The notes beneath the pieces were generated by a model, which searched no databases, was not told the origin of the DNA, and saw only the letters and a list, made by a program, of their open reading frames with translations. A DNA stretch of 48,313 nt from Deltaproteobacteria bacterium (lineage in GTDB: Bacteria > Myxococcota > XYA12-FULL-58-9 > JABJBS01), in assembly GCA_018668695.1 (NCBI GenBank), contig JABJBS010000233.1, positions 1 to 48,313 of the forward strand, written 5' to 3'. Below, piece by piece: positions 1-48,313 of the stretch; within the stretch, counting starts at the first letter, position 1, and the number at the start of each line of letters is the position of its first letter. The position numbers were made by a program, and so were the translations under genes.

Positions 1-706
1 GAGTATTATCGGTTACGCCGAAATGCTACTTGATGGCCTCGCTGGAGATCTCAATCAAGACCAAGGCAAGTATGTTTCAACTGTTTTGGAAAAAGGCGAG
101 AGCTTATTAGGGCTGATTGGCCAAGTTTTAGATTTATCGCGGATTGAGTCAGGAAATGTGGTTCTCAAGCGCGAGGTCAGCGATCCGCGGGAGATCATTG
201 AGCGCAGTGTTTCTGATGTATTGCCGCAATCTAAAAAACGCGATTTGGATATTGCGCTGGAAATCGATGAATCAGTCTTGCCGGTTAATGTGGATAAAGA
301 CAAAGTCCGCCGTGTGGTAACAAATCTCTTGGGCAATGCTGTTAAATTTTCAAAGCAAGGCAGTACCATTGTGGTTCGCGCGCGCTCCTGTGAATTGGAG
401 GATGCAGCCCAACCTTTTGACGTCTTTGAGCCCGAGCGAAATAGAGCCTTAGAGATATCCGTGACGGATGAAGGCATGGGTATCGCGAAAGATGCATTAG
501 AGAGAATCTTTGATTCATTTTACCAAGTAGACAATACCTCAACGCGTGAATTTGGCGGAACCGGATTGGGCTTGGCGATTGTTCGCAACTTTATGCGCGC
601 TCACGCAGGTGATGTGGAAGTGAGAAGTGAAGTTGGAGTGGGAACTACATTTACCATTCGCCTACCTTACAATCAGGAAGAGGCCGGCACTGTGGCCGGC
701 GCATAA
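1..706 (+). CDS. Sensor histidine kinase, 3' part (gene enters from the left edge)
   Basis: This is the C-terminal part of a membrane- or cytosol-based sensor kinase that autophosphorylates on histidine and passes the phosphate to a response regulator. The reading frame is open from base 2, so the true start lies outside the window; the Met at base 23 is internal (the preceding residues SIIGYAE are typical of the end of HisKA helix 1). The phospho-accepting His is therefore just upstream and not seen. The second HisKA helix ends near DLSRIESG. The HATPase domain is complete: N box NLLGNAVKFS, G1 box DEGMGIAKD, F box FDSFYQVDN and G2 box FGGTGLGLAIV. The protein ends soon after the ATPase fold, so no receiver domain follows. 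Its partner regulator and signal cannot be read here. It is convergent with the minus-strand Psp-like operon, only 4 bases away. Confidence 0.93.
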   Translation, partial: SIIGYAEMLLDGLAGDLNQDQGKYVSTVLEKGESLLGLIGQVLDLSRIESGNVVLKREVSDPREIIERSVSDVLPQSKKRDLDIALEIDESVLPVNVDKDKVRRVVTNLLGNAVKFSKQGSTIVVRARSCELEDAAQPFDVFEPERNRALEISVTDEGMGIAKDALERIFDSFYQVDNTSTREFGGTGLGLAIVRNFMRAHAGDVEVRSEVGVGTTFTIRLPYNQEEAGTVAGA

Positions 707-710
707 GGTT

Positions 711-1241
711 TTAAAGCTTATAGTTCTTGGCGCTTGAAGACGCGTTCGCTTCTGCTTGAGACGCCCAAATGATTTCACATTCTTTACGAAGCCGGTTTAG
801 AAGATCTTCCTGAGGTTTAGACCCCGTTGCCTGAAGCTCGGGCAATGAGGCTATGAGTAACTCCAATTCTTGGTTGCTGTTTTTGTCTTGGTTGGTTTCA
901 ATTGCCATCCATGCTTGGCTCCAGATTTCTTGGCTCAGAACGGGATCGCCTCCTAGTTCCTCAAGTCGCCTTGTATATTTTAGCAATTGCATCAACTGTT
1001 TCTGCTCTTTCGTGTTGAGCTTTCTCTTGATGCCGTGATGCCTCTTTTCCTTTCTTAGAAAGAGTCTTTCTTCGGCATCAGGCGTTTTGTCGACGAATTG
1101 AATCGCTCGATAAATTCCATAGAGAACCAGTGCAACACCCAGCCCTAAGTAAACAGGGCGTAGAATGAACCAAAGTCCGACTCCAAGAGAAGTCAAAGTG
1201 GCAGGGCGCATCAGCGCGTATTGCCAAAGCTGGGCTCTCAT
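711..1241 (-). CDS. Small membrane protein of unknown function, last gene of a Psp-like operon
   Basis: I do not recognise a family. The 176-residue product has a hydrophobic N-terminal stretch (about residues 12-48, one or two membrane helices with a Pro/Tyr kink, FILRPVYLGLG) followed by a charged, helix-rich cytosolic part with KRK/EK-rich segments and an acidic, Gln-rich middle. Its start ATG overlaps the stop of the PspA-like gene by 4 bases (ATGA), so translation is probably coupled. The context (PspC-like, then PspA-like, then this gene) suggests an envelope-stress role, perhaps as a membrane dock for the PspA-like coiled coil, similar in position to PspB-type small membrane partners. 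That role is inference from operon position only; there is no sequence match I can name. Confidence 0.8.
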   Translation of the reverse strand: MRAQLWQYALMRPATLTSLGVGLWFILRPVYLGLGVALVLYGIYRAIQFVDKTPDAEERLFLRKEKRHHGIKRKLNTKEQKQLMQLLKYTRRLEELGGDPVLSQEIWSQAWMAIETNQDKNSNQELELLIASLPELQATGSKPQEDLLNRLRKECEIIWASQAEANASSSAKNYKL

Positions 1242-1990
1242 GAGTGTACCTCTTGAAGCTGAATGCCCAGAGGCGTCTTAAAGGCCGGTGCAACCAGGAG
1301 CTTTGCGTTTTCTTGAGCTTGCATGGCCCGAAACTCTTCTTTGGCCTTCTCTTTATCTTGCTCTTTTCGAAGCGCCGAGATGGACAAAGATTCTACGGGC
1401 TCATGGATTGGCTCTTCAATAAGACCAGCCTTTGCCTCGAGCTCGTCAACGGCGTCGCGAACTCGTCCTAAAGCCGTTTCATCGATTCCCACTTTCATCT
1501 GGCCCTGCAGGGCTTGGGATGCCTGAATGCGGGCTTGAGCGTGCTTGCGCCGCGCCTCTATTTTAGCCTGTTCGGATTTTAGTTCCGTAATACTTTTGGC
1601 CAATTGTTGAAGCCCCTCTTTGGCTGAATCAATTTGCTGTGTGAAGCCGCGGCTTTCAACAGAGCTTGCCTGGATCCCACTTTGCAACGTGGTGCGTTTA
1701 TCAAGCAATTCGATGCCTCTTTCCTCGTCGCCAGTTTTGGCGGCGGTCTTTAAGGCTGCCTCGACAACACTTAAATCTTCTTGAAGCGATAGACCGCGTG
1801 TGTCCGCTTTATTACGAAGAATAATGAGGCGACTCAGGGCAGTCTTTAAATCGTGGTGTTGTTTAACGCGGTCACGAATAGCGTTGTGATAAACAACATC
1901 TGTTCGACCAATTTCGGTTTGGTTCATTTTGACACCGAATAAACCTTGGCAATAACGGATTAGCCTTTGCATGATATTTCCTTCTTTCAT
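1238..1990 (-). CDS. PspA/IM30-like coiled-coil protein
   Basis: The 250-residue product is almost entirely helical coiled coil (about residues 25-190) with a short amphipathic N-terminal segment (MQRLIRYCQGLFG). The heptad pattern and the segment AALKTAAKTGDEERGIELLDK resemble the PspA/IM30 (phage-shock protein A, Vipp1) family, peripheral membrane proteins that assemble into ESCRT-III-like rods and rings and protect the inner membrane. The similarity is distant, and the usual family N-terminus is not conserved. Two starts are possible: ATG at 1990 has AAGGAG 7 bases upstream, and ATG at 1972 also has AAGGA nearby; the first is chosen as stronger. It lies 27 bases after the PspC-like gene and overlaps the next gene. 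A generic coiled-coil protein is the alternative, but the PspC neighbour favours PspA. Confidence 0.72.
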   Translation of the reverse strand: MKEGNIMQRLIRYCQGLFGVKMNQTEIGRTDVVYHNAIRDRVKQHHDLKTALSRLIILRNKADTRGLSLQEDLSVVEAALKTAAKTGDEERGIELLDKRTTLQSGIQASSVESRGFTQQIDSAKEGLQQLAKSITELKSEQAKIEARRKHAQARIQASQALQGQMKVGIDETALGRVRDAVDELEAKAGLIEEPIHEPVESLSISALRKEQDKEKAKEEFRAMQAQENAKLLVAPAFKTPLGIQLQEVHS

Positions 1991-2017
1991 GTCTCTTCTC
2001 CTTCTTTTTTTCTTTGT

Positions 2018-2497
2018 TTAAAGTTCGATTGGGTTTGCGTACTGACCGCTTTGCTCAAGAAGCCGGTCAGACGATGGGATAAAAATTGCAGCTGTTAAGT
2101 AGGCCATGAGCGCCAAGGGTCCCGTGAGGACGACCAGGCTCAAAGCACTTAAGCGGACAATGGTTGGATCCAGTTCCCAGCGTCTGGCGAGACCGCCACA
2201 GACGCCCAGAAATTTTCGGTCCACATCAGTACGCGCGAGCGGAGGATGCTTTTGGCCGTTGGGTCCGTCTATCCAAATCGTTGGTTCGAAGCTTGCGTCG
2301 TCGCTGCGTGGAAGAAGCCACCAAAGTGCAAGATAGAGCAGTGCCCCTGTTCCGAAAACGAGAGTGGAAACCAACCAGCCAAGCCGCAGGAGATTAGGTT
2401 CGATTGAGAATCTCTGACCAAGACCCTCACAAACCCCGCCGAGATAACCGTGGGATGAACGCGCGAGGCGTTGATTACTGAGAGCATTGTGAGTCAT
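2018..2497 (-). CDS. Tandem PspC-domain membrane protein
   Basis: This 159-residue protein carries two PspC-type repeats. The first is near residues 9-64 (LGGVCEGLGQRFSIEPNLLRLGW, then a hydrophobic helix ending ALWWLLPRSDD); the second is near residues 90-143 (FLGVCGGLARRWELDPTIVRL, then a hydrophobic helix ending AAIFIPSSD). PspC proteins are inner-membrane proteins of the phage-shock response that sense envelope stress and contact PspA. Having two PspC units in one chain is less usual than one. The start has AAGGA 8 bases upstream. It is the first gene of a three-gene minus-strand operon and is divergent from an RHH regulator, with a shared palindrome between them. Confidence 0.88.
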   Translation of the reverse strand: MTHNALSNQRLARSSHGYLGGVCEGLGQRFSIEPNLLRLGWLVSTLVFGTGALLYLALWWLLPRSDDASFEPTIWIDGPNGQKHPPLARTDVDRKFLGVCGGLARRWELDPTIVRLSALSLVVLTGPLALMAYLTAAIFIPSSDRLLEQSGQYANPIEL

Positions 2498-2520
2498 GGT
2501 GTGCGTCCTTTGTGTTTTGT

Positions 2521-2536
2521 TGTGTACTTATACACA
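2521..2536. promoter_or_regulatory. Perfect palindrome, probable operator and -10 region of the Psp-like operon
   Basis: TGTGTA-CTTA-TACACA is a perfect inverted repeat with 6-base arms. Read on the minus strand it contains TGTG-TATAAG, an extended -10-like element (TATAAG at 2532-2527) about 29 bases before the PspC start. Twelve bases of this element recur on the plus strand at 2603-2614. It may be an operator, a -10 box, or both. Confidence 0.5.
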
Positions 2537-2602
2537 TGATGACACATCTATGCGGTTCGTCAAGGGTAATCATGGTGTTTACTTTCAATTTTGGATCAAA
2601 AG

Positions 2603-2614
2603 TGTGTATAAGTA
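2603..2614 (+). promoter_or_regulatory. Second copy of the TGTGTATAAGTA element, probable promoter of the RHH regulator
   Basis: TGTGTATAAGTA matches 12 bases of the minus-strand reading of the palindrome at 2521-2536. TATAAG at 2607-2612 lies 24 bases before the regulator's ATG, and TTTCAA at 2583-2588 lies 18 bases upstream as a weak -35. The arrangement mirrors the one on the other side of the intergenic region, as expected for autoregulated divergent promoters. Confidence 0.42.
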
Positions 2615-2636
2615 GGGCGAGATAAGGAGTGTGCAA

Positions 2637-2954
2637 ATGGAAGGTGGTTATAAGCGAGTCAATGTGATGATAGGCGAGGAGCAGTACCGAACCTTGAGCG
2701 AGCAAGGCCTGAATGTAAGCGGTTTAATTAGGGATTTGATTGGCGACCATCTCTCAGAGAACGTGATTACTCTTCAGGTGACAGAGGAAACCAAGCAAAT
2801 TTATGACACTGTCATTTCGAATACTGGATCGGATGATCAGGAGCTGGAATCCCATTTGAGAGTTGCGCTGGCGAGCCTACTGGAAGAGAAAATCGCTGAT
2901 ATGCGGGCTCTTCATCAGAGGTTGGTCGTTGAGGGGAAAACCCCTGACGAATGA
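2637..2954 (+). CDS. Ribbon-helix-helix-type small regulator (predicted)
   Basis: The 105-residue product begins with a segment that fits an RHH (MetJ/Arc) DNA-binding fold: strand KRVNVMI (about residues 6-12), helix EEQYRTLSEQ and helix NVSGLIRDLIGDHL. The rest is acidic and helical, possibly for oligomerisation or ligand binding. The ATG at 2637 is chosen because AAGGAG (2624-2629) is 7 bases upstream; a GTG at 2631 would be only 1 base from that site. It is divergent from the PspC/PspA-like operon, and the two promoters share a palindromic element, so it is a plausible repressor of that operon and of itself. An antitoxin is the other common use of RHH proteins, but no toxin gene is next to it. 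The fold is predicted by eye only. Confidence 0.68.
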   Translation: MEGGYKRVNVMIGEEQYRTLSEQGLNVSGLIRDLIGDHLSENVITLQVTEETKQIYDTVISNTGSDDQELESHLRVALASLLEEKIADMRALHQRLVVEGKTPDE

Positions 2955-3061
2955 TCAAAAATGTACGTACAAATCAAGGAATTGGTAACTCCAATTGTTG
3001 AGATTCTCCAAGCCCCTGACATCTAAGGCGCAATGGGGACGGTCACCTGAAAAATTCTTTA

Positions 3062-3088
3062 TTGGCACTGCGTTGCGTCACATAATAG
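3062..3088 (+). promoter_or_regulatory. Possible promoter of the 2-oxoacid dehydrogenase E1 gene
   Basis: TTGGCA at 3062-3067 and TAATAG at 3083-3088 are separated by 15 bases, which is short for a sigma-70 promoter. They lie about 60 bases before the start codon. Nothing else clear is seen in the 2955-3148 gap. Confidence 0.25.
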
Positions 3089-3148
3089 GCGCCGAATCGT
3101 GTTGTTTTACGCTAGCCCAGAGGACACCATAGAAGGTATGGAGCGCCC

Positions 3149-5254
3149 ATGAGTAGCGTAAAATCAATCAAGCCGGTAACTGAGGGACTAACGGATGCTG
3201 AAAGACTCAGCTTATTCCGAACAATGCTCCTTAGCCGTCGCCTAGACGACGTAGAAATTCAACTAAAACGACAAAATGCCGTATATTTTCAGATCTCGGG
3301 CGCTGGACACGAAGCGACCCAGACTGCGGCAGCCATGACTATGCGTTCTGGCCACGATTGGTTTTTTACCTATTACCGTGATCGAGCTCTTTGTCTTGGG
3401 TTGGGTGTCACTGCGGAAGAAATGCTTTTCCAAAGCGTGGGCGCAGCGGCAGATCCAGCTTCTGGCGGACGTCAGATGCCGAGCCACTGGGGACACAAAG
3501 ACCACAATATTGTGTCTTCCTCGAGCCCTACCGGTACGCAGTTCTTGAACGCAGTCGGTTGTGCTGAAGGCTTCGTAAAGATGCGTGACTTGGATCTCGG
3601 CGAAACACATGGCGACGAAGTCGTTTATGTTTCATCCGGTGAAGGCACGACCAGCCAAGGTGAGTTCTACGAAGCGATGAACACAGCTTGTCAGGATAAG
3701 CTCCCGGTCATTTTTCATATCCAGGATAATGGCTATGCGATCAGTGTACCTGTTGAGTTTCAAACAGCAGGTGGCTCTATCTCCAAGCTTTTCCGCGGTT
3801 ATCCAAACCTCTTGGTATTGGAATTCGATGGCTGTGATCCAGAAGCAAGTTACGAGAACTGGCGTGAAGCGGTAGCCTATGCGCGAGAGCGTAAAGGTCC
3901 AGTATTGCTGCACTCTCACGTGACGCGACCTTATTCGCACTCTATGAGTGATGATGAGCGTTTGTACCGCAGTAAAGAAGAGATTGCTGAGCAGGCTGCG
4001 GCTGACCCGATTACGGTCTATCGCAAGCAACTCGTTCAGGACTTTGGCATCGATGATAACCAGCTACGAACCATCGAAGATGAGATCGAAGCGATTGTAA
4101 CTGAGGCTAAAGAATCAGCGTTGGCAGCAGAGCCGCCGTCACCTGACACGGTTATGGATTACGTGTACTCGCACGATGCAGACCCGACCACTGATGATTT
4201 CGATACAGAAGACGAAGCTGATTTTACCGGCGATCCACGCACGATGGTCGATTTGATCAACGACTGCTTGCACACCGAGATGGAACGAAACCCGGGAATC
4301 GTTATCTTTGGCGAAGACGTAGCGGATGTTTCTCGTGACGAGAACATTGAGAACGTTAAAGGCAAAGGCGGCGTTTTTAAGGTTACAGCTGGTTTACAGC
4401 GTAAGTTCGGTTCGAACCGTGTTTTCAACTCTCCGCTGGCGGAAGCTAATATTATTGGCCGAGCAGTGGGTATGGCGGTTCGCGGACTCAAGCCCGTCGT
4501 TGAGATTCAGTTCTTCGATTATATCTACCCCGCGATGATGCAAATCAGAAGCGAGTTGGCGTTGATGCGCTGGCGCTCAAACAACAACTTTGACTGCCCC
4601 GTTGTTATTCGTACCACTTACGGTGGCTACTTAAAGGGCGGCGCTGTTTATCACTCGCAAACCGGTGAATCGATTTTCACACATATCCCAGGCTTACGCG
4701 TATGTTTGCCTTCGAATGCACTGGACGCCAATGGCCTTCTGCGCACGGCGATTCGTTGTGAAGATCCTGTCTTGTTCCTCGAGCACAAGCACCTTTACCG
4801 TCAGACCTACAATCGTGCTCCTAACCCGGGCGACGATTTTATGATTCCATTCGGCAAGGCCAAGCGCCTGCGCGAAGGTAAGCATCTTACTCTGATTACT
4901 TACGGTGCCTTGGTTAAGCGTTCGTTAGACGCAGTTAACCAGGCGGCTAAAATGGGTATCGAAGTTGAAGTGCTCGACCTAAGAACGATCAGCCCTTACG
5001 ACTGGGAAGCTATCTCTGAGAGCGTGGCGAAAACCGGTAAAGCGTTGGTTGTTTATGAAGACTCATTGAGCTGGGGTTCAGGCTCCGAAATCGCTGCGCG
5101 TATCGGTGATGAACTCTTTGATTATCTTGATGGACCGGTACAGCGCGTTGCGTCGATGGATACTTTCGTAGGTTACCATCCAGGCCTTGAGGACGCGATT
5201 CTGCCACAAGTTCGCGACGTTTTAGCAGGCATCGAAAAACTCCACAGCTACTGA
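3149..5254 (+). CDS. Fused 2-oxoacid dehydrogenase E1 alpha/beta (branched-chain type)
   Basis: This enzyme decarboxylates a 2-oxoacid with thiamine diphosphate and passes the acyl group to an E2 lipoyl protein. Residues about 15-330 are the E1-alpha half: SGAGHEATQ near the start, [14 protein letters not shown], and the ThDP/Mg2+ region from [12 protein letters not shown] to IQDNGYAI. An acidic linker (about 345-365) leads to the E1-beta half: [33 protein letters not shown], and the C-terminal transketolase fold with [11 protein letters not shown]. At 701 residues it equals alpha plus beta in one chain, as in some branched-chain or acetoin-type dehydrogenases of Bacteroidetes and deltaproteobacterial lineages. 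GGAG lies 5 bases before the ATG. No E2 or E3 gene is adjacent, so the complex is assembled from other loci. The substrate (branched-chain versus other oxoacid) is inferred from overall resemblance. Confidence 0.92.
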
Positions 5255-5457
5255 GTTTGATTCAGTTCCCCGACATGACAAAATCTTTGTGATCTCCTAG
5301 GATTACATTGCTTGCATCTACCTCTGATTGGCGGCACCGTAGTGTATGGGCCCGTGAGGGTAGGATAGTGTGCGCTGTGTCGGTAAGCGGATGTTGTTGT
5401 CCACCTTGTTGACCAGTGTTACCTTGAATATGTGCTAAGATGCACGATGGAGGGGTG

Positions 5458-7485
5458 ATGGCTTCGCTGGTAGAAAAAATTGCTAAGTTTCACGATATGC
5501 AAGAGTTTCGGTCCCACCATTGGTCCGGCTCTTTTGAAGAGTATCTCGAACTCGTAAAAGAAGATCCCAAGATCACTCGCAACGCGTACGAGCGTATGTT
5601 CGATATGATTATGGGTTACGGCCGAGAAGAGTACATCGACGCCAAGAAGAAGCTTGTTCATTACCCCTTCTTTGATGATCCAGACAACGACGGCGAAGAC
5701 GGCGTATACGGCCTCGATATTCCTCTTATGAGACTGGTAAATGTCTTTAAGAGTGCGGCCTATGGTTATGGTACTGAGAAGCGTGTCATTTTACTACACG
5801 GCCCGGTCGGAAGCTCCAAGTCTACAATCGCACGCCTTCTAAAAAAAGGCCTTGAAGCATATTCCAAGAAGGATGAAGGCGCACTCTACACTTACGATTG
5901 GGTTGACCTTCCGTTTGAACATGAAGATGTGATTCCATCTCCCATTAATCAAGAGCCTCTACATTTGATCCCGATCGCCTGGCGAGATGAAGCTCTTAAA
6001 GGGATTGGAATTGATCCCACAACGGTGAAAACCCGCGGTGAGCTGAACCCGGCATGTCGTTTCATTATGAAAATGCTCATGGAGCATTACGACGGCGATT
6101 TTAATTCTGTGTTGAAGCACATTAAAGTACGACGGTTGATTCTTTCTGAAAAAGACCGCGTCGGCATTGGTACCTTCCAACCTAAAGACGAGAAGAACCA
6201 GGACTCCACAGAGCTGACGGGTGATATCAACTATCGCAAGATTGCCGTTTACGGCTCTGAATCCGATCCGCGCGCATTTAACTTTGACGGTGAATTTCAA
6301 GTTGCCAACCGCGGCATCATCGAATTTATCGAAATGCTCAAGCTTGATGTAGCGTTCTTGTATGACCTTTTGGGTGCATCACAAGAGCACAAAATTAAGC
6401 CGAAGAAATTTGCTCAGACAGATATTGATGAAGTCATCATTGGCCACACCAACGAAGCTGAATATCAGAAGCTTGTGAACAACGAGTTCATGGAAGCTCT
6501 GCGGGATAGAACGGTCAAAATTGATATCCCGTACATCACGCGATTAAGTGAAGAGCAGAAGATTTACACGAAGAGCTTTTCAAAAGACCGCGTTCGCGAC
6601 ATTCACATCGCACCGCACACGCTTGAGATGGCAGCGATGTGGGCCGTGGCTACTCGCCTTGATAAGCCAACGAAGCAAAACCTTACACTTGTACAAAAGC
6701 TTAAGCTCTACAACGGGAAGACTCTTCCTGGCTATACAGAGGACAGCGTTATTGAGCTTCGTAAGAACAGCGTCGATGAAGGCATGAAGGGTATCAGTCC
6801 GCGTTATATTCAGGACAAGATTTCAAATTGCCTTGTTTCGGATAAGGCTGAAGGCTGTATCAACCCGTTTCTTCTCTTGAACGAGTTGGAGGCAGGTTTG
6901 TCATCGCACTCTTTGGTGAGCAAGGATAAGCACAAGGAAGAGTATAAAGAGATTATTGGTCATGTGAAACAAGAGTACGAAGACATCGTGAAGAGCGAAG
7001 TTCAGCGTGCGATTTCAGCAGACGAAGAAGCTCTTACAAAGCTATGCGCCAACTACATCGACAACGTGAAGGCTTACACTCAAAAAGAACGTGTGAAGAA
7101 TAAATATACGGGACAATTTGAAGAGCCTGATGAGCGTTTGATGCGCTCGATTGAAAGCAAGATAGACATTGCAGAAAGTCGTAAAGACGATTTTCGCCGG
7201 GAGATTATGAACTACATTGGGGCGTTGGCAGTTGAGGGTAAAACCTTTGATTACCGAACCAATGAGCGCTTGCATAAGGCGCTTGAATTGAAGCTTTTTG
7301 AAGATCAGAAAGACTCAATCAAGTTAAGCACGCTTGTCTCCAACGTGGTCGACCGAGAAACTCAGGAAAAAATTGATATTGTGAAGCAACGGATGATTCG
7401 AAATTACGGATACGACGAAGTTTCAGCTACAGATGTTCTAAATTTTGTAGCGTCGATTTTCGCCCGAGGCGATGCAAAAGAATAA
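5458..7485 (+). CDS. prkA: PrkA-family serine protein kinase (YeaG-like)
   Basis: PrkA proteins combine an AAA+-like ATPase core with a kinase-like C-terminal domain and act in stress and stationary-phase adaptation, in many bacteria together with a DUF444 protein and SpoVR. The Walker A motif GPVGSSKS is at residues 115-122. The following conserved PrkA core includes [26 protein letters not shown] and [14 protein letters not shown], and the C-terminal part holds the PrkA kinase domain. The ATG at 5458 gives 675 residues; GGAGGGG at 5449-5455 sits just before it. An upstream in-frame ATG at 5440 would add MHDGGV and has no clear ribosome site. It leads a three-gene run with the unknown gene at 7544 and the DUF444 gene at 8226. 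The kinase substrate is unknown. Confidence 0.93.
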
Positions 7486-7543
7486 CCCCATGAGGGTGCG
7501 GATTCGTTTGTAGATCCGATGAAGAGCAGCGCAGGAGCTTTGC

Positions 7544-8209
7544 GTGTCTCAGGTGAGTTTTCAGCCGGGGCGTCCCTCGGACAGCCTTGATGTTCTGCGC
7601 ATGTATGCGATTGCGTCCAGAGTTGTCTGCGCTGAGCCCGGGAGTATGGAACTTGTTACCCGGTCTTTGGCCGCTATGGCCAGCCATTTGGTTCCGCCGG
7701 AGTCACTGGCGGCTGTGGATTGCCAAGACCTTTGGCGCGTTTTTGCCCGAGTGGCGAGTCACCCGAAACCGTTTTTACGTCAGGAAGCCAGCAAGGCGTT
7801 GTACCGTGACCTCGATAGTATCGGTCAGCGGCTGCACTTGGCCCCTTTGCCTCCATGGAGTCAGTTACCTCAAGAGTATGTTGAAGCAGGTGCTGCGGAT
7901 TCCGAGGATACCCAAGTCGAAGGGATGTCTTTGGCGGCGATTTCAGAAGAGGCGCGGCGCTTACATCAAGGGTTGGGTGCCGGTGAAAGTTTAGAGGGCA
8001 AACAAGTCTTGGGGCTTTTGTCGCAGCTCCATGGTGCCGATATGGCTCAGCTATTGCGATTTCTACAGTCATCTGGACGGGTTAATCGAGGCGAGTTGAG
8101 CATGCTGGAACGAGCACGGGCGACTGGGCACCAGCTTTCTTCTGAGGATGAAATCTTAATTGAGGTATTGGAGCGCGTTGGGGTGTGGCTGGTTCAGCAC
8201 ACATCGTGA
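7544..8209 (+). CDS. Protein of unknown function inserted in the PrkA/DUF444 operon
   Basis: I do not recognise this 221-residue protein. It has no signal peptide or clear membrane helix. It appears to be mainly alpha-helical and Leu/Ala-rich, with an N-terminal part (about 15-105) whose pattern (RVFARVASHPKPFLRQEASK) is reminiscent of a helical-repeat packing, a Pro/acidic linker near 104-125, and a C-terminal helical part. The GTG start is favoured by AGGAG (7533-7537) 6 bases upstream. It begins 58 bases after prkA and ends 16 bases before the DUF444 gene, so the three are probably co-transcribed. In the well-known versions of this locus the kinase and DUF444 genes are adjacent, so this may be a lineage-specific adaptor or substrate. 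That role is inference from position only. Confidence 0.85.
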   Translation: MSQVSFQPGRPSDSLDVLRMYAIASRVVCAEPGSMELVTRSLAAMASHLVPPESLAAVDCQDLWRVFARVASHPKPFLRQEASKALYRDLDSIGQRLHLAPLPPWSQLPQEYVEAGAADSEDTQVEGMSLAAISEEARRLHQGLGAGESLEGKQVLGLLSQLHGADMAQLLRFLQSSGRVNRGELSMLERARATGHQLSSEDEILIEVLERVGVWLVQHTS

Positions 8210-8225
8210 TAGCATTTAGATAGAT

Positions 8226-9338
8226 ATGGCATTGAAGATTAAACAAGACCACTCTCGTTTTCGAGAAATCATTCGCGGCAAGATCAAGGACAACCTGCGT
8301 AAGTACATTACTCAGGGGGAGATGATCGGTAAGCAGGGCAATGATCAGATCTCGATTCCTGTTCCCCAGATTGAGCTGCCTCATTTTCAATTTGACCATC
8401 GTGATACCGGTGGCGTGGGCCAAGGTGAGGGCGATGTTGGTGATGTTTTAAAGCCAGGTAATGTACAGCCAGGTGAAGGCCAAGGTCAGGCAGGAAGTGA
8501 CGGAGGCAGTCACTCGTTAGAGGTTGAAGTGACCTTTGCCGAGCTGGCCGAAATGCTAGGTGAAGCCTTAGAGCTACCGAACATTGAGCCTAAGGGTTCA
8601 GAGAAGATGTCGTCTGATGATCTCAAATACACGGGAGTCCAGACGAACGGCCCTGAATCGCTGCGCCATTTTAAGCGTACTTACAAACGCGCTTTAAGGC
8701 GCCATATTGCGCTGGGCAAATATACTCCAGACAACCCAGTGATTGTGCCCACGCGAGACGACCGGCGTTATCGAAGCTGGAATGTAACGAACAATCCTCA
8801 AACCAATGCGGTCATTCTCTATATGATGGATGTTTCCGGGAGTATGGGTGAGGAGCAAAAAGAAATCGTGCGAATCGAATCCTTTTGGATCGATACGTGG
8901 CTTCGCTCACAGTACAAAGGTCTCGAAACGAGATTTATCATTCACGATGCGATGGCTAAAGAAGTGGACCGCGATACTTTTTTTCGTACCCGTGAGTCTG
9001 GCGGCACGATGATTTCCAGTGCCTATAAGCTTTGTGCAGATATTGTTGAAGCCGAGTACCCCGTGGACCAGTGGAACATTTACCCTTTCCATTTCTCCGA
9101 TGGAGATAACTGGTCAGCCGATGATACGCGCCTATGCCTGACATTGCTGCGTGATAAAATTATTCCGTTCTCCAATGTCTTTTGTTACGGACAAGTAGAG
9201 AGTCCTTATGGCTCAGGGCAGTTTATCAAGGATTTAAAAGAGGCGTTTGGTGAAGACGAGGAAGTCATCACGAGTGAAATTCCAAACAAAGATGCTATCT
9301 GTACATCGATTCAGGAATTTCTAGGCAAGGGCAAGTAG
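8226..9338 (+). CDS. DUF444 / YeaH family protein with VWA-like fold
   Basis: The 370-residue product belongs to the DUF444 (YeaH/YhbH) family that partners PrkA kinases. The N-terminus ([20 protein letters not shown]) and the Gly-rich segment at about 62-95 ([12 protein letters not shown]) are typical of the family. A MIDAS-like DVSGS at residues 202-206 begins a von Willebrand factor A-like half, followed by [13 protein letters not shown], which matches the later metal-site Thr/Ser region. The protein is cytosolic by sequence. In E. coli and many others yeaG-yeaH act with a SpoVR/YcgB protein; that gene is not next in this window, where a minus-strand aldehyde dehydrogenase follows. Molecular function in the family is unresolved; scaffolding or regulation of the kinase is the usual suggestion. 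Confidence 0.93.
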
Positions 9339-9369
9339 GCGAGGCTTGAGGCCCCGCCATCGCAGGTTT

Positions 9370-11079
9370 CTAGCCCCGCAGCGCAGGGGCAACCACTCCG
9401 GGTAATCTTAGTAAAGAAGGCGACGCTTCAAAGTTCGCCATCGCTCTACCTACGTCAGAGAGTGTGCGGTGGTCCGCAAACCACACCGGCGTTGGCCTGA
9501 TTCTAAAGGGCGCCTTCACGACGCTCTTTTGTGGGTGGTCGAATAGGTATGTGTTGTGTACGACGCCTCGGCCAGACTCGATGTCTTCGAGTGGGTGGCC
9601 AGGGTAAGCACCCCAGGTGGTGACACATAGACCGTAGATAAGGCCAGGCCAGCAATTGATGCCGATACCGCCGTATTGAAGGTCAGAGATGGCACGCTCA
9701 AAAGCTGCGCCGTACTGCTTCTCAGTATTCGGATGAATCAGCATGCAGCAAGACAACGTTCCCCAGATATTGGCGTTCGCAAAAGCCACCGCTTTATCGA
9801 GAAATTCGTCGGCTTCGGTAGCATCAATAGCAAGGTCTGCAATGACGCCGCAAAATGCTTCATTCGTCAGAGCGTATTCACCTTTTTTACAAGCTACGTC
9901 TGGAATGAGCGTCCAAGGAACAATTTCAGCACCTTCTTCACCGAGCTTAAGCGACTCGGGGTACTTCTTCATGAAGGTTTCGTAGCGGCTTTCGGCTCCA
10001 GGGTAATATGCTTTACGAGGAGGTGTGCAGGCTAGAGTTTGCTTGACGCGGTGAATAAATTCATCGCGAAGCGGCCAGTTTTTAGCAGTGACGAGTACTT
10101 TAGCGGCGTTGCAGTTGAAAGAACCATTATGGGAAACCATCGCTGCAACTTGTCGCGCTTGATAGTCGAGTTCTGCGTCAGACCATGCACCAGGCACAAC
10201 AAATACCGGTGTTACACAACCAAGCTCTGAAGTTACGGGGCGCTCATTGGTAGGCGTTCCGGTCTTCTTGCGCTCTTTGATTTGCTTCTTGTTGCCGCCC
10301 CAAACGATTGCGTCGTGGGTTTGGTCAGAACCTGTAATGTGAATGGTGTGGATACCATCGTGATCACATAGGTGCTTGCCAACTTCTGCTCCGCCGTGAA
10401 CCACCGCGAAAAATCCGCGATTGATTAAAGGAGCGAATGCACGCTCAACCATTGGGCCGGTATAGGCGTTTACTGGGTTGGTCTTAAGAATGACCACTTC
10501 ATCTTCTACGAAAAGTTTGTAGAGCATATCCATCGGTCCGATAGACGAGATATTGCCAGCGCCGAGAACGAGGCTTACTTTTCCTTCAGTCTCTTTGCCG
10601 TAACTCTTCTGACGATAAATATTTCCTTGAGTGGCAGGCTTACCCGGCTCAATCCATACATCCGCGGTAAAGCCAGTGAAAAGGATACGGTCGTAAAGGT
10701 CAGCTGGGAAAACTCGAGCTACAGTTTGTCCGTTGCTACGCGTCCACTGCTGCGGTGGTTTCGGTTGACCACCAGCTTTGAGGGTTTCGACTAAGAGGCG
10801 CATATTTCGAATGGTCGTTGTGGGACCTGCAAACCAAACTTCACCCGCGAGCTTACTGCCCTGCTCAATGCCTTTGGCACGGCACCCTGCTTCTACCCAC
10901 TCATGACCCACGGCCAAGGTGTTTTCGATGCACTCTTCAAGAAGCTGAATACGCTCGTTGATGCTAACTTTTGTCCAAGCATCTTTATTGGCGTTGAGGG
11001 TAGCAACGTGTGAATCACACTTCTCAAGAGAAGTGGGGGTCATCGATGCAGGTGGTTCGGGAAAAGATGGTGAGGCCAT
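9370..11079 (-). CDS. Aldehyde dehydrogenase superfamily protein (569 residues)
   Basis: An NAD(P)+-dependent enzyme that oxidises an aldehyde through a thiohemiacetal on cysteine. The catalytic pair is visible as Glu285 (TSELGC) and Cys323 (GSFNCNAAK); the NAD-fold segments VLGAGNISS (about 172-180) and HITGSDQTHD (about 247-256) are present. At 569 residues it is longer than the usual 480-500, with extra N-terminal and C-terminal parts, and it is not a close match to the well-known substrate classes. The ATG at 11079 is preferred because AAGGAG (11093-11088) lies 8 bases upstream; a longer frame begins at 11157 without such a site. Cytosolic by sequence. Substrate unknown; a fatty or semialdehyde is possible but not supported here. 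It is 201 bases downstream of the lipoprotein gene and may have its own promoter. Confidence 0.88.
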   Translation of the reverse strand: MASPSFPEPPASMTPTSLEKCDSHVATLNANKDAWTKVSINERIQLLEECIENTLAVGHEWVEAGCRAKGIEQGSKLAGEVWFAGPTTTIRNMRLLVETLKAGGQPKPPQQWTRSNGQTVARVFPADLYDRILFTGFTADVWIEPGKPATQGNIYRQKSYGKETEGKVSLVLGAGNISSIGPMDMLYKLFVEDEVVILKTNPVNAYTGPMVERAFAPLINRGFFAVVHGGAEVGKHLCDHDGIHTIHITGSDQTHDAIVWGGNKKQIKERKKTGTPTNERPVTSELGCVTPVFVVPGAWSDAELDYQARQVAAMVSHNGSFNCNAAKVLVTAKNWPLRDEFIHRVKQTLACTPPRKAYYPGAESRYETFMKKYPESLKLGEEGAEIVPWTLIPDVACKKGEYALTNEAFCGVIADLAIDATEADEFLDKAVAFANANIWGTLSCCMLIHPNTEKQYGAAFERAISDLQYGGIGINCWPGLIYGLCVTTWGAYPGHPLEDIESGRGVVHNTYLFDHPQKSVVKAPFRIRPTPVWFADHRTLSDVGRAMANFEASPSLLRLPGVVAPALRG

Positions 11080-11280
11080 GGAACTAGCTCCTTCGAAATC
11101 GGGTAACCAACGTATGAGGTTCTGCGTAGTGTTATCGCGCCGGCAAGATATGTTCAATGCTTAAGCGCAGTGCGTCAGAGCTATCCTCAGCGCTCAGCGG
11201 TCTCTGGCAAGGCCATCGCAGGCAATGGAATAGAAATAGAAGCATTTAGAGGCTTGATCGCTTCTGAGAAAGCGGCGGGA

Positions 11281-12054
11281 TTAATTGGCCTTACAATATG
11301 AAACGTCGGTTCGCTCACCCAATTCAATGCACCGAGCGTCATCAGGGCAGGGATTGGTTTGGCCCGGCTGACACATCTGTCGACACACCACATTGAGGCA
11401 AATATTGCTTTGATAACAAGGGCTTTCGATGTTGTGGCAGCCAGGTTGTCCGCTCGTGGGCCCGTCGCTGTCACCGGCCGGGAGGCAGACTGGTACTAAA
11501 TTTGTCCCCAGTGGATGGCAGCTGTGCTCCAGCCCGTCGCGAGGGGCACAATCGTCGTGGTAGATGCCTCCAGCAAAGCCATAAGAGCAGCCCGGCACAC
11601 AGGCACCGGTATTGGTCGTAATGTGAACGCAAGACTCGCCAGAAGGGCATTGTGACCCGCTTGCGGAGGGATCGCATTCGCTGGGCTCACAGGTTCCAAC
11701 CATGGTGCGCGCGCCTGTATCGTCTCTTACAAAGCTATGATCGACGGGCTCGCAGAATTCTCCGTTCTCGCAATCATCAACGCGGTAAACATCTGAGCAA
11801 CCCGGGATACACTGAAAACCAAAGCAGAGCAGTCCTTCGCCGCATTGCTCTTCGTCTGTGCAGGTTTCGTCTTGGTTAATGCTTCCGTAAGGCACGCAGC
11901 GATTTCTCAAGCAGCTTTCTTGAGCGGGGCAATCGGAATTGTCTACGCACGGAAGGCTCTGACTAAGAATCTCCACGGGCCCTCCACAAGCTACGAGCGA
12001 GAGCATCCCCAGGCATAGTCCAATGAGGTGTAGAATCGGCTTCGATGCGTTCAT
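11281..12054 (-). CDS. Cysteine-rich predicted lipoprotein
   Basis: A 257-residue exported protein with a signal peptide ending in a lipobox (LSLVACGG, Cys at about residue 23), so it is probably a lipid-anchored envelope protein. The mature part is very rich in cysteine, in repeated units of the type C-x-x-x-x-x-C-x-x-x-x-x-C (for example CVDNSDCPAQESC, CTDEEQCGEGLLC, CPDDARC), as in the disulfide-rich repeat proteins common in Myxococcota and Bradymonadales-like genomes. No enzymatic motif is seen. The gene starts 9 bases after the lytic transglycosylase gene ends, so the two are likely co-expressed. The function is unknown; surface adhesion or binding is only a guess. Confidence 0.87.
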   Translation of the reverse strand: MNASKPILHLIGLCLGMLSLVACGGPVEILSQSLPCVDNSDCPAQESCLRNRCVPYGSINQDETCTDEEQCGEGLLCFGFQCIPGCSDVYRVDDCENGEFCEPVDHSFVRDDTGARTMVGTCEPSECDPSASGSQCPSGESCVHITTNTGACVPGCSYGFAGGIYHDDCAPRDGLEHSCHPLGTNLVPVCLPAGDSDGPTSGQPGCHNIESPCYQSNICLNVVCRQMCQPGQTNPCPDDARCIELGERTDVSYCKAN

Positions 12055-12063
12055 GCAGGTGTC

Positions 12064-13644
12064 CTAGAAGACGTGCAAAACCTCACCAATACGAATGCGG
12101 TTGGTGCTACGTCCATTGAGCTTCTTAAGTTTAGTAACGCTTATTTGATGACGTCTGGCAATAGACCAGAGCGTATCTCCTGACCGGACCCGATAGGTGG
12201 TTGAATTGGCGGAAGTTTTACGAGGCAGGGCAGCAGCGATTTTGGTAACTGCAGGCCGAGTTTCTTTGCGTTTTTTGAGCCTATCGATGGCCTTTTGAGT
12301 TTTTGCGATGCTCTTTTTGGTAATCTTGCGAACCCCGGTCTTTGGAATCATCAGGTTTTGACCGAGTTTAAGAGCCCGTGCATTGCGAATTTTGTTTACG
12401 CTTTTAATCGCATGGGTGCTTGAATTGTAGGCGCGTGCAATCTCCGAGAGCGTGTCGCCGCTGCGAACCTTGTGCACCACGTAATCGAGTTTTTCGGTGG
12501 CCGGGCGAGTACTAAGCCAAGTTTGAGTCTCTTTGCCCATGCCTTTGGGTACGCGCATCAACGAGGTGCGTCCCGGCGGCGAGATAGCTTGTTTCCAAGA
12601 GGGGTTGAGGGTTGTCAGGGTATCGAGAGAGGTGCCAAGCACCTTCGCCATAATCCTCAGATCGGTTGGCTCTCTTACTTTAACTTCGTCCCAGCTTAGT
12701 GGGCTAAGGGGCTCAATGTTGTCGAAGCCGTAGAGTTTTCTATTTTTGGAAACCCAAGCTGCGGCTATAAGTTTGGGGACATAATGCTGGGTCTCTTTGG
12801 CGAGACTCTTTTTATGTTCGATGAGCGTCCAGAAGTCGTTGGTGTTGTACTTTTTGAGTGCGCGGCTGATGCGTCCACCGCCGGCATTGTATCCTGCCCA
12901 GGCCAAATGCCAGTTGCCGAAACGTTTGTGAAGTCTCGTTAGAAATCTCCCAGCACTGCGCGTCGCAAAAATGAAATCGCGTCTTTGATCGACCCAAAAG
13001 TCTTGCCGCAGATCATAGCGCCGGCCCGTGGAAGGAATAAATTGCCAAAATCCGGAGGCGGCGGCACTTGAATATGCTTTGGCAGAAAAGCCGCTTTCAA
13101 TCATCGCAAGATAAATGGTGTCTTCCGGTAATCCCATTTCACGAAGGATTGGCTGCATGATGGGCTTATAGCGGTCGGCTCTGGCGAGCCAACGTCCAAA
13201 GAACTTGCGGCCCCGTCCAGTAAAGTAGTTGATGTAACGGTCAACAAGTGGGTGAGACCGCATGGGGATATCAAAAACGGGCCCGGTTTGTGCCGTTTCA
13301 AGCATTTCAGAAACGCTCGGCTTATTGAGCCAGGCAAGATTGGCCTCAAGTTGGCGTTCGTATTCGGGATCGATGAGTTGATGGGTTTGAGGTGGAAATT
13401 TAAACAATCCAGCAACTTGGGTTTCAGCGCTTGGGGTATGAGCAAATTGCTTTGGAAGAATATCGTGTAGGACCAAATCAATTTGGTGCATCCTCACACT
13501 GATAAACTCTTCTTCTTCAGGCTGGGTGAGAATCGCTTCGAGCGTATCATCACTTTGATTTGCCCAGGCTTGAGAAGCGGAGAGTAGGCAAATGAGCGCT
13601 GCGCCGAGATAAAATCGTTTTATGATAAAGTTATGCCAATCCAT
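12064..13644 (-). CDS. mltD: Membrane-bound lytic murein transglycosylase D type, with two LysM domains
   Basis: The enzyme cleaves the glycan strands of peptidoglycan to 1,6-anhydro ends in the periplasm. Residues 10-28 form a signal peptide or membrane anchor. The SLT domain lies at about 165-285, with the catalytic Glu in MIESGFSAKAYS (Glu183), then GFWQFIPSTGRRY and the AWAGYNAG motif (about 248-255). Two LysM peptidoglycan-binding domains follow: about 388-435 (KVRSGDTLSEIARAY) and 482-526 (YRVRSGDTLWSIARRH). The domain order matches MltD. There is no clear lipobox at the N-terminus, unlike E. coli MltD. It follows rsmB by 40 bases on the same strand. Confidence 0.92.
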   Translation of the reverse strand: MDWHNFIIKRFYLGAALICLLSASQAWANQSDDTLEAILTQPEEEEFISVRMHQIDLVLHDILPKQFAHTPSAETQVAGLFKFPPQTHQLIDPEYERQLEANLAWLNKPSVSEMLETAQTGPVFDIPMRSHPLVDRYINYFTGRGRKFFGRWLARADRYKPIMQPILREMGLPEDTIYLAMIESGFSAKAYSSAAASGFWQFIPSTGRRYDLRQDFWVDQRRDFIFATRSAGRFLTRLHKRFGNWHLAWAGYNAGGGRISRALKKYNTNDFWTLIEHKKSLAKETQHYVPKLIAAAWVSKNRKLYGFDNIEPLSPLSWDEVKVREPTDLRIMAKVLGTSLDTLTTLNPSWKQAISPPGRTSLMRVPKGMGKETQTWLSTRPATEKLDYVVHKVRSGDTLSEIARAYNSSTHAIKSVNKIRNARALKLGQNLMIPKTGVRKITKKSIAKTQKAIDRLKKRKETRPAVTKIAAALPRKTSANSTTYRVRSGDTLWSIARRHQISVTKLKKLNGRSTNRIRIGEVLHVF

Positions 13645-13684
13645 GGGTCTCTAAAAATAATTCAGTTAACCACGATGAGCAAAA

Positions 13685-15058
13685 TTACGGCTTTTTTCTT
13701 AGCTGCATCGCAAAGAAGCTATCTGCGCCATGCTTGTGGGTTAAAGTTTGCAGAACCGTTTTCTCGCCCAGTTTCGAGTCGGATACGAATGGAGCGAGCA
13801 CGGGGTTTGTAAGGGGAACTGCCTGGAGGCTGGAATCATTCCCAATAAGTTTTTCAATTCGCGCGATACCCTCTGCTTGGGTCATGGTGCAAAGCGAATA
13901 GGTGAGCGTGGAGCCGGGACCCATGAGCTGACTGGCGGTAAGTAGAAGCGCGTCTTGCAGCTCGCAAAGCTCTTGGATGCGGGCATCTTCTTTGTAGCGC
14001 AGCTCGGGGTGGCGTCTGAGGGTACCCAGGCCTGAGCAAGGCGCATCCAAAACGATATGGTCAACATGCTCTATCTTGGTTCGCTCAAGCACTTTTTTCA
14101 TGGAGGCGAGCTGCGTTGCATCCGAGAACTGAGGAATCACATTCTTAAGGCCGAGCCGATTGGCGTTGTCTTGAATAAGGTTCATCTTATGTTGATGAAC
14201 ATCCACGGCCACCACTTTGCCCGTGTGCTCAAGCATTTGAGCCAGGTGAAGTGATTTTCCTCCAGGAGCTGCGCAAAGGTCTAGAATATTTTGGCCTTCT
14301 TGCGGAGACACGAGGTAGCCCACAAGCTGTGCTGCAGGATCTTGAACAATGAAAGCGCCGTCGGCAAAACCAGGCAGTGCGGCAATACTGCCAGCAGGAG
14401 CAAGCTCAAGCGCGTCGGGAAACAAAGGTAGAGCAACGGCGGCTATTTCAGCTTCCTGAAGTTGCGTAAGCAACTCATCCCGGCTGCTGACGTGCGTGTT
14501 GACCCGAATGTTAAGGGGCGCAGGGTGGCTGTTGGCTTCAGCCCAGAGATTCGCTTCCTCGGGTCCAAGTTCCGTATGAAGCAGTTTCATCATCCAGAGC
14601 GGGAGGCCGTAGTGAACAGCTTGAGCTTGAACTGGATCTTTGATCTCTTTAAGAGGCTCAGGAACCTTTTCTTGCTCTTTAAGGCGTACAAGGTTTCTTA
14701 AAACGCCATTGACGAAGCCCCGAAGTTTTTTACTGTCTAGCAGGCTCACGGCTTGGTCTACAGCAGAGTAATCTGGAGTTCGTAGATTCAGGATTTCATA
14801 GGCGCCAAGGCGCAGGGCCGCGCGAGCCGAAGGTGTTACTCTTTTTAAAGGGCGCGGGAGAAATGACTGAATGATGTAGTCGAGAGAATGGCCAGTTCTT
14901 AAAACGCCGTAAACAAGCTCTGTGGCAAGTCCGGCGTCTCTTGAGTCTGGCCGCGCGCGCTTGATAGCGGCGTCTAAGGCATGACGAGCATACGCTGCGT
15001 CCTCCTCCGTACGAAGGAGAACGCGATGTGCGATTGCTCTGGAAACTGAAGTGGTCAT
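13685..15058 (-). CDS. rsmB: 16S rRNA m5C methyltransferase RsmB
   Basis: RsmB uses S-adenosylmethionine to methylate a cytosine (C967 in E. coli) of 16S rRNA. The N-terminal part (about 1-140) is a NusB-like RNA-binding domain. The C-terminal Rossmann domain shows LDLCAAPGGKSLHLAQML (SAM-binding motif I), LDAPCSGLGTLRRHPELR (motif IV cysteine) and YSLCTMTQAEG (motif VI catalytic cysteine region). The length, 457 residues, fits the family. It is 37 bases downstream of pnp, so it is probably in the rpsO-pnp transcript or near it, an RNA-metabolism grouping. Confidence 0.95.
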   Translation of the reverse strand: MTTSVSRAIAHRVLLRTEEDAAYARHALDAAIKRARPDSRDAGLATELVYGVLRTGHSLDYIIQSFLPRPLKRVTPSARAALRLGAYEILNLRTPDYSAVDQAVSLLDSKKLRGFVNGVLRNLVRLKEQEKVPEPLKEIKDPVQAQAVHYGLPLWMMKLLHTELGPEEANLWAEANSHPAPLNIRVNTHVSSRDELLTQLQEAEIAAVALPLFPDALELAPAGSIAALPGFADGAFIVQDPAAQLVGYLVSPQEGQNILDLCAAPGGKSLHLAQMLEHTGKVVAVDVHQHKMNLIQDNANRLGLKNVIPQFSDATQLASMKKVLERTKIEHVDHIVLDAPCSGLGTLRRHPELRYKEDARIQELCELQDALLLTASQLMGPGSTLTYSLCTMTQAEGIARIEKLIGNDSSLQAVPLTNPVLAPFVSDSKLGEKTVLQTLTHKHGADSFFAMQLRKKP

Positions 15059-15095
15059 AGAGCTGGCTCTTTCATTCCTTCAGCTTCCAAGAAAC

Positions 15096-17255
15096 TTAAG
15101 CTTCAGTTTCGGCCGGTGCTTCTGCTTCTTCAGCAGGTGCATCAGCTTCTTCTTCTTTTCTCTTCTTCTCGTCAGCGATGGCTTCTTTACGTGAAAGACG
15201 AATACGGCCTTTTTCAACACCGATGCACTTCACAAGAACTTCATCACCTTCTTGAACAACATCTTCAACTTGCTTCACGCGACGATCAGCGAGTTCAGAG
15301 ATGTGGCAGAGGCCGTCTGTTCCAGGGAAGATTTCGATGAATGCACCGAAGTCTGTAACCTTACGAACGTTACCGAGGTAGAGCTTGCCTACTTCAGCTT
15401 CTTGAGTGAGGTCTCTAATCATCTTCACTGCGCGTGATGCAGATTCGCCGTCGGCGCTTGCAACATTTACAGTACCGTCGTCATCAATGTTCACCTGGCA
15501 ACCCGTGCGAGCAATGATGTCTTTGATAACTTTTCCGCCCGGTCCGATAACGTCGCGGATGCGGTCTTGGCTGATCTTGAAGCTTGTGATGCGAGGTGCA
15601 AAGTTGCTCATCTCTTCGCGAGTATCGCCAAGTGTCTTGGCCATTTCTTCGAGGATGTGCAAGCGACCTTCACGTGCTTGAGTCAGTGCAGTTTCCATCA
15701 CTTCACGGGTAACACCTGTGATTTTGATGTCCATCTGGATAGCGGTGATGCCTTCGGCAGTACCAGCTACTTTGAAGTCCATGTCGCCAAGGTGATCTTC
15801 GTCGCCGAGAATATCGGAGAGAATCATCATCTTGTCGCCTTCTTGGATAAGACCCATGGCGATACCAGCGCATGCTGCTTTCATTGGAACACCAGCATCC
15901 ATCATGCTCATTGAACCACCGCAAACTGTTGCCATGGAAGATGAACCGTTGGACTCAGTGATGTCACTGAGAATACGAATGGTGTACGGGAAGTCTTCAC
16001 CGAACTGTACCAGCTTCTTCAGAGCGCGGTGAGCAAGGCTACCGTGTCCGATTTCGCGTCGGCCAGGGCCGCGCATGAAGCGAGCTTCACCTACAGAGTA
16101 TGGAGGGAAGTTGTAATGCAGCATGAAGTTTTCAAAGCTATCACCAAGAAGACCATCAACACGTTGCTCATCCTGCTTCGTACCGAGGGTACAAGTTACG
16201 ATGGACTGTGTTTCACCGCGGGTAAACAGGGCTGAACCGTGTGTACGCTCGAGAATGGTTGTCTCAGTTGAAATGCCACGAACATCTGCAGGGCCTCGGC
16301 CATCGATACGAACGTTCTCAGCAACCATCTTCTTACGAACGAGGTTGTATTTGAGGTCGCCGAAAATCGAGCTGATTTCGCCTTTGCGAGCAGCCATGGT
16401 TTCGTCTTGCTCAACGAGCTTAGCAACGAGGTCTTTTTTCGCTGCATCAAGAGCTGCGTAACGAGCAATCTTTTCTTTAACGCTGTAAGCGTCGGTTACT
16501 GACTGAGTTGCAAGGTCTGCAACTTTAGCAGCAAGGTCAGCGTCTACAACTGCTGGAGTTACAACGCGCTTTTCTTTACCGCATGCTTCACGAAGTTCGT
16601 TTTGCATTGCGATAACCGCTTGTGCTTGTTCGTGAGCGAAAAGAAGTGCGTCAATGATGTCTGATTCAGATGCTTCGTCTGCACCGCCTTCAACCATCAT
16701 GATGGCGTCTTTGCTAGATGCTACGAAAAGGTTGATGTCAGCATCTTGCTGCGCTTCGTGGCTTGGGTTTGCAACCAAGTTACCGTCGATGCGGCAAACA
16801 CGAATACCTGCAATCGGTCCTAAGAAAGGAAGATCAGAGATGTGCAATGCGGTTGAAGCACCAATCAGTGCCAGTGCGTCAGCTGGATGCTCTGCATCGG
16901 CTGAGAATACTGTTGCAATAATTTGTGTTTCAGACTGCCATCCGTCAGCGAAGAGCGGGCGGATAGAGCGGTCAATAATTCGAGAAGTAAGGGTTTCGTT
17001 TTCACGAAGACGGCCTTCACGCTTAAAGAAGCCACCTGGGATTTTACCCGCGGCAGACATCTTCTCTTGGTAATCGACGGTTAACGGCAAGAAGTCGATA
17101 TCGGGTCGAGCGTCTTTTGAGCCAACAGCTGTAACGAGAACTGTTGTTCCGCCCGCTGAAATCATAACTGAGCCGGAAGCTTGCTTTGCAACCTTGCCGG
17201 TTTGGACGGTGATCGTTGTTTCACCAACCTGAACTTGTTTTTCTACCATAGTCAT
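15096..17255 (-). CDS. pnp: Polyribonucleotide nucleotidyltransferase (PNPase)
   Basis: PNPase is a trimeric 3'-5' exoribonuclease that uses phosphate to degrade RNA in the cytosol, often in the degradosome. The order is RNase PH domain 1 (about 10-145), helical linker, RNase PH domain 2 (about 320-460, GSLAHRALK and [16 protein letters not shown]), KH domain (about 550-610, [12 protein letters not shown]) and S1 domain (about 620-690, [15 protein letters not shown]). An acidic Glu/Ala-rich tail follows. The ATG at 17255 has AGAGGA 7 bases upstream. At 719 residues it is full length. It lies after rpsO with a strong hairpin between them. Confidence 0.97.
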
Positions 17256-17353
17256 TTCTAATTCCTCTTTTTCCTACTGACTAATACCTACGTTGCGGTT
17301 TGGACAGCACACGTGACAACCGCTTGTTTCCACTGCGGAAACTTAGTCCACAT

Positions 17354-17417
17354 ACAAAAAAAGACCGACCACCCGTGACCCGACTACAATAGCCAGGCTG
17401 GGTCAATCGGTCTTTTG
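17354..17417 (-). terminator. Long hairpin with T-run between rpsO and pnp
   Basis: On the minus strand, AAAAGACCGA (17416-17407) pairs with TCGGTCTTTT (17368-17359), and inside it GGGTCA... is nested as TGACCC (17405-17400) with GGGTCA (17381-17376). A T-rich run follows at 17360-17356. It looks like an intrinsic terminator or attenuator that would reduce read-through into pnp. In E. coli the same intergenic region holds a terminator, a pnp promoter and an RNase III autoregulation stem, so a processing role is also possible. Confidence 0.75.
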
Positions 17418-17443
17418 TCGTATGGTCTTCACTGACTCTAGAC

Positions 17444-17713
17444 TTACTTACGTAGTCCGAGTTCTTTGATGAGCGTACGATATCGCTCAACACTGCGACC
17501 TTTCAGGTAAGAAAGGAGTCGCTTACGCTTTGAGACCAACAAAAGCAGCCCGCGGCGGCTATGATGGTCTTTTTTGTGAGCTTTAAAATGGTCAGTCAGG
17601 CCGTTAATACGCTCTGTAAGAAGCGCTACCTGAACTTCAGGAGAACCAGTGTCTCCGTCATGAGTTTTAAATTTCTCAACAATTTCAGCTTTCTTTGTGG
17701 TTTCCAGCGCCAT
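17444..17713 (-). CDS. rpsO: 30S ribosomal protein S15
   Basis: S15 binds the central domain of 16S rRNA and is an early assembly protein of the small subunit. At 89 residues it is the universal length. Conserved segments are present: [19 protein letters not shown] near the start, [19 protein letters not shown] with the RNA-binding His/Arg cluster, and [23 protein letters not shown] at the end. A GAGGTGA ribosome site precedes the ATG. The rpsO-pnp order is widely conserved. Confidence 0.98.
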
Positions 17714-17777
17714 GATTCACCTCATATATGTTAGCGTTCCCCCCCGGCGTGGTGGAGGAGCCGTCATGAAGGCGCTA

Positions 17778-17806
17778 CCTCTAAGGGATCCCTGCTAAGT
17801 AGTCAA
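17778..17806 (-). promoter_or_regulatory. Possible rpsO promoter
   Basis: On the minus strand, TTGACT (17806-17801) is followed after 17 bases by TAGAGG (17783-17778). The -35 is good and the -10 weak. The leader to the rpsO start would be about 60 bases. Confidence 0.35.
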
Positions 17807-17870
17807 GATTATGGGGAAAAGCTTTGCACTGAGCGGTCAAACTTCGATCTTTGGCCAGCGGCTGATTGCT

Positions 17871-18692
17871 CTAGAATTCACCGGCGAGGCCAATGGAATT
17901 TGGGCCAAGGAGAATTTGGGTGGATATGGCCTCTGAATCTTTCGGACTTGGGGCTTTGGTTCGGATCTCTGGGTACAAAATATAAGAAAAGCCGACCACT
18001 AAGGCCATGAGCCCGGCAGTTCCGGTAATCAGCGCATATTGTCCGGTTCTCGCTTCATCTTGTTTCGTTAGCTGAGTCACAAAATAGGCAGCTGCCCCAA
18101 TCCCGGCCGCTCCTGTTCCGAGGGCAACCCATGCTCCCTGTGAAATATGTGCTTCGGTCTCTACGGTCATCGGAGGCAAATCAGCCATCTTAACCGCTGC
18201 GGCCTTTGTGGTTTTGGCTGTGATGGGCTCGGGAGCTGGCTTTTCTTCCACAGGTTGGGGCGCCGGTTCTTGAGTGAGTGGCTTCACCTCGGCTGTTTCG
18301 GCTGGCGACTCTTGGACATTGGGCTGAGTCTGCGCAATGACCGGGGTTTCTACTGGTGGTTCAGGCTCAGTTGGTGCGGGTTTGGGTGTGCACAGTTTTT
18401 TGAGGCCTTGGGGCGCTGCAAAGGCAATCTTTCCCTCAACTCGAATGCGGACCCACACCCGGTGGTATCGTACGATCTCAAAGGTGTCGCCCTGACTCAG
18501 TGCGGTGATTTTTATATTTCTTCTTTGGGCTTTATTGCGAATATTGAGGTTGCCCTGGAGTGTACAAACACTGCCGGGCTTTAATTGCGAGCTGGTCTTA
18601 GAGGCGGCTTCAGCAGATTGGCAGCCAAGGGTTGCCAGCAAGCAGATCCAGGTGAAGTGTATCCAAACCCAACTGCTATTTTTTTCAACCAT
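17871..18692 (-). CDS. Envelope protein with SH3-like domain, Pro-rich linker and two membrane helices
   Basis: A 273-residue protein of unknown function. The N-terminus (residues 1-30) is a signal peptide with a weak lipobox (LLATLGC) or a conventional cleavage site. A bacterial SH3-like domain lies at about 39-100 (SVCTLQGNLNIRN, then VRIRVEGKIAFAAPQGLKKL), a fold that often binds cell-wall peptides. A Pro/Glu/Thr-rich linker spans about 102-175. Two hydrophobic helices lie at about 187-208 and 219-241 (ALITGTAGLMALVVGFSYIL), followed by a short polar tail. The combination of an exported SH3 domain, extended linker and C-terminal hairpin suggests a periplasmic wall sensor tethered to a membrane. 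No partner is evident; a putative operator palindrome lies between it and the divergent aldehyde dehydrogenase. Confidence 0.82.
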   Translation of the reverse strand: MVEKNSSWVWIHFTWICLLATLGCQSAEAASKTSSQLKPGSVCTLQGNLNIRNKAQRRNIKITALSQGDTFEIVRYHRVWVRIRVEGKIAFAAPQGLKKLCTPKPAPTEPEPPVETPVIAQTQPNVQESPAETAEVKPLTQEPAPQPVEEKPAPEPITAKTTKAAAVKMADLPPMTVETEAHISQGAWVALGTGAAGIGAAAYFVTQLTKQDEARTGQYALITGTAGLMALVVGFSYILYPEIRTKAPSPKDSEAISTQILLGPNSIGLAGEF

Positions 18693-18715
18693 GATTGCTC
18701 TCTTTAATCTTAACG

Positions 18716-18740
18716 CGTGAGGATGACTTGGTGCCTCACG
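18716..18740. promoter_or_regulatory. Inverted repeat between divergent genes, possible operator
   Basis: CGTGAGG (18716-18722) and CCTCACG (18734-18740) are perfect 7-base arms separated by 11 bases. The site lies between the SH3-protein gene and the aldehyde dehydrogenase gene. It could be a regulator site for either promoter, or a leader hairpin; there is no T-run. Confidence 0.35.
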
Positions 18741-18798
18741 ATACTCGCATCTAAGTCCCTAGCAGTGTTACAAATACCATTAGAAACGAGGAGATGCC

Positions 18799-20226
18799 AT
18801 GTTTCGTGAAGAGTATGGTTTGGCCGTTCCTGGCTTTACTGAGCACAAGCCCGAGTGGCACGAGGTTAAAGAGCCATATTCTGGCAACGTGATGGGCAAG
18901 GTTGAGCTCCTAAGTGAGGAGGGCCTCAACGCAGCCTTGGATATTGCGGGCGCAGCTTCTGCGCGGCATGCCCTTGCTCCTTATGAGCGCGCGCGTATTC
19001 TCAAGGCCGTTTCTCAAGCCATTGCAGAGCGAGCTGAGCACTTTGCCCTCTTGATAGCACGAGAAGGCGGTAAGCCTTTGCAGGATGCTCGGGTTGAAGT
19101 TGAGCGTGCTTCGCAGACCTTACTCTTGTGTGCGCAAGAGGCCACGCGAAACTCTGGCCGAGAGATACCTATGGGTTCGACACCTCGGTCGCATGGACGC
19201 TTGGCCATGACCACTCGAGAACCGATTGGCGTGGTGTTGGCTTTCAGTGCCTTCAACCACCCTTTGAACCTTCTCGCTCATCAGGTTGGACCGGCCGTTG
19301 CGGCAGGTTGCCCTGTGTTGATTAAGCCGGCTCCCGCCACGCCCACATGCTGCATGGCCCTTGTTGAATTGTTCCGAGAGGCCGGGTTGCCGGATGAACT
19401 TTTAATTCCAATTCCCTGTACCAATGAACAGGCCGCTCAGTTGGCCAGTGATTCTAGAATGGCGCTCTTTAGCTTTATTGGAAGTTCGAAGGTGGGCTGG
19501 AAATTGCGCAGTACACTTGCACCAGGTGTTAGGTGTGTACTCGAGCACGGTGGCGCGGCTCCAGTGATCGTTCACGAAGATGCCGATTTATCGAAAGTAG
19601 TCCCCGCCCTCTTAAGAGGCGGTTATTACCACGCCGGACAAGTCTGTGTGAGCGTGCAGAGGGTATTTGCTCATCACCAGATTAAGCGTGAACTTGTAGA
19701 ACGCCTTAATGAGGGCGCCGCCCAACTTATTGTTGGAGATCCAACGGATGAGAAAACCCAGGTGGGACCTCTTATTCGTGCGCAGGAAATTGAGCGAATC
19801 AATGCATGGGCCGGCGAGGCGGATAAGCAAGGCGGCGAGATTACATGCGGTGGACGAGGCTTGGCCAATCAATGCTATTCACCCACGGTGATTGTAGATG
19901 CACCAGGCAGCACGAAAGTAATGAACGAAGAGATTTTCGGACCTGTTATTTGTGTTAACGGTTATCGAAAAATTGAAGAACCGATTCAATGGTCCAACCG
20001 CTTACCATGGGCTTTTCAGGCTGGCGTATTCACCAATAGTCTCAATATAGGACTGGCGGTGAGTAAGGAGTTGGCCGCGGCCGCCGTGATGATCAACGAC
20101 CACAGTGCCTTTCGAATTGATTCGATGCCGTTTGGTGGTCACGGAGAGTCCGGTCTTACGCTGGGCGGTGTTGCAGATGCAGTTAAAGAGATGTCCCGCG
20201 AAAAGATGATCGTCTTTAAATCTTGA
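18799..20226 (+). CDS. Aldehyde dehydrogenase (lactaldehyde/semialdehyde type), co-operonic with malic enzyme
   Basis: A 475-residue NAD(P)+-dependent dehydrogenase of standard length. The general-base Glu is in LEHGG, the catalytic Cys283 in HAGQVCVSVQRV, and the nucleotide-fold segments include SFIGSSKVGWKL; EEIFGPVICV and MPFGGHGESG near the C-terminus are typical. It resembles the lactaldehyde, sulfoacetaldehyde and phosphonoacetaldehyde dehydrogenase branch more than succinate-semialdehyde enzymes, but the substrate is not certain. A GAGGAG site precedes the ATG by 5 bases. The stop is 8 bases from the maeB start, so they form an operon. With malic enzyme and the glyoxylate genes next door it probably feeds C2-C3 carbon metabolism. 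Confidence 0.9.
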   Translation: MFREEYGLAVPGFTEHKPEWHEVKEPYSGNVMGKVELLSEEGLNAALDIAGAASARHALAPYERARILKAVSQAIAERAEHFALLIAREGGKPLQDARVEVERASQTLLLCAQEATRNSGREIPMGSTPRSHGRLAMTTREPIGVVLAFSAFNHPLNLLAHQVGPAVAAGCPVLIKPAPATPTCCMALVELFREAGLPDELLIPIPCTNEQAAQLASDSRMALFSFIGSSKVGWKLRSTLAPGVRCVLEHGGAAPVIVHEDADLSKVVPALLRGGYYHAGQVCVSVQRVFAHHQIKRELVERLNEGAAQLIVGDPTDEKTQVGPLIRAQEIERINAWAGEADKQGGEITCGGRGLANQCYSPTVIVDAPGSTKVMNEEIFGPVICVNGYRKIEEPIQWSNRLPWAFQAGVFTNSLNIGLAVSKELAAAAVMINDHSAFRIDSMPFGGHGESGLTLGGVADAVKEMSREKMIVFKS

Positions 20227-20234
20227 GGTGAACA

Positions 20235-22508
20235 ATGGCAAAGGATCGCAATAAGGACCGCAGTAAGATGGCCCTCGACTACCACTCGAGAGCGCCTGCG
20301 GGTAAAATCGAAGTGGTTCCGACCAAGCCATGTTCTTCTCAACGAGATTTGTCGTTGGCGTATACTCCAGGTGTTGCGGTCCCTTGTTTGGAAATTCATA
20401 AAAACCCAAAAAAGGCTGCCGACTACACCGCGCGGGGAAACCTTGTTGCGGTTGTGACCAACGGAACAGCTGTCCTTGGCCTTGGTGATATTGGGCCCTT
20501 GGCAAGCAAGCCTGTGATGGAAGGCAAGGCGGTTTTATTTAAGCGGTTTGCAGGAATCGATGTTTTCGACATTGAAGTGGATGAGAAAGACCCTGAAGCG
20601 TTTGTGAAGATTGTTAAGGCGCTTGAGCCAACTTTTGGTGGGATCAACTTAGAGGATATTAAAGCCCCTGAGTGTTTCTATATTGAGAAAAAGTTACGCG
20701 AGTTGATGAACATCCCGGTCTTTCATGATGACCAGCATGGCACCGCAATCATTGCGTCTGCCGCGCTTCTCAACGCAACGAAAATCGCCAATAAAGAGTT
20801 GAGTGATTGTAAGATAGCCTTTTCAGGGGCAGGTGCAGCCGCGATTGCTGTGAGCCGCCTGCTTTGCCTTTTTGGTGCGCAGCGAAGCAAGATCATTCAT
20901 TGCGATAAAGACGGGGTGATTTACACCGGGCGTGACGGGCTTGATGAAGTCCTCACTGAGATCGCAACTGATACAAAATGCCGAAGCCTTGCAGAGGTCA
21001 TGGAGGGCGCCGACGTTTTTATTGGTTTGAGTGTTGGAGGGCTTGTAAGCCAAGACATGGTCCGGTCCATGGCCAAGGATCCCATCGTATTTGCTCTTGC
21101 TAACCCAGATCCTGAAATAGGTTATCCGGAAGCAAAGGCTGCAAGAGACGATGTGATTTTGGCAACGGGGCGCAGCGATTACCCCAACCAAGTAAACAAT
21201 GTTTTGGGTTTCCCTTACATCTTTCGAGGTGCTCTGGATTGCGGTGCGACCACAGTCACAAAAGAAATGGAAATGGCGGCTGCCCGGGCAATCGGTGAAC
21301 TCGCCCGAGAAGATGTGCCGGATTCTGTTCGCGAGGCCTACGGCGGTGAAGAGATAAAGTTTGGTAGAGATTACCTCATTCCAAAACCCGTCGACCACCG
21401 GGTCTTACTTTGGGTTGCTCCAGCGGTTGCGGAAGCTGCTGAGAAATCAGGGGTAGCTTCGCGGCCTATCTCCAGCATGAACGATTATCGCCAGCATCTG
21501 GCTTCATTTTTGGGGCGTCGCCGGGAGGTGATGAGCCAAATCAGTACGAAGGCGCGTTTAAACCCGAAGCGGCTTGTTTTTCCAGAAGGCCATAAAGTGC
21601 GAATTTTGCGAGCTTGCCAAGAACTCGTACAAACAGGGATTTGTCACCCTGTTGTTTTGGGCGAGGAGTCGTTGATTCGGGCCAAGGCGGAGGCCGTGGG
21701 TATCAGTTTAGACGGGATCGCTCTCGTTGATCCCACCAAGAGCCCTGAGCACGAAAAGTACACCGATATCTATTATAAATTACGGCAACGAAAAGGAATT
21801 CATCTTAAGCAAGCTGCCCTCGATATGTATGACCCTGTCCATTTTGGGATGATGATGCTTCGAGGCGGTGATGTCGACGGGTTGGTAAGTGGCGTGTCGA
21901 TGAATTACGCGGATACGATTCGGCCAGCGTTGCAAATCATTGGTTTGCGTGAAGACGTCAAAAGCGTAGCCGGCATGTATGTGGTGCTGCAAAAAGAGCG
22001 AACCCTATTTTTTGCCGACACCACCATCAATATTGAGCCAAGTGCTGAGCAAATGGCTGAGATAGCCCGGCTTACGGCGCAAGAGGTTAAGCGCTTTGAC
22101 CTGGAACCTCGAGTGGCCATGATCTCATTTTCAAACTTTGGCTCAAGCCCTCATCCTTTCGCAACAAAGGTGAGCCACGCTACGGAAATCCTGCATGCGA
22201 TCGATCCTACTATGATTGTCGATGGGGAAATGCAGGTTGAGTATGCCCTAGATCCCGGAATTGCCAGCAGCGAGTTTCCGTTTTCAAATATTCAGGGTGA
22301 TGCCAACGTTCTCATCTTCCCATCTCTGGAATCGGCAAACGTTGCCTATAAATTGATGGAGCGAATCGGCGGAGCAGAGTGTGTGGGGCCCATTGTTCTG
22401 GGAATGAATAAACCGGTCAATGTGTTGCCGAGAGGATCTACCGCTGAGGCCATTTACAATATGGCAGCGTATACGTGCGTTGAGGCTGAGGACTTTAACG
22501 ATTCTTAA
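20235..22508 (+). CDS. maeB: NADP-dependent malic enzyme with phosphotransacetylase-like C-terminal domain
   Basis: MaeB decarboxylates malate to pyruvate with NADP+, supplying NADPH and pyruvate. The 757-residue chain has a malic enzyme half (about 1-430): [35 protein letters not shown] and the Rossmann motif [14 protein letters not shown]. The C-terminal half (about 435-757) is a phosphotransacetylase-like domain (PLVFPEGHK-type start [12 protein letters not shown], then [14 protein letters not shown]), usually allosteric and responsive to acetyl-CoA in this family rather than active. AGGTGA precedes the ATG. Its stop overlaps the convergent regulator's stop in the bases TTAA (22505-22508). 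It would turn malate made by the neighbouring glyoxylate shunt into pyruvate. Confidence 0.95.
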
Positions 22509-23953
22509 TCGGGCAGCCGCTTGTTTTCGCCAACAGGTGCAAAGAATGATGCACCTCGAACATTCTCGTTGATTTGCAGTGGGTGCTGAAGAGGTGGGAA
22601 AGCTCTTTGTTCACAATCCATGCGCTCGCAAAGCCTACAGGTGATTCCAACCTTCAGGCTGGCTTCATCGCTCTTCAAGTCCACTCCGTCCGAATAAACA
22701 AGGTCTTCAGCGAAACGCACATCGCAGCCCATTCCAATGGCCTGGACGTGATGCTCGCTTTTATAGCCGCTCACACTCTTTTCAAGTGTTCTGGCAATGC
22801 AGAAAAAATTTCTACCGTCGGGCATGGTCGAAAGCTGAATCCGTATCATACCAGGCGTGGTAAATGCTTTGTGAACGTTCCAGCGCGGGCATGCAGCATT
22901 GTAGCGTGCAAACCGTAAGCCGGAAGCTGTGAATCGTTTTGAGATGTTGCCGGCAATATCAATCCGAACCAAGTGAAAGGGAATACCTTCAGCACCTTTT
23001 TTCCGTAAGCTCGTAAGGCGGTGACAAACCTGCTCGAAGCTTGTTCGAAAGCGGTGACCGAGGAGTTCGATGTCATAACGTTCTGCGCGAGCAGCCTCTA
23101 GAAACTCCTGATAGGGCATCAGCACAGCGCCAGCGAAATAGTTTGCTAAGGCCACTCTGCAAAGTGCGCGAGAGTCATTGTTGGTTAAAATCTCATTTTG
23201 ACTCAAACGGGTTAAGGTCTCCTCTTGAGTCATAAGGCCGATTTGGTGCGCAAGCTGGAAGTTACGACTTCCGCGTCGCAGGACCTCGGATAGATAGAGA
23301 ATACGTTTACTGGTATCAAAGCGGCGAATGGCGCCCTTCATTGAGCCGATCTTCTTAATTTTGACCCGAACACCGTGATAGTCGTCGAGATAGCGCGATA
23401 AACACGTAAAGAGGTCCTCATGCTCGATGCTCGCTTCACGGCGAATCTTCTCTGCGCCGGCCTCTAAGTCAGGGAAATAATTACTATTTCTTTGAACGAA
23501 ATCACTGACTTCTTCGGTGGGTAAGTGGGTTGCGTCCATCGTGGGGCCGCTTCGCCCATCCGATAGATGGGTGGCGAGGCTTTGCACAGATTCACGCGAT
23601 TCTCGGTAGGAACGGTACATTCCGAGGACCGCACGGCCCACGGAAGGGTTGTGGCTGGCGAGTTCACGTACGTCGTTGCCGCTTAATTCATAGGGATCAA
23701 AGATCGGATCTCCGAATACTTCCATCAGTTCGGCCAGGAGTTCGCCCTCTTCGTCGCTGGCAAACGTCTGTAAATCGACCTGAAATAGCTGTGCAAGTTT
23801 GATGAGAACGGGGGCAGAAAGAGGCCTGCGATTGTTCTCAATCAAGTTCAAGTAACTGGTGGAAATGCCCAGATTTTCAGCTAATTTTGCCTGTGTGAGT
23901 CCCTGTCGCCTGCGTAAACTACGCACTTTTGAGCCGAGCCGTGATTCTGCCAT
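22505..23953 (-). CDS. XRE-family regulator of short-chain acyl-CoA metabolism (RamB/PrpR-like)
   Basis: This 482-residue regulator has the layout of RamB of Corynebacterium and PrpR of mycobacteria, which bind DNA through an XRE helix-turn-helix and sense short-chain acyl-CoA to control glyoxylate and propionate genes. The HTH covers about 5-60 ([20 protein letters not shown]). The middle holds an IrrE/ImmA-like domain with a degenerate zinc motif (LAHQIGLM instead of HExGH), so peptidase activity is not expected. The C-terminal ScfR-type domain (PF09856 in this family) ends with GMGCDVRFA and [17 protein letters not shown]; these cysteines match the iron-sulfur cluster ligands described for PrpR. 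The ATG at 23953 is chosen: AGGA lies upstream and residues before it are not conserved; a longer frame begins at 24007. It is divergent from malate synthase. Confidence 0.9.
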
Positions 23954-23973
23954 TTTGTGTCCTAAGTGAGCCG

Positions 23974-24020
23974 CTTGTAAACTTTTTACAAGTTTACACT
24001 GTAACATTTACAAAATGCAA
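23974..24020 (-). promoter_or_regulatory. Promoter and operator region of the RamB-like gene
   Basis: On the minus strand, TTGCAT (24020-24015) and TAAACT (23996-23991) are 18 bases apart. CTTGTAAA-CTT-TTTACAAG (23974-23992) is a perfect inverted repeat just downstream of the -10. GTAAACTT (23977-23984) and AAGTTTAC (23990-23997) form an overlapping inverted repeat. TTTACAA also occurs at 24008-24014 in the spacer. The layout suits autorepression. Confidence 0.6.
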
Positions 24021-24051
24021 CACCTGTAACTAGCTGAATCAAAGAAACTTA

Positions 24052-24084
24052 TTGACCAGAATGGAATAGTCAGTAAATTTACAA
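24052..24084 (+). promoter_or_regulatory. Promoter and operator of malate synthase
   Basis: TTGACC (24052-24057) and TAAATT (24074-24079) are separated by 16 bases. GTAAATTTAC (24073-24082) is a palindrome that covers the -10, and TTTACAA (24078-24084) repeats the heptamer found in the regulator's own promoter. A regulator bound there would block RNA polymerase. Confidence 0.55.
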
Positions 24085-24114
24085 TGCATAGCGTCAATCA
24101 CCTGGAGGTCACGC

Positions 24115-25743
24115 ATGGGTTACACAACTGAAACACTTCCAACTCCAAACGGCGTTGAATTAACTGGCACCATTGAAGAAGGCTATCAGCATATCTTAAG
24201 TATGGATGCTCTTGAATTCATCGCATCACTGGCACGGACTTACACAAGCCGCGTCGAGGAGTTACTTGATCAACGTCGACTGCGTCAGGCACGTTTCGAT
24301 GCCGGTGAACGACCTGGTTTTCTCGAAGAGACCAAGACGATTCGCGAACGCGATTGGAAAGTTGCAAAACTTCCTGAAGATCTCTTGGACCGACGGGTTG
24401 AGATTACTGGCCCAGTTGACCGCAAAATGATTATCAACGCTCTGAACTCTGGCGCGAGCTGCTTTATGGCAGACTGCGAGGATTCATCGGCGCCAACATG
24501 GGCGAACATGGTCGAAGGTCAAATCAACCTTCATGATGCGGTTCGGCGTACCATTGATTTTCACGACCCGAAAAAGAACAAGAGCTACAAGCTCAACGAC
24601 ACCATCGCCACTTTGATTGTTCGCCCTCGCGGCTGGCACTTGTGGGAAAAGCACCTCAAGGTTGACGGCCATGCTGTACCTGCAGGACTTTTCGATTTTG
24701 GTCTCTATTTCTTCCATAACGCCAAAGCGCTTTTAGAGCGTGGTACTGGCCCTTACTTCTACCTGCCAAAGATGGAGAGTCACTTAGAGGCGCGTCTCTG
24801 GAATGACGTCTTCTTGTACAGCCAGAAGTTCGTAGGAATCCCTAAGGGCACCATCAAGGCGACTTGCCTGATTGAAACTCTTCCAGCGGCTTTTGAGATG
24901 GACGAAATTCTTTATGAACTTCGTTGCCACTCAGCAGGCCTTAACTGTGGACGCTGGGACTATATCTTCAGCTACATCAAGACCATCCGTAACTCAGACA
25001 GCTGCGTGGTTCCTGACCGCGGCCAAGTTGGTATGACTCAGCACTTTATGCGTAGTTACGCACAGCTTGCGATTCAAACCTGTCATAAGCGCGGTGTTCA
25101 TTCCATGGGCGGCATGGCCGCTCAGATCCCAATCAAGAATGATCCAGAAGCCAACGAGAAAGCCTTAAACAAGGTTAAGAATGACAAGCTACGTGAAGTA
25201 ACGGATGGCCACGATGGTACATGGGTTGCACACCCGGCGCTTGTTCCTTTGGCAAAGGAAATTTTTGATGCGCACATGAAGACTGCGAATCAAATTGAGA
25301 AGACGTTAGACGATTTGAAGGTTGAAGAATCAGATCTGCTCCAGCATCCAGAAGGTACGCTGACAGAGACTGGCCTACGCGAAAATATCAGCGTGGGTGT
25401 TCAATACATCGAATCATGGCTTCGCGGCGTAGGCTGCGTTCCGCTCTACAACTTGATGGAAGATGCGGCGACCGCTGAAATCTCCCGCGCTCAGCTCTGG
25501 CAGTGGATTCGCCATGGCGCGGCCTTGGAAGATGGACGAACCGTCACACCGGAACTTTTTCGGGCGACGTTAAGTGAAGAAATGAAGAAGGTAAGCGAAG
25601 AAGTCGGCCAAGAGCGATTTACCAGCGGTAAATACAGTCAGGCACGTGCTTTATTCGAAGGCCTTTCGACCGCTTCCCATTTTGAAGAATTTTTAACTCT
25701 GCCAGCTTATGAGCAGCTTATTACGACGCAAGCGTCGAACTAG
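24115..25743 (+). CDS. aceB: Malate synthase A
   Basis: Malate synthase condenses glyoxylate with acetyl-CoA to malate, the second step of the glyoxylate shunt. The 542-residue length and sequence fit the A-type enzyme. The catalytic region includes MADCEDSSAPTWANM, IVRPRGWHLWEKH, the substrate site LIETLPAAFEMDEILYELR and LNCGRWDYIFSYIK, and the C-terminal base is in YNLMEDAATAEISRAQLWQW. The ATG has GGAGGT 7 bases upstream. It is divergent from the RamB-like regulator and is followed after 37 bases by aceA, so the two form the glyoxylate operon. Confidence 0.97.
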   Translation: MGYTTETLPTPNGVELTGTIEEGYQHILSMDALEFIASLARTYTSRVEELLDQRRLRQARFDAGERPGFLEETKTIRERDWKVAKLPEDLLDRRVEITGPVDRKMIINALNSGASCFMADCEDSSAPTWANMVEGQINLHDAVRRTIDFHDPKKNKSYKLNDTIATLIVRPRGWHLWEKHLKVDGHAVPAGLFDFGLYFFHNAKALLERGTGPYFYLPKMESHLEARLWNDVFLYSQKFVGIPKGTIKATCLIETLPAAFEMDEILYELRCHSAGLNCGRWDYIFSYIKTIRNSDSCVVPDRGQVGMTQHFMRSYAQLAIQTCHKRGVHSMGGMAAQIPIKNDPEANEKALNKVKNDKLREVTDGHDGTWVAHPALVPLAKEIFDAHMKTANQIEKTLDDLKVEESDLLQHPEGTLTETGLRENISVGVQYIESWLRGVGCVPLYNLMEDAATAEISRAQLWQWIRHGAALEDGRTVTPELFRATLSEEMKKVSEEVGQERFTSGKYSQARALFEGLSTASHFEEFLTLPAYEQLITTQASN

Positions 25744-25780
25744 ACCCAAATAACTAGTACCCCCTTAAGGAGTCCCTGAG

Positions 25781-27061
25781 ATGTTGATGCCTAAAGATCA
25801 AACAGAACTGACCACTGAAGAGCAAAAGTTTCAAGAAGAGCGTTGGGCGGGAATCACCCGTGACTACACTCCTGAAGACGTGGCTCGTCTTCGTGGAACC
25901 GTAGATATCAAGTACACACTTGCTGACCTTGGTGCTCGCCGTTTGTGGGACCTTCTCCACACTGAAGATTATGTACACTCACTCGGTGCCATGACTGGTA
26001 ACCAGGCAATGCAACAAGTTCGCGCTGGTCTTAAAGCAATTTATTGCAGTGGTTGGCAGTGTGCTGCGGATGCCAACATTTCCGGTCAAATGTACCCGGA
26101 TCAAAGCTTGTACCCAGCAAACTCAGTTCCTCAGCTCGTCAAGCGAATCAACCAGGCGCTTCAGCGTGCTGACCAGATTGAAAACGCTGAAGGCGAAATG
26201 AGCAAGCACTGGTTCGCGCCTATCGTGGCTGATGCTGAAGCTGGCTTTGGTGGCCCGCTGAACGCTTTTGAACTCATGAAGGGTATGATCGACGGCGGCG
26301 CAGCAGGCGTACACTTCGAAGATCAGCTTTCCAGTGAGAAGAAGTGTGGACACTTAGGCGGTAAGGTACTCGTACCGACTCAGCAGTTCATCAAGACTTT
26401 GACTGCAGCGCGTCTTGCAGCCGATGTTTGCAACGTACCAACTCTTTTGATGGCACGTACCGATGCAGACAGCGCACGTCTTATCACCAGCGACATCGAC
26501 CCACGCGATCATGAATTCATGACCGGTGAGCGAACTGCTGAAGGTTTCTACCGTATCAAGGGTGGACTGGATCAGGCGATTGCCCGCGGTCTTGCATACG
26601 CTCCGTACTGCGACCTCATCTGGTGCGAAACTTCAACGCCTTGCCTTGAAGAAGCGAAGAAATTTGCTGAAGGCATTCACGCGAAGTTCCCGGGCAAGAT
26701 GTTGTCTTACAACTGCTCTCCATCGTTTAACTGGAAGTCTAACCTTGACGATGCAACCATCGCTAAGTTTCAGCGTGAACTCGGCGCCATGGGATACAAG
26801 TATCAGTTTGTTACACTTGCAGGTTTCCACAGCCTCAACATGAGCATGTTTGAACTTTCTACTGGCTACCGTGACAACGGCATGGCTGCTTACTCTGCGC
26901 TTCAGCAAAAAGAATTTGCAAGCGAAGAAATCGGTTACACTGCAACCCGTCACCAGCGTGAAGTTGGTACAGGTTACTTTGACGCAGTAAGCACTGTAAT
27001 CAGCGGTGGTACTTCTTCAACACTTGCTCTTGAAGAGTCTACTGAGTCTGCACAGTTCTAA
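25781..27061 (+). CDS. aceA: Isocitrate lyase
   Basis: Isocitrate lyase splits isocitrate to succinate and glyoxylate so that carbon by-passes the decarboxylating steps of the TCA cycle. The active-site loop is [10 protein letters not shown], with the catalytic Cys in KKCGH. Metal- and substrate-binding segments include [27 protein letters not shown]-type [22 protein letters not shown] and [10 protein letters not shown]. The 426-residue length matches the bacterial type. AAGGAG (25767-25772) is 8 bases before the ATG. A strong terminator follows. Confidence 0.97.
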
Positions 27062-27116
27062 AGAAGGGGAGGGGGCTCCCTAACTTTCAGTGCGCAAGCT
27101 TGTAAAAAATTAGAAT

Positions 27117-27155
27117 CGCGGTCTCACCTTTATCAGTGAGGCCGCGTTTTTTTTT
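27117..27155 (+). terminator. Rho-independent terminator of the aceB-aceA operon
   Basis: CGCGGTCTCAC pairs with GTGAGGCCGCG (one G-T pair) around an 8-base loop and is followed by nine T. The convergent MotA-like gene ends within its T-run, so it may partly serve both directions. Confidence 0.9.
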
Positions 27156-27687
27156 AATTTAATGCTAAGATTAAAATGAAAAAACAAATCACGGTACAAA
27201 ACACAATACCGATAGCATGAGTAGACTGAGCTGCTGGCGCTATAGGTCTACCTTGTTCCCCGGTATTGGCTCGACTCAAAATTCTATTGGTCAGCGGGTC
27301 AATCATAAATTCTACGATGAGCACGGAGTAAAATGCCGTGAGCAGCGCAACGGCCATGGCAGGGCCAATGGAAGACCGGTCATCTAGTTGTTCTAGCATT
27401 TGTATCAATCCGATAAGGGTGCCAGCCACACCACTGCCGTAGGTGGTCTTACGAAGCGTTGCCAAGACAGAGATATCTTTTTGCAGGTTGGGTGATGGCT
27501 CGCTTCCCAGAGCATTTTGGATGGCCGCTTTGATATCGCCAGCGTCGTGATGCGCCAAGCTGAAGCAAACCATTCCGCCGATGACGATCAGGATCGACGG
27601 GATATTAAAAAACATCCACAGACTCGAGCCCAAAAACATTGCCGCAAGAATTAAAGCGGTTCCAATAATCGCAAATAACAGTTTCAT
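27154..27687 (-). CDS. Shortened MotA/TolQ/ExbB-family proton channel protein, orphan
   Basis: The 177-residue inner-membrane protein follows MotA in its core motifs: FFNIPSILIVIGG (about 27-38), then YGSGVAGTLIGLIQMLEQL (about 83-101) and GPAMAVALLTAFYSVLIVEF (about 108-127). Four hydrophobic segments are seen (about 4-22, 27-44, 86-130 region, 157-176). Unlike flagellar MotA (about 280-295 residues), the cytosolic loop between helices 2 and 3 is only about 40 residues and the usual C-terminal tail is missing, so the charged surface that touches FliG is absent. No motB, tolR or flagellar gene is nearby. The ATG at 27687 is chosen because AGGGGA is just upstream; a longer frame begins at 27735. 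A non-flagellar proton-driven motor or channel is inferred. Confidence 0.82.
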   Translation of the reverse strand: MKLLFAIIGTALILAAMFLGSSLWMFFNIPSILIVIGGMVCFSLAHHDAGDIKAAIQNALGSEPSPNLQKDISVLATLRKTTYGSGVAGTLIGLIQMLEQLDDRSSIGPAMAVALLTAFYSVLIVEFMIDPLTNRILSRANTGEQGRPIAPAAQSTHAIGIVFCTVICFFILILALN

Positions 27688-27752
27688 AAATTTCCCCTTT
27701 TCATGTGGTTTCAATCTGCAGCAATCAAAACCCACCTATCCCCTCGCCGATG

Positions 27753-27808
27753 TTAGACCCGTCTAATTTACCAAAGGATCTCGAACTGAGATCGTGACGT
27801 GGATCACG
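27753..27808. promoter_or_regulatory. Three stacked inverted repeats upstream of the MotA-like gene
   Basis: TTAGAC-CC-GTCTAA (27753-27766) is a perfect palindrome; GATCTC-GAACT-GAGATC (27777-27793) is a perfect hairpin-type repeat; and CGTGA-N6-TCACG (27793-27808) has the spacing of a CRP/FNR-family site (TGTGA-N6-TCACA). All lie in the 175-base gap between the radical SAM gene and the MotA-like gene. No convincing -35/-10 was found and no T-run follows. Confidence 0.45.
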
Positions 27809-27862
27809 CTCGGAGCGAATCTAGATGTAGGTGTTGTGGAATTTAGAGAGAAAAACGTACGA

Positions 27863-28873
27863 TCAGGCCAGAGATCCGCCGCAGCTCGATCCCGCACCGG
27901 CGGTGCAGCCATAGCAATGGTTTTCAACTGCTATAGGACCTCGGCTCAAATCAGAGAGTGATTCGATATCCCAAATCGTCGGTCTGACGGCCAGCTGTGT
28001 GGACGTTGGTATGTCTAACATTTGGTTGAAATCGCAATCATAGAGATGACCCTGCCAGCCTACGCTGACTTGAAAGCGGCACATGAGATTTTCTAAAGTG
28101 CCCTCATTATAGTTCTCTTCTAGGAGCTGCATGTAGCTTGGGAGTTGCCCACCGCGCTCAAGGCTTTTTCGAAACCGGCTGATTGGAAGATTGGTGATGG
28201 TAAAAAGGTTGTTGAATACGATCCCGAAATCTTCCATGAGCTTGTCTTTGTAAGCGAGTTCGAGCTGAGCTTGGGCGGGAGGTAAAAAGGCGCCGCCGGG
28301 GTTGTAGACCAAGTGGAGTTCAAGACCGCTTCCGGGCTTGCCGTAGCCGAGCTGGTTGAGCAGTTGAAGGCCCCGAATACTTTTGTCAAAGATACCTTTG
28401 CCGCGCTGTTTGTCGACATTTTCTTGGCTGTAGCAAGGAAGGCTTGCTGTGATTTCGACCCCTTGATCTGCAAGGAACTCAGCCAGAGTTTCTTGGCCGG
28501 GTTCAAAGAGAATGCTGAGGTTGCAGCGGTCGATGACCTTTTTGCCCATTTTACGTGCGGTTTGGACGAGGTAACGAAAGTTGGCGTTGAGCTCTGGTGC
28601 ACCGCCGGTGATATCGAGGGTGGTTGTTTCAGGAGACTCGCGAAGAAGCTCTACCAATCGCTCGGCTGTCTTTTCGTTCATCTCTTCTTGCCGCTTAGGT
28701 CCGGCATCAACATGACAATGGTGACAGGCTTGATTGCAGCGTTTACCCAGATTGATCTGTAAAACCTCAACATTTGCCCGCTTGAGTTCACCGCGTGGGT
28801 TTTGGGCTACTCGCTCGCCAAAATGGGCTTTGTAGGCTGGGATGGGTTCAATGATGGTCAGGCTTGAGGTCAC
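27863..28873 (-). CDS. Radical SAM protein of the ArsS / Cys-rich family
   Basis: The 336-residue protein belongs to the radical SAM group that includes ArsS, an enzyme of arsenosugar synthesis. The cluster motif CNQACHHC (Cys46, Cys50, Cys53) is followed by HVDAGPKRQEEM, a family signature, and ITGGAPELN, a SAM-binding segment. The C-terminal DUF3641-like domain ends with HCYGCTAGAGSSCGG, which supplies extra cysteines, probably for auxiliary iron-sulfur or substrate binding. The start is a GTG with GGAG 7 bases upstream. No arsM or other arsenic gene is adjacent, so the arsenic role is only a family-level guess; it is otherwise a solo enzyme. Confidence 0.88.
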   Translation of the reverse strand: MTSSLTIIEPIPAYKAHFGERVAQNPRGELKRANVEVLQINLGKRCNQACHHCHVDAGPKRQEEMNEKTAERLVELLRESPETTTLDITGGAPELNANFRYLVQTARKMGKKVIDRCNLSILFEPGQETLAEFLADQGVEITASLPCYSQENVDKQRGKGIFDKSIRGLQLLNQLGYGKPGSGLELHLVYNPGGAFLPPAQAQLELAYKDKLMEDFGIVFNNLFTITNLPISRFRKSLERGGQLPSYMQLLEENYNEGTLENLMCRFQVSVGWQGHLYDCDFNQMLDIPTSTQLAVRPTIWDIESLSDLSRGPIAVENHCYGCTAGAGSSCGGSLA

Positions 28874-28921
28874 GACTACTCCATGTGTCTCTATCTTTTA
28901 GCTCATAGCCTCTCTTTTTGT

Positions 28922-28976
28922 CACCTACAAGGCCGATGTGGAGCGGCGGCAGCTTGAGATGGTCAGACTGTAGGTG
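28922..28976 (+). repeat. Inverted repeat in the leader of the MscS-like gene
   Basis: CACCTACA (28922-28929) and TGTAGGTG (28969-28976) are perfect 8-base arms, 39 bases apart, ending 12 bases before the MscS-like start codon. The gene has no clear ribosome site, so a leader fold that affects translation is possible. It could also be coincidental. Confidence 0.3.
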
Positions 28977-28988
28977 TAGATCTTCGGC

Positions 28989-30650
28989 ATGAAAAGTAAG
29001 TCACTCAAATGGATATTCGCCGTTGTTTTGGTTTTAACCTTCGGAACGAGCCTTGCTTCGGCGGCTCCCACGTCAAGTTGTGCAAACCCACATGACGCCG
29101 TGAAGACTCTACTGGATTGGTTACAGCCAGAAAGTTACGACCCCAAAAAAGCAGCCCTCTGCCTGAACCTCACAGGCGAGCAAGACAAAGGCATCGCGGC
29201 CAAACGCGCTCAGCAAATCATCGAAGTTCTAGATGCGAAAGGTATTTTCGTAAAGCTTGAAGCCTTGCCAACGGTGACCGACTTTAAGGCCGAAGACGGA
29301 AAATCCCGCTATCTTCTCAGCCCAGCTGAGCCGGATATGTTTATCGAACGCATTGGCGATGATTGGTTGTGGAGCGCCCGCACTGTGGCACGGATTCCTG
29401 CGATTTACCGCTCCGTGTTTGTGATTGATACCCATGGGTTTGTCAGAAGCCTACCATCTTGGATGCAAGTGAAGTTCTTGGGCGCCGCTGTTTGGCAGTT
29501 TGTAGCTCTCTTGGCTTTGTTATTTCTTGCCTTGGTGACGCGGGTGATAACCCGGGCCATTTTTAAAGCGCAGGCAAGCTTGACCATGCGAAAATTTAAG
29601 ATGGTTGTAGATGACACTTTGTTAATCCAAGTGGGTAACCCGCTTGGGACTTTGGTTGCTTCGGGGCTGGCTATTTTTGTAATGCCTCTTTTGCTGCTCC
29701 CGGTGAAGTTTAATCAACTGCTTCTTTTGGGCCTAAGGCTGGCTTGTGCCATTTCGGCGGTGGTGGCGCTTTACCGCGTTGTTGACTTGCTGACCGCTTG
29801 GCTTGAGCAGCGCGCTAACCTCACCGACACCAAACTCGATGACCAATTGGTGCCGCTTGCCCGCAGAGCCATGAAGATCTTTATCGTCAGTATCGGTACG
29901 GTCTTTATCCTACAAAACATGAATTACGATGTGGCCTCGTTAATCGCCGGCTTGGGCATCGGTGGTTTGGCCTTTGCTTTGGCAGCTAAAGACACCATTG
30001 CCAACCTTTTCGGCTCTGCCACTATTTTTGCCAGCCGGCCCTTTCAAATTGGCGATTGGGTCAGTGTGGGCGGCAGTGAAGGTGTGGTGGAAAGCGTGGG
30101 CTTTCGCTCAACCCGTATTCGTACATTCTACAACTCGCTGATAAGCATTCCTAACTCTCGGGTGGCAGATAGTGTGGTTGATAACTTCGGCGCCCGGGAA
30201 TTTAGACGTTTTAAAACGATACTCGGGCTGACCTACGATACGACGCCCAAACAGATGCAGGCTTTTGTTGAAGGTATTCGGGCGGTTTTAAAGAATAACC
30301 CCGTCGTCCGTCAGGAGTATTACGAAGTACATTTCAACTCCTTTGGCGACAGCTCACTCAATGTATTGGTTTACGCGTTTTTTAAGACCGATAGCTGGAC
30401 CACAGAGCTTACCGAGAAGCACAATCTTCTCCTAGACATTATGAACCTTGCCCAAGAGCTTGGTGTGAGCTTCGCGTTTCCGACCCAAACGCTTCATCTT
30501 GAAAGTGTGGCAACCCCTCAGAACTCTACTGAGCGAGTTTCTCATGATGATGCAGCATTGGCGGCGGCAGTTGAGTCTTTTGCTCCGGGCGGTGCAAAAG
30601 GTGAAGCAGATCGCTACAAGCTAACGCACGGGTTTTGGCCCGAGGCTTAA
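28989..30650 (+). CDS. Mechanosensitive channel, MscS family, with periplasmic N-terminal domain
   Basis: MscS-type channels release solutes when membrane tension rises. Residues 1-25 form a signal peptide, followed by a soluble periplasmic segment (about 26-150) with paired Cys (CANPHDAV and ALCLNLTGEQ). Several membrane helices lie at about 160-300. The MscS core is clear: ASLIAGLGIGGLAFALAAKD (pore-lining helix), then NLFGSATIFASRPFQIGDWV and GVVESVGFRSTRIRTF, and a C-terminal vestibule. The 553-residue size is larger than E. coli MscS because of the N-terminal extension. Its stop overlaps that of the convergent protease gene in TTAA at 30647-30650. Confidence 0.92.
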   Translation: MKSKSLKWIFAVVLVLTFGTSLASAAPTSSCANPHDAVKTLLDWLQPESYDPKKAALCLNLTGEQDKGIAAKRAQQIIEVLDAKGIFVKLEALPTVTDFKAEDGKSRYLLSPAEPDMFIERIGDDWLWSARTVARIPAIYRSVFVIDTHGFVRSLPSWMQVKFLGAAVWQFVALLALLFLALVTRVITRAIFKAQASLTMRKFKMVVDDTLLIQVGNPLGTLVASGLAIFVMPLLLLPVKFNQLLLLGLRLACAISAVVALYRVVDLLTAWLEQRANLTDTKLDDQLVPLARRAMKIFIVSIGTVFILQNMNYDVASLIAGLGIGGLAFALAAKDTIANLFGSATIFASRPFQIGDWVSVGGSEGVVESVGFRSTRIRTFYNSLISIPNSRVADSVVDNFGAREFRRFKTILGLTYDTTPKQMQAFVEGIRAVLKNNPVVRQEYYEVHFNSFGDSSLNVLVYAFFKTDSWTTELTEKHNLLLDIMNLAQELGVSFAFPTQTLHLESVATPQNSTERVSHDDAALAAAVESFAPGGAKGEADRYKLTHGFWPEA

Positions 30651-31786
30651 AGCTGGCTCTTCACCCACCTCAAAGATGCCTCTAAGGGCTTATCTCGCTT
30701 GGCTGATGCTTTGACCTGCACGTCAGGCTTAATACCTCGGCCTTCGATGCTTCTGCCGTTTGGGGTGAGGTAGCGCGCTACTGTCATTTTGAGACCGGCT
30801 CCATTTGAGAGGTCGATGATATTCTGAACCGAGCCCTTGCCGTAGCTCACTTCTCCAAAAACGCGAGCACGCTTTTGGTCTTGTAAGGCGCCTGCCAGTA
30901 TCTCCGCGGCCGAAGCACTCTTTTGATTTAATAATATCGCCACAGGCGCGCGCGTTAGAGTACGGCTCGATTTTGCTTGACGAGATTCAAGAATGACGCC
31001 GCCGCGGCCAGCCGCACTTACAATGGTTCCATCACTCAAAAACAGATCGGCGGCGGCCACGGCCTCATTAAAGAGACCGCCGGGATTGTCTCGTAAATCG
31101 AGGATGACAGCTTTGGGCTGGTCGGGGCCCAATAAATGAGCCTGTAGGTCTCGGGCGACACCTCTACTGAAAAGCTCAATGTGAATATAGCGAATACCAG
31201 GCTCGATATCCTGGACTTGCAGTGCGGGTTTACGAACCCACTGCCGGGTGAGGGTAAAATTCCAAGGCTTGATAAAGCTCTCGCGCATGACACTGAGTAC
31301 GAGCCGGGTATCGACTGGGCCGCGCAATAAGTCGCGAAGCTCCAGGGTTGAAAATTGACTGATGGGTGTACCATCGACGGCGACGATAACGTCTTGGGGC
31401 TCAAGCCCCGCATCTTGAGCTGGGGAATGATTTAAAACGCGCACAATACGGTGTTGCGAATTGATGAAGGCAAGTTCAAGCCCGACGCCGCCATATTCGC
31501 CGCCCGTTGTTTCGAGAAGTTTACGAAAATCTTGAGGACTGTAGTACTTGGAGTTGTCGTCGAGCTTGCTAAGAAGGCCCCCGATGGCTCCTTGAGCTAA
31601 ACTGTCCTGAGATAATACTTCCACATATTGATTTTCGATATGCTCGAGTACTTCGGCAAACACGGTGAGCCATGCGTATACGGCATCTTGCTTGACGACT
31701 TTAGCCGCCGCGGGCAAACCCGCTCCAAGTAAAAGCCCTAGAAGAAGGTAGATGATTCGATTTTTCCAGAGACGTTTGAGCTTCAT
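30647..31786 (-). CDS. ctpA: Carboxy-terminal processing protease (S41), CtpA type
   Basis: An exported serine protease that trims C-termini of envelope proteins, often wall hydrolases. The N-terminus has a membrane anchor (residues about 10-28). A PDZ domain lies at about 90-170 (YGGVGLELAF, LEPQDVIVAVDG). The S41 catalytic domain has LDLRDNPGGLFNEA, then NQKSASAAEIL with the nucleophile Ser in SAS, and VSYGKGSVQ with the catalytic Lys. The 379 residues are typical of the shorter CtpA class. It starts 6 bases after the EnvC-like gene, so it is co-expressed with FtsEX and the amidase activator, which fits a role in wall-hydrolase turnover. Confidence 0.92.
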   Translation of the reverse strand: MKLKRLWKNRIIYLLLGLLLGAGLPAAAKVVKQDAVYAWLTVFAEVLEHIENQYVEVLSQDSLAQGAIGGLLSKLDDNSKYYSPQDFRKLLETTGGEYGGVGLELAFINSQHRIVRVLNHSPAQDAGLEPQDVIVAVDGTPISQFSTLELRDLLRGPVDTRLVLSVMRESFIKPWNFTLTRQWVRKPALQVQDIEPGIRYIHIELFSRGVARDLQAHLLGPDQPKAVILDLRDNPGGLFNEAVAAADLFLSDGTIVSAAGRGGVILESRQAKSSRTLTRAPVAILLNQKSASAAEILAGALQDQKRARVFGEVSYGKGSVQNIIDLSNGAGLKMTVARYLTPNGRSIEGRGIKPDVQVKASAKRDKPLEASLRWVKSQL

Positions 31787-31792
31787 CGTCCG

Positions 31793-32830
31793 TTATCGCC
31801 TTAACCAAAGCACAGGGTCTTGAGCTTGGCCTTGGCTGCGGATTTCAAAATAGAGCCTCGTTCCCGTCCATGATCCCGTGTCGCCTGCGGTCCCGAGGGT
31901 TGAGCCTGTTTTTATGATTTCCCCAACCTCGACTTCAATGGTGGCAAGGTGGCCGTAGAGACTGTGGTAACCGCGCCCATGGTCAACGATGGTGAGCTGC
32001 CCATAACCGTCAAGCCAGTCGGCGTAGACGACGGTCCCGTCGAATACAGATTGCACCGGGGTGCCCGAGGCGGGTTTAAGCAGGAGCCCAAAATTGGTGA
32101 GCCGCGTACCATAGGCAAGTTCTCTTACCGTTCCATAGCCCACTTCGACGGGTGCGATGAGAGGCCAGGGCAATGAACGCTTATTTTGAGAAAATATTCG
32201 TGACAGACCGGTGGCAGGTTTTAATTTACGAAAGGTGTTCTCCAGCCTTTGGTAAGCTTGGCGATGGGCACCTGAGAGAAGTTCAAGGTGGCTTGCATTG
32301 CCCAATAGGGTTTGGGTGGTTTCAATTCGGCTTCGGCGCTGAAGCCCCAGGTTCTCTCGCCTGCTTTTAATATCCGCAGATATTTCAGAGAGAATGTTTA
32401 AGCTTGATTGCCTTTTGTTTTTAAGGAGCTGGGTTTTATTGGCTTCTTCTTGGTGCTGACTTTTCAATTTTTGGTCATGGTTGGCGACCCAGCGAAGCAT
32501 GCGGGAAAGCTCCAAATAATCTTTGAGAGAATTGGCCTGCCCCAGGGCAATCATCCGTGCACCGCCCGGCATGTTGTTGAGTGCTCGCACTCTTTTCTTT
32601 AGGTCAGCTCTAACTCTGACCTGCTTAAGTCCGGTTTCGCTCAGCGCAACATCAAGGCTCGCTATTTGCTCTTGCAACTTGCCTTCTTGGCTTTTCAATG
32701 TGGCCAATTCGCCTTCAAGTTGGACCAGTTGCCGGTCTAGGCTTCGCAGGCTTTGAAGAAGAGCGCTGGGATCTTGCGAGGGCGCGCTAAGGTGCAGGGT
32801 ACAAAATACTGCGACGAGAACTGGGTTCAT
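31793..32830 (-). CDS. EnvC-like murein hydrolase activator with degenerate LytM domain
   Basis: EnvC proteins are recruited by FtsEX to the periplasmic side and activate wall amidases at the septum. The 345-residue product has a signal peptide, a long coiled coil (about 20-195) and a C-terminal M23/LytM domain (about 235-340). The domain has lost most zinc ligands: the first H-x3-D is replaced by NFGLLL, and the final H-x-H by RLYFE; only the His in YGHL remains. So it should be an activator rather than an enzyme, as known for E. coli EnvC. The start ATG at 32830 overlaps the FtsX stop by 4 bases; a longer frame upstream lacks support. Confidence 0.9.
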   Translation of the reverse strand: MNPVLVAVFCTLHLSAPSQDPSALLQSLRSLDRQLVQLEGELATLKSQEGKLQEQIASLDVALSETGLKQVRVRADLKKRVRALNNMPGGARMIALGQANSLKDYLELSRMLRWVANHDQKLKSQHQEEANKTQLLKNKRQSSLNILSEISADIKSRRENLGLQRRSRIETTQTLLGNASHLELLSGAHRQAYQRLENTFRKLKPATGLSRIFSQNKRSLPWPLIAPVEVGYGTVRELAYGTRLTNFGLLLKPASGTPVQSVFDGTVVYADWLDGYGQLTIVDHGRGYHSLYGHLATIEVEVGEIIKTGSTLGTAGDTGSWTGTRLYFEIRSQGQAQDPVLWLRR

Positions 32831-33729
32831 GCGTCGGCGTCCAGAAAACGGCGCACGGCCATGGCGCTTCCAAAGGTTCCGAGAACAAGCCCCGTGGCAA
32901 CCAAAGTGAACGCGGTGGATGTGCTGAAGAGCACGATGTCCATTCCGGAAAGGGTGTCTGCGAAAAGCAAGCTGAGCTGAGGAGCCACAACTTGTTGGCT
33001 TGCCCAGAGCAGAGCCGAGGCCAAGAGCCCGCCGGTAAGGCCCCAAAAGGCTCCCTCTAAGATAAAGGGCAAACGAATAAACCAGTGGGTCGCACCCACG
33101 AGTCTCAAAATAGAGATTTCGTCACGGTGAGCATAAACGTTGAGGCGAATGGTGTTGGCGACGATGAGGGAGGTCGCTAGAAAAATCAGCAGACCAATAC
33201 CAACTCCGCCATAACGCAGACCTGCAACTAAGTTTTCAAGTTGCGCAAACTCGTCTTGCCCGTAATCGACTTCGTCGATGTTGGACATCGTTTGAATCTG
33301 TGCTGCAAGATTTTCGATGGCTTCAAGTTCGGCAAAACCAGTGGCGAGTGTAATTTCGATGGTACTGGGTAAAATATCCGGCGAAACGCCTTCTACAAGC
33401 TCGGCGGCTTTGGGCCCTCGAGCCTTGAAACGAGTTAATGCTTCTTCAGGACTGACGGGATGGGTTTTTGAGACACCAGGTAAAGTGCCGAGTTCGGAAT
33501 CCAGTGTATCTTGAGCTTCAGGGCTCAGACCGTCGGCGAGCACTACCACGATATTGGCGGAGCGCCCCCAGACCAAGGTGAGGCTTTCTAGGTTTTGCAG
33601 CGTGGTGACGTAAAACGCGGGAATCAGAAGTGCCAAGCAAATGGTTGAGCTTGTGAGCAAGCTACTCCATGCAGAGCGTTTGAGCGCGCTGAAGGTTTGC
33701 CCAACAAAATATCGCAGGTTTGCCATCAT
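32827..33729 (-). CDS. ftsX: Cell division protein FtsX
   Basis: FtsX is the membrane half of the FtsEX ABC-like complex, which transmits ATP-driven motion through the membrane to a wall-hydrolase activator. The 300-residue protein has an N-terminal helix (about 20-42), a periplasmic loop (about 45-165), and three more helices in the C-terminal part (about 170-195, 220-250, 265-290). Typical segments include LVGATHWFIRLPFILEGAFWG. The order ftsE-ftsX-envC with ATGA overlaps at both junctions indicates translational coupling. Confidence 0.95.
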   Translation of the reverse strand: MMANLRYFVGQTFSALKRSAWSSLLTSSTICLALLIPAFYVTTLQNLESLTLVWGRSANIVVVLADGLSPEAQDTLDSELGTLPGVSKTHPVSPEEALTRFKARGPKAAELVEGVSPDILPSTIEITLATGFAELEAIENLAAQIQTMSNIDEVDYGQDEFAQLENLVAGLRYGGVGIGLLIFLATSLIVANTIRLNVYAHRDEISILRLVGATHWFIRLPFILEGAFWGLTGGLLASALLWASQQVVAPQLSLLFADTLSGMDIVLFSTSTAFTLVATGLVLGTFGSAMAVRRFLDADA

Positions 33730-34382
33730 CCGTTGGTAAGCCTTCCGTTTTCCAAGCGAATCACTCGGCCGCGGTGACTTTCTAAGAGCGTTCGGTCGTG
33801 GGTGGCAAGCAGCACTGTGGTACCTCGGCTGTTGGCGTACTCAAGAAGGTTTAAGATTTCTTTGGCGCGTTGAGCATCGAGATTGCCAGTGGGCTCATCG
33901 GCGATCAGAATTTGTGGGTCACCGACCAGCGCCCGCGCAATCGCAACGCGCTGTTGCTCGCCGCCGGAGAGGCTATCGGGGAGTTCGTTCATTTTGTGAC
34001 CCAGTCCAACCTCTTTAAGGATATTAAACGTGCGTCTATGAACTTCTGCAGGGTCGCGCCCAAGGATTTGCAGGCTGATGGCTACATTTTGTGCCACGGT
34101 CCGCCTGGATAGGAGTTTAAAATCTTGAAAGACAACACCGATATTGCGCCGGAGGTATGGGATGGAATTACCGCGCAGCCGGCTGGTGTTGTGGCCGTTG
34201 ACCATGACTTGACCACTGGTTGGCATCTCCGCGCAGAAGAGTAGCTTTAGGAAGGTTGATTTCCCGGCTCCAGATGGACCTGTTAAAAATGTGAATTCAC
34301 CTTTTTCCACCTCGAGGGTGATATCGGCCAAAGCATGTTTGTCCTTGCCGTAGGTTTTATACACATGAAAAAGCTGAATCAT
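33726..34382 (-). CDS. ftsE: Cell division ATP-binding protein FtsE
   Basis: FtsE is the ATPase of the FtsEX complex at the divisome. The 218 residues contain Walker [10 protein letters not shown]-loop VFQDFKLL, signature [15 protein letters not shown], Walker [13 protein letters not shown] and the H-loop LLATHDRTL. It starts a 4-base overlap with ftsX. It lies 28 bases downstream of the GH18-like gene and is probably in the same transcript. Confidence 0.96.
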
Positions 34383-34410
34383 GGACGTTTAGCCTTTGGG
34401 CTTCTGGTGC

Positions 34411-35892
34411 TTAGCGGAGAGGAGGCTTTCCCCATGACGACTGAGTTCGACGACGTATAACGAAAAAGCTCAGTAACATGAGCAGGGTCCACAGAGATTC
34501 TCCTTGGGCAGCTTGGCATCCTCCCTCTTCACTATCAGAGGGATCTGACGCATCCGTGTTGTCGCCGGTTGCGGGATCTGAGGAGCCGCTGTCCGATGGG
34601 TCAGATTCCTGTGGCTCGCTGGGCTGGTCGCTATCTATGGTTTGGCTTGGGTCGGCGGCATCTGATGCGTCTGAGGGATCGGATGTGTCGGTAGCTTCAG
34701 AGGCATCCGATGGATCATCGAGGCTAGGCTCAGCGGCGTAGGCAGTCGAAGCTTCTGGCCACACGGGATGGCTCCCGCTTACCTTACCGACATCCCAAAA
34801 CATGACCCCGCCAAGGTCATAAGACTCAATGAGTTCAAACTTGGCGCGCATACTCTCAATATCTTCGCAAAAAAGCTGAGTCGGGACATCACCTTCCATA
34901 TAGAGTTTGTAAGGTGTGCTGGTCGTTTCGTCCCAGAGCTTACCGGCAACAAAAGATTGGTCACAGCCGGCAAGGCTTAAGGCCGGGCCGGTTGCGGTTC
35001 CGGTTCCGGGGACATTCAAATCTGTGCTGGGCCAGCTTCGCCCGTAGAGCGGTAAGCCGAGAATAAAACGGTCTCTGTTTTCTTCCCCGCCATAGGTAAA
35101 ATAATCTTCAATGGTCCACGTTAAGCTGTGCTGGCCCCAGATTCCGCCGCCCACAATAGGCGCCAGTGGACCGGGGTTCCCGCCTGACCAGTGGTAGCCA
35201 TAGCCCATGATCATGAGACCATCGGTGCTTAGAGCCAAGGCATCGTAGTCGTAGGTTCCGCCCCAATCGATGGCCGGCGTGGCAAGGCTTACGTGACTGT
35301 TGTCGATGGCCGCGTGAAAAGCAGTCGTTAAGTCTTGCATGAAGGTTACGAAGTTTTCTTTTGGACTCGGACTCTCACCGGCTTGTGGGGCTGGGACAAA
35401 TTCAAAATCTATATTGATTCCCTCGCCGCCCGCGTCTTGAACGAGAGTCAGCAGGTTTTGGATGGCGCGGTCTCGGTTTTCTGGAGTTGAGAGAACCTCC
35501 CGGATTTCATCGCTATCGAACATGGTTACGGTGAGGACCACCTTAACGCCGTGGCTTTTGCCCGCTTCAACGAGTGCAGCGCCTCGAGTGCTCCAATTGT
35601 GGTCATTTCCCAGTGAACCGTCTGGGTTTAGACTGACGCTGAAAAAAGCCAAGTGCGTTAAATGTTCCCATGGGATGCTTTCGTCGTGGTCGGCCCAGTA
35701 GGGGTAATAACCGTAAATGATTCGGTCAAAGCGCTCCGCGGCGCTTTGAGGCATCTCACCATCACGGAGGTAGAAAGTCTTACGGTCTAATACTGAGCGT
35801 TGGGTGCTGTGCTTTTGAGCGTCGATGGCGTGCACGGGCAGGGCAAAGGGCTGAGCCGCGAGGATAACTGGGAAAAGAAGCGATGCAATCAT
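34411..35892 (-). CDS. GH18-like glycoside hydrolase with Asp/Ser-rich linker and MYXO-CTERM-like anchor
   Basis: The 493-residue product has an N-terminal signal peptide and a GH18 (chitinase-type) barrel at about 56-385: IIYGYYPYWAD, then EGINIDFEF where the usual D-x-x-D-x-D-x-E is E157-x-x-N160-x-D162-x-E164. The catalytic Glu164 and Asp162 remain. Chitinase, chitobiase-like or peptidoglycan-acting enzymes are all possible. The C-terminal region (about 390-460) is a low-complexity Asp/Ser/Pro linker. The end is a Gly-Gly-Cys, a hydrophobic helix (LWTLLMLLSFFVI) and RRR, as in MYXO-CTERM sorting signals. It lies directly before ftsE, which suggests a role in wall remodelling. Confidence 0.87.
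   Translation of the reverse strand: MIASLLFPVILAAQPFALPVHAIDAQKHSTQRSVLDRKTFYLRDGEMPQSAAERFDRIIYGYYPYWADHDESIPWEHLTHLAFFSVSLNPDGSLGNDHNWSTRGAALVEAGKSHGVKVVLTVTMFDSDEIREVLSTPENRDRAIQNLLTLVQDAGGEGINIDFEFVPAPQAGESPSPKENFVTFMQDLTTAFHAAIDNSHVSLATPAIDWGGTYDYDALALSTDGLMIMGYGYHWSGGNPGPLAPIVGGGIWGQHSLTWTIEDYFTYGGEENRDRFILGLPLYGRSWPSTDLNVPGTGTATGPALSLAGCDQSFVAGKLWDETTSTPYKLYMEGDVPTQLFCEDIESMRAKFELIESYDLGGVMFWDVGKVSGSHPVWPEASTAYAAEPSLDDPSDASEATDTSDPSDASDAADPSQTIDSDQPSEPQESDPSDSGSSDPATGDNTDASDPSDSEEGGCQAAQGESLWTLLMLLSFFVIRRRTQSSWGKPPLR
34520..34735. repeat. Degenerate tandem repeat coding for the Asp/Ser-rich linker
   Basis: Short units rich in GATCCGATG/GCATCTGA-type codons repeat irregularly and encode DPSDAS/DASDA-like peptides in the GH18-like protein. 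They are in frame and look like a low-complexity spacer that can vary in length between strains. Confidence 0.6.
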
Positions 35893-35928
35893 GATGACAC
35901 CCGTGAAACCATTGAACCCTCCAGGGTT

Positions 35929-37188
35929 TTATTGAGAGGTCAGGGCTTCAGGCCCCAAGCGTAACGAATCTAAAATATCGCGTAGCACAATACTTCGCTT
36001 TTCAAGCGAATCACGCTCAAGGACCGTTTTCTGGGCATTGTTTCCGAGAGCTAAGCGAGCCGAGGTATTTTCTATGAGTAATTGTAGATGGTCGCGCCAA
36101 TCGACATCGCTTTGAGCAATCAGTCCATTTTTCCCGCTTTCGATGGCGTTTAAGTAGGCGGGCATCGGCGATGCAATGGTGGGCACGGCAACCAGAGCTG
36201 CCTCCATATGCTTAAGCGCACTTTTTCCTTTGGAGAAGACTGAATCCTGAGAGAAGGGTGCAAGATTGATGTCGATGTCTCGCAGCCGTTGCGGCAAATC
36301 ACTCCAGTGGACAAAAGGCCGCCGCTGCACCCGTGAGCCAAAGCCCGAAAGAGAATGAGGCTTGCGAATATAGCCCATCAGATGAACGTGAACCTGGCTG
36401 TAGCGCTCAAGGGTCCAAACCAGGCCTTGTTCAATGACTTGTAGGTCACGGTCGTGGGTGGGGGTGCCACTTGCGTATCCAAGGATGATTTGTTCCTTGC
36501 TTCGCCGCATCCGGGTGGCCTCTGCGGATTGCAGCATTTGCGAGGAGAATCCATTACGCAGGGTGGTCGCTGATAAGCCCAAAGACTCCACGCGAGACTT
36601 TAAGAAGTCTGTTGAGGTCATAACCATTTGGCAGGCCTGCATCGTTTTAAATTGTTCGGCCACGGCTTGGCCTTTACCGAACCGCCCCACGCCTTTGTCT
36701 TGGCTTGGGTCTTCTTGAACGTCAAAGACCAGGTCGTCGGTATCGAAGATTAGAAACTTCTTAAGCTTTTTGGCCGATTCAACCAGAGCTTGGATTTGCG
36801 GACTCCAGGCAGCTCGGTGAAAAACAATGCCTTCAAGGTTGCTGAGCATATTGGCAGCATCTGCGGGAAGACTTTGCTGAGCTTCTAAGATGATGCCGTC
36901 GCCCCCGAGGATTTGAAGGGTTTCAAGCAGGTGCTCACACCGGTAGCGGCGGCTGTCGCCCCCACAACCACTTACGACGGCTATTCTGGGTCTTCGCGTC
37001 GAGCTCACAAGATGAATCCACGAGTCGGCGTTTTGGCTGCCCCGTCCGCCCAAGAGGGTCTTGCGCGCAAAGCCCAAGGCTCGCCGAGGGAGGCTAAAGG
37101 GCGGCAAAACCCCATCTAACGCGAGTCTGCGTGTATCCTGCCAGATTTCCCAGTGACTGCGGCTGTCGCTCCCCATAAGGCAGACCAT
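35929..37188 (-). CDS. Glycosyltransferase, GT4-like
   Basis: This 419-residue protein has the two-domain look of a GT-B enzyme. The N-terminal half contains RPRIAVVSGCGGDSRRYRCEHL and FDTDDLVFDV; the C-terminal half has ILGYASGTPTHDRDLQVIE, FSKGKSALKHMEAALVAVPTIAS and SGKNGLIA, the donor-binding region of family GT4 (the E-x7-E motif is altered; KHMEAALVAVP is the nearest equivalent). It probably adds a sugar in surface-polysaccharide synthesis, in line with the ABC exporter and glycosyltransferases starting next to it on the other strand. The start is uncertain: Met at 37188 or 37176, or a GTG at 37245 that would overlap the divergent permease region. Confidence 0.78.
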   Translation of the reverse strand: MVCLMGSDSRSHWEIWQDTRRLALDGVLPPFSLPRRALGFARKTLLGGRGSQNADSWIHLVSSTRRPRIAVVSGCGGDSRRYRCEHLLETLQILGGDGIILEAQQSLPADAANMLSNLEGIVFHRAAWSPQIQALVESAKKLKKFLIFDTDDLVFDVQEDPSQDKGVGRFGKGQAVAEQFKTMQACQMVMTSTDFLKSRVESLGLSATTLRNGFSSQMLQSAEATRMRRSKEQIILGYASGTPTHDRDLQVIEQGLVWTLERYSQVHVHLMGYIRKPHSLSGFGSRVQRRPFVHWSDLPQRLRDIDINLAPFSQDSVFSKGKSALKHMEAALVAVPTIASPMPAYLNAIESGKNGLIAQSDVDWRDHLQLLIENTSARLALGNNAQKTVLERDSLEKRSIVLRDILDSLRLGPEALTSQ

Positions 37189-37261
37189 AGGCTCTAGGGA
37201 CAAGCTCTCGCAAGAGGTAGCTGAATTGGAACCCAAAGAAAGCACGTGCTATTCAAGATGT

Positions 37262-38080
37262 ATGTCACGCGTAGAAGAACATGATGCCCTGGGATTTTGG
37301 GGCAAACGTTTGCCCTGGTTTTTCGAGGGGAGAACACGGTTTGTTCTGTGGCACTTGGCATTAAAAGACTTGAAGGCGAAATATAAGAACGCCTACCTTG
37401 GGTTATTATGGACCGCGCTCCAGCCTCTACTCACCATGGTGGTTTTGAGTCTCGTGTTTTCATATGTGATGCGGATAACCGCTACGGATTATGCGGTTCT
37501 GGTTCTGTCTGGGCTCGTTGCTTGGCAGTATCACAGCACGGTGATTCAATCGGGGACCACGGCCTTTGTGGATAACTGTAACTTACTCAAAAAAATCGCT
37601 TTTCCTCGAAGTGTGGTGCCAGCATCGGTGATTGCTACCAATATGCTGCACCTTTTGGTGGCAATCCCTGTTTATGTGTTGGTGGCGTCGTTTTTAGGTT
37701 TTCAGCTCAGCTGGCATTTCATCTTTATCTTTCCCGCGGTGGCTCTGCACACGCTTTTTCTTGTCGGATGGATTTTTCTAACAGGCAGCCTGCACGTTCA
37801 TTTTCGCGATATGAAATACATTATGCAGGCGCTGCTTCAGGCCTGGTTCTACCTCTCGCCAGTTCTCTATCCCCTCTCGATGATTCCAGAAAAGTGGCAC
37901 GGCCTTTACAATCTGAACCCGGCTGCGAATATCGTCGAACTTTACCGTTGTGCGCTCTACAGCCATACGGTTCCTGATTTAACCCAGGTCGCAAATCTCA
38001 GTGTTTGGACAGTGGGTTTACTCTTGGCCGGTAACTATTTTTATAAGAAATTCTCACCGAATTTCGCAGACCATGTTTGA
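37262..38080 (+). CDS. ABC transporter permease for polysaccharide export (Wzm/TagG-like)
   Basis: A 272-residue inner-membrane protein of the ABC-2 type, with six predicted helices. Family signatures include FVLWHLALKDLKAKYKNAYLG at the N-terminus, LLWTALQPLLTMVVLSLVF, and the C-terminal YLSPVLYPLSMIPEKW with LNPAANIVELYR. These proteins flip lipid-linked O-antigen or teichoic-type polymers across the membrane with a Wzt-type ATPase. The ATG at 37262 is used; a TTG at 37226 is in frame but gives an unusual N-terminus. The ATPase gene follows directly. Confidence 0.9.
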   Translation: MSRVEEHDALGFWGKRLPWFFEGRTRFVLWHLALKDLKAKYKNAYLGLLWTALQPLLTMVVLSLVFSYVMRITATDYAVLVLSGLVAWQYHSTVIQSGTTAFVDNCNLLKKIAFPRSVVPASVIATNMLHLLVAIPVYVLVASFLGFQLSWHFIFIFPAVALHTLFLVGWIFLTGSLHVHFRDMKYIMQALLQAWFYLSPVLYPLSMIPEKWHGLYNLNPAANIVELYRCALYSHTVPDLTQVANLSVWTVGLLLAGNYFYKKFSPNFADHV

Positions 38081-38088
38081 GGCATCGG

Positions 38089-39282
38089 ATGGCTATGATT
38101 GAAGTACATCAGTTGCAAAAAGAGCATCGTCTGCTAGCCAGCTCGAGGTCATTGCTGAAGACCATTTTAGAAATTCCAGTGAAAGGTCTAAGGCCGGGCC
38201 CAGCCTTTCGCGCGCTGGATGATGTCAGCTTTGAAGTAGGTAAGGGCGAAATTATTGCGCTCATTGGTGCCAATGGATCCGGGAAAAGTACTTTGCTCAA
38301 ACTCATCACGGGGGTGAGTCAACCCACGGCCGGTCATGTAAAAGTGCAGGGCCGGGTGGTTGGACTTTTGGAGCTTGGAGCGGGCTTTCACCCCGATTTA
38401 ACGGGCCGTGAAAATGTGATTCTCAATGCTGCACTTTTGGGCCTTTCACCCAAGGTCGTTCATGAGCGGCTCGACGAGATTTTTGCTTACGCCGATATCG
38501 GTGAATTCGTCGACCAACCTGTGAAAAACTATTCGTCGGGAATGTATGTACGTTTGGGTTTTGCAGTCACCGCCTATTCCGATGCTGACATCTACATCTT
38601 TGATGAAGTTCTCGCGGTAGGGGACGTGGCTTTTCAGCAAAAGTGCTTGGACACGATTCGAAGTTTTGTAAAGCAGGGCAAGACGATTTTTTTCGTCTCT
38701 CACAATCTCGAGATGGTCTACAACCTATGCCGAAGAGCGCTTCTTTTACACGAAGGCCGATTGATTGCCGATGGACCCGTGGCGGAGGTTATTCCGAAGT
38801 ATTGGCAACTGATTGCCCCTGCCCCAACTGAGTTAGAGGGTTCGGATGACGTGAAGTCATTTATGGCCGTTGACCTTTTTGAGGTTCAAGGTAACCAGCA
38901 AGAGAGTTTACCGGAATTCGAAACCGGATCCGCGATGACGCTTCGATTTCGGATCAGCGCTCTTGAGCCCTGCCCTCATCCTCGCATTCAGTTACATCTG
39001 GGCTTCATCACCAGTCAGTCAGGTCACCTTTCAGCAGAAGTTACCCATGGGATGGATTGTCCGGGAGAGCCTTTTGAGTCTTATCAAGAGGTGCGAATCG
39101 ACTATCTACCGTTTATGCCGGCCGAGTTTAAGTTGCGTATCCGTCTGAGCACGCCCGAAGGCGAGGCTATCGCCGTTCAAGTTGAAGAATCCCCGAGTTT
39201 TCGGGTGAACCGATTCGAAGCCCCCCTGGAATTTGGCACCCATCCGCTTCATGCCCGGTTCATCGACCTGGAAATGCCATGA
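38089..39282 (+). CDS. ABC transporter ATP-binding protein for polysaccharide export (Wzt-like)
   Basis: The 397-residue protein powers export of a lipid-linked polysaccharide with the upstream permease. The nucleotide-binding domain (about 1-245) has Walker A GANGSGKST, signature YSSGMYVRLGF, Walker B IYIFDEVLAVGD and H-loop FFVSHNLE. The C-terminal domain (about 265-397, FETGSAMTLRFRISA) matches the carbohydrate-recognising Wzt C-terminal domain that reads the terminal modification of the O-antigen. The ATG at 38089 is chosen because GAGG lies 6 bases upstream; a frame from 38077 would need a TTG. Confidence 0.93.
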   Translation: MAMIEVHQLQKEHRLLASSRSLLKTILEIPVKGLRPGPAFRALDDVSFEVGKGEIIALIGANGSGKSTLLKLITGVSQPTAGHVKVQGRVVGLLELGAGFHPDLTGRENVILNAALLGLSPKVVHERLDEIFAYADIGEFVDQPVKNYSSGMYVRLGFAVTAYSDADIYIFDEVLAVGDVAFQQKCLDTIRSFVKQGKTIFFVSHNLEMVYNLCRRALLLHEGRLIADGPVAEVIPKYWQLIAPAPTELEGSDDVKSFMAVDLFEVQGNQQESLPEFETGSAMTLRFRISALEPCPHPRIQLHLGFITSQSGHLSAEVTHGMDCPGEPFESYQEVRIDYLPFMPAEFKLRIRLSTPEGEAIAVQVEESPSFRVNRFEAPLEFGTHPLHARFIDLEMP

Positions 39283-40481
39283 CCGGTCTTCGCATTGCGA
39301 TGGTGGTACCCGATTTTCCGAGAGTAGGCGGCTATGAGCGCCAAGCAATGGGACTATGCACTGAGCTTTTACGACAAGGTCACCATCCCTACTTGGTCAC
39401 CAATGCTCGACCGGGAAAATCTTACCCAGCGATGCAAGATGGTCTCGAATTGGTGGTTCTCACAGAACGGCCTCGATTTCGGCAGCACCCCTTTTTATTT
39501 ATGCGTGCCTTTTTGTACCATCTAAAAACTCGGCAGGTCGATTGTGTACACGCGCATGCAATGGCCCCATTTTCTTCGGCGGCTATTATGGCCGCCCAAA
39601 GTCTATCCATCCCGACGATCCTTAAACTTGCAGGGATAGGCGACAAGAAAGCTTTTTGGGCCGGCAGCGATTTGAATTTTAGGATGGCGCGGCGCGGGCC
39701 TAAAGTTGCCAGCCACACCGTTGCCCTCTGCGAGGCGATGGATGATGTAGCCATGTCTTTTGGTGCGCCGAAAGAGCGTATTCTTCGAGTGCCCAATGGT
39801 GTTGATACGGCCAACTTTCAGACAACGGACGAACAAGACGTTGCTGCTCTTCGCGTTTCTTTGGGCATCGGGGCTGACCAGAGGGTTCTTTTGTATGTTG
39901 GGCGCTTGTCCACTGAAAAGGGGCTCCAGACCTTATTCGATTCAGTTTTGCCTCTCCTAAGGAAAGATCCCAGCTTACGACTGTGCTTGGTGGGGGACGG
40001 GCCGATGTGCAACGGCCTTCGAGAAGAGGTGCAATCTAAGGGTCTCGAAGCTTCGGTTATATTTGCAGGGTTTCAAAAAGAGACCCGAGCTTATTACGCT
40101 ATGGCCGATCTTTTCGTTTTGCCCTCGTATGAAGAGGGGATGTCGAATGCTTTGTTGGAAGCCATGGCCAGCGGCTTGCCGGTGGTGGCAACAGATGTTG
40201 GCGCAGCAAGAGAAATGCTAGGGCAAGAGTACGTGTTGGCGTCTCCGGGCGAGAGTGTGGAATTAAGAATTCAAATCGAACATCGTTTAGCGAAGCTTTC
40301 GCAAGGTGAAAGCGAGGGAGCGCTGCTTCAGCGGCGGTGCGAGGAACTTTTTTCCATGCAGGCGGTAGCCCAGCGATATGCGTCACTTTATGGAGAGTTG
40401 GTTAGCGAACCGAAACCGAGTGCTTTACCCTCAGTGGTTCAGGCCACCGGGCATGCTATGGCTGCCCTTTGGAGTCGTTAA
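39279..40481 (+). CDS. Glycosyltransferase family 4
   Basis: A 400-residue GT-B enzyme. The N-terminal acceptor domain has MVVPDFPRVGGYERQAMGLC and VDCVHAHAMAPF, and the C-terminal donor domain has LLYVGRLSTEKGLQTLF, LVGDGPMCNGLR and EEGMSNALLEAMASGLPVVAT, which contains the E-x7-E nucleotide-sugar motif. It overlaps wzt by 4 bases and is in the same operon. The sugar donor cannot be inferred. Confidence 0.93.
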   Translation: MTGLRIAMVVPDFPRVGGYERQAMGLCTELLRQGHHPYLVTNARPGKSYPAMQDGLELVVLTERPRFRQHPFLFMRAFLYHLKTRQVDCVHAHAMAPFSSAAIMAAQSLSIPTILKLAGIGDKKAFWAGSDLNFRMARRGPKVASHTVALCEAMDDVAMSFGAPKERILRVPNGVDTANFQTTDEQDVAALRVSLGIGADQRVLLYVGRLSTEKGLQTLFDSVLPLLRKDPSLRLCLVGDGPMCNGLREEVQSKGLEASVIFAGFQKETRAYYAMADLFVLPSYEEGMSNALLEAMASGLPVVATDVGAAREMLGQEYVLASPGESVELRIQIEHRLAKLSQGESEGALLQRRCEELFSMQAVAQRYASLYGELVSEPKPSALPSVVQATGHAMAALWSR

Positions 40482-40491
40482 ATTCACGGTT

Positions 40492-42147
40492 ATGCAAAGT
40501 CCTAAGATTCTCATAACAAGAACAAGCCCCGAGCTTGATTTAGAGCCGCTGCTTAGCGTTGCTTCGCGTTTGTTTAAAGACTCGGTCATTGATGTCCTTA
40601 AAGGCAGTCATGAACCGAATTTACGAAGCGAAGCGGGCCGGGTGAACGCGTACCTGCATTATGAGGGCACGTCGTGGTCAAAAAAGGCTATGTCGGCAAG
40701 CTTGAAGGGCAAAATTAAATCTTCTGGCTACGACATCTTAATTTTTGGGGTCGGAAGTGAGTGGCGTGACCGTGCGCTGAGCCTGAAACTGTTTACCTGG
40801 CAAACGGGCATCGGTTCCATCATTCTCATGGACGAGCATGGCGAGACCAAAGCTTATGACAGAATACCCTGGCTCTTTAGAAGCCTCTATGTGGAAACCG
40901 TTTGGCGTGTGGGCTACCGGATTCTTGTTGAGCAAGATGAGAAGCTCACGCTTGCTAAGCTTAAGCTCGTACCTTTGCAGCGAAAGCTGAGTAAGCCCAA
41001 CCGCTCAGGAAAAAAACGTGTTGCAGTGGTCACCTATTCGCTTGGTGTGGGCGGTGTTCAAAAGCAGATCGTAGAGCTTGCTCGGGGACTGAACCCTCAT
41101 GATTATGAACTCCGGGTCTATCTCTTAATCAAAGAAGATGCTTTTTTTGAGCCGGCACTGCGCGCGCTGAATATTGGTGTCGAATACCTTTACGAAAAAC
41201 CCCAGCCCATGCTCTTGTATCGAACGATGGCTAAGCTTTTGGCTGAGAAATTATCTTCCTTTAATCCCCATGTGATTCACAGCTATATGAATTATCCTTC
41301 GGTCGTAGCTTGCTTGGTAGCGGCGAGGCTGAGGCCTGAAGTGCTTATTACCAGTGTGCGAACTCTCACGGGCCAGGGAGCAAGTTTCTATACGTGGAAT
41401 GGGGAGAATTGCCGTCAGTTAGACCGTGGTATGGTGGACGCAGCCGATGTGGTGATTGGTAATTCACACGCTGTATTAAAGGACTACGCTCAGTGGACCG
41501 GCTGCTCTCAAGATAAAATGCAGGTGGTTTACAACGGGATCGATAAAGCTCTTTATGAGGCGGTTACCGCCAAAGAGGTGCAGGCACTCCGAAAAGAACT
41601 GGGCCTAAAAAAGGCAACACCAGTGGTCTTGGTAGTGGGTCGCTTATCGCCTGAGAAAGAGCAAGCGACGTTTTGCCGAAGTATAGAACGAGTTCAAAAA
41701 ACGGTGCCAACAGTATGCGGTGCATTGGTCGGGGAAGGTCCATCGAAGCCGATTCTTCGGACTGATTTCAAAAACCTAGAAGACACAGGAACTCTCGTTT
41801 TCGCGGGCAACCGAAAAGATGTGCCGGTTTGGATGCATATGGCGGATGTCGTGGTTTTAACATCAGCCGTCGAGGGCTTACCCAACGTTCTCATTGAAGC
41901 CGCATTGACCGCAACGCCTGTAGTAACGACGGCATGCGGGGGCGGCGAAGAGGTTGTTGAAGATGGTGTGACCGGATTTGTAGTACCGGTTGGTGATGAC
42001 GCGATGGCGGCTGAGAAAATCACCGAGCTCCTTGAAAACCCAAAAACTGCCAAGACAATGGGAAAAGCTGCAAAACACAGGGCCCTGACGCTCTTTTCTC
42101 CCCAAAAAATGGTCGAAGACACAACTGCTTTTTATGGTGAACTTTAA
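40492..42147 (+). CDS. Glycosyltransferase family 4 with an extra N-terminal domain
   Basis: The 551-residue product has an unusual N-terminal domain (about 1-175, MQSPKILITRTSPELDLEP and ILIFGVGSEWRDRALSLKL) that I do not recognise, then a complete GT4 fold: VAVVTYSLGVGGVQKQIVELA (about 182-202), VVLVVGRLSPEKEQATF and EGLPNVLIEAALTATPVVTT with the E-x7-E motif. The N-terminal piece resembles another Rossmann-type GT half and may be a second catalytic or acceptor-binding unit. No good ribosome site precedes the ATG at 40492; a longer frame begins at 40378 inside the previous gene. It is followed by asnB with a one-base overlap. Confidence 0.88.
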   Translation: MQSPKILITRTSPELDLEPLLSVASRLFKDSVIDVLKGSHEPNLRSEAGRVNAYLHYEGTSWSKKAMSASLKGKIKSSGYDILIFGVGSEWRDRALSLKLFTWQTGIGSIILMDEHGETKAYDRIPWLFRSLYVETVWRVGYRILVEQDEKLTLAKLKLVPLQRKLSKPNRSGKKRVAVVTYSLGVGGVQKQIVELARGLNPHDYELRVYLLIKEDAFFEPALRALNIGVEYLYEKPQPMLLYRTMAKLLAEKLSSFNPHVIHSYMNYPSVVACLVAARLRPEVLITSVRTLTGQGASFYTWNGENCRQLDRGMVDAADVVIGNSHAVLKDYAQWTGCSQDKMQVVYNGIDKALYEAVTAKEVQALRKELGLKKATPVVLVVGRLSPEKEQATFCRSIERVQKTVPTVCGALVGEGPSKPILRTDFKNLEDTGTLVFAGNRKDVPVWMHMADVVVLTSAVEGLPNVLIEAALTATPVVTTACGGGEEVVEDGVTGFVVPVGDDAMAAEKITELLENPKTAKTMGKAAKHRALTLFSPQKMVEDTTAFYGEL

Positions 42148-44048
42148 TGTGCGGCATTGTTGGAATCGTAAACATCGGCGGGGACCTTAACCCGCAAGAA
42201 GTATGGCATGGTGTGAAGCTCTTGCAGCACCGCGGTCCCGACCATCAAGACGTGTATGTAGACAGCGATATTGGTTTTGGCCATGCGCGGTTGTCGATTC
42301 TTGATGTGTCAGAAGATGGTCACCAACCGATGCAGAGTGGCTGCGGCCGCTACGTGATGGTTTACAACGGTGAGATCTACAATTTCAGAGAGCTACGCCG
42401 CGCCCATTTAGGTGGACATCGTTTTCGCGGCTCCAGCGATTCGGAAGTTCTGATTGAACTTTATGCGAGGTTAGGGCCAAGCTGCGTAGACCAATTGCGG
42501 GGAATGTTTGCCTTTGCAATTTGGGATAAAAAAGAGAAGCGACTCTTTTTGGCGAGGGACCGAGTTGGCCAGAAGCCTCTTTATCTGCGCCGGCGGGGAG
42601 ACACGCTGATTTTCGCCAGTGAGGTACGAGCGCTCCGGGCCTTCAAAGGCTTTGACTGGGAAGTGGCGCCGCAAGCGGTTTGGCATTACCTCACTTATCA
42701 GTACATTCCCTCGCCGATGAGCATTTATCAAGGCGTAGAGAAGCTCCCACCGGCGACGACGTTGACCTTTGAAAAGAGCAAAGTAAGACAAAACCAATAT
42801 TGGCAGCTTGATTACCGAAACAAAATCGAAGTGTCTGAAGAAGAAGCTCAAGAGATGTTTCGAGAACGTGTGCAAGAGGCGACGCAGATTCGTTTGGTCT
42901 CAGATGTTGCTCTGGGGGCATTCTTGTCGGGCGGTCTCGATAGCTCCACGGTCGTGGCGGCTATGGCTCAGAGCCTTGGCGATCCCGTGAAAACGTTTAC
43001 CATCGATTTTCCAGAAGACGGATACAGCGAAGCGGCGTGGGCGCAGAAGGTCGCACAACGTTATCAGACAGATTATCACAGTGAGGTGGTTGACTATGAT
43101 GCCATCCACATTATCCCATGGCTGATTTGGCATTACGGTGAGCCGTTTGCAGATAGTTCGGCAATACCGACTTGGCATGTTGCGCGCTTAGCACGGCGTG
43201 AAGTGACGGTGGTTCTCAACGGCGATGGCGGCGATGAGGGGTTTGGCGGTTATCCGCGTTATGTCTTGGGGCCTTTACTTCATAAACTTTATCAGTTGCC
43301 GGCAAAGATTCGCCGCCGAGTGATGCCAGATCTTTATAAACTTTTCCCGGCGGACAAGCGCTTAATCTGGCGAGCCCATGCAATGCTTCGTGAACACGCG
43401 ACTCCACCCGAGCATGCATATATGGAGAAAATTGCCTATTTTACAGACGATGCGAAACGCTCTCTTTGTGGCCAAGATTTTCTTGAACATGCTGGGGGAA
43501 AGACGAGTCAGTCTCTTCTCAACGAGATGTTTGATAGTGCCCAGGTGGGTAATTTAACAGATGGTCTTCTCAGCGTTGATACGCGGACCTATCTTCCTGA
43601 TGACTTGATGACCAAGGTTGATGTGGCGACCATGGCGGAGGGGCTCGAGGCACGGTCACCTCTTTTGGATCATAAGCTGCTTGAGTTTGCGGCGAGCTTG
43701 CCGCACGACTTTAAGGTTCGTGGCAAAGAGACCAAGTGGCTCATGAAAGAGGCCACCGCACCATGGCTGGACCGAGATATTCGTTACCGTTCAAAAATGG
43801 GTTTTGGCGTACCGATTGATTCTTGGTTTCGCGGACCGTTGAGCGAGTATCTCGGGGACACCTTATTAAGTCAGGCATCCCTTGGACGAGGTTATTTCAA
43901 GCCGGATGCGATTCGCTCGCTGGTGGATGGCCATGTGTCGGGCCGCAGTGATCATCGCTATCGTCTTTATGCACTGCTCACCCTGGAGCAATGGCACCGT
44001 ATGTTTATGGATGATGGAAGCTTAGAGAAGCCGGCGAGGCCGAGCTGA
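42147..44048 (+). CDS. asnB: Glutamine-hydrolysing asparagine synthase family amidotransferase
   Basis: The 633-residue protein has an N-terminal glutaminase domain with the catalytic Cys2 (MCGIVGIVN), RLSILDVSEDGHQPM and YNGEIYNFREL, then a C-terminal synthetase domain with the ATP motif LSGGLDSSTV and GDGGDEGFGGYPRY. In E. coli asnB makes asparagine, but copies inside glycan clusters often amidate a sugar carboxyl group (uronic acid) of the polysaccharide. Its start codon shares a base with the stop of the previous glycosyltransferase (TAATG), so it is part of that operon. Whether it serves amino-acid or glycan metabolism cannot be settled here; context favours the glycan. Confidence 0.9.
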   Translation: MCGIVGIVNIGGDLNPQEVWHGVKLLQHRGPDHQDVYVDSDIGFGHARLSILDVSEDGHQPMQSGCGRYVMVYNGEIYNFRELRRAHLGGHRFRGSSDSEVLIELYARLGPSCVDQLRGMFAFAIWDKKEKRLFLARDRVGQKPLYLRRRGDTLIFASEVRALRAFKGFDWEVAPQAVWHYLTYQYIPSPMSIYQGVEKLPPATTLTFEKSKVRQNQYWQLDYRNKIEVSEEEAQEMFRERVQEATQIRLVSDVALGAFLSGGLDSSTVVAAMAQSLGDPVKTFTIDFPEDGYSEAAWAQKVAQRYQTDYHSEVVDYDAIHIIPWLIWHYGEPFADSSAIPTWHVARLARREVTVVLNGDGGDEGFGGYPRYVLGPLLHKLYQLPAKIRRRVMPDLYKLFPADKRLIWRAHAMLREHATPPEHAYMEKIAYFTDDAKRSLCGQDFLEHAGGKTSQSLLNEMFDSAQVGNLTDGLLSVDTRTYLPDDLMTKVDVATMAEGLEARSPLLDHKLLEFAASLPHDFKVRGKETKWLMKEATAPWLDRDIRYRSKMGFGVPIDSWFRGPLSEYLGDTLLSQASLGRGYFKPDAIRSLVDGHVSGRSDHRYRLYALLTLEQWHRMFMDDGSLEKPARPS

Positions 44049-44064
44049 TTGAGCTAGCGAGCAG

Positions 44065-45222
44065 CTATGGCTGGGCAAGAAGTCGCTCATAAAGTTCAAT
44101 GTGCTGGGGAACAACATGCTTGATATGGAAACGGTCTAAACCTTCTAGCGCGTTTTGCTGAAGGACCTCTAGCATTTGCGGCGCACGAAAGAGTTTGACC
44201 ACTTGCTCTGCAGCTGAGGCAGGTCTGCCGGGCGGTACCAGCATCCCGTGAACACCTTCTTTAACGGCTTCCGGGTTACCACAAATCCTGGTGACGATGC
44301 ATGGCAGCTCAGCAGCACGCGCTTCGATGATGGCTCGTGGGAGGCCTTCCCAGAGGCTTAAGAGGGCAAAAACATTTGAGGCGGACAAAACATCCACCAC
44401 TCGGTCCGTCCAGCCTAAGAAATGAAAGCAGTCTTGGAGATTTTGGGAGCATTGGATCTCTTCAAGAAGCTCTTCTTTTAAGTCGCCGTCCCCTACATAA
44501 ATAAAGTGTGCTTTGGGAACGAGTTCTTTTACACGCCTGGCAAATCGCACGAAATCAAGCGGGGCTTTTTGCGGTTTGAGGCATGCGATGGTGGAGGTTA
44601 CCGGAGCGTCTTCTGGAATGTTGAGTTCCCGGCGAAGTTCTAAGCCTTTTCCAGAATCTCTTGCGTGGGCGTCGAGGTCGACTCCGGCATGAATGATTGA
44701 CGTGTTCTCTTCTTTTAAAAGTCCGTAGCGTACCCCGAGACGAAGGTCATGCTCGCTGACGCAAAGATTCCAGTCGGAAAGCTTCGCACTTCGTTTCTCA
44801 ACAACTTTGAGTAAGCGTTTGCTAAGCTTTGTTTTTCCCGCGTGAAAACCAAATCCATGGACTGTGTGAACCCGGGCTTTTACATGACTCAGAGTTGCCC
44901 CTAAACGGCCAAGGACCCCCGCTTTTGACGAGTGTGTTTGAACGATGACCGGGCCATCTTTGAGCCCTTGGAGCCGAGAGCGAATTTCGTAAAGTGCTTT
45001 AAGGTCTTGGGCTGGTCCTATGCTGCGCTGTAGCGCTTGAATAGGCCAGTGTTCAACACCTTCTAGGGTCTGAGCGTATGAATCGAGGTAGCCGCCTGGG
45101 CCATAGGCCAAAATAACTCGGTAGCGATCTTTGGGTAGGTGTTCCAGGATGTGCAGCGCATGACGCTGGGCGCCGCCATTTTCTAGCTTGGTAATTACAT
45201 GGACGATGGTCGGGCGATTCAT
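44065..45222 (-). CDS. Glycosyltransferase family 4
   Basis: A 385-residue enzyme on the minus strand, convergent with asnB. The acceptor domain begins IVHVITKLENGGAQRHALHIL and has VHTVHGFGFH; the donor domain has FIYVGDGDLKEELLEEI, FHFLGWTDRV and LLSLWEGLPRAIIEARAAEL with the E-x7-E motif. It resembles enzymes that add hexoses or aminosugars in capsule synthesis. It is likely part of the same surface-polysaccharide locus although transcribed separately, from a promoter in the 140-base gap shared with the GT2 gene. Confidence 0.9.
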   Translation of the reverse strand: MNRPTIVHVITKLENGGAQRHALHILEHLPKDRYRVILAYGPGGYLDSYAQTLEGVEHWPIQALQRSIGPAQDLKALYEIRSRLQGLKDGPVIVQTHSSKAGVLGRLGATLSHVKARVHTVHGFGFHAGKTKLSKRLLKVVEKRSAKLSDWNLCVSEHDLRLGVRYGLLKEENTSIIHAGVDLDAHARDSGKGLELRRELNIPEDAPVTSTIACLKPQKAPLDFVRFARRVKELVPKAHFIYVGDGDLKEELLEEIQCSQNLQDCFHFLGWTDRVVDVLSASNVFALLSLWEGLPRAIIEARAAELPCIVTRICGNPEAVKEGVHGMLVPPGRPASAAEQVVKLFRAPQMLEVLQQNALEGLDRFHIKHVVPQHIELYERLLAQP

Positions 45223-45362
45223 TGTTTGAAAGCCTAGCCTAAAATCTTACGGCGAGCGAGGGCGCCGTTTCACACTCTCCACGGCCCGGCGGCTTATCGG
45301 GGTAGAACTCATCGCGCAAGCAAGCGCTGGCATCCTTTGATGCCTAGGGTTATGGGTGCGCT

Positions 45363-46058
45363 ATGATTGTAGACGTGGTGATACCCGCCTTGAATGAAGA
45401 AGGTGCCATTGCACAAGTGGTTCAAGGCTTAGTGCGCACGGATTTAATTCGTGATGTTTGGGTTGTGGATAATGCCAGCACAGACAACACAGCTTTTCTG
45501 GCACGTGAGGCCGGTGCTCAGGTGGTCTATGAGCCTAGGCGAGGTTACGGCCAGGCTTGCCTCCTTGGACTTGAGCAGCTTGCGCCCGGAGCGGATGTGG
45601 TGGCCTTTATCGATGCTGATGGATCGGATGGCCCTGCAGAAATTGTTCGTGTACTTGAGCCCATACTAAAAGGCCGAGCCGACTTTGTGGTGGGTTCCAG
45701 GGCGCTGGGCCCTAAAGAGGCCGGGTCCATTACGCCTCAGCAGGTTATTGGCAATGCGATTGCTTCGGCCTGGCTACGCTGGAGGTTTGATCAGCCGGCT
45801 ACAGACTTAGGCCCTTTTAGAGCCATTCGAAAAGACAAGCTCGACGCACTTCAGATGACCGATACGAATTATGGTTGGACCATTGAGATGCAGATTAAGG
45901 CAGCCCGTCATCATCTTCGGTATGAAGAAGTTCCGGTGAGCTACGCGTGCCGTGTGGGCGAGAGCAAAGTCTCGGGAACGGTGCGTGGCACATTCGGAGC
46001 AGCGTATAAAATACTAGGACTTTTGGCTCTCTACGATTTTTGGAAGCGAAGCGAATGA
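45363..46058 (+). CDS. Glycosyltransferase family 2, dolichol/polyprenyl-phosphate-sugar synthase type
   Basis: The 231-residue enzyme has a GT-A fold with VVIPALNEEGAIAQVV at the start, then VVDNASTDNTAFLARE, and the D-x-D metal motif in AFIDADGSDGPAEI. The later motif GSRALGPKEAGSITPQQ and NAIASAWLRW are typical of small GT2 enzymes that load a sugar on polyprenyl phosphate. It has no membrane helix. It overlaps the following GT-C gene by 4 bases (ATGA), which suggests a donor-maker and donor-user pair. Confidence 0.9.
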   Translation: MIVDVVIPALNEEGAIAQVVQGLVRTDLIRDVWVVDNASTDNTAFLAREAGAQVVYEPRRGYGQACLLGLEQLAPGADVVAFIDADGSDGPAEIVRVLEPILKGRADFVVGSRALGPKEAGSITPQQVIGNAIASAWLRWRFDQPATDLGPFRAIRKDKLDALQMTDTNYGWTIEMQIKAARHHLRYEEVPVSYACRVGESKVSGTVRGTFGAAYKILGLLALYDFWKRSE

Positions 46059-47356
46059 GAGCGTACCACGGTTTGTGTGTGCTCTTCTGCTTGGTTACGG
46101 CAAGTGCCTATGGCGTCGAAGCCTCGCCTGCCGGTACTCGGGGGCTGCGCTACATCGGTTTGCATCTTGGGCTTTCGTTACTGATGTTTGGCATCGCGTG
46201 GTTTGCCAAAGCAAACCCTCTCAAAACTTTCCAGTGGGTTTTAGTCACCGGCATCCTCGCGCGGCTTCTGATGGTGGGGGTCTCGCCTTTCAACACTCAC
46301 GATGTTGACCGTTACCTCTTTGATGGGCGTATGGTTTTGGGCGGGATCGATCCCTACACGAACAACCCTGATGCCGAAGTGTTTTCGAATATTTATGCCG
46401 AAGGATTTTATGTTGCGCCGGAGCACCGAGCGTACCGAGCGATTTATCCACCGGCGGCCTTAGCAGTATTTACGGTCTGCGCGGCGTTGGGTGCGACCTC
46501 AGGGTTTTGGCTGTGGAAGTGTCTACTTACATTGGCTTCTGTAATCAGTGTTTTTCTTATTGCAGCGGTTTTACGCGAGCGAGGTAAACATCACTGGTTG
46601 GTGTGGCTTGCTCTTTCACCGGTGGCGATTCTCGAAGTTGGTGTTGGAGCTCATGCAGACGGCCTCTCCATGCTCGGCATCTCGCTTCTTGTGTGGGGAC
46701 TTCATCGGGGTCTTTCTTGGGTGGCGGCTGCTGGATTATCATTTGCTATTCTCGCTAAAATTATTCCGGCTTGGTTATTGTTGGCCGCAGGTTTTAAACC
46801 AAAGCTGCGGATGGTTTTGGCTGGGGCGTTGTTACTCACGTTGGCAGTTTACGGCTTGATGATGATGCTGGGCTTTGAGCCACTAGGCTCACTGGTTGAG
46901 TTCGCCAGGGTCTGGCGTTTTGGTTCCGTCCTTGCTTCGCTCTTGGGTATTTTTGACGTGGCGCATTATACGCTGATTTATCCTGCGGTGATGTTTGTAG
47001 GTTGGATGATCTTGACGCAGCGCCTCCAAAAAAAATCCAATGAGATACTACTGGCAGCGATTCTAGCCTGGGGATTGGCCACTTCACCGGTTCTCTTTCC
47101 ATGGTATGCCTTATCGGTTTTACCACTCATGGCAGTGGCGCCATCGGGTATACTTTTGGGGTGGACGTCTGCCCTTCCTTTTACCTATGAGGTCATTGAC
47201 GCGTTCGACCTGTCAGAGGTATGGGCGCCATCTATATGGCCGCAAGTAATACTGGTCCTGTGTGCGGGACTGGGTGTGGTTATGGATGAGATCAATGAAC
47301 GTCAGGTCGTGTTGGGCGACCGCGGGCAATCTCACAACAGTACAAACACGGAGTAA
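46055..47356 (+). CDS. Polytopic GT-C-type membrane glycosyltransferase
   Basis: A 433-residue integral membrane protein with about 10-12 helices. Loop motifs FNTHDVDRYLFDGRMVLGG, with an Asp pair likely in the active site, and IYPPAALAVFTV are seen in GT-C mannosyltransferases that use polyprenyl-phosphate sugars (DUF2029/GT87-like). The start ATG at 46055 overlaps the stop of the GT2 gene. Together the pair would make and use a lipid-linked hexose on the outer face of the inner membrane. Precise sugar and acceptor unknown. Confidence 0.83.
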   Translation: MRAYHGLCVLFCLVTASAYGVEASPAGTRGLRYIGLHLGLSLLMFGIAWFAKANPLKTFQWVLVTGILARLLMVGVSPFNTHDVDRYLFDGRMVLGGIDPYTNNPDAEVFSNIYAEGFYVAPEHRAYRAIYPPAALAVFTVCAALGATSGFWLWKCLLTLASVISVFLIAAVLRERGKHHWLVWLALSPVAILEVGVGAHADGLSMLGISLLVWGLHRGLSWVAAAGLSFAILAKIIPAWLLLAAGFKPKLRMVLAGALLLTLAVYGLMMMLGFEPLGSLVEFARVWRFGSVLASLLGIFDVAHYTLIYPAVMFVGWMILTQRLQKKSNEILLAAILAWGLATSPVLFPWYALSVLPLMAVAPSGILLGWTSALPFTYEVIDAFDLSEVWAPSIWPQVILVLCAGLGVVMDEINERQVVLGDRGQSHNSTNTE

Positions 47357-47361
47357 CGGGT

Positions 47362-48313
47362 ATGTCAGTTCAGCAGACTCTCGACACCATTATGGCTTTG
47401 GAAGATCTCTTCACAGATGAAGAGAAGGCAGTACGCGATTCAATTCGCGAATGGGTAACAGGACGTTTCCTACCGCAACTTACAGAGCATCATCGTGCGG
47501 GAACTTTCCCCACTGAGCTTTTGAGTGAAATCGGCGAAATCGGTGCCTTTGGAGCCAACATCGAAGGCTACGGATGCGCTGGGTTAAACAACGTCTCTTA
47601 CGGGCTTGTGATGCAAGAGCTTGAGCGCGGCGACTCTGGCCTGCGTTCACTTTGCAGTGTGCAGGGCGCCTTGGTCATGTACCCCATTCTTACTTTTGGT
47701 AACGACGATCAGAGAAACAAGTATCTGCCTAAGCTTGCCACAGGCGAGATGGTCGGCTGCTTTGGTTTAACTGAGCCCAACGCCGGTTCCGACCCTGCCA
47801 GCATGAAAACATTCGCGGTAAAAGATGGCGACCATTACGTTCTCAATGGCGAGAAGGCTTGGATTACAAATTCTCCAATTGCTCATGTAGCAGTTATTTG
47901 GGCCAAGGATCGCAGCGATGGTGACCGTATCCGCGGCTTCATTGTTGAGCGCGGCACCGCAGGTTTTGAAACACCTTACGTTGAGGGTAAGTTTTCTCTA
48001 CGTGCCTCGCCAACCGGCGAAATTGTTTTAAACGATTGCCGGATTCCAGCTGAGAATGTGTTGCCTGAGTCCAATGGACTTAAGAGCCCGCTCATGTGCC
48101 TCACACAAGCTCGTGAAGGTATCGCTTGGGGAATCACAGGGCCAGCACTCGATTGCTTTGAGACAGTCCTCCAGTATGGCATTGACCGCATTGCGTTCGA
48201 TCAGCCCATTGCAAACTTTCAGCTTTATCAACACAAACTGGCTGAAATGGCGACAATGATTACAAATTCACAGTTGATGAATTTACATTTCGGTCGCCTC
48301 AAAGATGCTGGTA
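47362..48313 (+). CDS. gcdH: Glutaryl-CoA dehydrogenase, 5' part (runs off the right edge)
   Basis: The frame is open from an ATG at 47362 to the end of the window (about 317 residues seen). It is an acyl-CoA dehydrogenase: an N-terminal helical domain, FGLTEPNAGSDPASM (FAD/substrate region) and NGEKAWITNSPIAHV (FAD loop), then SLRASPTGEIVLNDCRIP. The segment QAREGIAWGITGPALDCFE and FDQPIANFQLYQHKLAEM match the glutaryl-CoA dehydrogenase subfamily, which oxidises and decarboxylates glutaryl-CoA to crotonyl-CoA in lysine and tryptophan breakdown. The catalytic Glu lies beyond the window. GGAG (47350-47353) is 8 bases upstream. It starts 5 bases after the GT-C gene, probably by chance. Confidence 0.9.
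   Translation, partial: MSVQQTLDTIMALEDLFTDEEKAVRDSIREWVTGRFLPQLTEHHRAGTFPTELLSEIGEIGAFGANIEGYGCAGLNNVSYGLVMQELERGDSGLRSLCSVQGALVMYPILTFGNDDQRNKYLPKLATGEMVGCFGLTEPNAGSDPASMKTFAVKDGDHYVLNGEKAWITNSPIAHVAVIWAKDRSDGDRIRGFIVERGTAGFETPYVEGKFSLRASPTGEIVLNDCRIPAENVLPESNGLKSPLMCLTQAREGIAWGITGPALDCFETVLQYGIDRIAFDQPIANFQLYQHKLAEMATMITNSQLMNLHFGRLKDAG

Follow-up and report, generated by a model that had tools for sequence, protein, structure and literature searches.

For Psp modules beyond the well-studied phyla, the regulator is often not known. The locus described here shares with E. coli pspF-pspABC a regulator gene placed opposite the psp genes across a common intergenic control region (PMC11237479). 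It differs in gene order, pspC preceding pspA, and in the kind of regulator: PspF activates sigma-54 as an AAA+ enhancer-binding protein, whereas the divergent gene here encodes a small CcdA-like ribbon-helix-helix (RHH) protein and the pspC promoter looks to be of the sigma-70 type. PspF-type features are absent, as Pfam and NCBIfam detect no AAA+ domain in the divergent gene product, and the sigma-54 signature GG-N10-GC is found in the intergenic region of neither the host genome (G000) nor a relative with the same divergent pair (G007).

A second point of comparison is CcdA of the F-plasmid ccdAB system, whose recognition site, a 6-bp palindrome, follows the –10 of the operon; the likeness lies in an N-terminal RHH matched by the Pfam CcdA family and in a (here candidate) operator following the –10 (PMC3920265). 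In contrast to ccdAB, the present gene has no toxin gene beside it, differs in its C-terminal half (~60 aa), and is chromosomal and adjacent to pspC. Lastly, some CesT/Tir-PspA operons, with DUF350/DUF4178 genes, have RHH as their last gene (Ravi et al. 2024, PMC11237479), likewise placing an RHH transcription factor gene in a PspA-containing neighbourhood; here, however, the RHH gene is divergent and linked to tandem PspC rather than to CesT/Tir. In the literature searched, the coverage of which was partial, this was the single paper to bring PspA, PspC and ribbon-helix-helix together, and we found no report closer to a divergent RHH gene with tandem PspC than the latter (PMC11237479).

The tandem-pspC operon and its divergent CcdA-like gene

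Gene order and strands within the window (the whole analysed stretch of 48,313 nt) agreed with an earlier sequence-only reading, which had described genes for a tandem PspC, a PspA-like and a membrane protein opposite a small gene. For comparison, 195 genomes of the phylum were sampled, 8 of them from the host's order, with G000 the sole representative of its family. The operon's first gene (2018-2497, minus strand) encodes a 159-aa protein with two PspC domains in a single ORF (Pfam PF04024, 117.9 bits, E=1.6e-34), which scores under the cut-off of the equivalog TIGR02978 (72.5 vs 104 bits) and has orthologues of 48-50% identity in G007 and another relative, G004. The second (1238-1990, minus strand) encodes a 250-aa PspA/IM30-family protein that is divergent in sequence: its PspA_IM30 match (PF04012, 37.6 bits) is just above the cut-off of 33.9, its score for the PspA equivalog TIGR02977 is far below (19.9 vs 243 bits), and its identity to PspAs elsewhere in the phylum is 25-29%. 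The third gene (711-1241, minus strand), overlapping pspA by 4 nt at the stop/start, encodes a 176-aa protein whose single hydrophobic segment lies at ~residues 19-41 and whose C-terminal part is charged; for this protein there was no family match over cut-off in Pfam or NCBIfam and no homologue among the relatives' loci compared. An Rfam search of the window returned no matches.

Convergent with the operon lies a histidine kinase gene (2-706, plus strand), of which the contig end leaves only the 3′ part. Relatives of its product, 57% identical and with a PocR sensor domain, occur near tandem pspC in G007 and G002, making three genomes with a PocR-type histidine kinase in this vicinity (window 2-706; L030:1255-3362; L033:7716-9934); in G007 and G002, a small GTPase-like gene precedes it. 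The kinase may be a member of the older neighbourhood.

The divergent gene (2637-2954, plus strand) encodes a 105-aa CcdA-like RHH protein, a probable transcription regulator, with CcdA matches in all three orthologues. Downstream lies a fused two-part 2-oxoacid dehydrogenase E1 gene (3149-5254), and a perfect 10-bp palindrome, TGTACGTACA, occurs between the two (2961-2970), just past the RHH stop codon. Taken alone, the window protein falls short of the RHH assignment made from sequence (15.4 bits against Pfam CcdA, cut-off 22.4; E=0.0049 against NCBIfam CcdA), as does the G004 orthologue (17.4 bits); the G007 orthologue (L004; 62% identical) reaches 27.8 bits, above the curated cut-off, over residues 6-42, the same span as in the window protein. 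Because this orthologue passes, homology supports a CcdA-type RHH in the N-terminal part of the family. AlphaFold models of low confidence (pLDDT 57 and 66; 3 sequences) place helices at residues 14-22 and 27-39, where they are expected, while the strand is not formed in the monomer and the best Foldseek hit has E=6. All three orthologues also conserve the C-terminal ~60 residues, which matched nothing searched; a tandem RHH in one chain, with residues 43-99 as the second copy, was discarded for lack of hhalign support. RHH relatives on plasmids were limited to CcdA at E ~0.7, viral contigs yielded none, and PDB gave no meaningful match. Within the presumed DNA-contacting strand, R7 and N9 are common to all three orthologues.

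An inverted 12-mer pair between the divergent genes

The intergenic region between pspC and the RHH gene spans 139 bp (2498-2636). A scan matched a putative sigma-70-type pspC promoter, TTGACG-N16-CATCAT (2536-2563, minus strand), 38 nt before the ATG; the same layout recurs in G007 (TTGACC-N16-TATCAT, 40 nt before its ATG), and TTGACT occupies a comparable place before pspC in G004. The region also contains two copies of the 12-mer TGTGTATAAGTA, both candidate operators: copy A (2603-2614, plus strand) ends 22 nt before the RHH ATG and copy B (2525-2536, minus strand) 27 nt before the pspC ATG. The sequence-only reading had noted a motif on both strands 24-29 nt before the start codons; what we find is an exact inverted pair, with distances of 27 and 22 nt instead. 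The copies lie 66 bp apart and are the window's sole matches even at two mismatches. An exact 12-bp inverted repeat arose in 0 of 1000 dinucleotide shuffles of the 139-bp region (largest, 11), and the pair is the longest inverted repeat of all intergenic regions of the window (next, 10); it exceeds chance for its region.

The same cannot be said of the 'perfect palindrome' earlier assigned to 2521-2536 (TGTGTACTTATACACA). It is imperfect, consisting of 6-bp arms around a non-palindromic CTTA spacer, and was rejected as standalone evidence because 21% of shuffles of the intergenic region give a similar repeat (6-bp inverted repeat, loop 0-10). Around copy B, a symmetric array, TGTG-N6-TGTG-N8-CACA-N6-CACA (2511-2546), has half-sites every 10 bp, TGTG at 2511 and 2521 and CACA at 2533 and 2543 sharing one common dyad. 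Expected 0.001 times in intergenic shuffles, this array is weak, post hoc evidence, as the whole window holds four such arrangements with any 4-mers.

The first base of copy B is the final one of the putative pspC –10 (CATCAT), and the copy spans the expected start site. Since the promoter TTGAC-N16-YATCAT is kept in place in G000 and G007, copy B comes to lie just after the –10, a position that would suit a repressor site. The TATAAG within copy A is likely the –10 of the RHH gene. Both 12-mers might at least partly be promoter –10s (TATAAG after TGTG), one per divergent transcript, read by RNA polymerase with no dedicated regulator. In each, TATAAG stands 24-29 nt ahead of a start codon, and the RHH gene of G007 has a –35 TTGTCA and, at a similar place, TATATT preceded by TATG. 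However, the pspC promoter conserved in G007 (TTGAC-N16-CATCAT/TATCAT) has its –10 upstream of copy B, no good –35 is found by eye or scan 16-18 nt before either TATAAG, and the 12-base identity between the copies exceeds what a –10 requires, which makes this explanation rather unlikely.

Among relatives, the proposed binding site is conserved in part only: G007 has the same gene order and is without the motif, and G004 has another order and carries it upstream of tandem pspC. The outcome that the sequence-only reading named as a refutation is thus seen in part. The G007 genome holds ten motif matches, none on the contig of the divergent pair. The place similar to copy A reads TATGTATATT there, and the best resemblance (9/13), ATATGTATATTGA before the RHH gene, was dismissed as chance-level (~0.3 per region by estimate). 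RHH position 11 is M in G000 and G004 and T in the motif-less G007, a difference that fits an altered site preference, with three sequences to judge from. In G004, ATGTGTATAAGTA has 28 matches at ≤2 mismatches in 3.4 Mb. Two of these lie upstream of tandem pspC (start 1777), at C19:1665 (+) and C19:1706 (–), with a spacing of 41 bp, and are the only close pair in the 3.4 Mb (0.004 expected in 445 bp; P ~7e-6, or ~2e-4 if AT-rich intergenic DNA is fivefold richer). The G004 contig carrying the RHH gene has no motif copies.

The core of the 12-mer, TTATACACA, is the consensus DnaA box, and DnaA instead of the RHH protein could act on these sites and so link replication with pspC and its neighbour. 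The 5.87 Mb of G000 contain 119 occurrences of TTATNCACA, yet two of them fall within the 139-bp intergenic region; oriC-like boxes, TGTGGATAA, stand upstream of G000 dnaA, and three TGTGNATAA boxes upstream of tandem pspC in G004. However, both window copies combine TTATACACA with an additional GTA flank and so differ from the TTATCCACA boxes upstream of G000 dnaA, which itself sits on a different contig (C348); the second G004 site is mismatched within the box core but retains flanking bases; and G007 has no DnaA-box-like sites. We therefore consider control by DnaA improbable. An oriC in the window was rejected as well, dnaA and its boxes being on another contig and the window showing no GC-skew switch. 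The 48-kb contig as a whole holds six TTATNCACA sites (window 289-45472), compared with the 119 in the 5.87-Mb genome.

The box array does affect how the G004 sites are to be read. Site 1665 comes after two TGTGGATAA boxes resembling the G000 dnaA array, and L032:1643-1674 (G004:C19), upstream of tandem pspC, is the only close trio of TGTGNATAA boxes in G004, whose dnaA (contig C3) has no boxes nearby. Owing to this distribution, G004 may have a replication origin apart from dnaA in the region upstream of pspC, and its value as independent evidence for an RHH operator is reduced. The same intergenic region contains a long inverted repeat, gcgcgggcgagatttgcg / cgcaaatctcacccgcgc, at L032 ~1388-1412 and ~1520-1545, its halves ~100 bp apart.

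Linkage of the RHH gene to tandem pspC

The RHH gene was found in three of the 195 phylum genomes (G000, G004 and G007), all within one order (8 genomes). Tandem PspC in one reading frame, as called from match coordinates, occurs in five (G000, G002, G004, G007 and G186). Thus, three of five tandem-PspC genomes carry the RHH gene as against 0 of the 190 others (P=8e-6, not corrected for descent), the co-occurrence within the host's order amounting to P=0.07; with only three RHH orthologues, these counts are small and not phylogenetically independent. The divergent RHH-tandem pspC pair is present in G000 and G007, which belong to different families. In G004 the two genes are on separate contigs, the RHH gene sitting between a rimO-type gene and E1, in line with both. 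A scan of genome contigs with tandem PspC retrieved only a distant Catenovulum protein.

With the window PspA as query, no match was obtained in G004 or G007, which puts PspA outside the conserved unit. Of the earlier proposal that the RHH protein regulates a Psp operon, the RHH-pspC link is conserved and the PspA part is not: by sequence comparison, conservation extends to the RHH gene together with tandem PspC and not to the PspA operon. That the protein is instead an orphan antitoxin, or a regulator of another gene such as the downstream E1, its adjacency to pspC being incidental, is likewise doubtful: the nearest family is the antitoxin CcdA and E1 follows the RHH gene in both G000 and G004 (E1s 70% identical), but no CcdB-like neighbour was seen in G000, G004 or G007 (the adjacent genes being pspC, the rimO-type gene, the E1 dehydrogenase and unrelated larger ORFs), G007 retains the pspC link with E1 no longer after RHH, and the gene is missing from genomes without tandem PspC.

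A candidate repressor of tandem pspC

We put at roughly even chances that this CcdA-type RHH protein, with no adjacent toxin partner, is a local regulator of tandem pspC, most likely binding TGTGTATAAGTA-type sites and limiting its own synthesis. More tentatively, and somewhat short of even, it could have left its toxin-antitoxin role to become, as a CcdA-type RHH protein, a repressor dedicated to an envelope-stress module with tandem PspC, a control unlike PspF, ClgR or LiaRS. The RHH domain, its linkage to and co-occurrence with tandem pspC, the motif pair and its recurrence in G004, R7/N9/M11 in G000 and G004, and the pspC promoter argue for repression; against it stand the motif-less G007, the low-confidence fold models, the unlinked RHH gene of G004, the number of orthologues (three) and, further, the location of one G004 site inside a DnaA-box-like array.

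From the sequence we infer that the RHH protein would bind the motif and act as a repressor, presumably subject to an envelope-stress signal, and that one regulator could set both transcripts, as the sequence-only reading had suggested. On copy B, directly downstream of the –10, it would keep all three operon genes (pspC, pspA and 711-1241) from being transcribed; on copy A, over its own –10, it would hold down its own production. PspC is a membrane protein and, presumably, would either report stress or cooperate with PspA in membrane repair. If true, the combination of a small RHH repressor with tandem PspC would add a new mode of Psp control, and an antitoxin-type DNA-binding domain would be employed in ordinary stress regulation.
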